From Aneurinibacillus sp. (GTDB lineage: Bacteria > Bacillota > UBA5301 > DYFA01): 57,666 bases of DNA. The DNA lies in NCBI GenBank assembly GCA_020725425.1, contig DYFA01000063.1:1-57666 (forward strand), read 5' to 3'. A model generated the notes under the pieces. It saw only the letters and a list, made by a program, of their open reading frames with translations. It was not told the origin of the DNA and did not search any database. Made by a program: the position numbers and the translations under genes. Shown piece by piece: positions 1 to 57,666 of this stretch. Position 1 is the first letter of the stretch. Each line of letters begins with the position of its first letter.

Positions 1-1071
1 CAGGCGCTGGGCCACCACCCCGGCCAGCGCCGGCCCGGCGAACATCCCGACGGCGTAGATGGCCTGGAAAAGGCCGACCGCCGTGGCGGTGTAGGCGGGA
101 GGCGAGGCCCGCAAGGCGGCGGCCATGAGCACCGGGTATGTAGTTCCACGGCAGAAGCCGAGCGCGATGAAGCCGGCGGCCAACTGGCCGGCGGTGCGGG
201 AGAACGGAGTAGCCCAGACGGCGAGCGCCATCGCCGCGAAGCTGGCCCCGACCAGGAAGCGCCAGGGAAGCTGCCGCATCTCCGCCCGAGTGGCCAGAAG
301 GGTTCCCAGGACGTACGCCAGGCCGCTCGCCGTGCTCAGCACCCCGAGGGTGAGCTTGGAGAGTCCGAGCGAGGTGACGTAGACCGGGGTGAAGCCCAGG
401 ATGGTGGCGTAGAAAATGAAATGGGTGAGCAGAGCCAGGAGGGACGGTTCGAGGATGGCCGGCCGGGCGCACTGCCGGAGGGCCGGCTCGACCGCCTCTC
501 CGGTCTTTCTCTGTTCTCCCGTCCTTGTCTCCGGAACAGCCAGGACGAGGGGGACAGTGAGCGCTCCGGCCATCGCCGCGCCGAAGAAGGGAGCGGTCCA
601 CCCCCCGCGCTCGGCCAGGAAGCCGCCGGCCAGGTTGCCGGCCAGCTGGCCGCTGGAGGCGGCGAAGGTGAGCAGGCCGGTCCGCTTGCCGGTTTCCGCG
701 GAGGGGAAGAGGCTGGTGTAGAACACCGTGAAGAGCACCCAGGTGGCTGCGGCGACCCCCGACAGGGAGCGAAAGAAGAGAAGATGACAGGGGGTGGAGG
801 CCAGGCCCAGGCCGAGGGCGCTGATCCCGGCCAGGAGAACCCCGGCGACTACGAACGGCTTCCGCCGGGCCAGGCGGTCGGACCACAGGCCGAGCGGGAT
901 GCGCAAGAGGAACTGCAGCGCCCCGTAAGAGCCGGCTACCAGGCCGGTCATCGCCAGCGACCCGCCGAGCACGCCGACGTAGGGGGTGAGGAACGGAGCG
1001 TAGGTGTACTGGGAGAGGAAGAAGAGGCAGGTTACCAGGAGAAAGACGGCGTCCACCCGCCGGGCGCTCAT
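1..1071 (-). CDS. MFS transporter, 3' end outside window
   Basis: Integral membrane protein of the major facilitator superfamily, likely an exporter; the substrate cannot be read from sequence. The reading frame is open from an ATG at 1071-1069 to the left edge (357 codons), so the C-terminus is missing. The first residues, MSARRVDAVFLL, lead into a first hydrophobic segment. The loop GLWSDRLARRK after the second segment is the classic MFS loop 2-3 signature (G-x-x-x-D-R-x-G-R-R/K). A GGAGGAG Shine-Dalgarno site lies just upstream of the ATG. It is transcribed away from the alpha/beta hydrolase and in the same direction as the RRM gene next to it. Confidence 0.85.
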   Translation of the reverse strand, partial: MSARRVDAVFLLVTCLFFLSQYTYAPFLTPYVGVLGGSLAMTGLVAGSYGALQFLLRIPLGLWSDRLARRKPFVVAGVLLAGISALGLGLASTPCHLLFFRSLSGVAAATWVLFTVFYTSLFPSAETGKRTGLLTFAASSGQLAGNLAGGFLAERGGWTAPFFGAAMAGALTVPLVLAVPETRTGEQRKTGEAVEPALRQCARPAILEPSLLALLTHFIFYATILGFTPVYVTSLGLSKLTLGVLSTASGLAYVLGTLLATRAEMRQLPWRFLVGASFAAMALAVWATPFSRTAGQLAAGFIALGFCRGTTYPVLMAAALRASPPAYTATAVGLFQAIYAVGMFAGPALAGVVAQRL

Positions 1072-1161
1072 TTCGCCTCTCCTCCCCTCGTGGACCCACT
1101 CCGGCTGCCATGCCCTCGAATTATTCGAGGTACCTGTGGTTCAACCCTGCCGGGCGGGGGA

Positions 1162-1422
1162 CTACCACCGCCGGGAGGGCCGTTCCTTCGCCGGGTTGAC
1201 GATCAGCCGCCGTCCTCCCCACTCTGAGTTGTGAAGTGCCTCGATCGCCCGGTCGGCACCGGTGTCGTTCATCTCGACGAAGCCGAAGCCCCGCGAGCGG
1301 TGAGTCTCCCGGTCCAGGGCGATCCGGCTCGCTTCCACCGTGCCGTACTGGCCGAAGACCTCGGCGAGTTCCCGCTCCGTCACCTCCCAGGGCAAGTTTC
1401 CGACAAAGATGGTCTTGGTCAA
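1162..1422 (-). CDS. RRM-domain RNA-binding protein
   Basis: An 86-residue protein that is essentially one RNA recognition motif. RNP2 is IFVGNL (residues 5-10) and RNP1 is RGFGFVEM (around residues 44-51), both with the aromatic residues that stack on RNA bases. Bacterial single-RRM proteins of this size (the Rbp type of cyanobacteria and many other phyla) bind single-stranded RNA and often respond to cold; that role is inferred here. The start is TTG at 1422, with GGGAAGGA about 5 nt upstream. No partner domain is present. The gene stands alone between the MFS gene and the divergent hydrolase. Confidence 0.9.
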   Translation of the reverse strand: MTKTIFVGNLPWEVTERELAEVFGQYGTVEASRIALDRETHRSRGFGFVEMNDTGADRAIEALHNSEWGGRRLIVNPAKERPSRRW

Positions 1423-1627
1423 GTCCTTCCCTCTCTTTCACTTGGTTCGGGGTCCGCCGCGTAGATTGTCCAAAATGGCAGCCGGACACTCGTCGGCTCC
1501 CGCGGGTCGAAGTAAAAGAAGGAAGACTGTCTCCCATCCAGAACCATCCAGGCGGGGGGTGGGAGGATGCCGGCGGAGATTTGGTGCATCACCCTGGAGG
1601 TGGCGCAGGTTGAGGGAGGACGGTCCG

Positions 1628-2470
1628 ATGTTTGACTGGGAAGGATACCTGCCTCGCGGCCCGGGGCGCCTCCACTACTGGGAACTTCGTCCCACCGGAG
1701 CGCCGCCGAAGGGATTAGTCGCCATCGTCCACGGGGTCGGCGAACACTCCGGCCGCCACCGGCGCTTGGCGGAGTTCCTCGTGGACCGGGGATACGAGGT
1801 TCTCCTCCACGACCTGCGCGGCCACGGGAGGACCGACGGACTGCGGGGGCACGTAGACCGTTTCGAAGACTACACCGACGACTTGCGGGCGCTGGTCGAC
1901 GTCCGCAACTTCCCTGGGCCGGCCTTCGTCCTGGGGCACAGCCTCGGCGGGTTGATCGCCGCGGCCTTCGCCCAGAGCTACTCGAACCGCCTGACGGGCT
2001 TCATCCTTTCCTCGCCGTGCCTGAAGCTGAGGGTGGTCCCGCCGCGGTGGAAGCAGTGGCTGGCCCGTCAGCTCCACCCCGTCATACCCCATTTGCAGCT
2101 TTCCAGCTGGTTGCGGCCTGAGGCGCTCGCCCACGACCGCCGGGTGGTGGCGGCCTACCGGGCGGACCCTCTCTGCTTCGGCCAGGTGACCCTCCAGTGG
2201 TACATGGAGCTGGTCCGCAAGATGGCCGAGGTGAACCAGCGGGCTTCTTCGACGACCCTTCCGGCCCTGGTCTTGCAGGCGGGAGACGACGCGCTGGTCG
2301 ACCCCGAGGGTATCCGGGACTTCTTCGCCCGCCTGGGTTCCCAGGACAAGAAGCTCGTGGTCTACGACGGCGCCTACCACGAGATCTTCAACGAGGACTG
2401 CCAGGCGCAGGCCCGCGAGGAGGTCGCCGCCTGGCTCGACGCCCACTCCGCCCGCCCCTGCAGGGCGTGA
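1628..2470 (+). CDS. Alpha/beta hydrolase (monoacylglycerol lipase / lysophospholipase-like)
   Basis: A 280-residue serine hydrolase of the Hydrolase_4 (lysophospholipase, YtpA/MGL) type. The oxyanion-hole region is VHGVGEHSGR and the nucleophile elbow is GHSLGG (around residues 97-102). The acid is in GDDALVDP, and the catalytic His is in YHEIFNE near the C-terminus. The triad is therefore complete. There is no signal peptide, so it is probably cytoplasmic or loosely membrane-associated, cleaving acyl esters of glycerides or lysophospholipids. The ATG at 1628 follows GAGGGAGGA and is preferred over upstream in-frame starts that would overlap the divergent RRM gene region. A second in-frame TGA lies 12 nt after the first, inside a perfect 12-bp duplication. 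Confidence 0.85.
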   Translation: MFDWEGYLPRGPGRLHYWELRPTGAPPKGLVAIVHGVGEHSGRHRRLAEFLVDRGYEVLLHDLRGHGRTDGLRGHVDRFEDYTDDLRALVDVRNFPGPAFVLGHSLGGLIAAAFAQSYSNRLTGFILSSPCLKLRVVPPRWKQWLARQLHPVIPHLQLSSWLRPEALAHDRRVVAAYRADPLCFGQVTLQWYMELVRKMAEVNQRASSTTLPALVLQAGDDALVDPEGIRDFFARLGSQDKKLVVYDGAYHEIFNEDCQAQAREEVAAWLDAHSARPCRA

Positions 2471-2487
2471 TCCATGGCGTGATCCAT
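2464..2487 (+). repeat. Perfect 12-bp tandem duplication across a stop codon
   Basis: GGCGTGATCCAT occurs twice in direct tandem (2464-2475 and 2476-2487). Each copy holds a TGA in the frame of the hydrolase gene, so the stop codon is duplicated in frame. Confidence 0.8.
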
Positions 2488-2492
2488 GAAGA

Positions 2493-2516
2493 AGAGCCGG
2501 GCGTTCCCCCGGCTCT
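2493..2516. terminator. Hairpin between convergent genes, likely terminator
   Basis: AGAGCCGGG (2493-2501) pairs with CCCGGCTCT (2508-2516) across a 6-nt loop. It lies between the ends of the hydrolase gene and the convergent barrel gene. There is no strong U-tract on either side, so it is a moderate call. Confidence 0.5.
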
Positions 2517-2551
2517 CCCGTTGTCACTGTGGCTATAGTACTCTTGGTCTG

Positions 2552-4105
2552 TCAGAACTTGATGGTGGCCGAGATGAGCCAGTTCCGAAGATCCACCAGA
2601 TTCGTCACGTGGACCGCATCGAGTTGGATGTTATCGCTTAGACGATAGCCGATCCCTGCAGTGTAGACCGCCTTGGTATTGGAACTTTCCCCTGAGTACT
2701 CCTCGGAGTACTCATAGACGTCACCGGGCAGCTGTGTGCCATTGACGGTATTTGGGGCATCTGTCCCCTTCCACTTGATGCTGTAGTTCTCCTTGTTCAC
2801 CAGGAAAGCCTCGCTTCCGAGCCGAAGGGTGAGCCGATCAGTGAGGCGGTGCTCCAGCCCCACGGGGATGCTCACCTGGAGGTATTCGGACTCGACGGTG
2901 GTCTCCTGGGGGTCGTTATGCTCGATCACCGTCTTGGTTCCGTTGTCGTCCACCGTTGCGACTCCCCCACCCTGCTTCCAAATGGTCTTCGACTTGCCAC
3001 TGAGGGCCTTGAGACCAAGACCCAGGGTGGTCTCTTCGCCCAGGGCAACCTGATATCCGCCACCGAGGGTGTAGGTGTTGGCGCTGATGTCGCCGCTCAG
3101 GTCGTGCTCATAGGTATAGAGGTATTTGTAGCCGGAAGAGTCGGAGTTGTTGTACTTATACAGGTCGGAGCCGTCTATTGATCCCGAACCAGTCGTGGCG
3201 CCGGCGAAGAGGCGCACCACAGCGTCCTGGCCGAAGAGCGTCGCCGGCTTACTGGCGCGACCCATCAATCCATAAGTGGGCAGGTTTGCTGTGTAGGAGT
3301 ACTCGTCACTATAGAGGTAGTTCCAATACTCATCTGTCAACCAAGTTTCGTCCCAGGAGTACTTGTCTACGTATTCAGTTTCCGCCTTCTCCGAGAGAAG
3401 CTTGCCGCTCAGGTCGATCGTCCAATCGCCCGAGGCCAGTTGAGCACCCACCTCCAGCCGGAGGGTGGAGGCACTGTCTGATCCATCGCTAAGATTCAAG
3501 TACCGGTAGGTGTCGTGATAACCGGTGCCCTGCTCGTCCCCGCTGTAACCCCATTCCCATGTTTCGCCATGCTTTGCGTTGACTTGGCCCATCCGGGCTC
3601 CGATCTTAACCCCGTTGCCGAGTGTCAGACCATAAAAGGCGCTCAGGTCCGAGAGGGAGCCGGATTCAGTGTCCTTGTACTGATACTGATAGGTGTCGGT
3701 CCAGGTGGTACCGATGTACTTGCCTTCGCTCGACGCGTTGGCCGTGAAATCGTAGGCCCCATGCTCGTAGAGGAAACCGGCCTTGCCGTTGGCAAGCTCG
3801 GTGACGAGTCCGACTACGTTGGTGGCTCTCTCATTGGCGAAATCGTATTCGGCGCTATCGAGATTCTGGTCCAGGGTCTGAACGGGCTCACCCAAGTTCC
3901 CCAGGTTGGTGAAGAGCGTGGTCCCCTTCATGTCGACTACCAATGCAGGGAAAAGGTTGAAGTCAGTGTACTCGTCGTCGACGATGCCGGCGAGCCCTTT
4001 TCCCATCCCCAGTAGTCTGAACGACACGTCCGATAGTGCGAAGCATGGTGTGGCCAGACTTAGTGCGAGGAACAGAGATAAAACCGAGGCCAGTTTACCT
4101 TTCAT
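2552..4105 (-). CDS. Secreted protein with outer-membrane beta-barrel features
   Basis: A 517-residue exported protein of no family I can name. It has a clear Sec signal peptide: MKGK, a hydrophobic core at residues 5-20, and a likely cleavage site after PCFA (about residue 24). The mature part is rich in Tyr, Ser, Gly, Thr and Asp, with alternating polar and hydrophobic residues typical of amphipathic strands. It ends in WLISATIKF, where W, I, A, I and the terminal F alternate, as in the C-terminal signal recognised by BamA. The ATG at 4105 follows GGAGG by 9 nt; an upstream TTG sits too close to that site. Base composition is visibly less GC-rich than the neighbours. It could instead be a large surface beta-protein of a monoderm. 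Confidence 0.6.
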   Translation of the reverse strand: MKGKLASVLSLFLALSLATPCFALSDVSFRLLGMGKGLAGIVDDEYTDFNLFPALVVDMKGTTLFTNLGNLGEPVQTLDQNLDSAEYDFANERATNVVGLVTELANGKAGFLYEHGAYDFTANASSEGKYIGTTWTDTYQYQYKDTESGSLSDLSAFYGLTLGNGVKIGARMGQVNAKHGETWEWGYSGDEQGTGYHDTYRYLNLSDGSDSASTLRLEVGAQLASGDWTIDLSGKLLSEKAETEYVDKYSWDETWLTDEYWNYLYSDEYSYTANLPTYGLMGRASKPATLFGQDAVVRLFAGATTGSGSIDGSDLYKYNNSDSSGYKYLYTYEHDLSGDISANTYTLGGGYQVALGEETTLGLGLKALSGKSKTIWKQGGGVATVDDNGTKTVIEHNDPQETTVESEYLQVSIPVGLEHRLTDRLTLRLGSEAFLVNKENYSIKWKGTDAPNTVNGTQLPGDVYEYSEEYSGESSNTKAVYTAGIGYRLSDNIQLDAVHVTNLVDLRNWLISATIKF

Positions 4106-4211
4106 TACCAATCACCTCCGGCAAGATGTATATGTGGACACGGCTTCCATATACCGGGTCCACCTGAAGTCTGCCCATAGGCCCTGAAGCTATTCCCTGT
4201 GGAGAATAACC

Positions 4212-4241
4212 TTGTCAGCCCCAGGCCAATCATGGTATGCT
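4212..4241 (+). promoter_or_regulatory. Candidate sigma-A promoter of the MFS gene
   Basis: TTGTCA (4212-4217) and TATGCT (4236-4241) are separated by 18 nt, in the short gap between the divergent barrel gene and the MFS gene that starts at 4349. Confidence 0.45.
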
Positions 4242-4287
4242 GTATACATCTCGGACTCTTGGAATGGGCTGGAAGGAGTGAGGCACG

Positions 4288-4319
4288 AGCCCCGGGTAGG
4301 GAGAGTACCGCCCGGGGCT
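4288..4319 (+). promoter_or_regulatory. Leader hairpin upstream of MFS gene
   Basis: A perfect 9-bp stem, AGCCCCGGG (4288-4296) with CCCGGGGCT (4311-4319), and a 14-nt loop. It ends 30 nt before the MFS start codon. It could be an attenuator or terminator, though no long U-tract follows, and no known riboswitch class is recognisable around it. Confidence 0.4.
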
Positions 4320-4348
4320 TGTGTATGCCCCTGAAAGGAGAACCTGAA

Positions 4349-5611
4349 ATGGGTGGGTTGCGCCTCCCGGAACCCTACCGGGGGCTGCCGAGAAGCATCT
4401 ACGTCCTGTTCTTCGCCAACATCGTGAACAGCCTGGGCAGTTTCGTCTGGCCGTTCCTGACGCTCTACCTCACCGAGCGGCTGGGGATGAGCAAGCACGG
4501 GGCGGGCCAGATCGTCACGCTCTCCGCACTGGCGTACGTACCCGGCTCGCTCTTCGGCGGCAAGATCGCCGACCACCTGGGCCGCAAGCGGGTGTTCGTG
4601 GTCTCGCGCCTTCTCGGCGCCCTGGCCCTGGTCCCCTGCGCCTTCCTCGGCGTCTCGCCGCTCATCCCCTGGCTCCTCATCGCCACCAGCCTGCTGAGCG
4701 CGGCCGTGGACCCGGCCCTCAGCGCCATGGTGGCCGACCTGACGACCCGCCGGAACCGGCAGGGAGCGTTCTCCCTCCTTTACCTGGGGCACAACATCGG
4801 CTTCGCGGTGGGGCCGATCCTGGCCGGGCTGCTCTACCGCCACCACTTGCCCTGGCTCTTCCTGGGGGACGCCCTGACTACGGTTCTGTCGGTCCTCCTG
4901 GTGGTGGTCTTCGTCCGGGAAACCCTCCCGCAGCACAGGACAGAGGAGGCGGAGGGCGTCGGAGAGCTGCCGGAGCAGGAACGGGCCGAGAAGGGCGGCC
5001 TGCTCTTGGCGTTGTGGCGCCGTCCGGCGGTGCTTCTCTTCTCATTGGTGCTGATGGTCTACTCCTTCGTCTACGTGCAGCACGCCTTCAGCCTCCCCGT
5101 TCAGATGCGGGCGCTCTTCCCGGAGAACGGGCCGGCCCTGTACGGGGTCCTGATGAGCGTGAACGCCGTGACTGTGGTCCTCTTCACGACCCTGATCACC
5201 CGGGTCACCAGCCGGTTCGACTCGACGCTGAACATCGTGCTGGGAGGCCTGTTCTACGCGGCCGGGTTCGGCATGATCGCCCTTATCCGGGGGATCCCTC
5301 TCTTCGTCCTCTCGGTGATGATCTGGACGTTCGGAGAGATTATGGTGGCGACCAACTCCTCCGTGTACCTGGCCAACCACACTCCGATCTCCCATCGGGG
5401 CCGCTTCCGCGCCGTGCTGGACATCGTCTCCGGGACCGGCTGGGCTATGGGGCCCCTGTTTATGGGCCGGCTGATCGACCGGGCCGGCGTCCGGGCCGTC
5501 TGGCCGCTCTGCTTCCTCCTGGGGCTCGGGGGATCGGCGCTGATGGTGGCCCTGTGGGGAGCGGAGCGGACCCGGCCGGTGAAACCGGCCGAGCCCGATA
5601 CAGTAAGCTGA
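4349..5611 (+). CDS. MFS transporter
   Basis: A 420-residue major facilitator protein with about 12 hydrophobic segments in two halves, and a charged central loop rich in Glu (about residues 195-220). The loop 2-3 signature is GGKIADHLGRKR. The sequence resembles the MdtH/YfnC-like drug-efflux branch, but the substrate is not predictable. The ATG at 4349 follows AAAGGAG by 9 nt; an in-frame TTG at 4199 would add a non-hydrophobic leader and include the promoter and hairpin, so it is rejected. It is separated from the convergent cytochrome gene by only 7 nt. Confidence 0.85.
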   Translation: MGGLRLPEPYRGLPRSIYVLFFANIVNSLGSFVWPFLTLYLTERLGMSKHGAGQIVTLSALAYVPGSLFGGKIADHLGRKRVFVVSRLLGALALVPCAFLGVSPLIPWLLIATSLLSAAVDPALSAMVADLTTRRNRQGAFSLLYLGHNIGFAVGPILAGLLYRHHLPWLFLGDALTTVLSVLLVVVFVRETLPQHRTEEAEGVGELPEQERAEKGGLLLALWRRPAVLLFSLVLMVYSFVYVQHAFSLPVQMRALFPENGPALYGVLMSVNAVTVVLFTTLITRVTSRFDSTLNIVLGGLFYAAGFGMIALIRGIPLFVLSVMIWTFGEIMVATNSSVYLANHTPISHRGRFRAVLDIVSGTGWAMGPLFMGRLIDRAGVRAVWPLCFLLGLGGSALMVALWGAERTRPVKPAEPDTVS

Positions 5612-5618
5612 CCTGGCT

Positions 5619-6674
5619 CTACCGGAGCGCCGCCCCCGGGACATCCTTGCCCGTGACCGCCTTGTAGGTCGACTGGAGCACTTGAACTGCGTAGGCCGGG
5701 TTGTGAATCCCGCGGCTCTTGTCCAGCTCCACCAGGAGCCAGTTCCAGGCAGCCTGGAGGGCCTTCGGGTCGGAGGTGGTCACGGGCTTGCCCGCCTGGT
5801 CGAGGAACTGGATCTTGCCCTTGGCGTGGCCGATCTTAACCGCCCCGGCGAGCCTGGCGATCTCGGGTTCCAGCTTCTCCAGGAGGCCGTGCACCTCGGT
5901 TTGGACCCCCTCCAGCGTCCCGTCTCCGTCGTAGTCGCCATAGGCGGTCCGGTCGAAGCTCTTAAGGTCAGGATGGCAGGGGCGGCAGGCGTTCAGGTTC
6001 TCCTTTCCGTCCTTAGTCTTCATCCGCATGGAGTGCCCACCGGCGTCGGCCGGATTTCCGGGAGCGGCCGCCATGTGGCAGGTCACGCAGGAATCGGCCA
6101 GGGCGGTGTGGACCGAGTTGGTGTACCTGGTGCCCGGGTACTCGAAGGCGTTGGTCCCGAGCAGGAGCTCGCTCTGGGGCGCGTAGTGGGGTGCCGACGC
6201 CTCCTTCAGGGTAGCCGGGTCGTCGATGTTCCGCCGCGAGTTGTGGCAGGTGATGCACGTGGCGGCCGTCCCGGCCTCCACCGCCTTGTTGTTCGGCAGG
6301 GTGGCCTTGCCCACGATCCGGAGCTTGCCTTCTTTATTGCCGCCGAAGTCGTGGCAGTCGTTGCAGCCGATCGCCTGCGCTGAAACCTCCGCCGCCTTGG
6401 AGGTCTGCTTGACGAAGCCCGGGCCGGTGTGGCACTTCACGCAGCCGTCCCGGGTGTGCAGGGGCGGCTCGGACGGAGTGATGCGGCTGTGCGCCGAGGC
6501 CTTGTGCTGGGCGCTGGTGTTGGTGGTCGGAGCGGGGTTGGCGGGGCTCGGCTGATTGCTGGGCGCACCCGGCGTCGGCTCGGCCAGCCGGAAGCCGCCC
6601 GGTCGCCCGGCGAGCAGAGCGACGACCGCCACCGCCGCCACCACCAAGAGGACTGCGATGGTCCGCGGTCTCAC
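5619..6674 (-). CDS. Pentaheme cytochrome c, membrane-anchored or secreted
   Basis: A 351-residue exported multiheme cytochrome. An N-terminal hydrophobic segment (residues 6-23) is followed by a Pro/Ala/Thr-rich linker to about residue 70. Five CxxCH heme-binding motifs follow: CVKCH 78, CNDCH 104, CITCH 140, CVTCH 196 and CRPCH 230. Several additional His residues could be distal ligands. Downstream of the last heme site is DYDGDG (from residue 247), an EF-hand-like calcium loop, then a helical domain with no heme sites. It probably carries electrons outside the membrane; the partner is not in the window. The GTG start at 6674 is preceded by GAGGAGGG. No cytochrome c maturation genes are nearby. 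Confidence 0.85.
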   Translation of the reverse strand: MRPRTIAVLLVVAAVAVVALLAGRPGGFRLAEPTPGAPSNQPSPANPAPTTNTSAQHKASAHSRITPSEPPLHTRDGCVKCHTGPGFVKQTSKAAEVSAQAIGCNDCHDFGGNKEGKLRIVGKATLPNNKAVEAGTAATCITCHNSRRNIDDPATLKEASAPHYAPQSELLLGTNAFEYPGTRYTNSVHTALADSCVTCHMAAAPGNPADAGGHSMRMKTKDGKENLNACRPCHPDLKSFDRTAYGDYDGDGTLEGVQTEVHGLLEKLEPEIARLAGAVKIGHAKGKIQFLDQAGKPVTTSDPKALQAAWNWLLVELDKSRGIHNPAYAVQVLQSTYKAVTGKDVPGAALR

Positions 6675-6797
6675 AAGGGGTCCCTCCTCAGAGCGAAATG
6701 TGTCTTCGCCCAGAGTTTCCCCTGGTTGCCGGGAAGCTCATGCCTGGGGACGAAAGGGAACCGTTCAGCAGGGTCTGAGGGAGGGAGTGTGCCGGAG

Positions 6798-7496
6798 TCA
6801 GCGGGTGCCGAGCCAGACCAAGACCACGCCGAGGGCCACAAGACCGGTCCGCCACAGGGAGAAGCGCACTGCCACGAAGATCAGGCCGAGGGCGCAGACC
6901 AGTAGGTTGACTGCCGGGCCGATGAGCCCGAGGGTGGCGTTGAGCTGCAGGGCGGGACCGACCTTCCCGGCTCGGAGCATCAGGAAGGCTGCGCCCACCT
7001 CAAGGAGGCCCGAGACGGCCCGCAGCAGCGCCATCCCGCCGACTACCCGCGCCTCGACCACCGCCTGGCCAACTTGAGCGGCTAACGCCGCTTTTCCAGG
7101 GACGGCGGCCGACGGCCAGGGGGGCGCCGTCGACAGGAGCGCCCCCAGGAAGCCCAGCGCTACGGCGAGGATGAGGTCCGGGTGGGCCCGCAGGAAGAGC
7201 AGGCCCCGCTGGGCCAGGCAGGTCCCGAGGAGGCCGGCGGCGAAGGCGGCGAGCCCCAGTGGCGAAAGCAGGGGGGAGAGGGAGAAGGAGGCAGGCCCGG
7301 TGGCGAGAGGAGCTAGGGCGGCGGCTGCCAGTAACGCCCAGCCGGCGGGGAGACCCCACCGCCCGAGCAGCGCCGAGAACTCTGTGAAGCCGGTAAGGTG
7401 AAGCAACAGCAGGGTCCCTGCAGCCACCGCCACCGGGCGACTCTGGGCCAAAAGCCCTGCCAAAAGCACCAACAGCAGAGGTAAAGCCGCGCCCAT
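6798..7496 (-). CDS. DUF441 (UPF0756)-type membrane protein fused to YqhV-like (DUF2619) domain
   Basis: A 232-residue integral membrane protein. Residues 1 to about 120 align by eye with the DUF441 protein encoded just upstream (LLLVLLAGLLAQ..., LAPLATG, LGTCLAQRGLLFLRAHPDLI). The last 80 residues contain LLRAVSGLLEVGAAFLMLR and ALQLNATLGLIGPAVN, which I recognise as the two-helix pattern of YqhV/DUF2619, a small protein encoded beside spoIIIA in Bacillus. This appears to be a fusion. The start is ATG 7496 (GTG 7499 also possible), behind GAGGCG. It begins 11 nt after the stop of the DUF441 gene, so the two are co-transcribed. Function unknown. Confidence 0.65.
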   Translation of the reverse strand: MGAALPLLLVLLAGLLAQSRPVAVAAGTLLLLHLTGFTEFSALLGRWGLPAGWALLAAAALAPLATGPASFSLSPLLSPLGLAAFAAGLLGTCLAQRGLLFLRAHPDLILAVALGFLGALLSTAPPWPSAAVPGKAALAAQVGQAVVEARVVGGMALLRAVSGLLEVGAAFLMLRAGKVGPALQLNATLGLIGPAVNLLVCALGLIFVAVRFSLWRTGLVALGVVLVWLGTR

Positions 7497-7506
7497 CACC
7501 CACGCC

Positions 7507-7956
7507 TCACTTTCCGAAGAGTCGCAGGAGCAGAGCGGTCACTCCGGCAGCGGTCAGCGGCCCCACGGGGATGCCCTGGAGGGCCACGACCCCGATGATC
7601 GTGCCGACGAGCAGCCCGCCGATCACCTCCGGCCGGTCGCGCAACAGGCCGATCCCCTGCCCGTTGACGCAGGTGGCCACAGCTCCGCCGATGACCGCGA
7701 GCCATCCTGGCAGGGAGGTGAAGAGCCGCGCCAGGTCGGCCAGGGTGGTGCGGTCGAGGGCGAGGGGGGCGAGGACAGCCACCGTGAGCAGAAGAAGGCC
7801 GAGCTCCAGCGATCGCTCGGCGAGGAAATGGAGGACTCCCGCCAGGTTGGCCAGGCGGACGACCAGGAGCAGAGTCGCCGCAGCCGCCACCAGGCGGTTG
7901 CGCGCCAGAAGCCCGATCCAGAGGACCAGGAGCAACGGCATGAGTGCGGTGTCCAT
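7507..7956 (-). CDS. DUF441 / UPF0756 family membrane protein
   Basis: A 149-residue protein with four to five hydrophobic segments and the expected length of the DUF441 family (YeaL/YtwI). Family-like features are the opening LLLVLWIGLLARNRLVAAA, LAPLAL near residue 67, and a Gly-rich C-terminal half ending in LLLRLFGK. The ATG at 7956 follows GGAGGTTTCCG. Longer in-frame starts up to 8127 would run into the divergent MFS gene and are rejected. It is the first gene of a two-gene unit with the DUF441-YqhV fusion. No biochemical role is established. Confidence 0.8.
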   Translation of the reverse strand: MDTALMPLLLVLWIGLLARNRLVAAAATLLLVVRLANLAGVLHFLAERSLELGLLLLTVAVLAPLALDRTTLADLARLFTSLPGWLAVIGGAVATCVNGQGIGLLRDRPEVIGGLLVGTIIGVVALQGIPVGPLTAAGVTALLLRLFGK

Positions 7957-8071
7957 CGGAAACCTCCGGACAAATCTTATTCTGCGGCCGAAGGTTCCCA
8001 TGCCGCTCTTTTCAAGCAGAGGGCGCCTTGGCCGGGCGTATGAACGGCCTGCTCGACGGCAGACTAGGGGC

Positions 8072-9286
8072 ATGGACAAGAAGCTCACAGTCCCCCTGGC
8101 CGCGCTGTGCACGGTTCCCTTCATCATGGTCCTGGGTAATTCGATGCTGATTCCCGTCCTGCCCGGGATCCGGGCGGTCCTTCACCTCACCCAGCTCCAG
8201 ACCGGCCTCCTGATCACCGCCTTTTCTGTGCCGGCGGGGATCGTCATCGCCTTGATCGGTATCCTCTCGGACCGGGTGGGGCGGCGGACAGTGATCGGGC
8301 CGAGCCTGCTCATTTACGGTCTGGCAGGGGCCCTGGCCGGGCTGGCGGCAGTGGCGCTGCACCGGCCGTACGCCGCGATCCTGGGAGCGCGGGTCCTGCA
8401 GGGGCTCGGCGCGGCGGGGACAGCCCCGGTGGCGATGGCCCTGGTGGGCGACCTCTTTCAAAGCCGGGAGCGGTCCAAGGCCCTCGGTTACCTCGAAGCC
8501 TCCAACGGTCTGGGCAAGGTGCTCAGCCCGGTCCTCGGCGCCGGGGCGGCGTTACTCTCCTGGTACGCCCCGTTCTTTGTCTACGCCGTGCTGGCGGTGC
8601 CGGCTGCCTTCGGTGTCTGGCTCCTCTGCCCGAAGGAGCAGGACAAGCAGCCGCCTCCCCCTTTCCGGCAGTACTTCACCGACCTGACCCAGGTTTTCCA
8701 AAAGAAGCCCGGTTCCCTCGCCGCCTGCTACCTGGCGGGCGGACTCATCCTCTTCACCCTGTTCGGCATGTTGTTCTACTTCTCCGACCGGCTGGAGACG
8801 GTCTACCACTACCGCGGGCTCGTCAAGGGCCTTTTGCTCGCGCTTCCCGTGGCGGCCATGACTCTGACCTCGTTCGCCACGGGGGCTTTCCTTCAGAAGA
8901 GGGCCCATCTGCTCAAGGGTTCTACCGCGCTGGGGCTGGGCCTGGTGGCGGCGTCGCTGGTGCTGCTGGTAGCCGCTCAGGCAAAGCCGTTCCTTACTGC
9001 CGCCCTGGTGACCGCTCTCGGCGTCGGCAACGGGTTCGCCCTGCCGGCCCTCAACACGATGGTGACGAGCGCCGCCGCGGGCAAGACTCGGGGCATGGTC
9101 ACCTCGCTCTACGGCGCGGTGCGTTTCCTCGGCGTGGCCCTGGGTCCCCCCGCCGTCGGCTGGCTGATGCAGTGGGGGCCGAAGATGGTCTACTGGCCGG
9201 TGGCCGCCGCAGCCGCCCTCACCACCGCGGCCGTCCTCCTTCTCCTGGATGACCGCCAGGTGCGTCCCCCGTCTCCGGGAGGATAA
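8072..9286 (+). CDS. MFS transporter, multidrug-resistance type
   Basis: A 404-residue major facilitator protein with about 12 membrane segments. The loop 2-3 motif is GILSDRVGRRTVIGP. The helix 5 motif typical of drug:proton antiporters appears as GLGKVLSPVLGAG (the G-x-x-x-G-P-x-x-G-G region), so an efflux function is likely. The ATG at 8072 has only a poor Shine-Dalgarno site (TAGGGG very close), yet no better start exists in frame. It is transcribed divergently from the DUF441 pair, leaving a 115-nt shared upstream region. Confidence 0.85.
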   Translation: MDKKLTVPLAALCTVPFIMVLGNSMLIPVLPGIRAVLHLTQLQTGLLITAFSVPAGIVIALIGILSDRVGRRTVIGPSLLIYGLAGALAGLAAVALHRPYAAILGARVLQGLGAAGTAPVAMALVGDLFQSRERSKALGYLEASNGLGKVLSPVLGAGAALLSWYAPFFVYAVLAVPAAFGVWLLCPKEQDKQPPPPFRQYFTDLTQVFQKKPGSLAACYLAGGLILFTLFGMLFYFSDRLETVYHYRGLVKGLLLALPVAAMTLTSFATGAFLQKRAHLLKGSTALGLGLVAASLVLLVAAQAKPFLTAALVTALGVGNGFALPALNTMVTSAAAGKTRGMVTSLYGAVRFLGVALGPPAVGWLMQWGPKMVYWPVAAAAALTTAAVLLLLDDRQVRPPSPGG

Positions 9287-9337
9287 GATGCCATTTTGGA
9301 GACCTCCTACCAATTTGCACCATTTTTGGGAGAGCCC

Positions 9338-9381
9338 TTCGACATAATTCGACACGAGCCTGGTACCGGGGGTGCTACAAT
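9338..9381 (+). promoter_or_regulatory. Spo0A-activated promoter of spoIIE
   Basis: Two exact Spo0A boxes, TTCGACA (complement of TGTCGAA), lie at 9338-9344 and 9348-9354 as direct repeats exactly 10 bp apart. TACAAT at 9376-9381 serves as -10. If TTCGAC at 9348-9353 is the -35, the spacer is 22 bp. In Bacillus, the sigma-A, Spo0A-dependent promoters spoIIG and spoIIE have the same unusual 21-22 bp spacing with 0A boxes over the -35. Confidence 0.8.
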
Positions 9382-9408
9382 GGGCTTGTCCGAAAGGGGG
9401 GAGAGTCG

Positions 9409-11892
9409 GTGCGGCACCCAACCGGGGCAGGCTGTCTTCTGCAACTGTCAGGCCTGGAGTCGGCTCCCGCCTTCCCGGTCGTTCACCTGCCTGTCTTGTC
9501 CGTCACCGGGTTTCTCCTGGGGCGAGTCTCGCTGTTCGGCCGGCTTCACCCCTTCGGGCTGGCTTTGGCCGGCGCCTTTGCCGGGGCCGGCGCTCCTTGG
9601 GAGGCGGCGCTCGCCGGCCTGGGGGCCGTCGCCGGACTGGCCTCCCTCGACGTGACCCGGGTCGGGGAGTACCTCCCGGCGCTGCTGCTTCTGGAGGCGG
9701 TGGCGTGGCACCGGCGGACCGCGCCGGGGTCCGCGACCGGGGAGAGAGCTGACCGCCGGTCCGGCCGGGAGCCGGTGTTGCTCTGGACGGCAGCGCTGGG
9801 GACGGTGGCGACGGCGCTCGGCCGGGTGGGGTGGGAGCTCTGGGCCCGCCGCTCGGCCTTCGATCTTGGGCTGCTCCTGCTGGAGGCGGTGGGAGCTGGG
9901 CTGTTGGCAGCGCTGTTGCGGGAAGCGCTGGCCGCGATATCCGGGCTTGGGGCCGGCCGCCGCCCGGGCCGGGAGGAGATCGCCGGTCTGGCGTTGCTGG
10001 CCACTCTCCTTGTGACGGGGCTGGAGGGGTTCGGCCTCGGTGCGCTCTCGCTTCAGGACGCCGCCACCCGCTGGGTAGTGCTCGCCGCGGCCTGGGGGGC
10101 CGGGGCGGGCGCCGGGGCGGTGGCCGGCACGGTGACCGGCTGCGTGGGGATGTTGCTCGGCAACGTGCCCTTGTACTTCGTGAGCGCTTACGCCCTTGCC
10201 GGGACTCTCGGCGGCTTGGTGCGGGAGTGGGGTAAGCCGGCGGTGGCCGGCGGGTTCTTCCTCGGCACTCTCATTCTCAGCTATCAGATACCCCGGGCGG
10301 GGGAGTTGACTGGCGTCCTGTTGGCCACCGGCCTGGCGGCACTGGCCTTCAGCGTCACGCCGGCCAGTCTCGCCGCCTGCCTGGCAGCGGGATGGCCAAC
10401 CGGGCGGCGGGCCAGGACGAGCCGCAGGGTTGAAGCGGACAAGCTCCAGGAGACGTTCGCCCGCCGGCTGCAAGACTTCTCCTCCGTCTTCAAGGAACTG
10501 GCGCGCATCTTCCGCGTGCCCCCGCCCCCCTACGGAGAAGGCGAACGGCCCGAGTTGGCCCGACTCATGGAGGCCGTGGCTGAGCGGGCCTGTGTCTCCT
10601 GCGCCGAGGCGACCGAGTGCTGGAAAGACCGCTTCTACCTGACCTACCGGGACGTGATGGAGTTGCTCAGCCGGGCGGAGACGCTGGGCCGGGCCACTCT
10701 GCTCGATGTGCCGGAGGGTTTGCGCCGCTGCCCCCAGGTCCACAAGGTCGTCTCCGCCGTCAACCAACTGCTCGAGCTGAACAAGCTCAATTCGCTCTGG
10801 GAGCGGAAGGTGACCGAGAGCAAGCAGATCGTGTACGGCCAGCTCAACGGGGTGGCGGAGTTGATGGAGAGCCTGGCCCGGGAAGCCCGGCTGGGCGCCG
10901 CCGGCGCCTGCACCGAGTGGGAGGAAGAGGTCCGGGCGGTGCTGGATCGCTACGGCGTTCCGGTCGAGGACGTGGCCGCCACGACCTTGAGCAAGGGAAG
11001 GGTGGCGATCGAGGTGCGCCGGCGCCCGTGCGACGGCCGGGAGCAGTGCCGCCGCCTCCTTCCGGAGCTGCTCACCCAGGCGGTCGGTCAGGCCTACAGC
11101 CTGTATGAGTCGGAGTGCGGGCGGGCCAGCCGCCGCGACCGCTGCCTCCTGCGCTACCTGCCGGAGCGGGCCTACGACCTGGTGGTCCAGGTGGCCAAGT
11201 GCGCCGGGAACGGCGGCCAGATCTGCGGGGACTCCCACGCGGTGATCGACCTCCCGGGAGGCAAGACGGCGGTCGTGCTCTCCGACGGCATGGGCGTCGG
11301 CCCCGAGGCGGCGCTGGAGAGTTCCGCAGCGATCGACGTGCTGACCCAGCTCATGAAGGCGGGGTTCGAGCGGGAGTTCGCCGTCCGCACCGTCAACTCG
11401 ATCCTGCTCCTGCGCTCCCAGGACGAGAGCTTCGCCACCGTGGACATGATGCTGGTGGATCTTTACACGGGGGAGGCCGAGTTCGTCAAGATCGGCGCCT
11501 GTCCCTCCTATATCCGACGGGACGGCGAGGTCCGCGTCGTCGAGCGGCCGTCGCTCCCGGCAGGCATTCTGAGCGCGATCGACGTCGAGGTGAAGGAACT
11601 GCTCCTGCGCCCCGGCGACCTTGTGGTCATGGTGACCGACGGGTTGCTCGAGGGCGAGGGTCCCGCCCAGGCGGGAAGAGAGCCCTCGGACTGGATTCCG
11701 GCGGCGCTGGCCGGGTTCACGGAGATCGATCCGGCCGCCGTCGCCCAGAAACTTTTGGCGCAGGCCCGCATGACCCGCGGTGATCGAGTCGGGGATGACA
11801 TGACGGTGCTGGTGAGCCAGGTAAAGCGGCGAGCGGACTTCTGCCTCCCCCAAGCCCTCGTCGGCGCCTGGCCGGACGCCCGCCTCGTCTGA
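9409..11892 (+). CDS. spoIIE: Stage II sporulation protein E, membrane serine phosphatase
   Basis: SpoIIE dephosphorylates the anti-anti-sigma factor SpoIIAA to release sigma-F in the forespore, and it interacts with FtsZ at the polar septum. The 827-residue length matches the family. About ten membrane segments (residues 20-330) are followed by a Cys-containing linker (CVSCAEATECWKD) and a helical regulatory region. The C-terminal PP2C domain starts near residue 590, with metal-binding acidic residues in VVLSDGMGVGPEA and VMVTDGLLEG. The GTG at 9409 follows GGGGGAG. It is preceded by a Spo0A-type promoter and followed by a strong terminator at 11923-11946. It is not linked to other sporulation genes here. 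Confidence 0.95.
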   Translation: MRHPTGAGCLLQLSGLESAPAFPVVHLPVLSVTGFLLGRVSLFGRLHPFGLALAGAFAGAGAPWEAALAGLGAVAGLASLDVTRVGEYLPALLLLEAVAWHRRTAPGSATGERADRRSGREPVLLWTAALGTVATALGRVGWELWARRSAFDLGLLLLEAVGAGLLAALLREALAAISGLGAGRRPGREEIAGLALLATLLVTGLEGFGLGALSLQDAATRWVVLAAAWGAGAGAGAVAGTVTGCVGMLLGNVPLYFVSAYALAGTLGGLVREWGKPAVAGGFFLGTLILSYQIPRAGELTGVLLATGLAALAFSVTPASLAACLAAGWPTGRRARTSRRVEADKLQETFARRLQDFSSVFKELARIFRVPPPPYGEGERPELARLMEAVAERACVSCAEATECWKDRFYLTYRDVMELLSRAETLGRATLLDVPEGLRRCPQVHKVVSAVNQLLELNKLNSLWERKVTESKQIVYGQLNGVAELMESLAREARLGAAGACTEWEEEVRAVLDRYGVPVEDVAATTLSKGRVAIEVRRRPCDGREQCRRLLPELLTQAVGQAYSLYESECGRASRRDRCLLRYLPERAYDLVVQVAKCAGNGGQICGDSHAVIDLPGGKTAVVLSDGMGVGPEAALESSAAIDVLTQLMKAGFEREFAVRTVNSILLLRSQDESFATVDMMLVDLYTGEAEFVKIGACPSYIRRDGEVRVVERPSLPAGILSAIDVEVKELLLRPGDLVVMVTDGLLEGEGPAQAGREPSDWIPAALAGFTEIDPAAVAQKLLAQARMTRGDRVGDDMTVLVSQVKRRADFCLPQALVGAWPDARLV

Positions 11893-11922
11893 CCTCCCCC
11901 CGTCCCCGGCCCACCTGCGCCC

Positions 11923-11946
11923 GGCTGCCGCAAGGCAGCCTTTTTT
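11923..11946 (+). terminator. Rho-independent terminator of spoIIE
   Basis: GGCTGCC (11923-11929), a GCAA tetraloop, GGCAGCC (11934-11940), then TTTTTT. It separates spoIIE from tilS and argues against tilS starts upstream of about 11950. Confidence 0.95.
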
Positions 11947-12021
11947 CTGTTCTTGGGCATACTGGAGCTCGCTGACAGGAAGCTCTCTATGGGCGGCGAA
12001 GAGTACAGCGGGGGTGGGAGA

Positions 12022-13521
12022 GTGGCGGACCTCCTCGGGCAGGTGCGGCGGACGATCGAGCGGCACCGCATGCTAGCCTCGGGCGACCGGGTCGTGGTGG
12101 CCGTCTCCGGCGGCCCCGACTCGGTGGCGCTTGCCCATCTCCTCTGGCGGCTCGCCGGCGAGTATTCCCTCTCCCTCCATGTGGCCCACCTGAACCACCA
12201 GTTTCGGGGGGAGGAGTCCGAGGCCGAGGCGCGCCTGGTGGCGGAACTCGCCGCCGGTTGGGGCTTGCCCTGCACGGTGGAGGCGGTGGATGTCCCGGCT
12301 TATCTCGCCCTTCACGGGGGATCGGCCGAGGCGGTAGCCCGGCGGCTGCGGTACGCCTTTCTGGAACGGGTGGCCCGGGCGGCCGACGCCTCCCGGATCG
12401 CCCTCGGTCACCAGGCCGACGACCTGGCCGAGACGGTGTTGATGAACCTGTTGCGCGGCGCCGGTCCCCGCGGCCTCTCCGGCATCCCGCCGGTCCGGGC
12501 CGGGCGATACATCCGTCCGCTGCTCGAGACCGGCCGGGGGGAGATCCTGGCGTACCTCGAGGCGGAAGGGCTGCCTTACCGCCTGGACTCCTCCAACGCC
12601 TCCCCGGTCTTCTTCCGCAACCGCGTCCGGCATCAACTCCTGCCCTACCTGGAGCGCGAGTTCGCCCCGAACCTCCGGGCCATCCTGGCCCGGACCGCCG
12701 ACATCCTGCGGGCGGAAGACGAATACCTGGAAGGAGTGGCCGCTCACCTCCGGACGGCGCTGATGACGGCGCGTCGGGGAAAGGGGTCCGCAACTGTCCT
12801 CGATGGGTTCACCTACGACTGCGCGGACCTGGCGGGCCTGCCGCCGGCGCTCCTGCGCCGGCTGGTCCGGCAGGTCTGGGCGGAGCTCGCCGGCGAGGCG
12901 GCGGAAGCCGAAGAGGACTTCCCCGGTGAGGGGCGCCTCAGCTACGAGCGGGTCGAGGCGGTCGTGGCCCTGGTCCGCGAGGGGCGAACCGGCGCCCGCC
13001 TGGAGCTGCCGGGCGGTGTTACCGTCCGCCGCCGCTACACCCAACTGCTCTGGGAGCGCTGTCCGCCCGGCCAGGCTGAGCCCGTTCCAGTCCCTCCGGT
13101 GGAACTGAAGGTGCCGGGTGAGACGTTAATCCCCGCGACGGGATTGATCCTGGAGGTGGAAGAACGGGCGGTGACCGACGCCGCGGAGGCTGCCCGGCTG
13201 GTGGAGGAGGTCAAAGCCGCCGGGCCCTTCTCCGCCGCCCTCGACGCCGATCGGCTGGAACCGCCGCTCGTGGCGCGCCGGCGGCGCCCGGGCGACCGGT
13301 TCCGGCCGTTGGGAGCGCCAGGGGAGAAGAAGCTCAAGGATTACCTGATCGACGCCAAAATCCCGGCGGAGGAGCGGAAGAATCTCGTCCTGGTGGCCGA
13401 CCGGCAGGGAAGGCGCCCGGTATGGCTGGTCGGCGACCGGCCGGCCGAGGCGGTGAAGGTCACCGGCGCCACCCGCCGGGTCCTGCTTCTTAGGGTCTGC
13501 CCAGCCCGCTGCGAATTGTAA
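12022..13521 (+). CDS. tilS: tRNA(Ile)-lysidine synthase
   Basis: TilS makes lysidine at C34 of tRNA-Ile(CAU), changing it from Met to Ile identity and AUG to AUA reading. The PP-loop ATP-binding motif SGGPDS is at about residues 29-34 of the 499-residue product. HLNHQFRGEESEAEA and GHQADDLAETVLMNLLRG follow, as in all TilS. The C-terminal TilS domain includes ARRRRPGDRFRPLG and KKLKDYLIDAKIP. I chose GTG 12022 because it gives the usual family N-terminus; ATG 11989 and TTG 11953 are alternatives. tilS followed by ftsH is a standard Firmicutes arrangement. Its last bases contain the -35 of the ftsH promoter. Confidence 0.95.
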   Translation: MADLLGQVRRTIERHRMLASGDRVVVAVSGGPDSVALAHLLWRLAGEYSLSLHVAHLNHQFRGEESEAEARLVAELAAGWGLPCTVEAVDVPAYLALHGGSAEAVARRLRYAFLERVARAADASRIALGHQADDLAETVLMNLLRGAGPRGLSGIPPVRAGRYIRPLLETGRGEILAYLEAEGLPYRLDSSNASPVFFRNRVRHQLLPYLEREFAPNLRAILARTADILRAEDEYLEGVAAHLRTALMTARRGKGSATVLDGFTYDCADLAGLPPALLRRLVRQVWAELAGEAAEAEEDFPGEGRLSYERVEAVVALVREGRTGARLELPGGVTVRRRYTQLLWERCPPGQAEPVPVPPVELKVPGETLIPATGLILEVEERAVTDAAEAARLVEEVKAAGPFSAALDADRLEPPLVARRRRPGDRFRPLGAPGEKKLKDYLIDAKIPAEERKNLVLVADRQGRRPVWLVGDRPAEAVKVTGATRRVLLLRVCPARCEL

Positions 13522-13544
13522 AGCTCTTCCGTGCTGTGCTATAA
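13515..13544 (+). promoter_or_regulatory. Sigma-A promoter of ftsH
   Basis: TTGTAA (13515-13520) and a consensus TATAAT (13539-13544), 18 nt apart. The -35 overlaps the end of tilS, so ftsH can be expressed independently of it. Confidence 0.75.
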
Positions 13545-13576
13545 TTAAGTGCTGCCTTTTGAGAGGAGGCTCTTGG

Positions 13577-15511
13577 TTGAACAAGTTCCTGCGGAGCTTC
13601 ATCCTGTACGTGCTCCTGGCGGTGCTGCTCGTCTCCGTCGCCTCGAGCTTCACGCCTGGCCCGGAGCCGAAGGTCCAGATGAAGTTCTCCGAGTTCGTTT
13701 CTCAGGTCAACGCCGGCAAGGTGCGCAGCGTCACCTTCATCGGCGAGCAGGAGCTGGAGGGGAGGACCGAGGACGGCAAGGCCTTCACCACCACTCTGCC
13801 TCCGCAGACGGACAACCTGGTGACCCTCCTGCAGAGCAAGAACGTCGAGGTATCGGCGAAGCCGACGCCCACCCCGCCGTGGTGGATGCAGATTCTGCCG
13901 AACCTGATCACCCTGGTGATCTTCATCGGGGTCTGGCTGTTCATCCTCAACCAGATGCAGGGGGGCGGCAACCGGGCGCTGTCCTTCGGCAAGTCCCGGG
14001 CTCGGCTCCACACGGAGGATAAGCCCAAAGTCACCTTCGACGACGTCGCCGGCCTGGATGAAGCCAAGACGGAGCTCCAGGAAATCGTGGAGTTTCTGAA
14101 ACATCCCCGCCGGTTCGTCGAGGTGGGCGCCAAGATCCCGAAGGGGGTCCTCCTGGTGGGGCCGCCAGGTACCGGGAAGACGCTCCTCGGGCGGGCGATC
14201 GCCGGGGAGGCGGGAGTGCCCTTCTTCTCCATCTCCGGCTCTGACTTCGTGGAGATGTTCGTCGGAGTGGGTGCCGCCCGGGTGCGGGACCTCTTCGACA
14301 CGGCGAAGAAGAACGCCCCGTGCATCGTCTTCATCGACGAGATCGACGCCGTCGGGCGCCAGCGCGGCGCGGGATTGGGCGGCGGCCATGACGAGCGAGA
14401 GCAGACCCTGAACCAGCTCCTGGTCGAGATGGATGGGTTCGAGACGAACTCGGGGGTCATCATCCTGGCGGCCACCAACCGACCCGACGTGCTCGATCCG
14501 GCGCTGTTGCGGCCGGGCCGCTTCGACCGGCAGGTCGTGGTCGACCGGCCCGACGTGGTCGGGCGGGAGGAGATCCTGAAGATCTACGCCAAGAACAAGC
14601 CGCTGGCCGAAGAGGTGGACCTCAAGACGCTGGCCCGGCGGACCCCCGGCTTCACCGGCGCGGACCTCGAGAACCTGATGAACGAGGCGGCGATCCTCGC
14701 GGCGCGGCGGCTGAAGCGGAAGATCACCATGGAGGAATGCAACGAGGCCATCGACCGGGTGATGATGGGCCCCGAGCACCGAAAGCGGGTCATGAGCGAG
14801 AAGGACAAAATGGTCTTCGCCTACCACGAGGCGGGCCATGCGGTCGTCGCCCACTTCCAGGAGCATATGGACCCGGTGCACAAGGTCTCGATCATCGGGC
14901 GGGGCATCGCCGGCGGGTACACCATGTACGTGCCGGTCGAGGACAAGTATGTGACCACCAAGACGGAGCTCTTGGAGTACCTGGCGGCGTCGTTGGCCGG
15001 GCGGGCCGCCGAGGATCTGGTCTTCGGCGAGATTTCCACCGGCGCCGAGTCGGACCTGGACCGCGTCACCAAGCTGGCCCGGAAGATGATCACCGAGTAC
15101 GGGATGAGCGAGGAACTCGGGCCTCTGTCCCTCGGCCGGGCCCACGAGGAGCAGATCTTCCTCGGCCGGGACATCGCCCGGGAGCGGAACTACTCGGAAG
15201 AGGTGGCGGCCAAGATCGACCGGGAGGTCCGGCGGATCGTGGAGCGGCAGTACGCCAGGGCCAAGACCATCCTGCAGGAACACCGGGCGGAGCTCGACCG
15301 GGTGGCGGAGGCTCTTCGCGACCGGGAGACGCTGACCGGGGAAGAGTTCCGGCGGGTCGTGGCCGGCGAGCCGCGGGAGGCGGCGGCCCGAGTGCCGGAG
15401 CAGCCGGGCGGAGCGGGAGCCGGCGCAGCTGCGGCGAAGACGGTGCCTGAGCCGGGGCGGCCGGAGAAGCAGAAGAAGCCGCGGGTGGTCATCGAGGGCA
15501 ATCCTGCCTGA
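13577..15511 (+). CDS. ftsH: ATP-dependent zinc metalloprotease FtsH
   Basis: A membrane-anchored AAA+ protease for quality control of membrane and short-lived cytoplasmic proteins. Two transmembrane segments (about residues 4-24 and 108-128) flank an extracytoplasmic domain. The AAA domain has Walker A GPPGTGKT (about 195), Walker B VFIDEIDA, and the second region of homology ending in RPGRFDRQ. The protease site is HEAGHAVV (about 416), with the third zinc ligand Asp expected in [11 protein letters not shown]. The product has 644 residues, the usual length. The TTG at 13577 sits 7 nt after AGGAGG; an in-frame TTG at 13559 overlaps that site. The C-terminal tail is rich in Ala, Gly and Pro. 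Confidence 0.97.
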
Positions 15512-15546
15512 CACTCGGAGGAAACGCGGCAGGCGGCGAGGAAATA

Positions 15547-15576
15547 AAGGCCCACCGGGGCACGCCCGGGGGCCTT
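15547..15576 (+). terminator. Probable terminator after ftsH
   Basis: AAGGCCC, bulged A, CCGGG pairs with CCCGG GGGCCTT (15547-15576). Only a short T-rich stretch follows, so termination may be partial. Confidence 0.5.
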
Positions 15577-15630
15577 ATCTCATGGTGCCACAACCGCGGG
15601 GCGGAGGCTCCGGGGAGAGGAGGGTCGCCG

Positions 15631-16152
15631 ATGAGCACGGCGCTTGTGGTGATCGACATGCTTGAAGATTTCCTGTCGCCGTCCGGAAACCTTTATATCG
15701 GGCCGGAGGCCGGCCGGGTGATTCCGGCGGTAGCGGTCGAACTGGAACGGGCCCGGGCGGAGGGGTGGCCGGTGATCTTCGTTTGCGATTCGCACCGGGA
15801 GGGCGACCCGGAGTTCGCGATGTGGCCGGACCACTGCCTTTGCGGCTCGCAAGGGGCGGCCGTCATACCCGCCCTAGCACCGCGCCCCGGCGAGCCGGTC
15901 ATCGCCAAGCGGCGGTACAGCGCCTTCTTCGGCACCGATCTCGACCTGACGCTGCGGGAACGGGGGGTGGAGGAGGTTGTGCTGGTGGGGGTCTGCACCA
16001 ACATCTGCGTCCTGTACACGGCCGCCGACGCCCGGATGCTGAACTATTCCGTGACGGTCGTCGCCCCGGCGACCGCCTCCTTCGACCGGGCGGCCCACGA
16101 CTTCGCCCTCCAGCAGATGGAGACGGTCCTCGGCTGCCAGGTGCGCAGGTAA
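15631..16152 (+). CDS. Isochorismatase-like cysteine hydrolase (nicotinamidase-related)
   Basis: A 173-residue enzyme of the cysteine hydrolase superfamily that includes nicotinamidase PncA and isochorismatases. The catalytic triad is visible: Asp9 in VVIDMLEDF, Lys in VIAKRRYSAF (about 91), and Cys in GVCTNICVLYTA (about 128). The usual cis-peptide region V-G-V-C-T-N-I is intact. A metal site of the PncA type is suggested by DSHREGDPEF. The substrate may be nicotinamide or another small amide. The ATG follows GGAGAGGAGG. It lies between ftsH and folP, with 22 nt to folP, so it may be read into the folate operon. Confidence 0.8.
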   Translation: MSTALVVIDMLEDFLSPSGNLYIGPEAGRVIPAVAVELERARAEGWPVIFVCDSHREGDPEFAMWPDHCLCGSQGAAVIPALAPRPGEPVIAKRRYSAFFGTDLDLTLRERGVEEVVLVGVCTNICVLYTAADARMLNYSVTVVAPATASFDRAAHDFALQQMETVLGCQVRR

Positions 16153-16174
16153 CGCAGGCAGGAGGCGGCGGAGC

Positions 16175-17395
16175 GTGGTGGAGATGCGCAAGGTCCGGGT
16201 CGTGCGCCTGGAGAGCCGGGCGGAGGCGCGGCGGGCCCTCCAGGAGATCGGAGTCGACCCGGCGGGCGTCGACCTCATGCTGCCCAAGCTGCGCCACCAC
16301 CTCTTCCGGCTTCACCAGGTGCCGCTGCGGGCGGCCATTCTGTTGAAGCAGGAGATGCTGGCCCGGGGCGGGGAGGCGGCGGTCTCCCGGGAGGTGGCCG
16401 CCCTTGCGGCGGAGGCCACCGACGTCCTGCTCTCCGGCACGGAGGCGCAGTTTGCCTCGCTCCTCACGAAGCTGCGGACCCAGCCGTTCGGGCTGGCCGG
16501 GTGGGCCGACGAGCTCGAGACGGCGCTGCGGGCGGTGGAAGGCGAAGGGCGGCCGGCCGTGTTCGAGCTCCCCCGCCACCCGCTCCCTCTGGGCGCGCGG
16601 ACCTACGTGATGGGCATCCTCAACTTGACGCCCGATTCCTTCTCCGACGGAGGGCGCTACCCGACAGTGGAGGCGGCGGTGGCGGCGGCCGAGGCGATGG
16701 TGGAAGAGGGCGCCGATCTGATCGACCTTGGTGGGGAGTCCACCCGCCCCGGGGCGCTCCCGGTACCGGTCGAAGAGGAGCTGCGCCGGGTGGTGCCGGT
16801 GGCGGAGCAGCTGGCCGAACGGCTGCCGGTGCCTCTCTCGGTCGATACGACCAAGGTGGAGGTGGCTAAAGCGGCGCTGGAGGGCGGAGTGGAGGTCGTC
16901 AACGACACGAGCGGCCTCACCGCCGCGCCGGAGCTGGCCCGCGTGGCGCAGGCCCATGGAGCCGGTCTGGTCTTGATGCACCGCCGGGGAGAGCCGGCGA
17001 CCATGCAGGACAACCCCGTCTACGTCGACCTGTGGGGCGAGGTCCTGGAGCACTTGGCGACCGGGGTGCGGCGGGCGGAGGAGGCCGGCGTCCCCCGCTC
17101 CCGGCTGGTGGTCGACCCGGGGATCGGCTTCGGGAAAACCGTCGAGCACAACCTGGCCCTCCTCCGCCACCTGGAGGAACTGCAGGTCTTGGGGTTGCCA
17201 GTCCTGGTGGGGACCTCCCGCAAGAGTCTCATCGGGCGGGTGTTGGACCTGCCGGTGGAGGAGCGGCTTGAAGGAACGCTGGCCACTCTGGTGCTGGCGG
17301 TGGCCAAGGGAGCGGACTTCGTGCGGGTGCACGACGTCCGGGCGGCGGTGCGGGCGGTGCGTATGGCCGACGCCGTGGTCAGAGGGAGAGGATAA
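16175..17395 (+). CDS. folP: Dihydropteroate synthase with N-terminal extension
   Basis: Condenses 6-hydroxymethyl-dihydropterin pyrophosphate with p-aminobenzoate to dihydropteroate. The catalytic TIM barrel begins near residue 140 with MGILNLTPDSFSDGG and continues with IDLGGESTRPGA, the DHPS pterin and pABA signatures. VDPGIGFGKTVEHN and GTSRKSLIG (FGKT-type and SRK motifs) follow. About 135 extra N-terminal residues (DPAGVDLMLPKL..., ILLKQEMLARGGEAAVSR) form a domain seen in DHPS of several Clostridia; its function is unknown to me. The GTG at 16175 follows GGAGG by 9 nt. folB follows after 4 nt. Confidence 0.93.
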   Translation: MVEMRKVRVVRLESRAEARRALQEIGVDPAGVDLMLPKLRHHLFRLHQVPLRAAILLKQEMLARGGEAAVSREVAALAAEATDVLLSGTEAQFASLLTKLRTQPFGLAGWADELETALRAVEGEGRPAVFELPRHPLPLGARTYVMGILNLTPDSFSDGGRYPTVEAAVAAAEAMVEEGADLIDLGGESTRPGALPVPVEEELRRVVPVAEQLAERLPVPLSVDTTKVEVAKAALEGGVEVVNDTSGLTAAPELARVAQAHGAGLVLMHRRGEPATMQDNPVYVDLWGEVLEHLATGVRRAEEAGVPRSRLVVDPGIGFGKTVEHNLALLRHLEELQVLGLPVLVGTSRKSLIGRVLDLPVEERLEGTLATLVLAVAKGADFVRVHDVRAAVRAVRMADAVVRGRG

Positions 17396-17399
17396 CCGG

Positions 17400-17813
17400 A
17401 TGGGTGGCGAAGAGGGCTGGCTGGACCGCCTGTCGCTTCGGTCCATGACCTTCTGGGGATACACCGGGGTCCACGCTGAGGAGCAGGAGCGGGGGCAACC
17501 CTTTGAGGTGGACCTCGACCTCTACCTGGATCTGCGCCAGGCGGCGCGGAGCGACGATCTGGCTGCCACGGTGGACTACAGCGCCCTTTTCGGCCTGGTC
17601 CGCCAGGTGGTGGAGGGGCGCCGCTTCCAGCTTGTCGAGGCTCTGGCCGGGGCGGTGGCCGAGGCGGTCCTCGCCTCCGCCTCCCCGGTGGAGGCGGTGA
17701 CTGTCCGGGTCCGGAAGCCCCGCGCCCCGCTGCCCGGCGTCTTCGAGACAGTCGAGGTCGAGCTCCGCCGAAGCCGGACCGGCGAGGGCCCGAGCGAGGT
17801 GAGACGGGCGTGA
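17400..17813 (+). CDS. folB: Dihydroneopterin aldolase
   Basis: Converts dihydroneopterin to 6-hydroxymethyl-dihydropterin and glycolaldehyde. The 137-residue length is normal with a short N-terminal addition. The family pattern is present: FWGYTGVHAEEQERGQPFEVDLDL near the N-terminus (the active-site Glu of the HAEEQ motif), DLAATVDYSALF in the middle, and VRVRKPRAPLPG with the catalytic Lys near the C-terminus. ATG 17400 follows GGGAGAGG. The stop overlaps the folK-birA start by 4 bases, so folP-folB-folK are translationally coupled. Confidence 0.93.
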   Translation: MGGEEGWLDRLSLRSMTFWGYTGVHAEEQERGQPFEVDLDLYLDLRQAARSDDLAATVDYSALFGLVRQVVEGRRFQLVEALAGAVAEAVLASASPVEAVTVRVRKPRAPLPGVFETVEVELRRSRTGEGPSEVRRA

Positions 17814-19057
17814 AGGGCGTCTACGTGGGTCTCGGGGCCAATGTGGGGGACCGGGCGGGCAACCTGTTCCGAGCCCGCCGGACGATGGCGGCTTTGCCCG
17901 GGACGCGCCTGGTCGCGGTCTCCCGCCTGTACGAGACAGAGCCGGTCGGCTACCGGGACCAGCCGTGGTTCCTCAACCAGGTGGTGGAACTGGAGACGGA
18001 GCTCCCCCCCAGGGAGTTGCTCGAGTTCCTGCTGGACATCGAGACGGAGCTCGGGCGGGTGCGGACGGTCCGGTGGGGACCGCGCGCATTGGACCTGGAT
18101 CTTCTGTTGTACGGACCGATGGAGCTGTCCACCCTGGCCCTCACCCTGCCTCACCCCCGGATGTGGAACCGGGCGTTCGTCCTGGCGCCCCTGGCCGAGC
18201 TAGCCCCGGAGCTCCGAACCCCCGAAGGAGAACCGGTAGCCGAGGCGGCGAGCCGGCTGGCGGAGGAACAGCCCTTGCGCCTCTGGCACCCCCGCCTCCT
18301 CGGCGAGCCTCTCTTCCGCTACCCGGAACTGGACTCCACCAATGCCGAGGCCCTGCGGCAGGCGGCCCGGGGCGCCCCGGCGGGGACCGTCATCGCCGCC
18401 GGATCCCAGACGGCCGGCCGCGGCCGGCAGGGGCGCGCCTGGCTCTCCCCGCCCGGCTTGGGGTTGTATCTCTCCGCCCTGTTTCGTCCGGCCTACCTTT
18501 CGGCGGCGGCCGCCCCCCTGTTTGCAGTGATCGGAGCGGTGGCGGCCTGCCGGACGGCCCGGGTCCTGGGAGCGGATAAGGCCGCCCTCAAGTGGCCGAA
18601 CGACCTGATGGTGGGCGGAAGGAAGGCGGGAGGAGTCCTGGCCGAAGCGGCCAGTACCGGAGCTGAACTGGCCTCCGTAGCCCTCGGGGTGGGTCTCAAC
18701 CTGAACCACCGGCCGGAGGACTTCCCGCCCGAGCTCCGCCGGAGCGCCACCTCGCTGCTCCAGGCGGCAGGAAAGGCGATCCCGCCGGAGCGAGCGGAAC
18801 GGGCGCTGCTTGCGGAGTTGAACGAGGTATACCTGGAGTTTCTTTCCCAGGGCCCGGAGCGCCTGATCGCCCAGTACCGGGAGCACCTGGCGACCCTAGG
18901 GCGGGAAGTGCGGATCAGCGGCCCCTCGACCACCCTGGTCGGTCGGGCGGTGGACGTGGAGACAGCCACGGGGGCCCTGGTGATCGAATTGAGGGGCGGG
19001 CAGCGCCAGGTCTGTGCTGCTGGCGAGGTCTCCCTCCGGACTCTGGAGCGACCGTAG
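17810..19057 (+). CDS. Fusion of HPPK (FolK) and biotin-protein ligase (BirA catalytic domain)
   Basis: One uninterrupted frame of 415 residues encodes two enzymes. Residues 1 to about 160 are 6-hydroxymethyl-dihydropterin pyrophosphokinase: YVGLGANVGDRAGNL, DQPWFLNQVVELET, and RWGPRALDLDLLLYG with the Mg-binding DLD. Residues about 165-415 are a class I biotin ligase without the DNA-binding domain: DSTNAEALRQAA, then AGSQTAGRGRQGRAWLSPPG (biotin and AMP loop), KWPNDLMVGGRKAGG and LGVGLNLNH. The join is about EEQPLRLWHPRLLGEP. The GTG at 17810 overlaps the folB stop. FolK fits the operon; the ligase is an unusual guest. I see no frameshift at the join. Confidence 0.9.
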   Translation: MKGVYVGLGANVGDRAGNLFRARRTMAALPGTRLVAVSRLYETEPVGYRDQPWFLNQVVELETELPPRELLEFLLDIETELGRVRTVRWGPRALDLDLLLYGPMELSTLALTLPHPRMWNRAFVLAPLAELAPELRTPEGEPVAEAASRLAEEQPLRLWHPRLLGEPLFRYPELDSTNAEALRQAARGAPAGTVIAAGSQTAGRGRQGRAWLSPPGLGLYLSALFRPAYLSAAAAPLFAVIGAVAACRTARVLGADKAALKWPNDLMVGGRKAGGVLAEAASTGAELASVALGVGLNLNHRPEDFPPELRRSATSLLQAAGKAIPPERAERALLAELNEVYLEFLSQGPERLIAQYREHLATLGREVRISGPSTTLVGRAVDVETATGALVIELRGGQRQVCAAGEVSLRTLERP

Positions 19058-19147
19058 AGCCGACAAGACCTGCTCACCGCATATGGCGGCACCCCTCCTG
19101 GTATGCTAGCGGCAGAAGCGACGAGGCCTGGAGGAGGTGCGGGAGAC

Positions 19148-19405
19148 GTGGAAGAGGCGGACCATTTGGAGCTGGGAAAGAAGGTCCAGCGCGTCATAAA
19201 CGGGTACATGGAGGCATGGAAGGTACCCTACGCCGAACTGGACGACCTGGACAGCCTCGAGCGGGAGGAGCTGCTCGACGTGATCCAGGACGAGCTCGGT
19301 ATCGGGCTGGAGCCGGAGGACGCGGAGGCGCTCATCATGAAGAGCGGGCTGACGGTGGACGACATCGTGGAGGCGCTGGAAGAGGGCGGAGTGATTCTCT
19401 ACTAG
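19148..19405 (+). CDS. Small acidic acyl-carrier-protein-like protein
   Basis: An 85-residue acidic protein. DLDSLEREELLDVIQDELG followed by PEDAEAL and LTVDDIVEAL reproduces the acyl carrier protein layout: DSL with the phosphopantetheine-accepting Ser, helix II, and the late T-V-x-D-x-V turn. It lacks the usual G-x-DSLD and has an unusual N-terminal helix (KKVQRVINGYMEAWKV). It may be a divergent ACP or a structural relative that is not modified. The GTG at 19148 follows GGAGGAGGTG; an ATG at 19103 would place that site inside the gene. Its partner is unknown, and the adjacent gene is the convergent dinB, 14 nt away. Confidence 0.55.
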   Translation: MEEADHLELGKKVQRVINGYMEAWKVPYAELDDLDSLEREELLDVIQDELGIGLEPEDAEALIMKSGLTVDDIVEALEEGGVILY

Positions 19406-19419
19406 AGTCCACGCGGGGC

Positions 19420-20565
19420 CTACTCCAACTGCCGCCCCTTGACCACGACCTCCCGCCGAAAGCGGGTGTTCAACTCGTCCATCACCGCCAAGACCTGGCG
19501 TTTCCGGTCCGGCAAGAGTGACAGTTGCTGGGCTGGAACCAGCCCGGAGGCGTACAATCCCAGCAGGCGGAAGGCCTGCTTTTTCTCTACCTTCTCCCAG
19601 AGCTTCAGCGCCTCGGCCAGAAGGGTGTCGTCGTCGTCGAAGGGCGCCGAAAGCGTCCGGCTGCGGGTGAGGGTGGTGAAGTCGGCGTAGCGGAACTTCA
19701 GCGTGACCGTGCGGGCGGCGAAGCCGTGCTGGCGCAGGCGGCGGCCGACCTGGCCGGCCAGCGAGACCAAAACCCGCCGGAGGTCCCGGGGGTCCGAAAG
19801 GTCGGTGGGAAAGGTCTCCTCATGCCCGAGGGACTTCGGGTCGCCGCCGGAGCTCACCGGCCGGTCGTCCAGCCCGTAGGCGAGCTGGTGGAGCTCCGGG
19901 CCGAACTTGCCGAACCGTTCGACCAGCCACTCCACGGGTGTCCGGCGCAGGTCGGCCACGGTCTTGATCCCGTAGCGGTTGAGTTCCGCCTCGGTCTTGG
20001 GGCCGACACCCCACAGTCTCCCCACCGGCAGCGGCAGGAGAAGGGAGTCGAGGTTCTCTCCGGTCACCACGAGGAGGCCGTCCGGCTTGCACAACTCCGA
20101 GCCGAGCTTGGCCAGGAACTTGTTGGGGGCGATTCCGACGGAAGCGGTCAGGCCTCCGGTGGCGGCGGCGATCCGATCCTTTATCGCCCGGCCGAGGGCC
20201 GGGAGGGACGGGTGCAGGTGTTCGGCGCCGGTCAGGTCCAGGAAGGCCTCGTCGATCGAGACCGGCTCGACGAGCGGTGTGAACTCGTGGAAGACCCGCC
20301 GCACCACTTCGGCCACCTCGGCGTAGCGAGTCATGCGGCCGGGCACGAAGAGGGCGTCGGGGCAGAGCCGTGCGGCCTGGGACAGGGGCATGGCGGAGCG
20401 GACGCCGTAGCGGCGGGCCTCGTAGGAGCAAGTCGACACCACCCCCCGCCGCGATCCCCGGGGGCCGCCCACAATCAGGGGCTTCCCCCGGTACTCCGGG
20501 TGGTCCAGCACCTCGACGGCGGCGAAGAAGGCGTCCATGTCGACGTGGGCGATGGTCCTTGGCAT
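19420..20565 (-). CDS. dinB: DNA polymerase IV (Y family)
   Basis: An error-prone translesion DNA polymerase. The 381-residue protein has the catalytic motifs HVDMDAFFAAVE (first metal-binding Asp), YEARRYGVRSAMPL, and PVSIDEAFLDLTG (second and third acidic residues). GIAPNKFLAKLGSELCKP is the HhH-adjacent palm segment, and the little-finger domain starts near residue 245 (GGDPKSLGHEETFP). The start ATG at 20565 follows AGGGAGG. No LexA-type GAAC-N4-GTTC site is visible in the 45 nt upstream. It may be co-transcribed with the HExxH gene at 20611. Confidence 0.95.
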   Translation of the reverse strand: MPRTIAHVDMDAFFAAVEVLDHPEYRGKPLIVGGPRGSRRGVVSTCSYEARRYGVRSAMPLSQAARLCPDALFVPGRMTRYAEVAEVVRRVFHEFTPLVEPVSIDEAFLDLTGAEHLHPSLPALGRAIKDRIAAATGGLTASVGIAPNKFLAKLGSELCKPDGLLVVTGENLDSLLLPLPVGRLWGVGPKTEAELNRYGIKTVADLRRTPVEWLVERFGKFGPELHQLAYGLDDRPVSSGGDPKSLGHEETFPTDLSDPRDLRRVLVSLAGQVGRRLRQHGFAARTVTLKFRYADFTTLTRSRTLSAPFDDDDTLLAEALKLWEKVEKKQAFRLLGLYASGLVPAQQLSLLPDRKRQVLAVMDELNTRFRREVVVKGRQLE

Positions 20566-20610
20566 GGCGTCCTCCCTGGGCCACGGCTCGCCGGCTACCA
20601 GCTCCGGCTA

Positions 20611-21120
20611 CTAGCTGACCAGCTCCTCGGCGGGAGCGAGGTCCCGGCAGGCCTCGTCCGGGTCCTCCGCGGTCAGGCGCGCCCGGACGCAGTGCGCGAG
20701 CGGCTCCTCGATGAAGAAGAGGTACTCCTCGACGCTCAGCGGGATGCCGGTCTCCTGGATGATCCGGTAGCCGGTGACGAAACCGGACACTTCGATGTCT
20801 AGCGGGATCTGCGAGTAGTGGAGGTTGTGCGTCACCTCGACCAGGTGCGGGTCGGCGTCGAAGTCGACCACGTGCCCGAGCTCGTGCGCCAGGACCGTCA
20901 GGACGAAGCCGAGGGGCTGCTGGTAGAGGTCGGGTTCCCAGATGGCGATGGCCCGCTCCGGCGGGTAGTAGAACCACAGCTCGTCAATCTCGCTTTTCTG
21001 CAGTTCCACACCGAGTTCGCCAGCCTTCGCCACCAGACGGTCCAAGTATTCGTGGGAAGGCAGGGTCAGCGAACGGTCAGGGCCACGGCCGGGCTTGCCG
21101 ACCGGGGATGCTGCGGTCAT
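20611..21120 (-). CDS. Putative zinc metalloprotease-like protein with HELGH motif
   Basis: A 169-residue protein that I do not recognise as a named family. The segment LTVLAHELGHVVDFDAD contains a zincin motif HExxH at H79-E80-x-x-H83, and acidic residues downstream (FFIEEPLAHC) could supply the third ligand. There is no signal peptide, so it is cytoplasmic. The ATG at 21120 has GAGAGGAG about 11 nt upstream. It precedes dinB by 45 nt on the same strand, but no functional link is evident. Confidence 0.6.
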   Translation of the reverse strand: MTAASPVGKPGRGPDRSLTLPSHEYLDRLVAKAGELGVELQKSEIDELWFYYPPERAIAIWEPDLYQQPLGFVLTVLAHELGHVVDFDADPHLVEVTHNLHYSQIPLDIEVSGFVTGYRIIQETGIPLSVEEYLFFIEEPLAHCVRARLTAEDPDEACRDLAPAEELVS

Positions 21121-21304
21121 TGCTGCGACAACTCCTCTCTACTCCCTACGTGGTACGACGTCTTGCGCACTCGTTCCTCCGCTACTTCGCCACCCTTCTC
21201 CGCGAGTCCTGGTGGGAATGGGCGTGGAAGACTCCACCAATTGCCTGGACGCCCAGCGGCCGCGGAGGAAGGGAGAACCCTTGTAGCTGGCGAAATCCTT
21301 ATTC

Positions 21305-21898
21305 ATGCAGCAGAACGACCCCAGAAAAAGCTGGGCGGGGCTGATGCTCTTCCTGCTCCTGGCGTCCGCCCTCAATGCTACGGGCACGGTTCGGGCCGCC
21401 GGGGAGCAGCGGCTTCGGTGCGCCGCCGACGCGCGGGACCTCGCGCACCCGGCCCTGGGGACGCTGCCATACGAGGAAGCCCGAGTCTACTTCGTGGCGG
21501 AAGACGGGACAGTGCTCAAGACGGCGGCCGTGACCCAAAGGCTGCGGCACGGAGTATACTACATCCCGTGGGAACTGGCCTTTGGCGACCGGACGCCGGC
21601 GGGGACGCGCCGCATCTACCTGGTGCACAACCATCCGGGGGGCAACCCGGCGCTGTCGGAGTCGGACATCCGGCTCGGCTCGTTCTGGGCCGCCCGGGCG
21701 GCGGAAGAAGGGATCGCCCTCGATCTCCTGGCCATCACGCCGAGCGGCGACTACACGAGCCTTCACGAGAGCGGGCAGCTCCGGCCGGTGCCGAAGGGTC
21801 TGGCGACGGCGCTGGACTACGCCGGGTATGTCCTGGCGCCGGGAGTTCAGATGGCCGGCTCGCGCCTCATGGAAGCCGCCCGCACCCTCGTCCGCTAG
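21305..21898 (+). CDS. Secreted JAMM/RadC-like domain protein
   Basis: A 197-residue exported protein. Residues 1-34 form a signal peptide (basic start, LMLFLLLASALNATG core, AA before the mature part). The mature region contains YLVHNHPGGNPALSESDIRL, the metal-binding H-x-H-x10-D of JAMM/JAB and RadC proteins, and LLAITPSGDYTSLHE, equivalent to the following strand. A Glu such as that in IPWELAF may complete the site. JAMM domains act on isopeptide bonds or cysteine-carrier systems, whereas RadC-type proteins are cytoplasmic; an exported version is unusual. The start is uncertain because no good Shine-Dalgarno precedes ATG 21305. Confidence 0.65.
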   Translation: MQQNDPRKSWAGLMLFLLLASALNATGTVRAAGEQRLRCAADARDLAHPALGTLPYEEARVYFVAEDGTVLKTAAVTQRLRHGVYYIPWELAFGDRTPAGTRRIYLVHNHPGGNPALSESDIRLGSFWAARAAEEGIALDLLAITPSGDYTSLHESGQLRPVPKGLATALDYAGYVLAPGVQMAGSRLMEAARTLVR

Positions 21899-21913
21899 CC
21901 CGGTTAGCCCGGT
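21896..21913 (+). repeat. Perfect 9-bp tandem duplication across a stop codon
   Basis: TAGCCCGGT occurs twice (21896-21904, 21905-21913). The first TAG is the stop of the JAMM gene and the second is in frame. Confidence 0.8.
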
Positions 21914-21933
21914 TGGCACGGCCCGGTAAGCCC

Positions 21934-21962
21934 TTGACCCTGCTGGGGCCCGATGCTATAAT
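21934..21962 (+). promoter_or_regulatory. Promoter of tRNA-Leu
   Basis: TTGACC (21934-21939), a 17-nt spacer and a consensus TATAAT (21957-21962), ending 14 nt before the tRNA. Confidence 0.9.
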
Positions 21963-21976
21963 AGCGTTGCGAAATT

Positions 21977-22063
21977 GCCGAAGTGGTGGAATTGGCAGAC
22001 GCGCTAGATTCAGGGTCTAGTGCCCGCAAGGGCGTGCGGGTTCAAATCCCGCCTTCGGCACCA
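21977..22063 (+). tRNA. tRNA-Leu (CAG)
   Basis: An 87-nt class II tRNA with encoded CCA. The acceptor stem GCCGAAG pairs with CTTCGGC. The anticodon loop TTCAGGG is closed by CTAGA/TCTAG, giving anticodon CAG (Leu, CUG codons). The variable arm is TGCCCGCAAGGGCGT and the T-loop is GGTTCAAATCC. Its 3' end is duplicated at 24600-24620, so it has served as an integration site. Confidence 0.97.
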
Positions 22064-22065
22064 AA
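22045..22065 (+). repeat. att core at the tRNA-Leu 3' end (left copy)
   Basis: A 21-nt stretch comprising the tRNA T-arm/acceptor 3' end, the CCA and two further A residues. It is repeated with one mismatch at 24600-24620. Confidence 0.8.
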
Positions 22066-22074
22066 GCTTTCAGG

Positions 22075-22096
22075 AACCCCGCAGAGATGCGGGGTT
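22075..22096 (+). terminator. Terminator after tRNA-Leu
   Basis: AACCCCGCA (22075-22083) pairs with TGCGGGGTT (22088-22096), followed by TCGTTGTTT. It lies just inside the element. Confidence 0.85.
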
Positions 22097-22123
22097 TCGT
22101 TGTTTCCTGAGGGTCTGTACTAA

Positions 22124-22766
22124 TCATCTGCTCATCTGGCCTAACAGACAGTGACCGTCGCCACATAGTCCTTCAGGTCGGGACTTGTTGATACTGGGCG
22201 GCACAATCACCGGGATTAGATCCGAACCGCAGCGATTCCAGGGATCACCGGGCCCCATACCGACATCTTTCCACCCAGGCCCAGCATTGAACATCTTGGA
22301 GCAGGCTGTAGCTTCTGTTCAGTATGGAGGTCTTATCGAGTTCGCCATCGGGACGCCTTCCAAGCTCGTAAAGAACATTCTCGACTACTTCGTCATAATT
22401 CAGGGTAATGACGGAGTCGTCCGGTGAAACAAGCTCCAAGAGAGATTTGTGAAGGGGGCCGACTGCTCCATTTGGAAGCTTCAACCGTTCGTGGATATAA
22501 CTCATCAGTTGGGTGTATGCTTCCTCTGCCTCCGTGGGCCTAGCTCGGTGAATAGGGCCTTCCAAGGTAATGTCCAGGTGCGTCACGACTTCCTCCAGGT
22601 TAGCATCTTTCGGCGAAGCAGCGGGAAACAACGACGAGAGGAGGTCTCTGAGACGATGGTAACGCGGCTGGTCGAGGTCTTCCGCCCGAAAGAAGTCCTT
22701 CATGACCGGCAGGTGAAACCTAGACGCTGCTGAAGCGCCCACACCGAGGAAGTAGACCGTCTTCAC
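22124..22766 (-). pseudogene. SIR2-like protein, frameshifted remnant
   Basis: The open part (22245-22766, 173 codons) begins MKTVYFLGVGASAASRFHLP, the Rossmann NAD-binding start of SIR2_2-type proteins. It contains VITLNYDEVVENVLYELG, the conserved N-Y-D segment of the same family. After residue 173 the frame is lost, but another frame just downstream reads IVPPSINKS, the P-P-S/T-x-x-K element expected later in these proteins, before ending near 22124. SIR2 proteins of this kind are found in anti-phage systems (ThsA, DSR, SIR2-HerA), where they deplete NAD. Here the gene is broken and cannot make the full enzyme. The ATG is at 22766. Confidence 0.65.
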
Positions 22767-22990
22767 GATATCACCCCGAGCCCCCCCAATTAATCAAACG
22801 AAGGATTCGCCTGGCGCTGGGGGCACTCTCTTGCTCGTCGGGGTCGCATGGGAGTAGCGCCGCGTAGGAGTCGATTTCTCCGAGGACGGCGGGTTCGGAA
22901 GTGGCGGGGGCGGCGTCGCCGATCCGGCCGACTCGCCTTCGGTCCCCCCAACCCACCAAGTTGGCGTAACCTAGTTGGCGGGCCGAACAA

Positions 22991-24470
22991 TTGTGCGCTT
23001 GTCGGCAGGAATTGTTGGTCTGGACGAGCAGGTTTGCCTACGTTGACCTGTTCTCCGGCCCGGCTCGGTGCAGGGATGGGACTCCCTCGACTCCCCTCCT
23101 TGTTCTCGGCCACGTTATAGGCGATGTGGTGCTACGTTCGAGGTTGGTTACTCTCTTTAACGATCATGACCGCGCAGCGGCAGCCTCCCTGCAAGAGGCA
23201 ATCAACAGCATGAGGGGAATTGAGACCCTGTCCTGTCGATGACGTGCGTCGGGGAAGCACGTCGACCCTCTTTTTCGTGGATCCATGGGGCTACAACCGG
23301 ATTAACGCTGGCCTGCAGAACGACAAGGTGCGTGAACACATGGACGCGCTCTTTGGCAGGTGGCGGGCTGATGCCCTTCGGACGGAACTCCAGAAATTGG
23401 ATTCTCGGGAACGCGAACTGACCATCGTGGAGAAGATTACGGAAGCTTTTTCCGCCAATGGTCTAAGGTATGTGCTTCCCTTCACTTTCAAAAGGGCCAC
23501 AGGTGCTCGGACAAGTCACCACCTGATCTTCGTAACCAAAAGCAAGGTCGGGTACGGAATCATGAAGGACATCATGGCTGCAAAGAGCTCAGACGAGAAC
23601 CAAGGAGTGCCGTCTTTTCAATATAGCCCTGCGACCGTGAGACAGCCTCTGCTCTTCAATTCCGTTCGCCCTCTCGATGAGCTGGAGGGAATGCTACTAG
23701 ACGAGTTTGCCGGGCAAGAGTTAACGTTCCAGGAGATCTACCGAAGGCACAACATCGGCCGTCCATACGTCGAGAGGAACTACCGAGAGGCTCTTCGTAA
23801 GTTGGAGGATGCCGGAAAGATCGTGGTGAACGAGTTCCGGCTCACGCTTCACGACGCCATGCTGAGTCTGCCGCTTCAGTGGAAGAGGCCGCAGACTGTC
23901 TTCGTCAACTCCATGAGCGATCTCTTCCACGCGGACGTGCCTCAGGATTTCGTTCTTCGGGTGTTCGACGTAATGCGGAGGGCGTACTGGCACCGCTTTC
24001 AGGTGCTCACCAAGCGTTCAGAACGACTCCTGGAGTTGAACTCACTCCTAACCTGGCCTGAGAACGTTTGGATGGGGGTTAGCGTGGAGAACAGCGATTA
24101 CCTCTACCGCATCGATCACCTACGGGGTACGGGGGCTAGGGTGAAGTTCTTGTCGATTGAGCCGCTGCTCGGACCGCTGGGCCGGTTGAACCTTGGAGGC
24201 ATAGACTGGGTGATCGTCGGGGGAGAATCAGGGGTGGGTGCTAGGCCGATGAGCGAGTCCTGGGTCTTGGAGATTCGCGATCAGTGCCGGAAGGCTCGCG
24301 TGCCGTTCTTCTTCAAGCAGTGGGGCGGGGTGAACAAGAAGAAAGCAGGGAGGCTGCTTGAGGGAAGGACGTGGGACGAGATGCCCCGAGAGGCCGCAAT
24401 GCAGGCGGAGCGGTGGGAGCTTGCCTCAGACGGTCCTGCTGCTTCGTTGGCCCTCAACCCGACCTGCTAA
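22991..24470 (+). pseudogene. TcmP (three-Cys-motif partner) remnant fused to DUF5131 (Gp37/Gp68-like)
   Basis: Frame 2 at 22991-23242 encodes FAYVDLFSGPARCRDG, the TcmP N-terminal D-x-F-x-G-P motif. Near 23220-23270 the frame shifts, and a 416-codon frame (23220-24470) continues with [10 protein letters not shown] and TcmP's C-terminal half, ending near AGKIVVN. Without a stop it then becomes the C-terminal two thirds of a DUF5131 phage Gp37/Gp68 protein ([62 protein letters not shown]). The DUF5131 N-terminus with its Cys cluster is missing, so a deletion near 23835 probably joined two neighbouring genes. TcmP and DUF5131 are normally separate adjacent genes of unknown function in mobile islands. 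Confidence 0.7.
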
Positions 24471-24599
24471 TCAGTCTGCTAATAGACGCACCGAAACCAG
24501 CCGTTACGGCGTGGACTCCTGAACATGCTGAAAGAGTATAACCGCAGATAGAATGGACGACAGGGGATGGTGGATTATCGCCCAGCATGGGTGCCCTGG

Positions 24600-24620
24600 A
24601 ATCCCGCCTTCGACACCAAA
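24600..24620 (+). repeat. att core, right copy
   Basis: Matches the tRNA-Leu 3' end (22045-22065) at 20 of 21 positions. The difference is a G-to-A in the acceptor strand (TTCGACACC versus TTCGGCACC), in the same orientation. Confidence 0.8.
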
Positions 24621-24629
24621 TGAGAGTCC

Positions 24630-24657
24630 AGCCCGGAGCCGGTTTCAGTTCCGGGCT
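24630..24657 (+). terminator. Hairpin beside right att copy
   Basis: AGCCCGGA (24630-24637) pairs with TCCGGGCT (24650-24657), followed by TCTGGTTCTC. It is probably the terminator that once followed the tRNA. Confidence 0.5.
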
Positions 24658-24665
24658 TCTGGTTC

Positions 24666-24850
24666 TCACCGGCCGGCAGAACCTTCGTTGGGCACAGAAT
24701 TGGGCACGAACTTGCGAAGGGCCAGCTACTTAGCCTGCTCTCTCGGTAGTCTTCGTGTAGCGCGATGATGGCATCAAGAGCAGCGGCTGCCTCGTTATGC
24801 ATGGCGGGCTGGACATAATGCGTGAGGGCGGTCAGGAAGCGGTGCCTGGA
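24666..24850 (-). pseudogene. C-terminal remnant of a tyrosine recombinase (integrase)
   Basis: On the minus strand one frame reads LTALTHYVQPAMHNEAAAAL followed by DAI. This is the spacing of an integrase C-terminus around the nucleophilic Tyr (T-x-x-Y-x-x-x-x-x-M-x-x-E-A-A-x-x-L-D). A frame change leads to LALRKFVPNSVPNEGSAGR and a stop at 24666. No upstream catalytic box is intact. It lies immediately outside the right att copy with its 3' end toward it, the usual position of an int gene beside an att site. Confidence 0.4.
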
Positions 24851-24911
24851 TCATTGTGGGTGTCAGGTGAACCACCCAGGGTTAAAGGGACGACTCTAAA
24901 AGAAAGAAGAA

Positions 24912-24986
24912 AGCGGTGGCACCTGGTAGAGAGGATGAGGATGGGGAGGGTTGATGGTAGAGAGAGTAGGACGAGGTACCACCGCT
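24912..24986 (-). terminator. Long inverted repeat in the 24,471-25,279 gap
   Basis: AGCGGTGGCACC (24912-24923) is complementary to GGTACCACCGCT (24975-24986) apart from one wobble, with a 51-nt purine-biased loop. Read on the minus strand, the second arm is followed by a pyrimidine tract (TTTCTTCTTTCTTTT), as in a terminator. The rest of the gap holds nothing else I can support except the integrase remnant and the copA promoter. Confidence 0.4.
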
Positions 24987-25279
24987 ATCTGTCCAGTGCC
25001 ATGATACCATGATTGAGCAGCCAAAACAACTCGGGAAGCCCTTATCAACAAAGGCTCGATGCAAAAGGCGCCTTATAGCTGCAGCGTAGACAACTGCAAA
25101 CGGCCGCCTCGGGACAACCCGGGCGGATTCTTGATTTCTGACAGGATTGGCCATTTCCGGGCAGAATAGCGCGCGGCGGGGCTTCCCCAGGGTTCGACCA
25201 CAAGGTGCTGGCCCGAGACGTCCCGCCTCCCTCAGCCCTGAACTGAATCCAGAAAACATAGGTTGCCATAAATGTGCTC

Positions 25280-25336
25280 TTGCCATGAATACCCCACCGG
25301 GGTATAATAGAGTCAGGGGATACCGGCAGGGGGTAT
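25280..25336 (+). promoter_or_regulatory. copA promoter with two CsoR-type operators
   Basis: TTGCCA (25280-25285), a 17-nt spacer and TATAAT (25303-25308). The 17-bp palindrome ATACCCCACCGGGGTAT (25289-25305) fills the spacer and overlaps the -10. A second site of the same length, ATACC-N7-GGTAT (25320-25336), lies just downstream. Both match the CsoR operator pattern (TACCC...GGGTA), so Cu(I) should release CsoR and induce copA-csoR. Confidence 0.8.
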
Positions 25337-25417
25337 TGTGGAAGCAACTCCCGCCCCCGCTGCGGGTGTTTCGCGAAGACTACAGGACGGACGCACCGAC
25401 AGGGAGGGAGCGCTCAC

Positions 25418-27850
25418 ATGGCAACCGGTGTTGAACACGGTGTTGAACAGGGTCCCCAGACCAGCAAGGTCACACTCAAGATCGGGGGCATGAGCTGCGC
25501 GTCCTGCGCCGCGAAGATTGAGAAGGCGCTGGCCGCGGTACCCGGCGTGCAGGAGGCCAACGTGAATTTCGCCCTCGAGCGGGCGACCGTGGCCTATGAC
25601 CCGGCACGGGTCGGCGTGGAGGAGTTGAAGAAGGCTGTGCTCGACATCGGCTATCAGATCCGAAGCGATCTGGCCAAGGTCGAGCTGAAGCTCGTCGGCA
25701 TGAACTGCGCCTCCTGCGCCAACCGGATTGAGAAGACTCTGGCGGGTCTTCGGGGGGTGAGCAAGGCGGTCGTCAACTTCGCCACCGAGAAGGCCACGGT
25801 GGAGTACGATCCTTTGCAGGTCAAGATCACGGACATGCTCAGGGCCGTGTCGGATCTGGGGTACAAGGCGGTGGAGCTCACTGGGAAGGTGGACACCGAC
25901 CGGGAAGGCGAGGAGCGGGAGCGGGAGATCCGGGCCCAGACCGGGAAGTTCATCTTCGCTGCGGTGCTGTCCCTGCCGCTGCTCTGGTACATGCTGGGCA
26001 TGCTCTTCAGGTTCTGGATACCCGGTCTGTTTCTGAACCCGTGGTTCCAGTTCGCCTTGGCCACGCCGGTGCAGTTCTATGCCGGCTGGCAGTTCTACCG
26101 CGGGGCCTATCACGCCTTGAAGAACAAGAACGCCAACATGGACGTGTTGATCGCCATGGGGACCTCGGCCGCGTACCTCTACAGCACGGTCGTCACCTTC
26201 ACCGGCACCCGGGGCGAAGTCTACTTTGAAGCCAGCTCGCTGATCATCACCCTGATCGTCCTCGGGAAGTTGCTGGAGGCGATCGCCAAGGGGAGGACCT
26301 CGGAGGCGATCAAGAAGCTCATGGGCCTGCAGGCGAAGACCGCCAGGGTGATCCGGAACGGCGAGGAGGTAGACATTCGGGTCGAGGAGGTGCAGGTCGG
26401 GGATATCGTGGTGGTCCGCCCGGGCGAGAAGATCCCGGTGGACGGCGTGATCAGGGAGGGCAGCTCGGCGGTCGACGAGTCGATGCTGACCGGCGAAAGC
26501 CTCCCGGTGGACAAGAAGCCGGGGGACGAGGTCATCGGGGCTACCCTCAACAAGCACGGCGTTTTCAAATTCGAGGCGACCAAGGTCGGGCGGGACACGG
26601 CCCTGGCGCAGATCATCCGGCTGGTGGAGGAGGCGCAGGGGTCGAAGGCCCCCATCCAGCGGCTGGCGGATAAGATCAGCGGCTACTTCGTGCCGGCGGT
26701 GGTGGCGATCGCCGTGGTCACCTTCCTTGGCTGGTACGTGGCGACCCGCAACTTCACCCTGGCGCTCATCAACTTCACGGCCGTCTTGGTCATCGCCTGC
26801 CCGTGCGCCCTGGGGTTGGCCACGCCGACGGCGATCATGGTCGGGACCGGCAAGGGGGCCGAGCACGGCATCCTGATCCGGGGTGGGGAGCACCTGGAGA
26901 ACGCCCACAAGCTCAACACGGTCGTCCTCGACAAGACCGGCACCATCACCAAGGGCGAGCCGGAGGCGACCGACGTCCTGGCCACGCACGGGCTCTCCGA
27001 GCGGGAGCTGTTGAAGCTGGCTGCCTCCGTGGAGCGGGGCTCCGAACACCCGCTGGGCACGGCGATCGTCGCGCGGGCCCGGGCGGAAGGGCTGGAGCTG
27101 GCTGAGCCGTCGGGGTTCGAGGCGATCCCGGGGCATGGCGTAAGGGGCATGGTGGACGGGCAGGCCGTCCTGCTCGGCAACAAGCGATTGATGGAGACCA
27201 ACGCGGTCGACGTCGCCCCCTTGGCGGGCGATCTGGAACGGCTCGAAGGGGAAGGCAAAACGACCATGATTCTGGCCGTGGAGAACCGGCTGGCCGGAGT
27301 CATCGCGGTGGCGGACACGGTCAAGGAACACTCGGCCGAAGCGGTGCGGGAACTGCAGCAGATGGGGATCGACGTGGTCATGCTCACCGGCGACAACCGG
27401 CGCACGGCCGAGGCTATCGCTCGCCAGGTCGGGATCACCCACGTCCTGGCGGAGGTGCTCCCGGAAGAGAAGGCGGACCGGGTCGAACAGCTCAAGCGCG
27501 AGGGGCGCTTCGTCGGGATGGTCGGCGACGGGATCAACGACGCGCCGGCGCTGGCCACGGCGGACGTGGGCTTCGCCATCGGCACCGGCACCGACGTGGC
27601 CATGGAGGCGGCGGACATCACGCTCATCAAGGGGGACCTGCGGGGCATCGTGGCCGCCATCAAGCTCAGCCGGCGGACCATGCGCACGATCAAGCAGAAC
27701 CTCTTCTGGGCCTTTGCCTACAACACGGCCGGCATCCCGGCGGCGGCTCTGGGCTATCTCTCGCCGGTCCTGGCCGGCGCGGCGATGGCGCTGAGTTCGG
27801 TCTCGGTGGTGAGCAACTCGCTCAGGCTCAAGCGGTTCCGGTTCAAATGA
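25418..27850 (+). CDS. copA: Copper-exporting P1B-type ATPase
   Basis: Exports Cu(I) across the cytoplasmic membrane using ATP. The 810-residue protein has two N-terminal heavy-metal domains (GMSCASC at residues 24-30 and GMNCASC near 94), then eight membrane segments with the ion-binding CPC in [13 protein letters not shown] is in the actuator domain. DKTGT holds the phosphorylated Asp, SEHPLG the P1B His-Pro, and [10 protein letters not shown] the hinge. CPC, and a Cu-type end with [15 protein letters not shown], indicate Cu(I). The ATG at 25418 follows GGGAGGGAG. The first codons contain a 12-bp perfect duplication (25426-25449). csoR follows. Confidence 0.97.
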
Positions 27851-27876
27851 GAAAGCAAAGCGGGGGAGGGGGAAGC

Positions 27877-28167
27877 GTGGAATCCCGCCATACGGCCCAC
27901 TCGGACCAGCTCCACAAAGCCCAACTGTTGCGGCGCCTGGCCAGGATCGAAGGACAGGTCCGGGGGATCCGGCGCCTGGTCGAAGAGGACGCCTACTGCG
28001 TGGACGTGCTGGTGCAGATCAGCGCGGCCCGGGCAGCCCTGCAGGCGGTGGGTCTATCCATCCTGGACCGGCACATCCGCACTTGCGTCACCTCGGCCAT
28101 CAAGGCCGAGCGGGCGGACGAGTCCGTCAAGGAACTGATCGACGTCATCAAGCGGTTCACGAAGTAG
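27877..28167 (+). CDS. csoR: Copper-sensing transcriptional repressor CsoR
   Basis: A 96-residue all-helical repressor of the CsoR/RcnR family. RLARIEGQVRGIRRLVEED is the family core. The Cu(I) ligands Cys-His-Cys are present: Cys in DAYCVDVLVQ, His in LDRHIRTC, and Cys in the same RHIRTC segment. This favours copper over nickel or sulfane-sulfur sensors. It should bind the two palindromes upstream of copA and repress the operon until copper is present. The GTG at 27877 follows GGAGGGGGAAG; an ATG at 27847 overlapping the copA stop would add a Gly-rich decapeptide and is less likely. Confidence 0.93.
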   Translation: MESRHTAHSDQLHKAQLLRRLARIEGQVRGIRRLVEEDAYCVDVLVQISAARAALQAVGLSILDRHIRTCVTSAIKAERADESVKELIDVIKRFTK

Positions 28168-28228
28168 CCGGGGCGCGGGTCTGAATTCGCTCTGGCGCCG
28201 GAGGAGTACGTTGCATACAATAAAAGAT

Positions 28229-28323
28229 GCAATAGAAGATGCGATGGAGTTCGCAGGACAGTTCCCGTCCACCGCCACTTGGCTGATGACTCCTACCTAC
28301 AACACGGGCAGGAGTTTTCTTTT
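28229..28323 (+). ncRNA. Fluoride riboswitch (crcB motif) with terminator
   Basis: The conserved core is visible: GATGGAGTTCGC (about 28244-28255) and CTGATGACTCCTAC (28283-28296). ACTCCT (28289-28294) can pair with AGGAGT (28310-28315) followed by TTTCTTTT, an intrinsic terminator that competes with the aptamer. Fluoride binding should allow read-through into the DUF190 and crcB genes. TACAAT at 28216-28221 is a likely -10. Confidence 0.9.
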
Positions 28324-28386
28324 GCCCGATGCGATGAGAGGCCGGCCGGACAGGCGTCCCGGCGGCCAAACAGAAAGGAGAGGGCC

Positions 28387-28740
28387 ATGAAAATCGAGGG
28401 TCAAGGGCGCGAGTTGCGGATCTACATCGGCGAAAGCGATCGCTATGGTGGCAAGCCGCTGTACCGGGCCATTGTGGAGATGATGAAGCGGGAGGGTCTC
28501 GCCGGGGTCACGGTGATGCGGGGGATCGAGGGTTTCGGGGCCAACAGCCGCATCCACACGGCCAACATCCTGCGCCTCTCTGAAGATCTCCCGCTGGTCA
28601 TCGTCACAGTGGACTCCCAGCAGAAGATCGATAAAGTGCTCCCCCGGTTGAATGAGATGGTGACCGAAGGCTTGATCACGATCCACGACGTGGACGTGAT
28701 CAAGTACACTCACAACGGAGAGAAGATCCAACAAAAGTAG
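28387..28740 (+). CDS. DUF190 family PII-like protein
   Basis: A 117-residue protein of the DUF190 family (PII-like ferredoxin fold). Typical segments are LRIYIGESDRYGGKPLYRAI, EGLAGVTVMRGIEGFG, and DLPLVIVTVDSQQKIDKVLP. Genes of this family commonly sit beside crcB, and a role in regulating or assisting fluoride export is inferred from that. The ATG at 28387 follows AAAGGAGAGGG. It is the first gene after the fluoride riboswitch and 35 nt ahead of crcB. Confidence 0.9.
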   Translation: MKIEGQGRELRIYIGESDRYGGKPLYRAIVEMMKREGLAGVTVMRGIEGFGANSRIHTANILRLSEDLPLVIVTVDSQQKIDKVLPRLNEMVTEGLITIHDVDVIKYTHNGEKIQQK

Positions 28741-28775
28741 CCTGCTCAGGCAGGAACGGCAAAGGATGAACGGAC

Positions 28776-29150
28776 GTGTACAAGCTCCTCGCGGTGGCCC
28801 TGGGCGGGCTTCTCGGTGCCTCGGCCCGTTACCTCGTCTCCGGCTGGGCGCAGAGGGCCTGGGGATCGTCGTTCCCCTGGGGCACGGCCCTCGTCAACAT
28901 CGTCGGGTGCTTTCTCATCGGCTACCTGATGACGTATAGCGTTGAGATCTCCCCCATGCGGGTGGAACTGCGCCTGTTCCTGGTTACGGGGATTCTCGGA
29001 GGATTCACGACGTTCTCGGCCTTCGGGTACGAGACCATGCGCTTCGTCCAGGACGGCGCATCGCTCTTGGCGTTGGCGAACCTGGGGCTGAATCTCATTG
29101 CGGGGCTTGGGGCCGTGATGTTGGGCACCTGGCTCGCCAGGACTCTCTAA
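28776..29150 (+). CDS. crcB: Fluoride ion channel/exporter CrcB (Fluc)
   Basis: A 124-residue, four-helix membrane protein that forms dual-topology dimers and lets F- leave the cell. Family signatures are GGLLGASARYLVSGW at the N-terminus, the pore segment GTALVNIVGCFLIGYL with its Asn, and GILGGFTTFSAFGYET with the Phe box (FTTFS). The GTG at 28776 follows AAAGGATG. It is regulated by the fluoride riboswitch at 28229-28323. Confidence 0.95.
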   Translation: MYKLLAVALGGLLGASARYLVSGWAQRAWGSSFPWGTALVNIVGCFLIGYLMTYSVEISPMRVELRLFLVTGILGGFTTFSAFGYETMRFVQDGASLLALANLGLNLIAGLGAVMLGTWLARTL

Positions 29151-29411
29151 GGGCAACCTGCAAGTGGCCAGGGCCGGCGACCAGCCGGTCCAGTCAGGGC
29201 TCAGCGGAGGCCCGCTGCCCGAGAGAGTTCAACGCCTCCCAGCTCGTGGAGTGGGTTGCGAACTCGGTGGCGCTGGTGGAGGCCAAGCGCTAGCGGCGGG
29301 GATTCCTTGTCGCGAGGGTCCGGGGCGAGTCGGCTCCGGGCCTTGTTTTTCCTTCGCCGCCGAAGGGGAGGGACAAGGTCACGCTGGGACCGCGGCGCAT
29401 AGGATACGGGC
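29151..29411 (+). other. Intergenic region with possible coding remnant
   Basis: 261 nt between crcB and the sulfur operon. One frame ending at TAG 29291-29293 reads REFNASQLVEWVANSVALVE, which looks like the end of a gene, but no start codon or family could be found. The terminator at 29317-29350 follows it. Confidence 0.3.
29317..29350 (+). terminator. Terminator downstream of crcB
   Basis: GGTCCGG (29317-29323) pairs with CCGGGCC (29336-29342) with one G-U pair, followed by TTGTTTTT. Confidence 0.75.
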
Positions 29412-31097
29412 ATGAGCCGCACTGCAAGCTTGGTTCTCAATGCGAGACAGTTGTCCGATCTGGAGCTGATCGGCGCGGGGGCGTTCCACCCCCTCCGGGG
29501 GTTCCTGACCCGCCTCGACTACGAGAGCGTCCTGGAGCACCTGCGCCTGGCCGACGGCCGGGTTTGGCCGCTCCCGGTCACGCTGGCGGTAAGTCAGGAA
29601 GAGGCCGAAGGGCTGGCGGAGGGGGAGGAGGTGGCGCTCCTCGACGAGCGGGGGCGGACGGTGGGGAGCCTGCGGGTCGAGGACCGGTATCCCTACGACA
29701 AGGAGCGGGAGGCACGCCTGGTCTACCGGACGACCGACCTGGCCCACCCCGGCGTCCGGAAGCTCTTCGCGCAGGGCGAGGTGCTGGTGGGGGGTGAGGT
29801 CCGCCTGCTGGCCCGGCCGGAGAGGAGGTTCCCCCGCTACGAACTGGACCCGGCGGAGACCCGGGTGGCGATAGCGGCGCGGGGCTGGCGGACGGTGGTC
29901 GGGTTCCAGACCCGCAACCCGGTCCACCGGGCGCACGAGTACATCCAGAAGTGCGCTCTGGAGACCTGCGACGGCCTGCTTCTTCACCCGCTGGTGGGAG
30001 AGACGAAGGAGGACGACGTCCCGGCCGAGGTCCGCCTCCGCAGCTACGAAGTTCTACTTCAGCGGTACTACCCCCGCGACCGGGCGCTCCTTGCGGTCTT
30101 CCCGGCCGCCATGCGGTACGCCGGGCCGCGGGAGGCAGTCTTCCACGCCCTGGTGCGCAAGAACTACGGCTGCACCCACTTCGTGGTGGGGCGGGACCAC
30201 GCCGGGGTCGGTGACTACTACGGCCCCTACGACGCCCAGCGCATCTTCGACGAGTTCCGCCCGGAGGAACTCGGGATCACCCCTCTCTTCTTCGAGCACA
30301 CCTTCTACTGTCGCGCCTGCGGAAACATGGCCTCCGCCAAGACCTGCCCGCACAGCCCGGCGGAGCGGGTGGCGCTGAGCGGTACGAGGGTGCGGGAGAT
30401 GCTGGCCAAAGGCGAACTCCCCCCGCCCGAGTACACCCGGCGGGAGGTGGCCGAGGTGTTGCGGGCGGCGGCGGGGGCTGCCCCGCAGGCGGAAGGACGA
30501 TTGGGAGCGACGGGAGAACGGGGGGAGGGGTCGACAGTGGCGCAGCAGACGGAGGCGGGTTTCACCCTGTGGTTCACCGGTTTGTCGGGCGCCGGGAAGT
30601 CGACGCTCTCCCGGATCGTCGCCGACCGCTTGCGGCAGGCCGGGCGGAAGGTGGAAATCCTGGACGGGGACGAGGTTCGGCAGAACCTGAGCAAGGGGCT
30701 GGGGTTCACCCGGGAGGACCGGGAGCTCAACCTGCGCCGGATCGGGTTCGTGGCCGGGCTCCTCAACCGCCACGGGGTGGTGGCTGTCACTGCCGTCATT
30801 TCGCCCTACCGGGAGGTGCGGGAGGCCCTCCGGACAGAGATCGGCCGATTTGTGGAGGTGTACGTCAAGTGCCCCCTGCCGGTCTGCGCCGCACGGGACG
30901 TGAAGGGGCTGTACAAGAGAGCGCTGGCCGGCGAGGTGCCGGCCTTCACAGGGGTCTCGGACCCCTACGAGGAGCCACTCAACCCGGAGATCACGGTGGA
31001 GACGGACCGGGAGACGGTGGAGGAGAGCGCCGGTCGGATCCTGGCGGGGCTGGAGGCGCTGGGCTACCTGCGCCCCGGGGAGGTGAGGCAGGCTTGA
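29412..31097 (+). CDS. Bifunctional ATP sulfurylase / APS kinase
   Basis: A single 561-residue chain for sulfate activation. The N-terminal part (1-385) is ATP sulfurylase, making APS from sulfate and [15 protein letters not shown] (R-N-P-x-H), [12 protein letters not shown], and a zinc-type C-x2-C-x8-C-x-H segment in [16 protein letters not shown]. After a linker (about 355-380), the C-terminal part is APS kinase: [14 protein letters not shown] (P-loop), [20 protein letters not shown] and [10 protein letters not shown]. It would make PAPS. ATG 29412 has AGGATA upstream. The next gene starts within its stop codon. It resembles the Aquifex-type sulfurylase-kinase order. Confidence 0.93.
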
Positions 31098-32788
31098 GCC
31101 AGCTTCCGGTGCGCCGGCTCCAGGCCGACCTTTTGGTCGTCGGCGGCGGGACGGCCGGCTGCATGGCGGCGGTCTGGGCGAAGCGCCAGGCGCCGGCCTG
31201 CCGGGTGGTGGTGCTGGAGAAGGCGCAGGTCGACCGGAGCGGCTGCCTGGCGGCCGGGGTCAACGCCCTCAACGCCTACCGGCGGCCGGAGGACGACCCG
31301 GCACAGCTTGTGGAGTGGGTCCGGCAGGACAACGGCGGGCTGGTGCGGGAGGACCTGGTAGAGTCGATCGCCCGACGACTTCCGGCCGTTCCCCCGCTCC
31401 TGGAGGAGTGGGGCCTCTCTATCCCCCGCGGGAAGAAGGGGGGCGACTACGTCTTCCGGGGCCCCCGGAGCATCGTCATCCGGGGCGAGGGGTTGAAGCC
31501 GCTCCTGGCGGCGGAAACCCGGCGGGCCGGCGTGGAGGTGCTGAACCGGGTGGTGGCCACCGGCTACCTCCGGGACGGGGAGCGGGTCGTGGGGGCCTGC
31601 GGGTTCGGAGTGCGGGAGGGCGTCTTCTACGTGGTCGAGGCGCCGGCGGTGATCTGCGCCACGGGCGGGGCGGCCGGGCTCTACCCGCCGCCCTGCGGGG
31701 GCGCGGCCCACCACCGAACCTGGTACTCACCCTTCAACTGCGGGACTGGGTATGCCATGGGAATTCGGGCGGGGGCCGAGATGACCTCCTTCGAGATGCG
31801 GTTCGTCCCGCTGCGGGTGAAGGACGTCCAAGCGCCGACCGGGACGGTCGCCCAGGGCGCCAGGGTCCGTCAGGTCAACGCCCTGGGGGTGGAGTACCTG
31901 CGAGGGGACGACCGGATCACCACGGCGGACCGGCTCGAACGGACCCTGAGGGAGCAGCAGGCCGGGCATGGGCCGTGCTACCTGGACCTGGGGCGCCTGG
32001 TGCCGGAAGAGGTCAGGCGGCTCTGCGAGGCTTACCTCGCGATGTGCCCCAGCGCCGTCCTGTACTGGGCCGATCGGGGCATCGACCCTCAGGCGGCGCG
32101 CCTGGAGATCGCCGGGGCGGAGCCGTGCCTCACCGGGGGCCACGCCCAGGCGGGGTACTGGGTCGACGTGGACCGACGAACCACTCTCCCGGGCCTTTTG
32201 GCAGCCGGGGACGTGGCCGGCGGCGCGCCGAAGAAGTACGTCACCGGGTGTCTGGCGGAGGGGCAGATCGCCGCGGAGACAGCCCTGTCCCTCAGGCCGG
32301 AGGGGCGCCCGGACCGGAGCGAGCTGGAGCACCAGGTGGAGCAGGAGTACCGGCGGGCGCTCCGGCCGCTGGTCGAGCCGGGGCCGGTCACGCCCCGGGC
32401 GCTGGAGGGGCGGCTGCAGAAGATCATGGAGGAATACGCCGGCGGAGCGAGCCGGGGCTACCGGGTCTGCGAGAGCGAGCTGCGGGTGGCGGCGGAGCTG
32501 CTGCGGGAGGCGCGCCAGCTCGCCGGCGACCTGGGAGTGGCGGACCTGCATGGGTTGATGGCGGCCCACGAGGTCCTCGACCGGCTGGAAGTGGCGGCGG
32601 TGCTGGTGGAACACCTGCGTTATCGCACCGAGACCCGCTGGCCAATCTACCAGAGCCGCGCCGACTTCCCGGAGCGGGACGATCGGCGGTGGCAGTGCTT
32701 CGTCAATTCCCGGCGGGAAGTGGAAGGGACTGTCGCCCTGCTTGAGCGGCGGGGGACGTCGCCCGGGGGGTGGGCGCCGTGGCACTGA
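31094..32788 (+). CDS. APS reductase alpha-like flavoprotein (AprA / fumarate reductase family)
   Basis: A 564-residue FAD protein of the succinate dehydrogenase/fumarate reductase flavoprotein family. The Rossmann FAD site is [20 protein letters not shown] at residues 12-31. [28 protein letters not shown] and [20 protein letters not shown] follow, the last being the FAD-binding C-terminal motif. Its position between an ATP sulfurylase-APS kinase and a two-cluster ferredoxin, and features such as the [13 protein letters not shown] segment, support an AprA-type role reducing APS to sulfite. It is shorter than classical dissimilatory AprA. The TTG at 31094 overlaps the upstream stop (TTGA) behind GAGGTGAGG. 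Confidence 0.8.
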
Positions 32789-33081
32789 GCATCGACCGTC
32801 AGCGGTGCACGGGGTGTCTCTCGGCGGAGGAACCGCCGTGCGTGCGGGTGTGCCCTGGAGACCTCCTCCGGCGGGAGGAGGGGGTCGTCCGGCTGAGGGA
32901 GGCCGGCGACTGCTGGGACTGTGCCTCCTGCGTGAAGGCCTGCCCGTGGGGGGCGCTGGCCCTGGTCCTCCCGGTGGAGCTCGGCGGGCGGGGAAGCCGG
33001 CTGAGCGCGCGGGCGTCCCCCGGGCGCACCCGGTGGACCCTCCGCTGCTGGGACGGCCGGGTGGAGGAGTTTGAGACGTGA
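32779..33081 (+). CDS. Two-cluster ferredoxin, AprB-like subunit
   Basis: About 100 residues with two [4Fe-4S] motifs: CTGC-x6-C-x3-CP near the N-terminus and CWDCASCVKACP near residue 50. It has a short C-terminal tail ending in DGRVEEFET. Size and spacing fit a reduced AprB, the electron-entry subunit of APS reductase. It overlaps the end of the AprA-like gene, so the two are translationally coupled. The GTG at 32779 is preferred; an in-frame GTG at 32770 is the alternative. Confidence 0.82.
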   Translation: MALSIDRQRCTGCLSAEEPPCVRVCPGDLLRREEGVVRLREAGDCWDCASCVKACPWGALALVLPVELGGRGSRLSARASPGRTRWTLRCWDGRVEEFET

Positions 33082-33093
33082 GGAGGGGGAACT

Positions 33094-34149
33094 ATGAGCA
33101 ATCGGCGGCTGACCGGCCCGCGGGGGGTGCTTTTGGCCCTGGCGGCCTGTGGGCTGCTGCTGGGGTTGGCCGGGGTAGAGGCGGAGGGGGCGGGGAGACC
33201 GTCCAGGGTGGTCCGACTGGGTTACTTCCCGAACATCACTCACTCCCAGGCACTCCTCGGTGTCGCCAGCGGGGAATTCGTCCGGGCGCTGGGCCCCGGG
33301 GTGGAACTCAGAACCAAGGTCTTCAACGCCGGCCCCTCGGTGATCGAGGCCCTCTTTGCCGGCGAGTTGGACCTCAGCTATATCGGGCCCAACCCGGCCA
33401 TCAACGGGTACGTGCGCTCCGGCGGGGAGGCCCTGCGCATTATCGCCGGCGCTACAAGCGGGGGGGCGGCGCTCGTCGTCCGGGAGGGGGCCGGCATCCG
33501 CACCGCCGGTGACTTCCACGGCAAGCGGATCGCCTCGCCGCAGCTCGGGAACACCCAGGACGTGGCGCTGCGGGCCTGGTTGGGGAAGCACGGCTACCGG
33601 CTAAAGGAGAAGGGCGGAGACGTCGAGGTCATCCCCCTCAAGAACCCGGATCAGCTCGCCCTCTTCCTGAAGGGTGAGATTGACGCGGCCTGGACGGTGG
33701 AGCCGTGGGCGTCCCGCCTCATCCACGAGGGCAAAGGCCGCCTCTTCCTCGACGAGCGCCAGCTCTGGCCGGACGGAGACTTCGTGACCGCCCATGTGAT
33801 CGTGAGCACGAAGTTCCTCCGCGACCACCCCGACCTCGTCCGACGGTTCTTGCGGGCTCACGTGGATCTGACCCGCTGGATCGCCGGCCACCTACCGGAG
33901 GCGAAACGCCGGCTGAACGACGAACTCCGCCGGTTGACCGGCAAAGCGCTGCCGAAGAAGGTCCTCGACGACGCCTTCTCCCGTCTTGAGGTGACCTACG
34001 ACCCGGTAAGCCGGTCGCTCTTCGGCGCCGCCGACTCCGCCTTCGCGCTGGGTTTTCTGGGCCGGGAAAAGCCCGACCTCAGCGGCATCTATGCGCTTGA
34101 CCTGCTGAACGAGGTGCTGGCGGAGAAGAAGCTTGCACCCGTGCGGTGA
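33094..34149 (+). CDS. ABC transporter substrate-binding protein (SsuA/TauA-like)
   Basis: A 351-residue exported solute-binding protein. A signal sequence (about residues 1-33, LLALAACGLLLGLAGVEA) precedes the mature part, which begins near RVVRLGYFPNITHSQAL. SsuA/TauA/NMT1-family elements are FAGELDLSYIGPNPAING, GDFHGKRIASPQLGNTQDVA, GEIDAAWTVEPWAS and TAHVIVSTKFLRDHPDLV. The family imports sulfonates, taurine or related anions; next to sulfate-activation genes the ligand may be a sulfonate or sulfate. The ATG at 33094 follows GGAGGGGG, 12 nt after the AprB-like gene. Confidence 0.9.
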   Translation: MSNRRLTGPRGVLLALAACGLLLGLAGVEAEGAGRPSRVVRLGYFPNITHSQALLGVASGEFVRALGPGVELRTKVFNAGPSVIEALFAGELDLSYIGPNPAINGYVRSGGEALRIIAGATSGGAALVVREGAGIRTAGDFHGKRIASPQLGNTQDVALRAWLGKHGYRLKEKGGDVEVIPLKNPDQLALFLKGEIDAAWTVEPWASRLIHEGKGRLFLDERQLWPDGDFVTAHVIVSTKFLRDHPDLVRRFLRAHVDLTRWIAGHLPEAKRRLNDELRRLTGKALPKKVLDDAFSRLEVTYDPVSRSLFGAADSAFALGFLGREKPDLSGIYALDLLNEVLAEKKLAPVR

Positions 34150-34161
34150 GGAGGGGGAACG

Positions 34162-35031
34162 ATGGTGGAGCGACGGCGGCCGGTGAAACTGGTGCTGCGC
34201 AACGTCTCCAAGGCCTTCGCCGGGAGGAACGGGTCGGTCACCGCTCTGGAGGACGTCAGCCTCGAGGTGCGCCAGGGGGAGTTCGTCTGTCTGGTCGGTC
34301 CGTCGGGGTGCGGGAAATCGACCCTCCTCAACCTCATCGCGGGCCTCGAGAGGCCCAGCCGGGGAGAGATCCTGATGGACGGGCGGCCGGTGACCGGGCC
34401 GGCGCCGGAGCGGATGGTCCTCTTCCAGGAGTCGGCGCTCTTTCCCTGGCTCAACGTGGTCCACAACGTCGAGTTCGGGCTGAAGCAGAAGGGTGTCCCG
34501 GCGCGGGTCCGGCGGGAGATCGCCCTGTACTACCTGGAGATGGTGCACCTCCGCAAGTTCGCCGGAGCGTACGTCCACGAGCTCTCAGGGGGGATGAAGC
34601 AGCGGGTGGCGCTGGCCCGCGCCCTGGCCGCCGACCCCGACGTCCTCCTGATGGACGAACCGTTCGCCGCCCTGGACGCCCAGACGCGGGACATCCTCCA
34701 CGCCGAACTCCAGGAGATCTGGGCGGCCACCCGCAAGACCGTGGTGTTCATCACCCACAACGTGCGCGAGGCGGTCTGCCTCGGCGACCGGGTGGTGGTA
34801 CTGACCTACCGGCCCGGGCGCGTCAAGGCGCACTGCGAGGTTGCCTTGCCCCGGCCGCGGCAGATCGAGGACGAAGGGCTCCTGGCGGTGGTCGCCGAGG
34901 TCACCGCCAGCCTGCGCGGGGAAGTTATGAAGGCCTTGAACGAGGAGTTGAACGAAAGGGTTGAAGGCCATGAACCTGCGAAGGCTGGTGTTCTTCGGCG
35001 CGCTGTTGGGGCTCTGGGAAGCGGCCGCTAG
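34162..35031 (+). CDS. ABC transporter ATP-binding protein (SsuB/TauB-like)
   Basis: A 289-residue ATPase of the nitrate/sulfonate/taurine importer group. Walker A is GPSGCGKST, the Q-loop FQESALFPW, the signature LSGGMKQR, Walker B VLLMDEPF, and the H-loop FITHN. The last 20 residues lie over the start of the permease gene. ATG 34162 follows GAGGAGGGGGA, the same leader sequence as the substrate-binding protein gene. Confidence 0.95.
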   Translation: MVERRRPVKLVLRNVSKAFAGRNGSVTALEDVSLEVRQGEFVCLVGPSGCGKSTLLNLIAGLERPSRGEILMDGRPVTGPAPERMVLFQESALFPWLNVVHNVEFGLKQKGVPARVRREIALYYLEMVHLRKFAGAYVHELSGGMKQRVALARALAADPDVLLMDEPFAALDAQTRDILHAELQEIWAATRKTVVFITHNVREAVCLGDRVVVLTYRPGRVKAHCEVALPRPRQIEDEGLLAVVAEVTASLRGEVMKALNEELNERVEGHEPAKAGVLRRAVGALGSGR

Positions 35032-35719
35032 AGCGGGTTTCTGGCCCCCGTACATCTTCCCGTCGTTCTCCAGCGTCTCCCGGACGCTCCTCGCCGGCCT
35101 GTGGGACGGGTCGATCGTGCTCGGCGTCGTCGTGAGCCTGCGCCGGATCCTCCTGGCCTACTCTTTCTCGGCGGTGGTCGGGACCATCCTCGGGCTGGCG
35201 CTGGGCCGGATCAAGGCGCTGGAAGACACGGTGGGTTCCCTGGCGCTCGGCCTGCAGACCCTGCCGAGCATCTGCTGGCTCCCTCTGGCTCTGCTCTGGT
35301 TCGGCCTGAGCGAGCAGGCCATCCTCTTCGTGACGGTCATGGGGGCGGTGCTCTCGATCACCATCGCCACCGAGGCGGGGGTGCGCAGCCTGCCGCCGAT
35401 CTACCTCCGGGCGGGCCGCACGATGGGGGCGAGGGGCCTCGCCCTCTACCGGGACGTCATCCTGCCCGCCGCCTTCCCGTACATGGTCTCCGGCTTGAAA
35501 CAGGGCTGGTCCTTCGCCTGGCGTTCCCTCATGGCCGGCGAGCTCCTCTACGTCAACCTGGGCCTGGGACAACTGCTCATGATGGGACGGGAACTGAACG
35601 ACATGGGCCAGGTGGTTGCGGTGATGCTGGTCATCATCGGGATAGGAGTGGTCGTTGACCGCGGGATCTTCGCCCGTATCGAGCAGCGCATCCGGAGCAA
35701 GTGGGGGCTCCTGGCCTGA
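34970..35719 (+). CDS. ABC transporter permease (SsuC/TauC-like)
   Basis: A 249-residue inner-membrane subunit with about six hydrophobic segments and the cytoplasmic EAA loop (AGRTMGARGLALYRDVILPA with conserved G). Family features are LQTLPSICWLPLALLWFG and WSFAWRSLMAGELLY. It starts at ATG 34970 behind GAAAGGG, overlapping the ATPase gene by 62 nt; an in-frame TTG at 34961 is possible. It is the last gene of the sulfur operon. Confidence 0.93.
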   Translation: MNLRRLVFFGALLGLWEAAARAGFWPPYIFPSFSSVSRTLLAGLWDGSIVLGVVVSLRRILLAYSFSAVVGTILGLALGRIKALEDTVGSLALGLQTLPSICWLPLALLWFGLSEQAILFVTVMGAVLSITIATEAGVRSLPPIYLRAGRTMGARGLALYRDVILPAAFPYMVSGLKQGWSFAWRSLMAGELLYVNLGLGQLLMMGRELNDMGQVVAVMLVIIGIGVVVDRGIFARIEQRIRSKWGLLA

Positions 35720-35862
35720 CCCACCCCGCCCTGCCACCTCCCCCTCGACATGGGCCTATGGTGCGACCGGCGGATGGGGAGACTGGTGGTAGATTGGAGA
35801 CTGAGGACAGGCGGCAGGAAGAGCGGGCCGAGGGGAGAACCAGGAAACTGGAGGTGCAGCCG

Positions 35863-36762
35863 GTGGAGATAGGCTTGATCGGGTTGGGGCGCATGGGACT
35901 CAACATGATGAAACGCCTGACGCAGGGCGGGCACCGGGTGACAGGCTGGTCTCCCAGCGGAGGCAAGGAAGAGGCGGTTCGGGAGGCGGGAGGGGTCTAC
36001 GCCGAGAGCCGGGAGGCGCTGGTGGCGGCGTTGCCCCCGCCCCGCGTGGTGTGGCTCATGGTGCCGGCGGGGAAGGCGGTGGATGAGAACCTCGACTATC
36101 TCCTCCCGCTGCTCACCCGGGGTGATCTGGTCGTGGACGGCGGCAACTCCAACTACCGCGACTCCCAAAGGCGGGCGGAGCGGCTGGCCTCAGCCGGGCT
36201 CGAGTTTGTCGACGCTGGAACCTCGGGGGGAGTCTGGGGCCTGACCGTCGGCTACTGCCTGATGGTGGGCGGGACGGCGGAGGCGGTCGCCCGGATCGAG
36301 CCGGTCCTGAAGACGCTGGCGCCGCCGGACGGATACCTCCATGTCGGTCCGGTGGGGGCCGGCCACTTCGCCAAGATGGTCCACAACGGCGTGGAATACG
36401 GGATGCTGCAGGCGTACGGGGAGGGGTTCGAGATCCTCCAGGCCAGCGGCTTCAACTTCGACCTGCGGAAGATCGCCCACCTGTGGAACCAGGGGAGCGT
36501 CGTCCGGTCGTGGCTGCTTGAGCTGGCTGAGCGGGCCTTCGCCGAGAACCCGACTCTGGACGGCGTCAGGGGGTACGTCGAGGACACAGGGGAAGGGCGC
36601 TGGACGGTGCTGGAGGCGATCGATCATGACGTGCCCGCCCCGGTCATCACGCTCTCGCTGCTCCAGCGCTTCCGGTCGCGGCAGGAGGACTCGTTCTCGG
36701 CCAAGGTGATCGCCGCGCTACGGCAGCAGTTCGGCGGCCACGCCATGAAGACGGCGGAGTGA
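35863..36762 (+). CDS. gnd: 6-phosphogluconate dehydrogenase, short type
   Basis: Oxidatively decarboxylates 6-phosphogluconate to ribulose 5-phosphate. The 299-residue length is that of the short, often NAD-linked class (GntZ/YqeC), not the 470-residue class. The Rossmann start is [17 protein letters not shown], the substrate-binding motif is [12 protein letters not shown], and the catalytic Lys is in [19 protein letters not shown]. The GTG at 35863 follows GGAGGTG by about 7 nt; GTG 35854 overlaps that site. It heads the oxidative pentose phosphate cluster gnd-zwf-pgl. Confidence 0.93.
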
Positions 36763-36775
36763 GGCGGCGGATCCC

Positions 36776-38302
36776 ATGGTGACCATCCGGCCCACTGTCG
36801 AGCCGATTCCGGCCTTCACCGCCAGAGAGAGGCCGGAATCTTGCCTGATCGTCATCTTCGGCTCCCGGGGCGACCTGGCCCAGCGGAAGCTGTGGCCGGC
36901 GCTGTACAACCTGGCAGCCGAGGGGTTGCTCCCCGAGAATTACGCCATGGTCGGCCTGGGGCGCCGCCCGCTGACTCAAGAGGAGTTTCTCCACGCGGTC
37001 CACGGCGATCTGACCGCCCACTCGCGCCGGCCACCCGAACCGGAAGTCTGGTCCGCCTTCAGCCAGAGACTCTCCTACTTCACTGGCGATTTCGACCAGC
37101 CGGCGACCTTCACCGCGCTGCGCGAGACCCTGGTCCGTCTCGGCCGGAGGTATCGAACCAAAGGGAACCGTCTCTTCTACTTCGCTGTTCCTCCCAGCGC
37201 CACGCCGTCGCTCCTCAGCCACCTGCGCGAGGCCGGCCTGATCCGGCCGCCCCGCCGCGGTCCCTGGACCCGGGTCATCCTCGAGAAACCCTTCGGCCAT
37301 GACCTCCCTTCGGCGACCGCCCTCAACCGGAGAGTCGCCGCCATGCTGGACGAGTCCCAGGTCTACCGCATCGATCACTTCCTGGCGAAAGAGACCGTCC
37401 AAAACATCCTGGTCTTCCGGTTCGGGAACTCGCTCTTCGAGCCGGCGTGGAACCGCCAGTTCATAGATCACGTCCAGATCACCATCGCCGAGGAGGCGGG
37501 CGTCGGCACCCGGGGGGCGTTCTACGAGGAAGTGGGGGCCGTCGGGGACATGGTGCAGAACCACCTGCTCCAGCTCCTCGCCCTGGTTGCCATGGAGCCA
37601 CCCTCCTCCTTCGATGCCGACCCTCTCCGGGACGAGCGGGTCAAGGTCCTGCGGTCCGTCAGGCCGCTATTGTCGGAGGAGGTGCCCCAGGTGGCGGTCC
37701 GGGGCCAGTACGCCGGCTACCGGGACGAGCCCCACGTGGCCCCCGGCTCTGTAACGCCGACCTACGTGGCCCTGCGGCTCTTCATCGACAACTGGCGGTG
37801 GCAGGGGGTGCCGTTTTACCTGCGCACGGGGAAGCGGCTGGCCGCACGGCTGACCGAGATCGCCATCCAGTTCCGGAGCGTGCCGCTCTGCCTCTTCGGC
37901 AGCACTAACGTCTGCGCCAAGCTCCTCCCCAACACCCTGGTCCTCCGGATCCAGCCGGACGAGGGGATCAACCTCTCCTTCATGATCAAGCCGCCCGGGG
38001 CCCGCATGGACCTTGAGGAGGCGGAGATGCGCTTCTCCTACCACGACCACTTCGGCTACGACCCGCCTGAGGCGTACGAGCGGCTGTTGCTTAATGCTTT
38101 GCAGGGGGATGCCACGTTGTTCGTCCGGAGCGACGCGGTGGAGGAGCAGTGGCGGATCGTCACTCCGCTGCTCGAGGCGTGGCAGGCGGCGCCGGCAACC
38201 GACTTCCCGAACTACGCCCCTGGAACCTGGGGTCCCCCGGCGGCCGACGAACTCCTGGCCCGGGACGGGCGGCGCTGGCGGAGGTTCAGCCGGCGTGGCT
38301 GA
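36776..38302 (+). CDS. zwf: Glucose-6-phosphate 1-dehydrogenase
   Basis: Oxidises glucose 6-phosphate to 6-phosphogluconolactone. The 508-residue length is normal. The cofactor loop reads [19 protein letters not shown] where most enzymes have G-A-S-G-D-L. The active-site His is in [13 protein letters not shown], and the Lys in [10 protein letters not shown]. The late motif [16 protein letters not shown] is typical. The product of this gene feeds Pgl, encoded by the next gene, which overlaps by 8 nt. ATG 36776 lies behind GAGGCGGCGG. Confidence 0.95.
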
Positions 38303-39011
38303 ACGGCTAGTGGTCCGGGAGAGCCTGGAGGAGTTGAGTTTCCTGGCGGCCGATTGGATCCGGGAGGTGGCGGAGGCGGCGGTGAGACTCCGGGGCGTTT
38401 TTGCGCTCGGCCTCTCCGGCGGCTTTACGCCGGTCCGCACCTACCAGTTGCTGGCCGATCCCAAAGCCGGACCACCGCTGCCCTGGGCAGCCACCCAAGT
38501 CTACTGGTGCGACGAGCGGTGCGTCCCGCCGGACCATCCGGAGAGCAACTACGGGCTGGCCTTCAAACATCTGCTTTCCCGGGTGGCGATCCCGCTGGCG
38601 AACGTTCACCGGATAAGGGGTGAGGACGCCGAGCCGGCCCGGGCGGCCACTCAATACGACCGGCTCCTCCCGCCCCGCCTGGACCTGTTGGTGCTGGGCA
38701 TCGGCGAGGACGGCCACACCGCCTCGCTCTTCCCCGGGTCCCCCGCCTTGCACGACCACGTCCACCGCGCTGCTGCGGTGGTCGCCCCCAAGCCCCCGCC
38801 CCGGCGGATCACGATCACCCCGCTCGTCATCGAGGCGGCGGAGCGCCTCCTGGTTTTGGCGGCCGGGGAGGGGAAGGCGGCGGCGGTAGCCCGCGCCCTC
38901 TCCGGGCCGGAAGACCTCGACGCCTGCCCCGCCCAGCTCGCCCGCCGGGGCTTTTGGCTTCTGGACCGGGCCGCGGCGGCGAATCTGGAAGAAGGGATGC
39001 ATGGGCGGTGA
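38295..39011 (+). CDS. pgl: 6-phosphogluconolactonase
   Basis: Hydrolyses 6-phosphogluconolactone to 6-phosphogluconate. A 238-residue protein of the NagB/Pgl fold with [38 protein letters not shown] (the D-E-R-x-V-P-x-x-x-x-x-S-N signature) and [20 protein letters not shown]. The GTG at 38295 lies before the zwf stop, with GGAGG 11 nt upstream. The gene overlaps the following DMT transporter start. Confidence 0.93.
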
Positions 39012-40051
39012 TTCAAGCTCTCCTGGCGGCGGTGCTCTTCGGTGCCAGTGCGCCCCTAGCCAAGCTGCTCCTGGGTGTCAGCGAACCGATTCCGCTGGCG
39101 GCCTTTTTGTATCTCGGGAGCGGCTTCGGTTTGGCGTTGTTCCGGAGTCTGCAACGCCGGATCAGCCGCGAGGCGCCCGCCGAGGCGCACCTCGACCGGG
39201 ACGACCTGCCCTGGCTCGCCGGAGCCATTCTGGCCGGCGGGGTGGGGGCGCCTCTCGCCCTGCTGTTCGGTCTCCGTCATACCCCGGCGGCGACGGCCTC
39301 GCTCCTCCTGAACTTCGAAGGCGTGGCGACCGCGCTGATCGCCGCGCTGGTGTTCAAGGAGGCAATCGGGCGGCGCGCCTTTTGGGCCATGGGACTGGTG
39401 ACGCTCGCTAGCGTGCTGCTCTCCTGGGACGCCGGCGGCCGGTGGGGCTTCTCGCCGGGCGCCTTGGGGGTTCTGGGGGCGTGCCTCCTCTGGGGGCTGG
39501 ACAACAACTTCACCCGAAACATCTCAGCCAAAGACCCCCTGGCGATCACCGCGGTTAAAGGTCTGGGGGCCGGGACGTTCTCGTTGGTCCTGGCCGCCGT
39601 CCTCGGCAACCCTTTCCCGGACCTTTTCATCGCCGTCAAGGCGATGGCGCTGGGGAGTGTGAGCTACGGGGCGAGTATCGTCCTGTTCATTCTGGCGATG
39701 CGGAGTCTGGGGGCGGCGCGCACGAGCACCCTGTTCAGCACGGCCCCCTTTGTGGGCGCCGCCCTGTCCTTCGTGCTCTTCCGGGAGACACCGGGCGCCC
39801 TGTTTGCCGTGGCGGTCCCCGTGATGGCCGGCGGGGCGGCGTTGCTCCTCGGCGAGGAGCACGGCCACCTTCACCGGCATCCCTTCCTGCAGCACGAGCA
39901 TCGCCACAGCCACGACGACGGCCACCACACTCACGAACATGCAGAGGGCGGGCTTCCGCCCGGCGGCTGTCACTCACACCCGCATACCCATGACGGCGTC
40001 GAGCACTCCCACCCTCACGCGCCGGACATCCATCACCGGCACCGGCATTGA
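39008..40051 (+). CDS. DMT/EamA transporter with His-rich C-terminal tail
   Basis: A 347-residue drug/metabolite transporter: two EamA repeats, about ten membrane segments (ALLAAVLFGASAPLAKLLL at the start, LGVLGACLLWGLDNNFTRNI opening the second half). After residue 290 a roughly 55-residue cytoplasmic tail is crowded with His (HGHLHRHP, HEHRHSHDDGHH, HTHEHAEG, HHRHRH), giving more than 20 histidines. Such tails bind Ni, Zn or Co ions, so a metal-related function is possible. The GTG at 39008 overlaps the pgl stop. It is transcribed with the pentose phosphate genes, for reasons not evident. Confidence 0.85.
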   Translation: MIQALLAAVLFGASAPLAKLLLGVSEPIPLAAFLYLGSGFGLALFRSLQRRISREAPAEAHLDRDDLPWLAGAILAGGVGAPLALLFGLRHTPAATASLLLNFEGVATALIAALVFKEAIGRRAFWAMGLVTLASVLLSWDAGGRWGFSPGALGVLGACLLWGLDNNFTRNISAKDPLAITAVKGLGAGTFSLVLAAVLGNPFPDLFIAVKAMALGSVSYGASIVLFILAMRSLGAARTSTLFSTAPFVGAALSFVLFRETPGALFAVAVPVMAGGAALLLGEEHGHLHRHPFLQHEHRHSHDDGHHTHEHAEGGLPPGGCHSHPHTHDGVEHSHPHAPDIHHRHRH

Positions 40052-40159
40052 CCGGCGGTCGGATCCGTAACGCCTTACGCGATCGGCACCCGGATCTCGG
40101 TGACGGCCGGCCGTGCTTAGCCTCAATCCTTGAGGCGAACGGCATCTTTGATGATGCTG

Positions 40160-40214
40160 TTGAGTAGACTATTGAGTAGACTATAGACAAGTCTAGCAAA
40201 TGGGATGTTATAAT
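40160..40214 (+). promoter_or_regulatory. Promoter and operator-like repeats of the toxin-antitoxin remnant
   Basis: TTGAGTAGACTA is duplicated in tandem (40160-40171, 40172-40183). The second copy also forms an inverted repeat TAGACT...AGTCTA with the bases before 40197. A TAGACA (40184-40189) / TATAAT (40209-40214) pair with a 19-nt spacer is a plausible promoter. The repeats may be autorepression sites for the antitoxin. Confidence 0.5.
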
Positions 40215-40274
40215 GGGGGTGCAACGATGCCATTCAAAGCTCCGCGGAAGATAAAGAAAAAGGGGAGAGAACCG

Positions 40275-40676
40275 ATGGGCGCGGGTGGAGCGGTTCCCAA
40301 GAGCGGGTTTGAAAAGCCGGAGAGTGAATCGTCTCTCTTCTTGAGCAAGCAGTGGGAGATACCCGTGCAGCAAGAACAAGCTCAAGAGCTTAAGCGGTCG
40401 TTTGGCCGGGTTGTGAAGAAGCTGAATGCTTACCGCCGCCTCTTGATCAATTACCGAAACAAGTCGCAGGTAGTGATGCTGCGCCTGGATGATTGGAACA
40501 AGATTGTTGAGCGGCAACAGGCTTTGGAAGCTAGACTGGAACAATTGGAGGATCTCTTGGAAGAGGTGGAGTTGGCCCCGGAGATTTTGAGGCGGGCTGA
40601 GGCCAACAAAACGGATCCTTCCCGGCTGCTTGATTTGGAGCAATTCATGGCGGCAGTCAGGGAACAAAGGCCATGA
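40275..40676 (+). CDS. Phd-like antitoxin
   Basis: A 133-residue protein. The C-terminal half (LKRSFGRVVKKLNAYRRLL, NYRNKSQVVMLRLDDWNKI, then a Leu/Glu coiled segment) resembles Phd/YefM-type antitoxins, in which a short DNA-binding strand-helix unit is followed by a helix that wraps the toxin. The order of the halves is not classical, so the call is tentative. The ATG at 40275 follows AAGGGGAGAG by 6 nt; an upstream in-frame ATG at 40227 would make a nearly leaderless transcript. Its stop overlaps the next start (ATGA), as in TA operons. Confidence 0.5.
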   Translation: MGAGGAVPKSGFEKPESESSLFLSKQWEIPVQQEQAQELKRSFGRVVKKLNAYRRLLINYRNKSQVVMLRLDDWNKIVERQQALEARLEQLEDLLEEVELAPEILRRAEANKTDPSRLLDLEQFMAAVREQRP

Positions 40677-40894
40677 ACCTTCAGATTGAACCGGCCGTCA
40701 TTCAAGTCGATCTTCCTCGTCTGAGAGCGACCATCAACACCAGCGAGGCCTGGGTTGAATTCGAGGCCAGGCTCCGGAATGCTCTGGAAACGATACGCGA
40801 TCACCCAGACCAGGGAAGAGAATGCCAATACCCGCCTCTTCGGGGATACTGGAGATACAAATTCCACTCCAGGCGACCTTCCCGGAAGGCCTAG
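40673..40894 (+). CDS. Truncated ParE/RelE-like toxin
   Basis: A 73-residue protein. VEFEARLRNALETIRDHPDQG and PPLRGYWRYKFHS match the middle of RelE/ParE toxins (helix pair, then the strand with G-x-x-R-x-R). After FHS the family would continue with a strand of the type R-I-x-Y-x-V, but here the frame runs into SRRPSRKA and stops. The toxin is therefore probably inactive. It is coupled to the antitoxin gene by a 4-nt overlap. Confidence 0.5.
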   Translation: MNLQIEPAVIQVDLPRLRATINTSEAWVEFEARLRNALETIRDHPDQGRECQYPPLRGYWRYKFHSRRPSRKA

Positions 40895-40915
40895 CCGGCC
40901 TGGGGGGACAGCGAC

Positions 40916-41605
40916 TTGGCGGTTCCGGTCTGCCCATACCAGGATATCTGCTTTCGGAAGGCGCCCCTCTTCGCCGGGTTGTCCGAGGCCGACCAGTGCC
41001 GGATTCACCAACTCGTCCGGCAGCGACGGTACCGTCCGGGCGAGGTGATCTTGCGGGAGGGGGAGACCGGCGAGGGACTGTACATTGTCCGGCGGGGGAC
41101 GGTGAAGCTCTACCGGACCAGCCGCGACGGCAAGGAACAGGTGGTGGCCTTCCTCCGCTACGGCGACGTCTTCGGCGAGCCCAGCCTGCTCCTGGATGAG
41201 CCGCTGGGCGTCTCGGCCGAGGCGGTGGAGCCGACGACCATCTGCCTCATTCCGAAGAGAGACTTCACCGCCCTGCTTCAGACGACCCCGACGCTCGCCT
41301 TCGAGTTCGCCCGCGTGCTGGCCCGGCGGGTGGAGGCGACGGTCGGGGTCATCGGGCACCTCGGGCGCCACGACGCCCGGGAGCGGCTCAGGGGATACCT
41401 CGCCTCCCTGGCCCGGGGGACGGGACGGCGGACAGCGGAGGGAATCGAGATCACCCTGCCGGCCAGCCGGGCGGAGATCGGCAAGCTACTGGGCATCACT
41501 CCGGAAACCCTCAGCCGGCGGATGGTCGAACTGGAGAAGGAGGGGCTGGTCCGGCCGAGAGGGCGGCGGGTCCTGCTGCTGGCGGAGGAGCTGCTCGAGG
41601 AGTGA
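40916..41605 (+). CDS. Crp/Fnr family regulator, HcpR candidate
   Basis: A 229-residue transcription factor. The cyclic-nucleotide-like beta-roll spans residues 20-130 (FAGLSEADQCRIHQL, GETGEGLYIVRRGTVKLYR, GDVFGEPSLLLDEP). A dimer helix follows, then a winged helix with LPASRAEIGKLLGITPETLS and RRMVELEKEGLVR. Two N-terminal cysteines (CPYQDIC) are too few for an FNR-type cluster. It lies one gene upstream of hcp, whose promoter carries an FNR/HcpR-like palindrome (42084-42097), so it is a candidate sensor of nitrosative or redox stress. The TTG start at 40916 follows GGGGGGA. Confidence 0.85.
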   Translation: MAVPVCPYQDICFRKAPLFAGLSEADQCRIHQLVRQRRYRPGEVILREGETGEGLYIVRRGTVKLYRTSRDGKEQVVAFLRYGDVFGEPSLLLDEPLGVSAEAVEPTTICLIPKRDFTALLQTTPTLAFEFARVLARRVEATVGVIGHLGRHDARERLRGYLASLARGTGRRTAEGIEITLPASRAEIGKLLGITPETLSRRMVELEKEGLVRPRGRRVLLLAEELLEE

Positions 41606-41624
41606 GGGGAAAGGGGTTGCGGGC

Positions 41625-42053
41625 ATGAAGGGGGCATTCCTCTGGTCGATCGTGACGGCGGTGCTCTGGGGCTTGGCGCCGATCGTGGAGAAGCTGGGAC
41701 TGGCCAAGGTCGAGCCGGTGACGGCGATGAGCCTGCGGAGCTTCACCATCAGTCTGATTCTGCTGGCCTTCCTCGGCTTCTCCGGCCAGTTGCCCCGGTT
41801 GGCTCAGGCGGATACCCGATCGCTGCTTTTCATCATGGCCGGCGGCGTCATCGCCGGCCTGCTCGCCCAGTGGACCTACTTTCTGGCGCTGAAACAAGGA
41901 CTCGCCTCAGCGGTGGTCCCGGTCATCGGTGCTTACCCGCTGGTCACCATGCTTCTGGCGGCGCTGCTCCTGGGCGAGCCGGTGACTCTGCTCAAAGCGG
42001 CCGGGGCGCTGCTGGTGGTCGCCGGGGTCGTCCTGATCAAACTTCCGGTCTAG
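41625..42053 (+). CDS. Five-TM EamA/DMT half-size transporter
   Basis: A 142-residue membrane protein with five hydrophobic segments and a single EamA repeat ([57 protein letters not shown]). Single-repeat EamA proteins work as homo- or heterodimers. The ATG at 41625 follows GAGGGGAAAGGGG, 19 nt after the Crp/Fnr gene, so the two are co-transcribed. Substrate unknown. Confidence 0.8.
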   Translation: MKGAFLWSIVTAVLWGLAPIVEKLGLAKVEPVTAMSLRSFTISLILLAFLGFSGQLPRLAQADTRSLLFIMAGGVIAGLLAQWTYFLALKQGLASAVVPVIGAYPLVTMLLAALLLGEPVTLLKAAGALLVVAGVVLIKLPV

Positions 42054-42083
42054 GGTAAACCGCCGCTGAATTCTCGCCTGAAC

Positions 42084-42125
42084 TTGACCTGCGTCAAGGA
42101 ACGCCCCGCTCCTCTCTGCTATGCT
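42084..42125 (+). promoter_or_regulatory. FNR/HcpR-type operator and promoter of hcp
   Basis: TTGACCTGCGTCAA (42084-42097) is a TTGA-N6-TCAA palindrome close to the FNR and HcpR consensus. TATGCT (42120-42125) is a likely -10. With a start about 7 nt after the -10, the palindrome would be centred near -41.5, the class II activator position. No separate -35 is evident. Confidence 0.65.
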
Positions 42126-42163
42126 GAAGGCAGAAGAACCGCACAGCAGAAGGAGGAATGGCC

Positions 42164-43424
42164 GTGTTCTGCAACCAGTGCCAACAGACCCTCGGCGGGG
42201 TGGCCTGCACCAAGTCCGGCGTCTGCGGCAAGAATCCCGACGTCCACAGCCTGCAGGAGAACCTGCTCTACTCGCTCAAGGGCATCAGCGCCTACGCCTA
42301 CCATGCCCGTGAATTGGGCTACACCGATCCCGAGGTCGACGCTTTCCTGGCGGAAGGCCTCTACAGCACCCTCACCAACGTGGACTTCGACCTCCAGCGG
42401 TTCCTCGAACTCAACCTGAAGGCCGGCCAGACCACCCTCAAGGTGATGGACCTGCTGCGCCGGGCCCACGTCGAGACGTTCGGCGAGAGGCAGCCGGTGG
42501 AGGTGGCGACCGGGACCTTCCGGGGGCACGGGATCGTCGTCACCGGTCACGATCTGAAAGCCCTGTACGAACTGTTGCGGCAGACGGAGGGGAAGGGGAT
42601 CAACGTCTACACCCACTCGGAGATGCTGCCGGCCCACGCCTATCCCAAGCTCCACGCCTTCCCACACCTCAAGGGGAATCTCGGCAAGTCCTGGACCGAA
42701 CTGCGTCCTGACGCCGCTTCCGGAGTACCGGGACCGGATGTTCACCTCGGGGATCGCCGGGCTGCCGGGAGTCAAGCACCTCGAAGGTTATGACTTCGCG
42801 CCGCTCATCGAGAAGGCGCTGAGCCTCCCCGAGCTGCCCGACGCCCCGGGAGAGACGACGCTGGTCACCGGCTTCTCCGACACGAACGTGCTGCCCTTGG
42901 CGGACAAGATCATCGCCGCGGTCAAGGCGGGGAAGATCCGGCACTTTTTCCTGGTCGGCGGGTGCGACGCCCCGGGTCAGGATCGGGAGTACTACCGGGA
43001 GTTCGTGCGCACGACGCCCCCGGATACGATGATCCTGACCCTGGCGTGCGGGAAGTTCCGCTTCAACGACCTGGACCTCGGCACGATCGACGGGCTGCCG
43101 CGCCTCATCGACCTGGGGCAGTGCAACGACGCCCTTTCGGCGATCCGGATCGCCGGGGCCTTGGCGGAGACCTTCGGGTGCACGGTCAACGACCTGCCGC
43201 TCACCCTCGTCCTCTCCTGGATGGAGCAGAAGGCGGTGGCGATCCTGATGAGCCTCTTCGCCCTGGGGATCAAGGGGATCTACCTGGGGCCGACGGTGCC
43301 GGCCTGGCTGACGCCGAACGTCATCGCAGTGCTGCAGAAGGAGTTCGACCTCCGCCTCACCGGCGAACCCCGGTCCGACCTGGCCAAGATGCTCGGGTTC
43401 AGGGGCGATCCCCTCTGGCCATAA
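42164..43424 (+). pseudogene. hcp: Hybrid cluster protein (hydroxylamine/NO reductase), internal deletion with frameshift
   Basis: The N-terminal frame (42164-42793) has MFCNQCQQT and the four-Cys cluster site, and continues through [20 protein letters not shown] and [23 protein letters not shown]. The second frame resumes with [20 protein letters not shown] and runs to 43424 with the remaining cluster ligands ([15 protein letters not shown]). At 42695-42698 only 4 nt separate W from N-C, where homologues have about 18 residues (54 nt). Roughly 50 nt are thus missing and the frame is broken. GTG 42164 is 7 nt after AGGAGG; ATG 42158 is too close. Either a real pseudogene or an assembly error. 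Confidence 0.85.
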
Positions 43425-43593
43425 TCAAATCGGCCGCCTTCTTCTGCGACCGGCTGGCGGCCTCATACCCCTTGTGGATGATGGCCCGCAACTGGGTGTC
43501 CATCACATCCGATTCTATGATGGCATGACCCAGCATGGCCATCCGGGCGTCCTTCTCGTAGTCCTGGAGCATATCCATGTCGGACAGGTTCAT
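43399..43593 (-). CDS. Small helical protein, possibly spore coat (CotF-like)
   Basis: A 64-residue helical protein ([42 protein letters not shown]). The opening and the A-I-x-E-S-D-x-x-x-x-x-L-R spacing recall CotF-type ferritin-like spore coat proteins, but the length is half the usual and I would not insist. The ATG at 43593 follows GGAG by 8 nt; a GTG at 43602 overlaps the upstream stop. It is coupled to the 43599-43850 gene and converges on hcp with a 26-nt overlap. Confidence 0.5.
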
Positions 43594-43598
43594 CGCCA

Positions 43599-43850
43599 TC
43601 ACTCCATGGTCAGTCTTTCGTAGTAATCCTGCAAGAGCCGGGCGCTTTTGACGAGCGTATCGGATTCATTGTTGAAGAAATCGGCCACTTCCTTGTCTGT
43701 CGCAATCCCGGAGTAAAACTCGCACTTGCGGGCGGCGATCTGGGCCTCGCTGATCAACTTTACGACATAGGCGCCTTCTTTAGTCTTCTGGATGGTGATC
43801 GGGTCCTGTTCCCGCAGTCGGGGGTTGGGGGTCACCATTACGTTCCGCAC
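43599..43850 (-). CDS. Hypothetical small protein coupled to the CotF-like gene
   Basis: An 83-residue protein without a recognised domain. The N-terminal half looks like a small beta-unit (PITIQKTKEGAYVVKLISEA) and the C-terminal half is helical (FFNNESDTLVKSARLLQDYY). GTG 43850 is 8 nt after GGAGG; an in-frame GTG at 43859 lies inside that site. TATACT further upstream is a possible -10. Confidence 0.55.
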   Translation of the reverse strand: MRNVMVTPNPRLREQDPITIQKTKEGAYVVKLISEAQIAARKCEFYSGIATDKEVADFFNNESDTLVKSARLLQDYYERLTME

Positions 43851-43896
43851 CTGTTTCACCTCCGCGGTATAGTATACCCCGGCTGGTAAGAGGAGC

Positions 43897-43921
43897 GAGA
43901 CGGCGCCGGGGGCGCCGTCTC
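43897..43921. terminator. Strong hairpin terminator
   Basis: A perfect 11-bp stem GAGACGGCGCC / GGCGCCGTCTC with a GGG loop. It lies 5 nt beyond the stop of the DUF1540 gene (read on the minus strand), without a long U-tract. Confidence 0.65.
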
Positions 43922-43926
43922 TCGGC

Positions 43927-44190
43927 TCACGTCATCTTGTACACGCCGTCCGCCCTGTTCTTACCGGTTCCCTCGGGAGCGAAGGTCTTGCAGCACGTGT
44001 CCATGCAACTGTTCACCGGGGTGGCCGGGGCGGCGGAGGCCTGCGGGGCGTCCCAGGAATCAGGCTGGGCGTCGCCCACCCGGTCGGAGGTCACCAGGAT
44101 CTCGTTGGCCACGCAGAGGTTGCCCTGTGCCCAGTAGTGGCAGTTCGAGACAGAGCAGTGGATGTGCTGGTTCGCGGGTGTCTGCGGCAA
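43927..44190 (-). CDS. DUF1540 domain protein
   Basis: An 87-residue Cys-rich protein. HCSVSNCHYWAQGNLCVANE followed by ILV fits the DUF1540 pattern C-x-V-x-x-C-x-Y-x-x-x-x-x-C-x-A-x-x-I-x-V. A second Cys group (CMDTCCKTF) is near the C-terminus. DUF1540 proteins occur mainly in spore-forming Clostridia and probably bind a metal. The TTG start at 44190 follows GGAGGAAGAGCA. Confidence 0.8.
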   Translation of the reverse strand: MPQTPANQHIHCSVSNCHYWAQGNLCVANEILVTSDRVGDAQPDSWDAPQASAAPATPVNSCMDTCCKTFAPEGTGKNRADGVYKMT

Positions 44191-44239
44191 TGCTCTTCCT
44201 CCTTTCTCGCGGGGGTAGTCTTTCCCGCCACCCCCGGCC

Positions 44240-45214
44240 TTACGCGGCGGAGGAGACCCGGCGCGCCCCGCCGGTGAACAGACGGTGGACCAGTGCGGCC
44301 AGAGGCTGTTGGAAGAGCATCATCAGGCAGACGGTGAGGGCCACCCGGGGCGGGAAATAGGCGGCCGCGATGACGGTGCCCGCCACGGTATTGCGGAAGC
44401 CGGTGCAGTAGGCGAGGCTGACCGCCACCGGCTTGGCCCAACGGAGGAGGCGAGCGGCGGCGAACCCCGAGAGGTAGCCCAGGGCACTCAGGGCGAGCAG
44501 GATAAGGATGGCCGGCAGGTAGTGGCGGTCGAGGGTGGGCAGGCGGGCGGCGGAGTTCGCCACGCTGAGCAGCACGGCCAGGATCATCGTGACCTTGGCG
44601 GCGAGCTGGGCGTAGGGTTCAAGGGTGCGGTGGAGACGGCCGCCGGTCAGGTCATGGCTGGTCACGCCGAGCAGGGTGGGCAGGACGGCCATCTTGACGA
44701 GCCCCAGAACGAAGGCGCCCACGGCGACCGGAACCTGTCTCCCGGCGAAGAGGTGGATGATGAGCGGCACGACCAGCGGGCTGAGCAGCGTGTCGAGGGC
44801 GACCAGGGTGAGGGCCAGGGGGACGTCGCCACCGGCGAGGCTGACCCAGAGAAGGGCGGAGACACCGGTGGGCACCGCGGTGGCCAGCAGCAGGCCGATC
44901 CCCATGTCAGGGCTGGCGGGAAAGAGCGCCTGCCAGGCGAGCCAGGCGTAGAGCGGCGCCACCAGGTGGAGCAGGAGGAGCGCCACGGCCGCGGGGAGCG
45001 GGCGGGCGGTGACCCGCCGCAGGTCGGACCAGCTCGTACCGAGTGAGAGGGCCAGGGTCATCAGAGCGAAGAGCCAGGTGGAAGCGGAAGCGTAAGGGGA
45101 GAGCACCTGCTGCCAGCGCCAGCCGGCGGCCATGGCAGCCGGGGTGAGGAGGACCATCCAGCGCTCGAGAAAATGGTCGGCGGCCTGGACCCGGCGCATG
45201 ACGAAGGCAGGCAT
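44240..45214 (-). CDS. BASS family (bile acid:sodium symporter-like) transporter
   Basis: A 324-residue membrane protein with nine to ten hydrophobic segments. ATAVPTGVSALLWVSLAGGD is the helix 4 crossover of BASS proteins, VALDTLLSPLVVPLIIHLF follows, and AYCTGFRNTVAGTVIA is helix 9, with polar residues for Na+ binding. Substrates of prokaryotic members include pantoate and other organic anions; none can be chosen here. ATG 45214 follows AGGAGGG; an upstream in-frame start at 45256 would pass through that site. Confidence 0.8.
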   Translation of the reverse strand: MPAFVMRRVQAADHFLERWMVLLTPAAMAAGWRWQQVLSPYASASTWLFALMTLALSLGTSWSDLRRVTARPLPAAVALLLLHLVAPLYAWLAWQALFPASPDMGIGLLLATAVPTGVSALLWVSLAGGDVPLALTLVALDTLLSPLVVPLIIHLFAGRQVPVAVGAFVLGLVKMAVLPTLLGVTSHDLTGGRLHRTLEPYAQLAAKVTMILAVLLSVANSAARLPTLDRHYLPAILILLALSALGYLSGFAAARLLRWAKPVAVSLAYCTGFRNTVAGTVIAAAYFPPRVALTVCLMMLFQQPLAALVHRLFTGGARRVSSAA

Positions 45215-45365
45215 CGATTTCCCTCCTGGCAGACCCGTGTGGTACATATCCTTCATGATATCATGGCCCGGGGGAGAAGGCCAGAGCAGAGGAAATCGCC
45301 GCGAGGCGGCGTATCACCCTGGAAGAGAGGTCAAGCAGCAACTGGGTGAGGAGGGAGACATACCG

Positions 45366-45884
45366 ATGGACGACGTGTTGAAGCTGGCGGCGGAGCTGAT
45401 GGCGCTGTCGGCCCGGACCGCGCCCAAGGCGGCCGGGAAGGACTTTGTAGTGACCCGGGTGGTGACCCGGGCGGAACTGCGGCAGTTAGCGGAGGACATG
45501 GAGCAGTACGGGGTGGAGTCGGGCAAGAAGAACTTCGACCGGGACGGGCGGAACGTGGCCCAGAGCGGGTCGGTTCTCCTGATCGGACTCTCCGGCGCCC
45601 AGACGCTCGGACTCAACTGCGGCGCCTGCGGCTACGCCAAGTGTGCCGACCTGCCAGCCGCCAAAGGCGGGCCGGAGTTTGCCGGGCCTTACTGCGCCTG
45701 GCGGCTGATGGACCTGGGGATCGCCCTCGGCTCGGCGGCGAAGACAGCTTCCCTGCTCAACGTGGATAACCGGATCATGTATCGGATCGGCGTCTCGGCC
45801 CGTCGGCTGGGGCTGATCGACGCTGACGTCGTGGTGGGGATCCCCCTCTCCGCCACCGGGAAGAGCCCCTATTTCGACCGGTAG
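45366..45884 (+). CDS. DUF2148 ferredoxin-domain protein
   Basis: A 172-residue cytoplasmic protein of the DUF2148 family. The Cys motif LNCGACGYAKCAD (about residues 87-97) and a later Cys (GPYCAWRLMDLG) probably ligate an iron-sulfur cluster. The N-terminal part resembles a nitroreductase-like helix set (LMALSARTAPKAAGKD). The C-terminal YRIGVSARRLGLIDADVVVG and IPLSATGKSPYFDR are strongly conserved in the family. Role unknown. The ATG at 45366 follows GAGGAGGGAG, with the TauE-like gene 22 nt downstream. Confidence 0.85.
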   Translation: MDDVLKLAAELMALSARTAPKAAGKDFVVTRVVTRAELRQLAEDMEQYGVESGKKNFDRDGRNVAQSGSVLLIGLSGAQTLGLNCGACGYAKCADLPAAKGGPEFAGPYCAWRLMDLGIALGSAAKTASLLNVDNRIMYRIGVSARRLGLIDADVVVGIPLSATGKSPYFDR

Positions 45885-45906
45885 GAGCCTGGAGGGTTGA
45901 TCAGAG

Positions 45907-46668
45907 TTGTTGAGCGCCGCTTCCGGGGCCGCGACGCTGCTTTTGTCAGCGGCCTTTTTCGCGGGCCTGGTGGACTCGATGGCTGGTGGAGGGGGCCTGA
46001 TCTCGCTCCCGGCCCTCCTGGCGGCCGGCGTCCCGCCGCATTACGCCCTGGGGACGAACAAGATCCAGAGCTGCCTCGGGACGGCGTTCAGCACCGCCCG
46101 GTACCTGCGCCACGGCCACGTGCACTTCCCGCTCGCCCTCACGGCAGCCGCCGGCGCCCTGGCCGGTTCATACCTCGGATCCCGGGTGGCGCTGGCGTTG
46201 CCCTCGGAGCGGTTGGCTGTCCTTCTGCCGCCGCTGATCCTGGCGGTGGCGGTGGTCACCTTCGCCCGGCGCGAGTTCGGTGTCCGGGACACCTTCGCCG
46301 CCACGCTTCCCCGTCACTTCTGGCTGGCTGCCGCCACCGGACTCGTCATAGGCTTCTACGACGGGTTTTTCGGCCCCGGCACCGGCACCCTCCTTGCCTT
46401 CGCCTTCGTCTTCCTCTTCGGCTTCGGCTTCGGGCGAGCCACCGGCAACACCAAGGTGGTGAACCTGGCGAGCAACCTGGCGGCGGCGGCGGCCTTCGGC
46501 CTTTCCGGCAAGGTCTTCTGGAGCGTGGCGCTTCCGATGGGTCTGGCCAATATCGCCGGTAACTGGCTCGGGGCCGGCCTCGCCATCCGGGGCGGCGCCC
46601 GGGTGATCAAGCCGGTGTTCGGCTTCGTCCTGGCCCTTCTCCTGGTCCGGATCACCATCCTCCGCTGA
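45907..46668 (+). CDS. TauE/SafE family anion exporter (DUF81)
   Basis: A 253-residue membrane protein with seven to eight hydrophobic segments. Both repeat signatures are present: FAGLVDSMAGGGGLISLPAL with GTNKIQSCLGTAFS in the first half, and VIGFYDGFFGPGTGTLLAFA with GNTKVVNLASNLAA in the second. Family members export sulfite, sulfoacetate and related anions. The TTG at 45907 has GGAGGG 10 nt upstream. It is probably co-transcribed with the DUF2148 gene. Confidence 0.88.
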   Translation: MLSAASGAATLLLSAAFFAGLVDSMAGGGGLISLPALLAAGVPPHYALGTNKIQSCLGTAFSTARYLRHGHVHFPLALTAAAGALAGSYLGSRVALALPSERLAVLLPPLILAVAVVTFARREFGVRDTFAATLPRHFWLAAATGLVIGFYDGFFGPGTGTLLAFAFVFLFGFGFGRATGNTKVVNLASNLAAAAAFGLSGKVFWSVALPMGLANIAGNWLGAGLAIRGGARVIKPVFGFVLALLLVRITILR

Positions 46669-46698
46669 CCTTGGTGGTTGAACCAGAGCTCTCCTGCG

Positions 46699-47166
46699 TC
46701 AGGTCAACGTGAGTTCGAAGAAGAGCGCCCCGTCCAGGGGGTTGTGGCGGTAGGGGGCAATCGGCTCAAAGCCCAGGGATCGGTAGAGAGCGTTCGCCTC
46801 AGGCATCGAGGCGAGGGTGTCGAGGCGGAGGCGGGAGTAGCCGAGCCTACGAGCCTCCTCGATCACCGCGCCGACCAGGGAACGGCCGATCCCGGCGTTG
46901 CGGAACTCCGGGCGCACGTAGAGCCGCTTGAGTTCGCCGATGCCCTCAGAGAACTTCCGGAGGGCCACGCACCCGGCGACCAGGTGGTCGCGCCTGGCCA
47001 ACAGCAGGACTCCGTCCGGTGGGGCGTACTCCCCCGGAAGCCGGTCCAGCTCTGCTTCAAACCCCTGGAACTCCAGGTCGAAGGGTAGGGAGGCGGCATA
47101 CTCCCGGAAAAGGAGCCGCGCCTCATTCGCCTGTTCGGGGGAGGAAACCCGGGCTAGAGTTACCAC
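46699..47166 (-). CDS. GNAT family N-acetyltransferase
   Basis: A 155-residue acyl-CoA transferase. Motif [21 protein letters not shown], contains the R-x-x-x-x-G-x-G/A pyrophosphate loop. Motif [17 protein letters not shown], closes the fold. Resemblance is to small-molecule acetyltransferases; the substrate is unknown. The GTG at 47166 follows GAGGAGGG. The gene converges on the TauE gene. Confidence 0.88.
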
Positions 47167-47270
47167 GCGGCACGCCCTCCTCGTTGCGGTTTCCTCTTAC
47201 TATTGGCTGTCGCCTCTCCCGGCTCCTGTGCGCGCAGGACAGAGACACCCGGTCACCGAATTGTCCTACC

Positions 47271-47858
47271 ATGATCATGGTGTTGGAAGCCACCCCTCCC
47301 GCCGCGGCGGAGGTGCTTCGGCTGCTTGACGGGCCGGGTGGCGGGGCTGGGGCGGGTAAAGCGGTGGAGGAGGCGGCCCGCCGCGCCGCGGCGACCGCCG
47401 AGCCCCGGGCGGCCGTCGGGCTGGTCGACCGCGGCGCGGCACTGTGGCCGCGCCTTCCCCCGGAATTGGCGGAGGCGGAGGTCGTTCAGGCGGCCGTGGT
47501 CACCCTCGGAGGGGCCCTGGAGGAGGAGGTCCGCCGCCTGTTCCAAGGGGGCCGGGCGGCGGAGGGCCTTTACTTGGATGCTGCAGGGAACGCCTTGCTC
47601 AGGGCAGCCACTCGGGAGGTCTGCTGTTGCCTGGAGGGCGTGTGGCTGGCTCCCGGCTGCCCAGGTGTGCCTCTTCCTCTGCTCCCGGAGATTGCTGTAG
47701 CTGCCGGGTGTTGGAGGATCGGGGTCGAGACGCTGCCGAGCGGCATGCTGAAGCCCGGGAAGAGCGTGGCAGGCCTGATCGTCCGGGGTGCCGGGGTCTG
47801 GCCGCCTGCCTGTGACAGTTGCACCTCTCCGGTCTGTCCCTGGCGCGGGCGGAGGTGA
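47271..47858 (+). CDS. MetH activation-domain-like corrinoid protein factor
   Basis: A 195-residue protein. The C-terminal half follows the vitamin B12-dependent methionine synthase activation domain: LYLDAAGNALLRAA, then CPGVPLPLLPEIAVAAG, IGVETLPSGMLKPGKSVAGL, and a CDSCTSPVCPWR ending that mirrors C-x-x-C-x-x-x-x-C-P-x-R of the stand-alone family. These proteins help reactivate or bind the corrinoid of methyltransferases. The next gene is a RACo-like activator, which supports the role. ATG 47271 has no good Shine-Dalgarno; ATG 47277 is the alternative. Confidence 0.75.
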   Translation: MIMVLEATPPAAAEVLRLLDGPGGGAGAGKAVEEAARRAAATAEPRAAVGLVDRGAALWPRLPPELAEAEVVQAAVVTLGGALEEEVRRLFQGGRAAEGLYLDAAGNALLRAATREVCCCLEGVWLAPGCPGVPLPLLPEIAVAAGCWRIGVETLPSGMLKPGKSVAGLIVRGAGVWPPACDSCTSPVCPWRGRR

Positions 47859-47862
47859 TGGG

Positions 47863-49530
47863 ATGCGGCTGAGCTTTGTCCTCCCTGAAGGGGAGGCGCC
47901 GGTGGAGGGGGACTTTCCGCTTGGACGGGGAGTCACCGTGTGGGAGGCGGCCCGGCGGCTCGGCCTGCCGCTGGCTGTGCCTTGCGGGGGGCAGGGTCTG
48001 TGCGGGAAGTGCGCCGTCCGCCTCCACCCCGCCCCGCCGCCGACCCCCCGGGAGCGGCGCCTCTTGACGGCGGAGCAACTGGCGCGGGGCACCCGACTGG
48101 CCTGCCTGTGCCAGCCGGAGGAGAGCGCGGTCGTCCAGGTGGAGGAGGCGCCCCCGTCCCCCCGCCCGGCGGCGGCCTTCCCGGCGGTGGTCCCGGTGGA
48201 CCCGGGACAGGAGGGGTGGGGCGTGGCGGTCGACCTGGGCACCACGACCCTCTCCGCCGGGTGCGTGGACCTGGCCACCGGGGCCGTCCTGGCAGCCGCC
48301 ACGGCGTCCAACCCCCAGGTCCAGTACGGGGACGACGTCCTGGCCCGGCTGGGCTACGCCCTCAAAGGGCCCGCCGCCCGGGAAGAGTTGCGTCGCGCCG
48401 TCCTGGAAGGGCTCAACGCCTTGATCGCAAAGGTCGCGGCCGAGGCGGGGGTGCCAGTGGAGCGCCTGGAAAGCGCCGTGGTGGTCGGCAACCCCGCCAT
48501 GCACCACCTCCTGTTGGGCCTGGAGGTGACACACTTGGCCCGCGCCCCTCACCAGCCCGTGTCGCTTGAGGCCCGGGACGAGGCGGCTGCGGCGCTCGGG
48601 CTGTCCCTGGCGGAGGAGGTCCGGGTTTACCTGCCGCCGCTGGTGGGGGGATTCGTCGGCTCCGACGCTTTGGCGATGGGCCTGGCGGAAGGACTTTTGA
48701 CGCCGGGCGGGCGGCGGCTGGCGGTGGACCTCGGAACGAACGGCGAAGCGCTCCTGGCTACCCCGGATGGGGTCTACGCCTGCTCGACGGCGGCCGGGCC
48801 GGCGTTCGAAGGGGGCGGCCTCCGCTGCGGCCTGCGGGCTGGGCCCGGAGCCGTCGTGGCGGTGGAGCCCGGCCGGCCGTTAACCGTCCATACGCTGGAC
48901 GGGTCAGCCCCGCGGGGACTGGCCGGCTCGGGGGTCCTCAGCGCGGCCGCCACGCTTCTGGCGCTGGGAGCTCTGACCCCGAACGGCCGGCTGCGCTCGC
49001 CGGACGAACTGCCGGAGTCGCCGTGGCCCGGCCTGGCGGAGCGCCTGGTCGCTCTCCCGGGCGGCCTCCGGGCGGCGGTGCTTGTCCCGGCGGGCGAGAC
49101 GGCCACCGGCGCCGACCTGGTGCTCACCCAGAACGACCTCCGCCACCTCCAGCTGGCCAAGGGTGCCCTGCGGGCCGGGGTGGAGGCTCTCCTCCGCAGG
49201 GCGGGGGTGGACGCCGGGGAGCTGGATGAGGTTCTGCTGGCAGGGGCTTTCAGCCAGGGTCTGCTTCCGGAAAACGCCCTGGCCACCGGCCTCTTGCCCC
49301 CGGTAGCCGCAGCCCGCGTGCGGGCGGTCGGAAACGCGGCCTGGCGTGGCGCCGCCCTCCTTCTCGGTCGCCCTTCCCTGCGAGAGCAAGCAGCCGAGGC
49401 GGCAGGCCGCATCGTGCACGTCCCGCTGGCCGACGATCCCGACTTTGCGGCGCTGTACCTTGCCGCCCTGGACTTCCCGGTGTCCCCGGCCGGGAGCGGT
49501 AGCCGCCGGCCGGGAGGGTCGGCCGTCTGA
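47863..49530 (+). CDS. RACo-like corrinoid activation protein (2Fe-2S + ASKHA ATPase, DUF4445)
   Basis: A 555-residue ATP-dependent reductive activator of corrinoid proteins. An N-terminal plant-type ferredoxin domain carries [10 protein letters not shown] and CLC (2Fe-2S ligands, residues 43-90). The ASKHA ATPase domain follows from about 125: [54 protein letters not shown] and [10 protein letters not shown]. It would use ATP to drive one-electron reduction of Co(II) to Co(I). The ATG at 47863 follows GGAGGTGA. No corrinoid methyltransferase is encoded in the window. Confidence 0.9.
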
Positions 49531-49561
49531 CTCAAACAAGACCGACGGAGGGGTGAGTGCA

Positions 49562-49975
49562 GTGAAGTTTTACACCACCTATCTCACCATGCGGACCCCC
49601 AAGCTCCGCCAGTACGTGAACATCACCGGCGAGGTGGAGAAGGCGCTGGCCGAATCGGGCATCCGGGAGGGGATGATCCTGGTCAGCGCCATGCACATCA
49701 CCGCCGGAGTGTACGTCAACGACGCCGAGGAAGGGCTGATCGGGGACATCGACGAGTGGCTGGAGAAGCTGGCGCCGGCCCGCCCCGACTACCGGCACCA
49801 CCGGACCGGCGAGACCAACGCCGACGCCCACTTGAAGAGCCTGCTCGTCGGCCATGAGATCATAGTGCCGGTGACCGGCGGGCGCCTGGACTTCGGACCG
49901 TGGCAGCAGGTCTACTACGCTGAATTCGACGGCCGGCGGCCCAAGCGGGTCATCATCAAGGTGATGGGGGAGTGA
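49562..49975 (+). CDS. yjbQ: YjbQ / UPF0047 family protein
   Basis: A 137-residue protein of the UPF0047 family. The signature is complete: [39 protein letters not shown] and [19 protein letters not shown]. coli YjbQ has weak thiamine phosphate synthase activity; the physiological role is not established. The GTG at 49562 follows GGAGGGG. deoC follows after 23 nt. Confidence 0.92.
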
Positions 49976-49998
49976 CCCCCGGCAAGGAGGTGCGCCAG

Positions 49999-50661
49999 GT
50001 GGAACTGGCCAGACTGATCGACCACACCCTGCTGAAGCCGGAGGCGACGCCGGAGGCAGTCGCCAGGCTGTGCGCCGAGGCCGTCGAGTACGGCTTCGCT
50101 TCAGCCTGCGTCAACCCGGTTAACGTCGCCCGGGCGGCCTCCCTGCTCCGGGGCACCCCCGTGAAGGTGTGCACGGTGATCGGATTCCCGCTGGGGGCCA
50201 CAGCCTCCCTGGTCAAAGCCGTCGAGGTCCGGAACGCTGTGGCTGACGGGGCGGACGAGCTCGACATGGTCCTGAATGTGGGAGCCCTGAAGGCGGGAGA
50301 TCATGCCCTGGTCGCCCGGGATATCAGGGCGGTGGTCGAGGCGGCCGGCGGGCGGGTGGTCAAGGTCATCCTGGAGACGGCGCTCCTGACGGACGAGGAA
50401 AAGGTCGAGGCGTGCCTCCTGACCAAGGAGGCCGGGGCGGCGTTCGTCAAGACCTCAACCGGCTTCGGGCCGGGCGGGGCCACGGTCGAGGACGTCGCAC
50501 TGATGCGCCGGACTGTGGGACCGGAGTTCGGGGTCAAGGCCTCAGGGGGCATCCGAGATCGCGCTACCGCCGAGCGGATGGTGGCGGCCGGGGCGACGCG
50601 GCTCGGTACCAGTTCCGGGGTGGCCATCGTCCGGGGCGAGGCCGGCCGGCACGCCTACTGA
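49999..50661 (+). CDS. deoC: Deoxyribose-phosphate aldolase
   Basis: Cleaves 2-deoxyribose 5-phosphate to acetaldehyde and glyceraldehyde 3-phosphate in nucleoside breakdown. The 220-residue TIM barrel has [61 protein letters not shown] with the Schiff-base Lys, and [20 protein letters not shown] is absent; GTG 49999 follows AAGGAGGTG. Thymidine kinase is encoded 5 kb away, not linked. Confidence 0.97.
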
Positions 50662-50711
50662 AACACCAAACAAATTTTTGTTGAAACGGAAGGAGATGCC
50701 CTGTGGTTTGT

Positions 50712-50725
50712 CGAACATTTGTTCG
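50712..50725 (+). promoter_or_regulatory. LexA (SOS, Cheo-type) operator
   Basis: CGAACATTTGTTCG is a perfect match to the Gram-positive LexA consensus CGAAC-N4-GTTCG, located 20 nt before the ATG of the following gene. Confidence 0.75.
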
Positions 50726-50744
50726 CAAAAGGGGGCATCATCCG

Positions 50745-51266
50745 ATGATTCCGTGGCGGTCGAACCAAGTGGTCGCGGCCTTTCTGCTCGGCCTGGGCGG
50801 CATCACCGCGGCGACCGAGGCGTGCCGGTGCGCGCAGGTTCCGCTGGAAGTCGCCGTCCCAATACTCGGCCTGGCGGGGGTCCTGGCCTTCGCCGGTTCC
50901 TTGCTCGCCATGCTGGCGGCCAGCCTCTGGCGGAACCGGGTCCGACGGGCGGTCCGGGGAGGGCGGCGGGATGTCCGGGACCTGTGTGTGGCTTTCCTCA
51001 AGTCATGTCAGGGGACGCCGGGAAGCCGGAGGAGGCCGGGCGAGGCGCCGCTCCTGCTCGACGACCCGGTGCCGGGCGGGGTGGCCCGCCTCCGGCGGGC
51101 TCTGGCTGAGGTGGGGGTACAGGCCAGCGCGGCGGAGGTCTGGGAATACGTTCTCCTGTGCCGCTGGGCTCAGCGGCGCCTCCAGGGCAAAACAGCCCCG
51201 CGGAAGGCTGGCTGGTTGCCGGCGGGACAGCCGGGCCGTCCGGCGGAGCTGAAGTGCGCAGGCTAG
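50745..51266 (+). CDS. Membrane protein of unknown function behind a LexA box
   Basis: A 173-residue protein that I do not recognise. Two N-terminal hydrophobic segments (VVAAFLLGLGGITAATEA and VPILGLAGVLAFAGSLLAML) are followed by a basic cytoplasmic region of about 110 residues (RNRVRRAVRGGRRDV, ...CRWAQRRLQGK) without a known domain. The ATG at 50745 follows GGGGG by about 9 nt. A GTG at 50703 behind GGAGA would include the LexA operator in the coding region, so I consider it less likely. The perfect SOS box suggests DNA-damage induction. Confidence 0.6.
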   Translation: MIPWRSNQVVAAFLLGLGGITAATEACRCAQVPLEVAVPILGLAGVLAFAGSLLAMLAASLWRNRVRRAVRGGRRDVRDLCVAFLKSCQGTPGSRRRPGEAPLLLDDPVPGGVARLRRALAEVGVQASAAEVWEYVLLCRWAQRRLQGKTAPRKAGWLPAGQPGRPAELKCAG

Positions 51267-51278
51267 GCCCGCGGCCGG

Positions 51279-51740
51279 TCAGGCAAAGAGTTCTCGCGTG
51301 TGCTCGGTGGGGAGGTACCGCCCCCGGCGGACCCGCCGGGCGAAGAGCTTGTCGGGCGAGTTGCGCTTGCTGACCATGGCGGCCAGCGCCCAGCTCAACT
51401 GCTCGGCGCGCAGAGCGTCGATGTTCTGGTCGCGCAGGAAGAGCGCCATTTGACGGGCGGTGTAGCCGGCCGGGTTTGGCGAGGATTCGTGAAGCTGCTG
51501 CAGGGCGTAGGCCGCCTTCTGGAGGTTCGAGACCAAGCGGGGCTTTCCGCCTTCAGGCTCACCGGCGGAAGAGGGGGGTGGAACCCGTTCGGCGCCGGCG
51601 CCGGAGGAGCGGCGGGCCGTTTTCTTGGCCTGAGCGGCGATGGCTTCCCCTTCCTCCCCGACCAAAAGGGAGCGGAGCTTGAGCCAACGGGCCCGGTCTT
51701 TGAGGATTTGTTCTGAGACATTGACCCTGATCTCCAACAC
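51279..51740 (-). CDS. Hypothetical protein with helical C-terminal domain
   Basis: A 153-residue basic protein. Residues 1-35 are charged and helical. Residues 36-70 are a flexible Ala/Ser/Pro-rich linker. Residues 75-150 form a compact helical domain (LQQLHESSPNPAGYTARQMA, RAEQLSWALAAMVSKRN, RRVRRGRYLPTEHTREL) that could be a winged-helix DNA-binding fold. No family recognised. The GTG at 51740 follows GAGGTGG. Confidence 0.6.
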   Translation of the reverse strand: MLEIRVNVSEQILKDRARWLKLRSLLVGEEGEAIAAQAKKTARRSSGAGAERVPPPSSAGEPEGGKPRLVSNLQKAAYALQQLHESSPNPAGYTARQMALFLRDQNIDALRAEQLSWALAAMVSKRNSPDKLFARRVRRGRYLPTEHTRELFA

Positions 51741-51900
51741 TTTCTACCACCTCGCTCGCAGTCTTGGCAGGTTTCCTCTTGGTAGGTAGTATATGCATTT
51801 ATCCCTTTCTTCAACGAGCGATGAAGCAGCGACAAGCGAAGCGGCTGCGCCGGGGGCGCAGCCGCTCAGATGGCCCAGTCTCGCTGGCGAGGTCAGGATT

Positions 51901-52236
51901 TCAGCCTCCGCACGACCCCGAGCAGGAACCGCAAGCGCTCTCATCGAGCTGGTCCGGGCGGATTACGAAACCCTCGCCGGTATCGTTCTGGAGGAAGTCC
52001 ACGGTCAGGGGGCCGGCGGCGTCCGCCTCGCTCTTGTCGATCACGAACCGGAGGCCCCCCAATTCCGCGGTCACGTCTTTTTCCGGGTCAGACGACTCAT
52101 CCAGAGCCATTCCAAAGTTGGGTCCGCTTCAGCCATAACCCCGGAGGTAGATGCGGATGAGGCTCGGCCCGCTCTCCTCCCGGCCGGTCAAGATCTCCCG
52201 GATCTTTTCCTGGGCCTTTTCGGTGACGGTCAACAT
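51901..52236 (-). CDS. HesB/IscA-like selenoprotein (in-frame UGA = Sec)
   Basis: A 111-residue protein read through an in-frame TGA at 52131-52129 (residue 36). Before it: MLTVTEKAQEKIREILTGRE, then RIYLRGYG. After it, in the same frame: SGPNFGMALDES, DVTAELGGLRFVIDKSEA, GPLTVDFLQNDTGEGFVI and CGSCSGSCGG. The HesB/IscA family has Cys exactly at the TGA (G-Y-G-C-S/G-G-P-x-F-G), and HesB-like selenoproteins are known in bacteria. The best hairpin I can draw after the UGA (52124-52104) is weak, so the bSECIS element is unproven. Possible role in Fe-S cluster carriage. The ATG at 52236 has AAGAAGG upstream. Automatic annotation will usually split or truncate this gene. Confidence 0.85.
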
Positions 52237-52327
52237 GTTTCTACCTTCTTTCCGGGCGATTCCAGTGGTTGCGGGAGCCGGCACCCTCGCCGCCACGCAC
52301 GGTTCCATGGTACCAAGAGTCGCCGCG

Positions 52328-52642
52328 CTAGTCAAGCCGGGGAGGTTTCTGGCGGGCTTTAAGCGTCCGCAGGAGGTGGAACCGGTCAGCCACGTCCGCG
52401 CTCAACATGAAGAGAGCGGTCAGGGCGAACCAGGCCGCGAGGAGAGGAACGCCGGGCCACTGCCCCCCGCTGGCCGCCAGGGCGACGAAGGGCGGAAGGA
52501 GGAAGAGGCGGGAGAGGATCACCGCCCAGCGCCAGGGGCTGGGACCCGCGGCGGCCGTCCTCTGGCGCTGGACGGCCACGGTGCTGTAGATGACGAGCAG
52601 GACTCCTGCCACACTCACGAGGAGGATGAGCCATCGCACCAC
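52328..52642 (-). CDS. Small membrane protein, unknown
   Basis: A 104-residue protein with about three hydrophobic segments (LILLVSVAGVLLVIYSTVAV, ILSRLFLLPPFVALAAS, VPLLAAWFALTALFMLSADV) and a basic C-terminus. No family recognised. The GTG at 52642 (or the next codon, 52639) follows GAGGTGG. The longer frame up to 52984 overlaps the ECF gene on the other strand and is rejected. Confidence 0.6.
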   Translation of the reverse strand: MVRWLILLVSVAGVLLVIYSTVAVQRQRTAAAGPSPWRWAVILSRLFLLPPFVALAASGGQWPGVPLLAAWFALTALFMLSADVADRFHLLRTLKARQKPPRLD

Positions 52643-52796
52643 GCCGACCACCTCGCGCCCTATCATACCCGAAGGCCGGCCAGACATCCAGACATAAAGA
52701 AGGAATTGCCCGGACCTCCGCCGAAAAGGCAGAGAGCGCCCAGGCGCAAACGTCCGGTACCGCCGCCAGGCGGACTGGAACGGGAGGGAATGACAA

Positions 52797-53303
52797 GTGA
52801 ATAGCGGAACTCGGAGGATCACTGTCGCGGGTCTTTTGGGTGCCATGTCGGTGGTGCTGGCCGTGAGCCCGATCGGGAGGATCCCGGTGCCATGGACCGG
52901 CATGATGGCCACCACAATGCACCTGCCGGCCATCGTCGGGGGCATCCTCGAAGGACCGGTGGTCGGCGCAGCGGTGGGGCTCATCTTCGGTCTTTACAGC
53001 TTCCTATTCCCGAGCGCTCCCTTCTTCAAAGACCCCCTGGTTGCCATCGTGCCCCGGCTCTTCATCGGGGCCGTGGCCGCCTGGGTCTTCCGCCTCACCA
53101 AGCGTGCGGAGTGGGCGGCGGTGGCGGGAACGGCGACCAACACCCTCGGAGTGCTCGGCATGCTCGGGGTGCGGGGTTATCTCCCCTGGAAGGCGCTGGG
53201 GGCGATCGCCGTCACCCACGGGATTCCGGAGATCGTTCTCGCCGTGGTGGTAGTGGGCCTCTTCCACCGGAAGGTGCGGGTGATGTCCGCCGGGGCGCGG
53301 TAA
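52797..53303 (+). CDS. ECF transporter S component, possibly pantothenate (PanT)
   Basis: A 168-residue membrane protein with about six hydrophobic segments. It shows the energy-coupling-factor substrate-binding pattern: an N-terminal A-x-x-x-A segment (RITVAGLLGAMSVVLA), then TTMHLPAIVGGILEGPVVGA, VGLIFGLYSFLFPSAPFFKD and PLVAIVPRLFIGAVAAW. The substrate is inferred only from the neighbour: the next gene is pantothenate kinase, so pantothenate is the best guess. No ECF A or T components are in the window. The GTG at 52797 follows GGGAGGGAA. Confidence 0.8.
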   Translation: MNSGTRRITVAGLLGAMSVVLAVSPIGRIPVPWTGMMATTMHLPAIVGGILEGPVVGAAVGLIFGLYSFLFPSAPFFKDPLVAIVPRLFIGAVAAWVFRLTKRAEWAAVAGTATNTLGVLGMLGVRGYLPWKALGAIAVTHGIPEIVLAVVVVGLFHRKVRVMSAGAR

Positions 53304-53326
53304 CCGTCGTCGAGGGAGGGAACGCC

Positions 53327-54103
53327 TTGCTCCTGGTCGTCAACATCAACAACACCAATACCAGCCTGGGGGTATACGACGGGGAACGGCTGGTCAAGGA
53401 CTGGCGGGTGGCGACCGTCGCCTCCCGGACGGTCGACGAGATCGGCCTCCTCTTCTGCAATCTCATGGCGCTGGGCGGGGTCGACCGGGAGCAGATCGAC
53501 GGCGTGGCAGCCGCCTCGGTGGTGCCTCCGGTGGTGCCCACCTGGGAGGAGGCGATCCGGCGCTACCTGGCGGTGGAGCCGCTGTGGGTCGGGCCGGGAG
53601 TCAAGACAGGGGTGCCGATTCGCTACGAGAATCCCAAGGAGGTGGGGGCTGACCGGATCGTGAACGCCGTGGCCACGATCGCCCGCTGGGGGACGCCGGC
53701 CATCGCCATCGACTTCGGTACGGCCACCACCTTCGATGCCATCTCAGCCCAGGGGGAGTACCTGGGCGGGGCGATCTGCCCCGGCCTCGGCATCGCCGCT
53801 GACGCCCTGTTCAGCCGGACGGCCAAACTGCCCCGGGTGGAGTTCCTCCGACCGGAGAAAGTGATCGGGAAGACGACGGTGGCCAGTATCCAGGCGGGGC
53901 TGATGTACGGGACGGTCGGACAGGTCCGGGAGATCACCCGCCGGATGGCCGGGGAGATCGGGGGCCGACCGAAGGTGATCGCCACCGGCGGACTGGCTCC
54001 GGTCATCGCCGGCGACGTGCCCGAGATCGACGCGGTCGACCCCCACCTGACCCTGGAGGGGTTGCGCCTGGTCTGGGAGCGGAATGCACGCGACGCTGAA
54101 TAA
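53327..54103 (+). CDS. coaX: Type III pantothenate kinase
   Basis: First step of coenzyme A synthesis. The 258-residue ASKHA kinase has the pantothenate-binding GADRIVNAVA, IDFGTATTFDAIS with a catalytic Asp, and GGAICPGLGIAADALFSRTA. The N-terminal phosphate loop reads NINNTNT, where most homologues have D-x-G-N-T; variants of this loop exist in other phyla. The TTG at 53327 follows GAGGGAGG. An in-frame upstream extension lacks family similarity. Its end overlaps hflX by 20 nt. Confidence 0.93.
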   Translation: MLLVVNINNTNTSLGVYDGERLVKDWRVATVASRTVDEIGLLFCNLMALGGVDREQIDGVAAASVVPPVVPTWEEAIRRYLAVEPLWVGPGVKTGVPIRYENPKEVGADRIVNAVATIARWGTPAIAIDFGTATTFDAISAQGEYLGGAICPGLGIAADALFSRTAKLPRVEFLRPEKVIGKTTVASIQAGLMYGTVGQVREITRRMAGEIGGRPKVIATGGLAPVIAGDVPEIDAVDPHLTLEGLRLVWERNARDAE

Positions 54104-55373
54104 GGGACGAGAACGGGCGATTCTGGCGGCGCTGGCCCTGCCCGGCCAGAGCGCGGCCGAGAGCGAGGAACTGTTGCGGGAGCTGGCGGAGTTGGCCACC
54201 ACGGCCGGGGCTGCGGTGGTGGCCGTCGTCCACCAGCGGCGGGACCAGCCGGATCCGCGGTACTACCTTGGCGAGGGCAAGGTCGAGGAGCTCCACCTCC
54301 TGGTACACGGCGAAGAGGCCGACCTGCTTATCTGCGACGACGAGCTGACCCCCACACAACAGCGGGAACTCGAGGCGAAGCTCGAGATCAGGGTAATCGA
54401 CCGAGCCCGGCTCATCCTCGACATCTTCGCTCAGCGTGCCCGAACTAAGGAAGCCCAGCTCCAGGTCGAGCTGGCGCAGTTGGAGTATCTCCTTCCCCGG
54501 CTTACCGGGCGGGGAGTGGCGCTCTCCCGGCTCGGCGGCGGCATCGGGACCCGGGGTCCCGGAGAGACCAAGCTCGAGGCGGACCGGCGGCGTATTCGGA
54601 GACGAATCGCCGGGCTGCGGCGGGAACTGGCGGAGATCCGGAAGCAGCGGGCCGTCCAGAGGAAGGAACGGACCGCCTCGGGCCTGCCTATCGTAGCGCT
54701 GGTTGGATACACCAACGCCGGCAAGTCTACACTGCTCAACCGGCTGACCGCCGCCGGGGTCCTGGCAGAGGACAAGCTCTTCGCCACTCTCGACCCGACG
54801 GTGCGCCGGTTCACCCTCCCCAGCGGAGAGACGTTGCTCCTGGTGGACACGGTGGGTTTCATCCGCAAGCTCCCCCACGAGTTGGTGGCCGCCTTCCGGG
54901 CGACACTCGAGGAATCCACCGGGGCGGACCGCCTGCTCCATCTCATCGACTTGTCCAACCCGGGTTTCCCCGCCCAGAAACGAGCGGTCGAGGCGGTCCT
55001 CGCCGACCTGGGCGTCCCGCCCGGGCGGGTGATCCCGGTCCTGAACAAAGTGGACCTGCTTCCCAGCGCCTATCAGAAGGAACGGCTGCGGGTGGAGCAC
55101 CCGGACAGCGTCGTGATCTCGGCCCTGAGCGGGGAGGGGATGGAGGACCTTTTCGCCCGGCTGACGGCGGAGTTGGCCGAGCGGTGGGTGCGGTTGGAGT
55201 TGCGCCTGCCGTACGCCGAGAGCGGGCTGATCGGGGAAATTCAGGCCGCTGGATCGGTCCGCGCGACGCGGTACGAGGCGGAGGAAGTAGTGGTGGAGGC
55301 GGTGGTGAGCCGCGCCGCCGCCGACCGTTGGCGCCGTTATGCCTCTTTTGAGCGGAGGCGCCGGGCCGACTGA
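54084..55373 (+). CDS. hflX: GTPase HflX
   Basis: A ribosome-associated GTPase that splits stalled ribosomes under stress. The 429-residue protein has the N-terminal HflX domain ([26 protein letters not shown]) and the Gly-rich [20 protein letters not shown] segment. The G domain has G1 [10 protein letters not shown]3 DTVGF and G4 NKVD. The C-terminal extension is family-typical. ATG 54084 is internal to the coaX end, behind GGGAGCGG. Its stop codon TGA is repeated in frame 9 nt later inside a GACTGAAC duplication (55368-55385). Confidence 0.95.
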
Positions 55374-55385
55374 ACAGACTGAACG
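55368..55385 (+). repeat. 9-bp tandem duplication across the hflX stop
   Basis: GACTGAACA / GACTGAACG (8 of 9 identical). Each copy contains TGA in the hflX frame. Confidence 0.75.
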
Positions 55386-55462
55386 GGAGGAAAAGCCGGG
55401 GGGATCTACGAAAAGTACCCGTGGCCTTCCCCCAGTTTTCTCGAGGAGAGGCGGCCTCTTCG

Positions 55463-56080
55463 ATGCAGCAGACATATCGCACCTCCGGATGGATCGAGAT
55501 CATTGTCGGGTCCATGTTCTCCGGGAAGAGTGAGGAGTTGATCCGGCGTCTCAAGCGCGCCCGCATCGCCCGCCAAAAGATGCAGGTCTTCAAGCCGGCG
55601 ATCGACGACCGCTACTCGCTGGCCGGTATCGTCTCCCACGACGGGGACAAGATCGAGGCCGTCCCGGTCGGCACGGCGGCCGAGATCATGCCGCTGGTGG
55701 CCGACGACACCGAAGTGGTGGCCATCGACGAGGTGCAATTCTTCGACCCGGCGATCGTCACAGTCTGCCAGCGCCTCGCCAACCAAGGGCGCCGGGTGAT
55801 TCTGGCCGGGCTTGACCAGGACTTCCGGGGTGAGCCCTTCGGCTCGGTCCCGGTCCTCATGGCTCTAGCCGAGGACGTCACGAAGCTCAGGGCGATCTGC
55901 ATGCGCTGCGGGGGACCGGCCAGCCGGACGCAGCGGCTGGTCGACGGCCGCCCCGCTTGCTACGAAGACCCGATAATCCTGGTCGGGGCCCAGGAGAACT
56001 ACGAGGCGCGGTGCCGCAAGTGCCACGAGGTTCCCCGCCGTTCCGCTTCCGTCCGAGAGGCGGCGCCGACGAAGGAGTGA
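55463..56080 (+). CDS. tdk: Thymidine kinase
   Basis: Phosphorylates thymidine to dTMP (salvage). The 205-residue type II enzyme has the P-loop [22 protein letters not shown] with the catalytic Glu, and [11 protein letters not shown]. The zinc site is C-x-x-C in [10 protein letters not shown] with CRKCHEVP near the C-terminus, and the lasso ends in [19 protein letters not shown] chose ATG 55463, which gives the usual N-terminus; GTG 55421 would add 14 residues. Confidence 0.95.
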
Positions 56081-56143
56081 TCGAAGCGGCCGGAGGCGGC
56101 AAGCCGGGAAGACTAAGCGCATATAAGGAAGGGACGGACGGAC

Positions 56144-57058
56144 ATGGCGAAAGACCAGCCGGTCGCCCACGGCGGCCAGGCCGTGATCGAAGGCGTGGCC
56201 ATGCGCGGGCAGCGGGTGATGGCCACGGCGGTACGGAAGGCCGACGGGCGGATCGTCGTGGACAAGCAGCCGCTGGTTCCCTGGGCCGAGCGTTACCCCA
56301 TCTTGAAGTGGCCGCTCGTACGGGGCAGCGTGGCGATGATCGAGTCGCTGGTGGTGGGAACCAAGGCGCTGGTCTTCTCCGCCTCCCAGTTCGCCGAGGG
56401 GGAGGACGTCGAGTTCACCGCCAAGGACACAACCCTCGTGGTTCTCCTGGCCTTCGCAGTGACGGTGGTGGTGTTCATTGCTTTGCCGGCGTTTGTGGTC
56501 CGGCTCGCCCAACCCGTCATCCGCTCCGCTCTTCTGCTTAACCTGCTGGAGGGGCTGCTGAAGGTGGCGCTCTTCGTGGCGTACGTGGGGGGGATCGGGC
56601 TCTTCCCGGACATCCGGCGGGTCTTCGAGTACCACGGGGCGGAGCATAAGACGATCAACGCCTTCGAGGCGGGCGAGGAGCTGACGGTGGAGAACGTCCG
56701 GCGCCACACTACGCTCCACTACCGGTGCGGGTCCAGCTTCATCCTCATTGTCCTTTTGACCAGCATCCTAGTCTTTTCCCTGGTGACGGCGGCAGGCCGC
56801 CCGCCGTTCCTGCAGCGGTTTCTGATCCACCTGGCCATCCTGCCCGTGGTGGCGGGGGTGTCGTACGAGTTGATCCGGCACGCCAGCCGGCGCGGTTCGT
56901 TCTTCCTCCTGCGGTGGTTGGCCTCGCCGGGGCTGCTGATCCAGGCCTTGACCACCCGGGAGCCGCACGACGCTCAGCTGGAAGTGGCGGTCCGGGCGCT
57001 CAACGAGGTGCTGGCGGGGGAGGATGATGGTGCTCCCGCCACCGGTGTGGTAGAATAG
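56144..57058 (+). CDS. yqhQ: YqhQ family membrane protein (DUF1385)
   Basis: A 304-residue membrane protein. The N-terminal GGQAVIEGVAMRGQRVMATA is the DUF1385 signature. EYHGAEHKTINAFEAGEEL and HTTLHYRCGSSF, with conserved His and Cys residues, lie between about five hydrophobic segments. The family is a regular neighbour of prfA and rpmE in Clostridia; the Bacillus member is poorly characterised. The ATG at 56144 has AAGGAAGGG upstream. prfA starts 34 nt after its stop. Confidence 0.92.
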   Translation: MAKDQPVAHGGQAVIEGVAMRGQRVMATAVRKADGRIVVDKQPLVPWAERYPILKWPLVRGSVAMIESLVVGTKALVFSASQFAEGEDVEFTAKDTTLVVLLAFAVTVVVFIALPAFVVRLAQPVIRSALLLNLLEGLLKVALFVAYVGGIGLFPDIRRVFEYHGAEHKTINAFEAGEELTVENVRRHTTLHYRCGSSFILIVLLTSILVFSLVTAAGRPPFLQRFLIHLAILPVVAGVSYELIRHASRRGSFFLLRWLASPGLLIQALTTREPHDAQLEVAVRALNEVLAGEDDGAPATGVVE

Positions 57059-57092
57059 GCGGGACCAGGTGAGCAGGAGGTAAGGCGCTCGC

Positions 57093-57666
57093 ATGCTCGA
57101 GAGACTGCAGGCGATCGAAGAACGATACGAAAGCCTCGGGGCCGAGTTGGCCTCACCGGAGGTGGCGACTGACCCCAAGCGCTTCCAAAGGTTGGCCAAG
57201 GCCCACGCAGGGCTCGCCCCCATCGTAGAGAAGTTCCGGGAGTACCGGAAGGTCCAGGCGGGGATCGCCGACACCGAGGCGCTCCTCGCCGAGAAACTCG
57301 AGCCGGAACTGCGAGAGCTCGCCCAGAGCGAGCTGGAGGAGTTGAAGGAGCGGCGGGCGCAGCTTGAACAGGAGTTGAAGGTTCTTCTCCTGCCGAAGGA
57401 TCCCAACGACGAGAAGAATGTCATCCTGGAGATCCGGGCCGGGACGGGGGGCGAGGAGGCGGCCCTCTTCGCGGGCGACCTCTTCCGCATGTACTCCCGT
57501 TACGCCGAGCGCATGGGCTGGAAGATCGAGCTGATGAGCGCCAACCCCACCGAGCTCGGCGGGTTCAAGGAGGTCATCTTCACTGTGGCGGGGGAAGGGG
57601 CGTATTCCCGGCTGAAGTACGAGTCGGGCGTCCACCGGGTGCAGCGGGTGCCGGAGACCGAGGGGC
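57093..57666 (+). CDS. prfA: Peptide chain release factor 1, 3' end outside window
   Basis: RF1 recognises UAA and UAG and releases the finished protein. The first 191 codons are present: [20 protein letters not shown], the helical domain 1, then [40 protein letters not shown] at the window edge. The PxT codon-reading and GGQ catalytic motifs lie beyond the edge, so RF1 versus RF2 rests on the N-terminal sequence and the yqhQ neighbour. ATG 57093 follows AGGAGGTAA. Confidence 0.95.

Follow-up and report, generated by a model that had tools for sequence, protein, structure and literature searches.

A predicted HesB/IscA-like selenoprotein gene with an in-frame UGA codon in a draft genome of Aneurinibacillus sp.

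INTRODUCTION

HesB-like selenoproteins were catalogued by 2006, when 11 were known (PMC1794560), and the current selenoprotein inventory lists them with the motif UxGP (PMC13188914). The initial annotation of the locus described here had called them a known bacterial group, in agreement with both catalogues. The Methanococcus maripaludis protein MMJJ_08070 is likewise a HesB-like selenoprotein, recognized as such by mutagenesis and 75Se labeling (PMC11097638). Disruption of the Methanococcus member was reported not to affect nitrogen fixation adversely (unpublished observation cited in PMC11097638). MMJJ_08070 is archaeal, and the archaeal SECIS lies in the 3' UTR and not in the coding region (PMC1088965).

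Here we analyze a gene in a 57,666-nucleotide stretch of DNA from Aneurinibacillus sp. (contig DYFA01000063.1), which we call the window. The predicted product has in common with the HesB-like selenoproteins of TIGR01911 and NF038090 an A-type fold, the sequence U-S-G-P with Sec in place of the first conserved Cys, and a SECIS just downstream. With IscA, SufA, and ErpA it shares the PF01521 domain. However, it differs from these carriers in having Sec for Cys, xGP for the commoner SGF, SGY, or SGL, and CGSCSGSC for the C-terminal CxC.

RESULTS

The frame on the minus strand runs from an ATG at 52236-52234 to a terminal TGA at 51903-51901, and an internal TGA at 52131-52129 is in frame with both. 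The coding sequence (52236-51904) specifies 111 residues, with the TGA at codon 36 as the single interruption. Read-through translation from the ATG at 52236 gives MLTVTEKAQEKIREILTGREESGPSLIRIYLRGYG-U-SGPNFGMALDESSDPEKDVTAELGGLRFVIDKSEADAAGPLTVDFLQNDTGEGFVIRPDQLDESACGSCSGSCGG. The Cys-rich tail SACGSCSGSCGG immediately precedes the terminal TGA, and most Sec-form relatives also stop no more than a few residues past their last Cys. The initial annotation had described two minus-strand frames parted by one in-frame TGA, and its coordinates were exact. It had also held that standard gene calling misses the gene; ORF calling does split the frame at the TGA, into pieces at 52129-52335 and 51901-52110, the second starting from the ATG at 52110. 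When the gene-like frames that end in TGA were judged by eye and by composition across the window, this join was the only credible one. Other TGA-joined frames in the window were rejected, because they appeared to be off-frame continuations or separate adjacent genes.

The family model PF01521 (Fe-S_biosyn, A-type/HesB) matches residues 2 to 92 across the TGA with 37.7 bits (cut-off, 26.3), which places the protein in the family, and homologues align without a break across the TGA position. An AlphaFold2 model (mean pLDDT, 78.3; low confidence in the C-terminal tail) resembles the structures of IscA, SufA, HI1723, and AQ_1857, with Foldseek E values of 7e-7 to 3e-5. Entries 1s98, 1r94, 2d2a, and 2apn are among those that it resembles, with a TM score to 1s98 of 0.73 by query length. 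The predicted fold is thus that of the IscA/SufA/ErpA carriers, and the family profile retrieves the same structure chains (HI1723, IscA, and SufA) by sequence. Sec36 occupies the first conserved Cys column of the A-type proteins, and the motif U36-S-G-P within the A-type domain agrees with the UxGP definition of HesB-like selenoproteins. The tail of the window protein reads CGSCSGSCGG and thus lacks the CxC that is canonical for A-type carriers. The earlier HesB/IscA label therefore fits the fold but not the C terminus, where the canonical CxC is missing. The initial annotation had also called the flanks fully conserved. This overstates the case, because identity to the relatives used is just 31 to 43%, although the motif (C/U)-x-G-P and both halves of the fold are conserved.

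The best NCBIfam model is NF038090 (IscA_HesB_Se), to which the window protein scores 75.4 bits, below the curated cut-off of 85. It also falls below the curated cut-off of TIGR01911 (HesB_rel_seleno), with 38.1 bits against 66.35. The protein is thus a formal member of neither model. The six Sec relatives tested were likewise below both cut-offs, having been scored as partial sequences.

It could be argued that the split seen by ORF calling is real and that the locus yields two products, a 35-residue peptide ending at the UGA and a 69-residue protein from the ATG at 52110. Partial termination is common at Sec UGA codons. However, PF01521 and the predicted A-type fold cover both parts, and the Cys relatives are single uninterrupted frames. 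We consider two separate products highly improbable.

We then compared the codon at this position across the phylum. A first search of 61 genomes gave 16 matches, of which 11 had one internal TGA and one more had a TGA and a TAG. An even sample of 399 genomes across the phylum contained 101 with a homologue, and the TGA form was present in 71 of these. Over 98 distinct homologous sites, window gene included, the aligned codon was TGA in 65, TGC in 25, and TGT in 8. The in-frame UGA is therefore aligned with Cys in homologues, and relatives carry Cys or TGA at the same residue, as expected from the earlier proposal that the conserved HesB/IscA Cys sits at the TGA. Apart from the window gene, 64 distinct homologues have TGA here and 33 have TGC or TGT.

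The genomes with the TGA form are enriched for SelA. It was found in 67 of 71 such genomes. It was less frequent in the other 328 genomes, of which 190 had it (Fisher P = 1.9e-10), and in the 30 with only non-TGA forms, of which 15 had it (P = 9.8e-7). Both tests treat the genomes as independent, though they are related. Three of the four TGA-form genomes without SelA are 63 to 79% complete, and the fourth (G184) is 94% complete.

The Sec and Cys forms also differ around and beyond this codon. Pro is found at the third position after Sec in 59 of 65 TGA forms but after Cys in only six Cys forms; most Cys forms have Phe, Tyr, or Leu there. Cys forms of the SGF/SGY/SGL type mostly end in NPNA..CGCG. 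The Sec forms have short C-terminal tails, for example SC, SCC, or CGSCSGSC; Cys is missing altogether from some of them. A tree of the 98 rows, which has few columns and many weak forks, requires four Sec/Cys changes. The window protein is a long branch among the Sec forms in this tree, at a tentative position. Its nearest named database relatives are MAGs of Peptococcaceae (Bacillota). In one genome (G009) the HesB-like protein has two paralogues, one with Sec and one with Cys (L015 and L028).

A predicted bacterial SECIS hairpin, AUGGCUC[UGGAU]GAGUCGU, lies at 52110-52092 on the minus strand. Its apical loop UGGAU (52103-52099) begins 25 nt downstream of the UGA, and the second base of the loop is G. 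The hairpin thus has the features of a bacterial SECIS, namely a position just downstream and a small, G-containing apical loop. In 12 aligned TGA genes, two-sided compensatory changes were found in five of the seven pairs, against a mean of 1.5 after shuffling. In the same alignment, 90.5% of the cells were paired, and this fell to no more than 46% when the partner was slid. All five inner pairs were kept in 61 of 63 TGA genes, the 63 being those without codon insertions, whereas synonymous recoding kept them in a mean of 3.1 genes and at most 10 in 2,000 trials. Cys genes without xGP had the five inner pairs intact in 0 of 27 cases, and Cys genes with xGP had them in 3 of 6. The hairpin of the window gene itself rests on this family pattern, because the folding energy of its own sequence gave no signal (z = -0.17) and the five inner pairs arise in 7% of its synonymous recodings.

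In three Cys-xGP genes from Peptococcaceae MAGs (L030, L031, and L032), the Cys codon is followed by a SECIS-like hairpin that is intact. The sequences suggest that these genes are Sec-to-Cys conversions with a remnant SECIS. Such a conversion, also with a remnant SECIS, has been described for the HesB-like protein of Desulfitobacterium hafniense (PMC1794560).

The TGA could also have arisen by a nonsense mutation in a pseudogene, or by a sequencing or assembly error in a Cys codon. TGA is one base from TGC and TGT, the genome is a draft of 72 contigs, and the window protein is on a long branch. However, TGA stands at the same column in the 64 other distinct homologues, the hairpin is widely kept among the TGA genes, and both halves of the gene are still open with their motifs conserved. 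The genome also has the machinery for Sec and, besides this gene, two predicted UGA-Sec genes, as described below. We therefore regard a decayed or misread Cys gene as very unlikely.

The initial annotation had predicted that the genome would carry selA, selB, selC, and selD, and all four were found on contig C8, consecutive in the order selC-selD-selA-selB (L013, 10263-5596, minus strand). SelA has an E value of 5e-154. SelD scores 379 bits for TIGR00476, over the cut-off. selB was recognized by reading its ORF sequence. The 5' end of selC (tRNA-Sec) is cut by the contig end; with a truncated end allowed, it scores 55.6 bits and has the anticodon UCA in the loop CUUCAAA. In the initial tRNA-Sec search, tRNA-Ser matches on other contigs had outranked this genuine selC, which lies where C8 ends. 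A 47.6-bit tRNA-Sec candidate on contig C39 was set aside, being a tRNA-Ser(UGA) by ARAGORN.

The search for other UGA-containing genes that the initial annotation had proposed led to SelD and FdhA, in which the UGA occupies sites that are classical for Sec. In SelD the in-frame UGA is codon 26 (TKSG-U-AAK), and SelD is itself a predicted selenoprotein. The formate dehydrogenase alpha subunit FdhA (L124; contig C52 of the source genome, G000, about 11019-12509) has an in-frame UGA in YLEHQARI-U-HSATVAGLG, followed by a strong hairpin downstream. With the HesB-like gene, this brings the predicted UGA-Sec genes of the genome to at least three. FlpD (PF02662) had no match in the source genome, and its AhpC/TSA-family matches had no internal stop. 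The window gene was the only PF01521 match found in the source genome. A weak second match to the HesB-like protein, on contig C12 (E = 0.09), was dropped after PF01521 found only the window gene.

The openness of the frame across the TGA might instead mean that the organism has reassigned UGA or suppresses it generally, and reads it as Trp or another residue and not as Sec. However, TGA is the stop codon of many gene-like frames in the window, the HesB/IscA-like gene among them, the aligned residue in relatives is Cys and not Trp, and a tRNA-Sec with a UCA anticodon is present. General UGA recoding is thus the least credible of the alternatives to Sec decoding.

The same-strand neighbors of the gene, at 51279-51740 and about 52340-52651, had no Pfam family match. 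A promoter-like site, recognized by consensus match only, lies upstream of the gene at 52335-52307 (minus strand). It reads TTGACT-17-TACCAT, and its second hexamer is preceded by TG. Because of this site, the gene may be transcribed alone. Elsewhere in the window, a fluoride riboswitch (Rfam RF01734, 47.2 bits) is found at 28231-28302 on the plus strand; it overlaps the start of an ORF at 28279-28740 and is upstream of an ORF at 28776-29150. A RACo-type reductive activator of corrinoid proteins, with Fer2, RACo middle, and RACo C-terminal domains, is encoded at 47788-49530 on the plus strand. It suggests corrinoid-dependent methyl transfer in the organism.

DISCUSSION

We propose, with a probability of about 95% and on the basis of sequence comparison, that the TGA at 52131-52129 of the HesB/IscA-like gene is decoded as Sec. 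This proposal follows from the Sec machinery and the UGA genes for SelD and FdhA in the genome, the co-occurrence of the TGA form with SelA, the alternation of TGA and Cys, and the conservation of the hairpin. The locus is best explained as a functional gene that encodes a predicted A-type (HesB/IscA-like) selenoprotein of 111 aa. In this scenario, SelA and SelD would make Sec-tRNA(Sec), and SelB with Sec-tRNA(Sec) would read the UGA, guided by the SECIS hairpin. Sec would then stand where A-type proteins have their first conserved Cys. The U36 selenol, together with C102, C105, and C109 of the C-terminal tail, may bind Fe or an Fe-S cluster, or may serve an Fe-S-coupled redox step.

Of these functions, we favor Fe or Fe-S binding by the selenol and the tail thiols, although at about even odds. 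A purely redox role is nearly as likely. The same Sec decoding could well produce a thiol/selenol oxidoreductase and not an Fe or Fe-S binding A-type protein, a possibility to be taken seriously. The canonical CxC of A-type carriers is missing, the Sec forms have short Cys tails or in some cases no Cys, and a review views most uncharacterized selenoproteins as redox proteins (PMC13188914). However, the fold is that of IscA and SufA, Sec falls in the column of the family's first conserved Cys, and the window gene is the sole PF01521 copy found in the genome. More speculatively, and with rather low probability, the Sec-form HesB-like proteins without CxC could be a biochemically distinct class, in which the selenol and the short C-terminal Cys tail carry out a reaction (redox, or the handling of metal or selenium) that A-type carriers do not. 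On this reading, the curated models of today may miss most of these proteins.

The window gene is a new member of the catalogued HesB-like selenoprotein group and is not new in kind. The initial annotation had placed the novelty in the organism. The member is indeed new, but that novelty is slight, since TGA forms are widely distributed across the phylum (71 of the 399 genomes sampled). The quantified SECIS covariation is modestly new. So is the finding that the window member and six sampled Sec relatives score under both NCBIfam cut-offs, which needs to be read with care, the relatives being partial sequences.

Stop-to-stop gene calling would break this predicted selenoprotein gene into two short hypothetical ORFs. 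For the HesB-like selenoprotein family, the locus adds a case well supported by machinery, SECIS covariation, and Sec/Cys alternation. Furthermore, the Sec forms have xGP and lack the CxC tail, whereas most Cys forms have CxC, and this difference makes the functional question testable.
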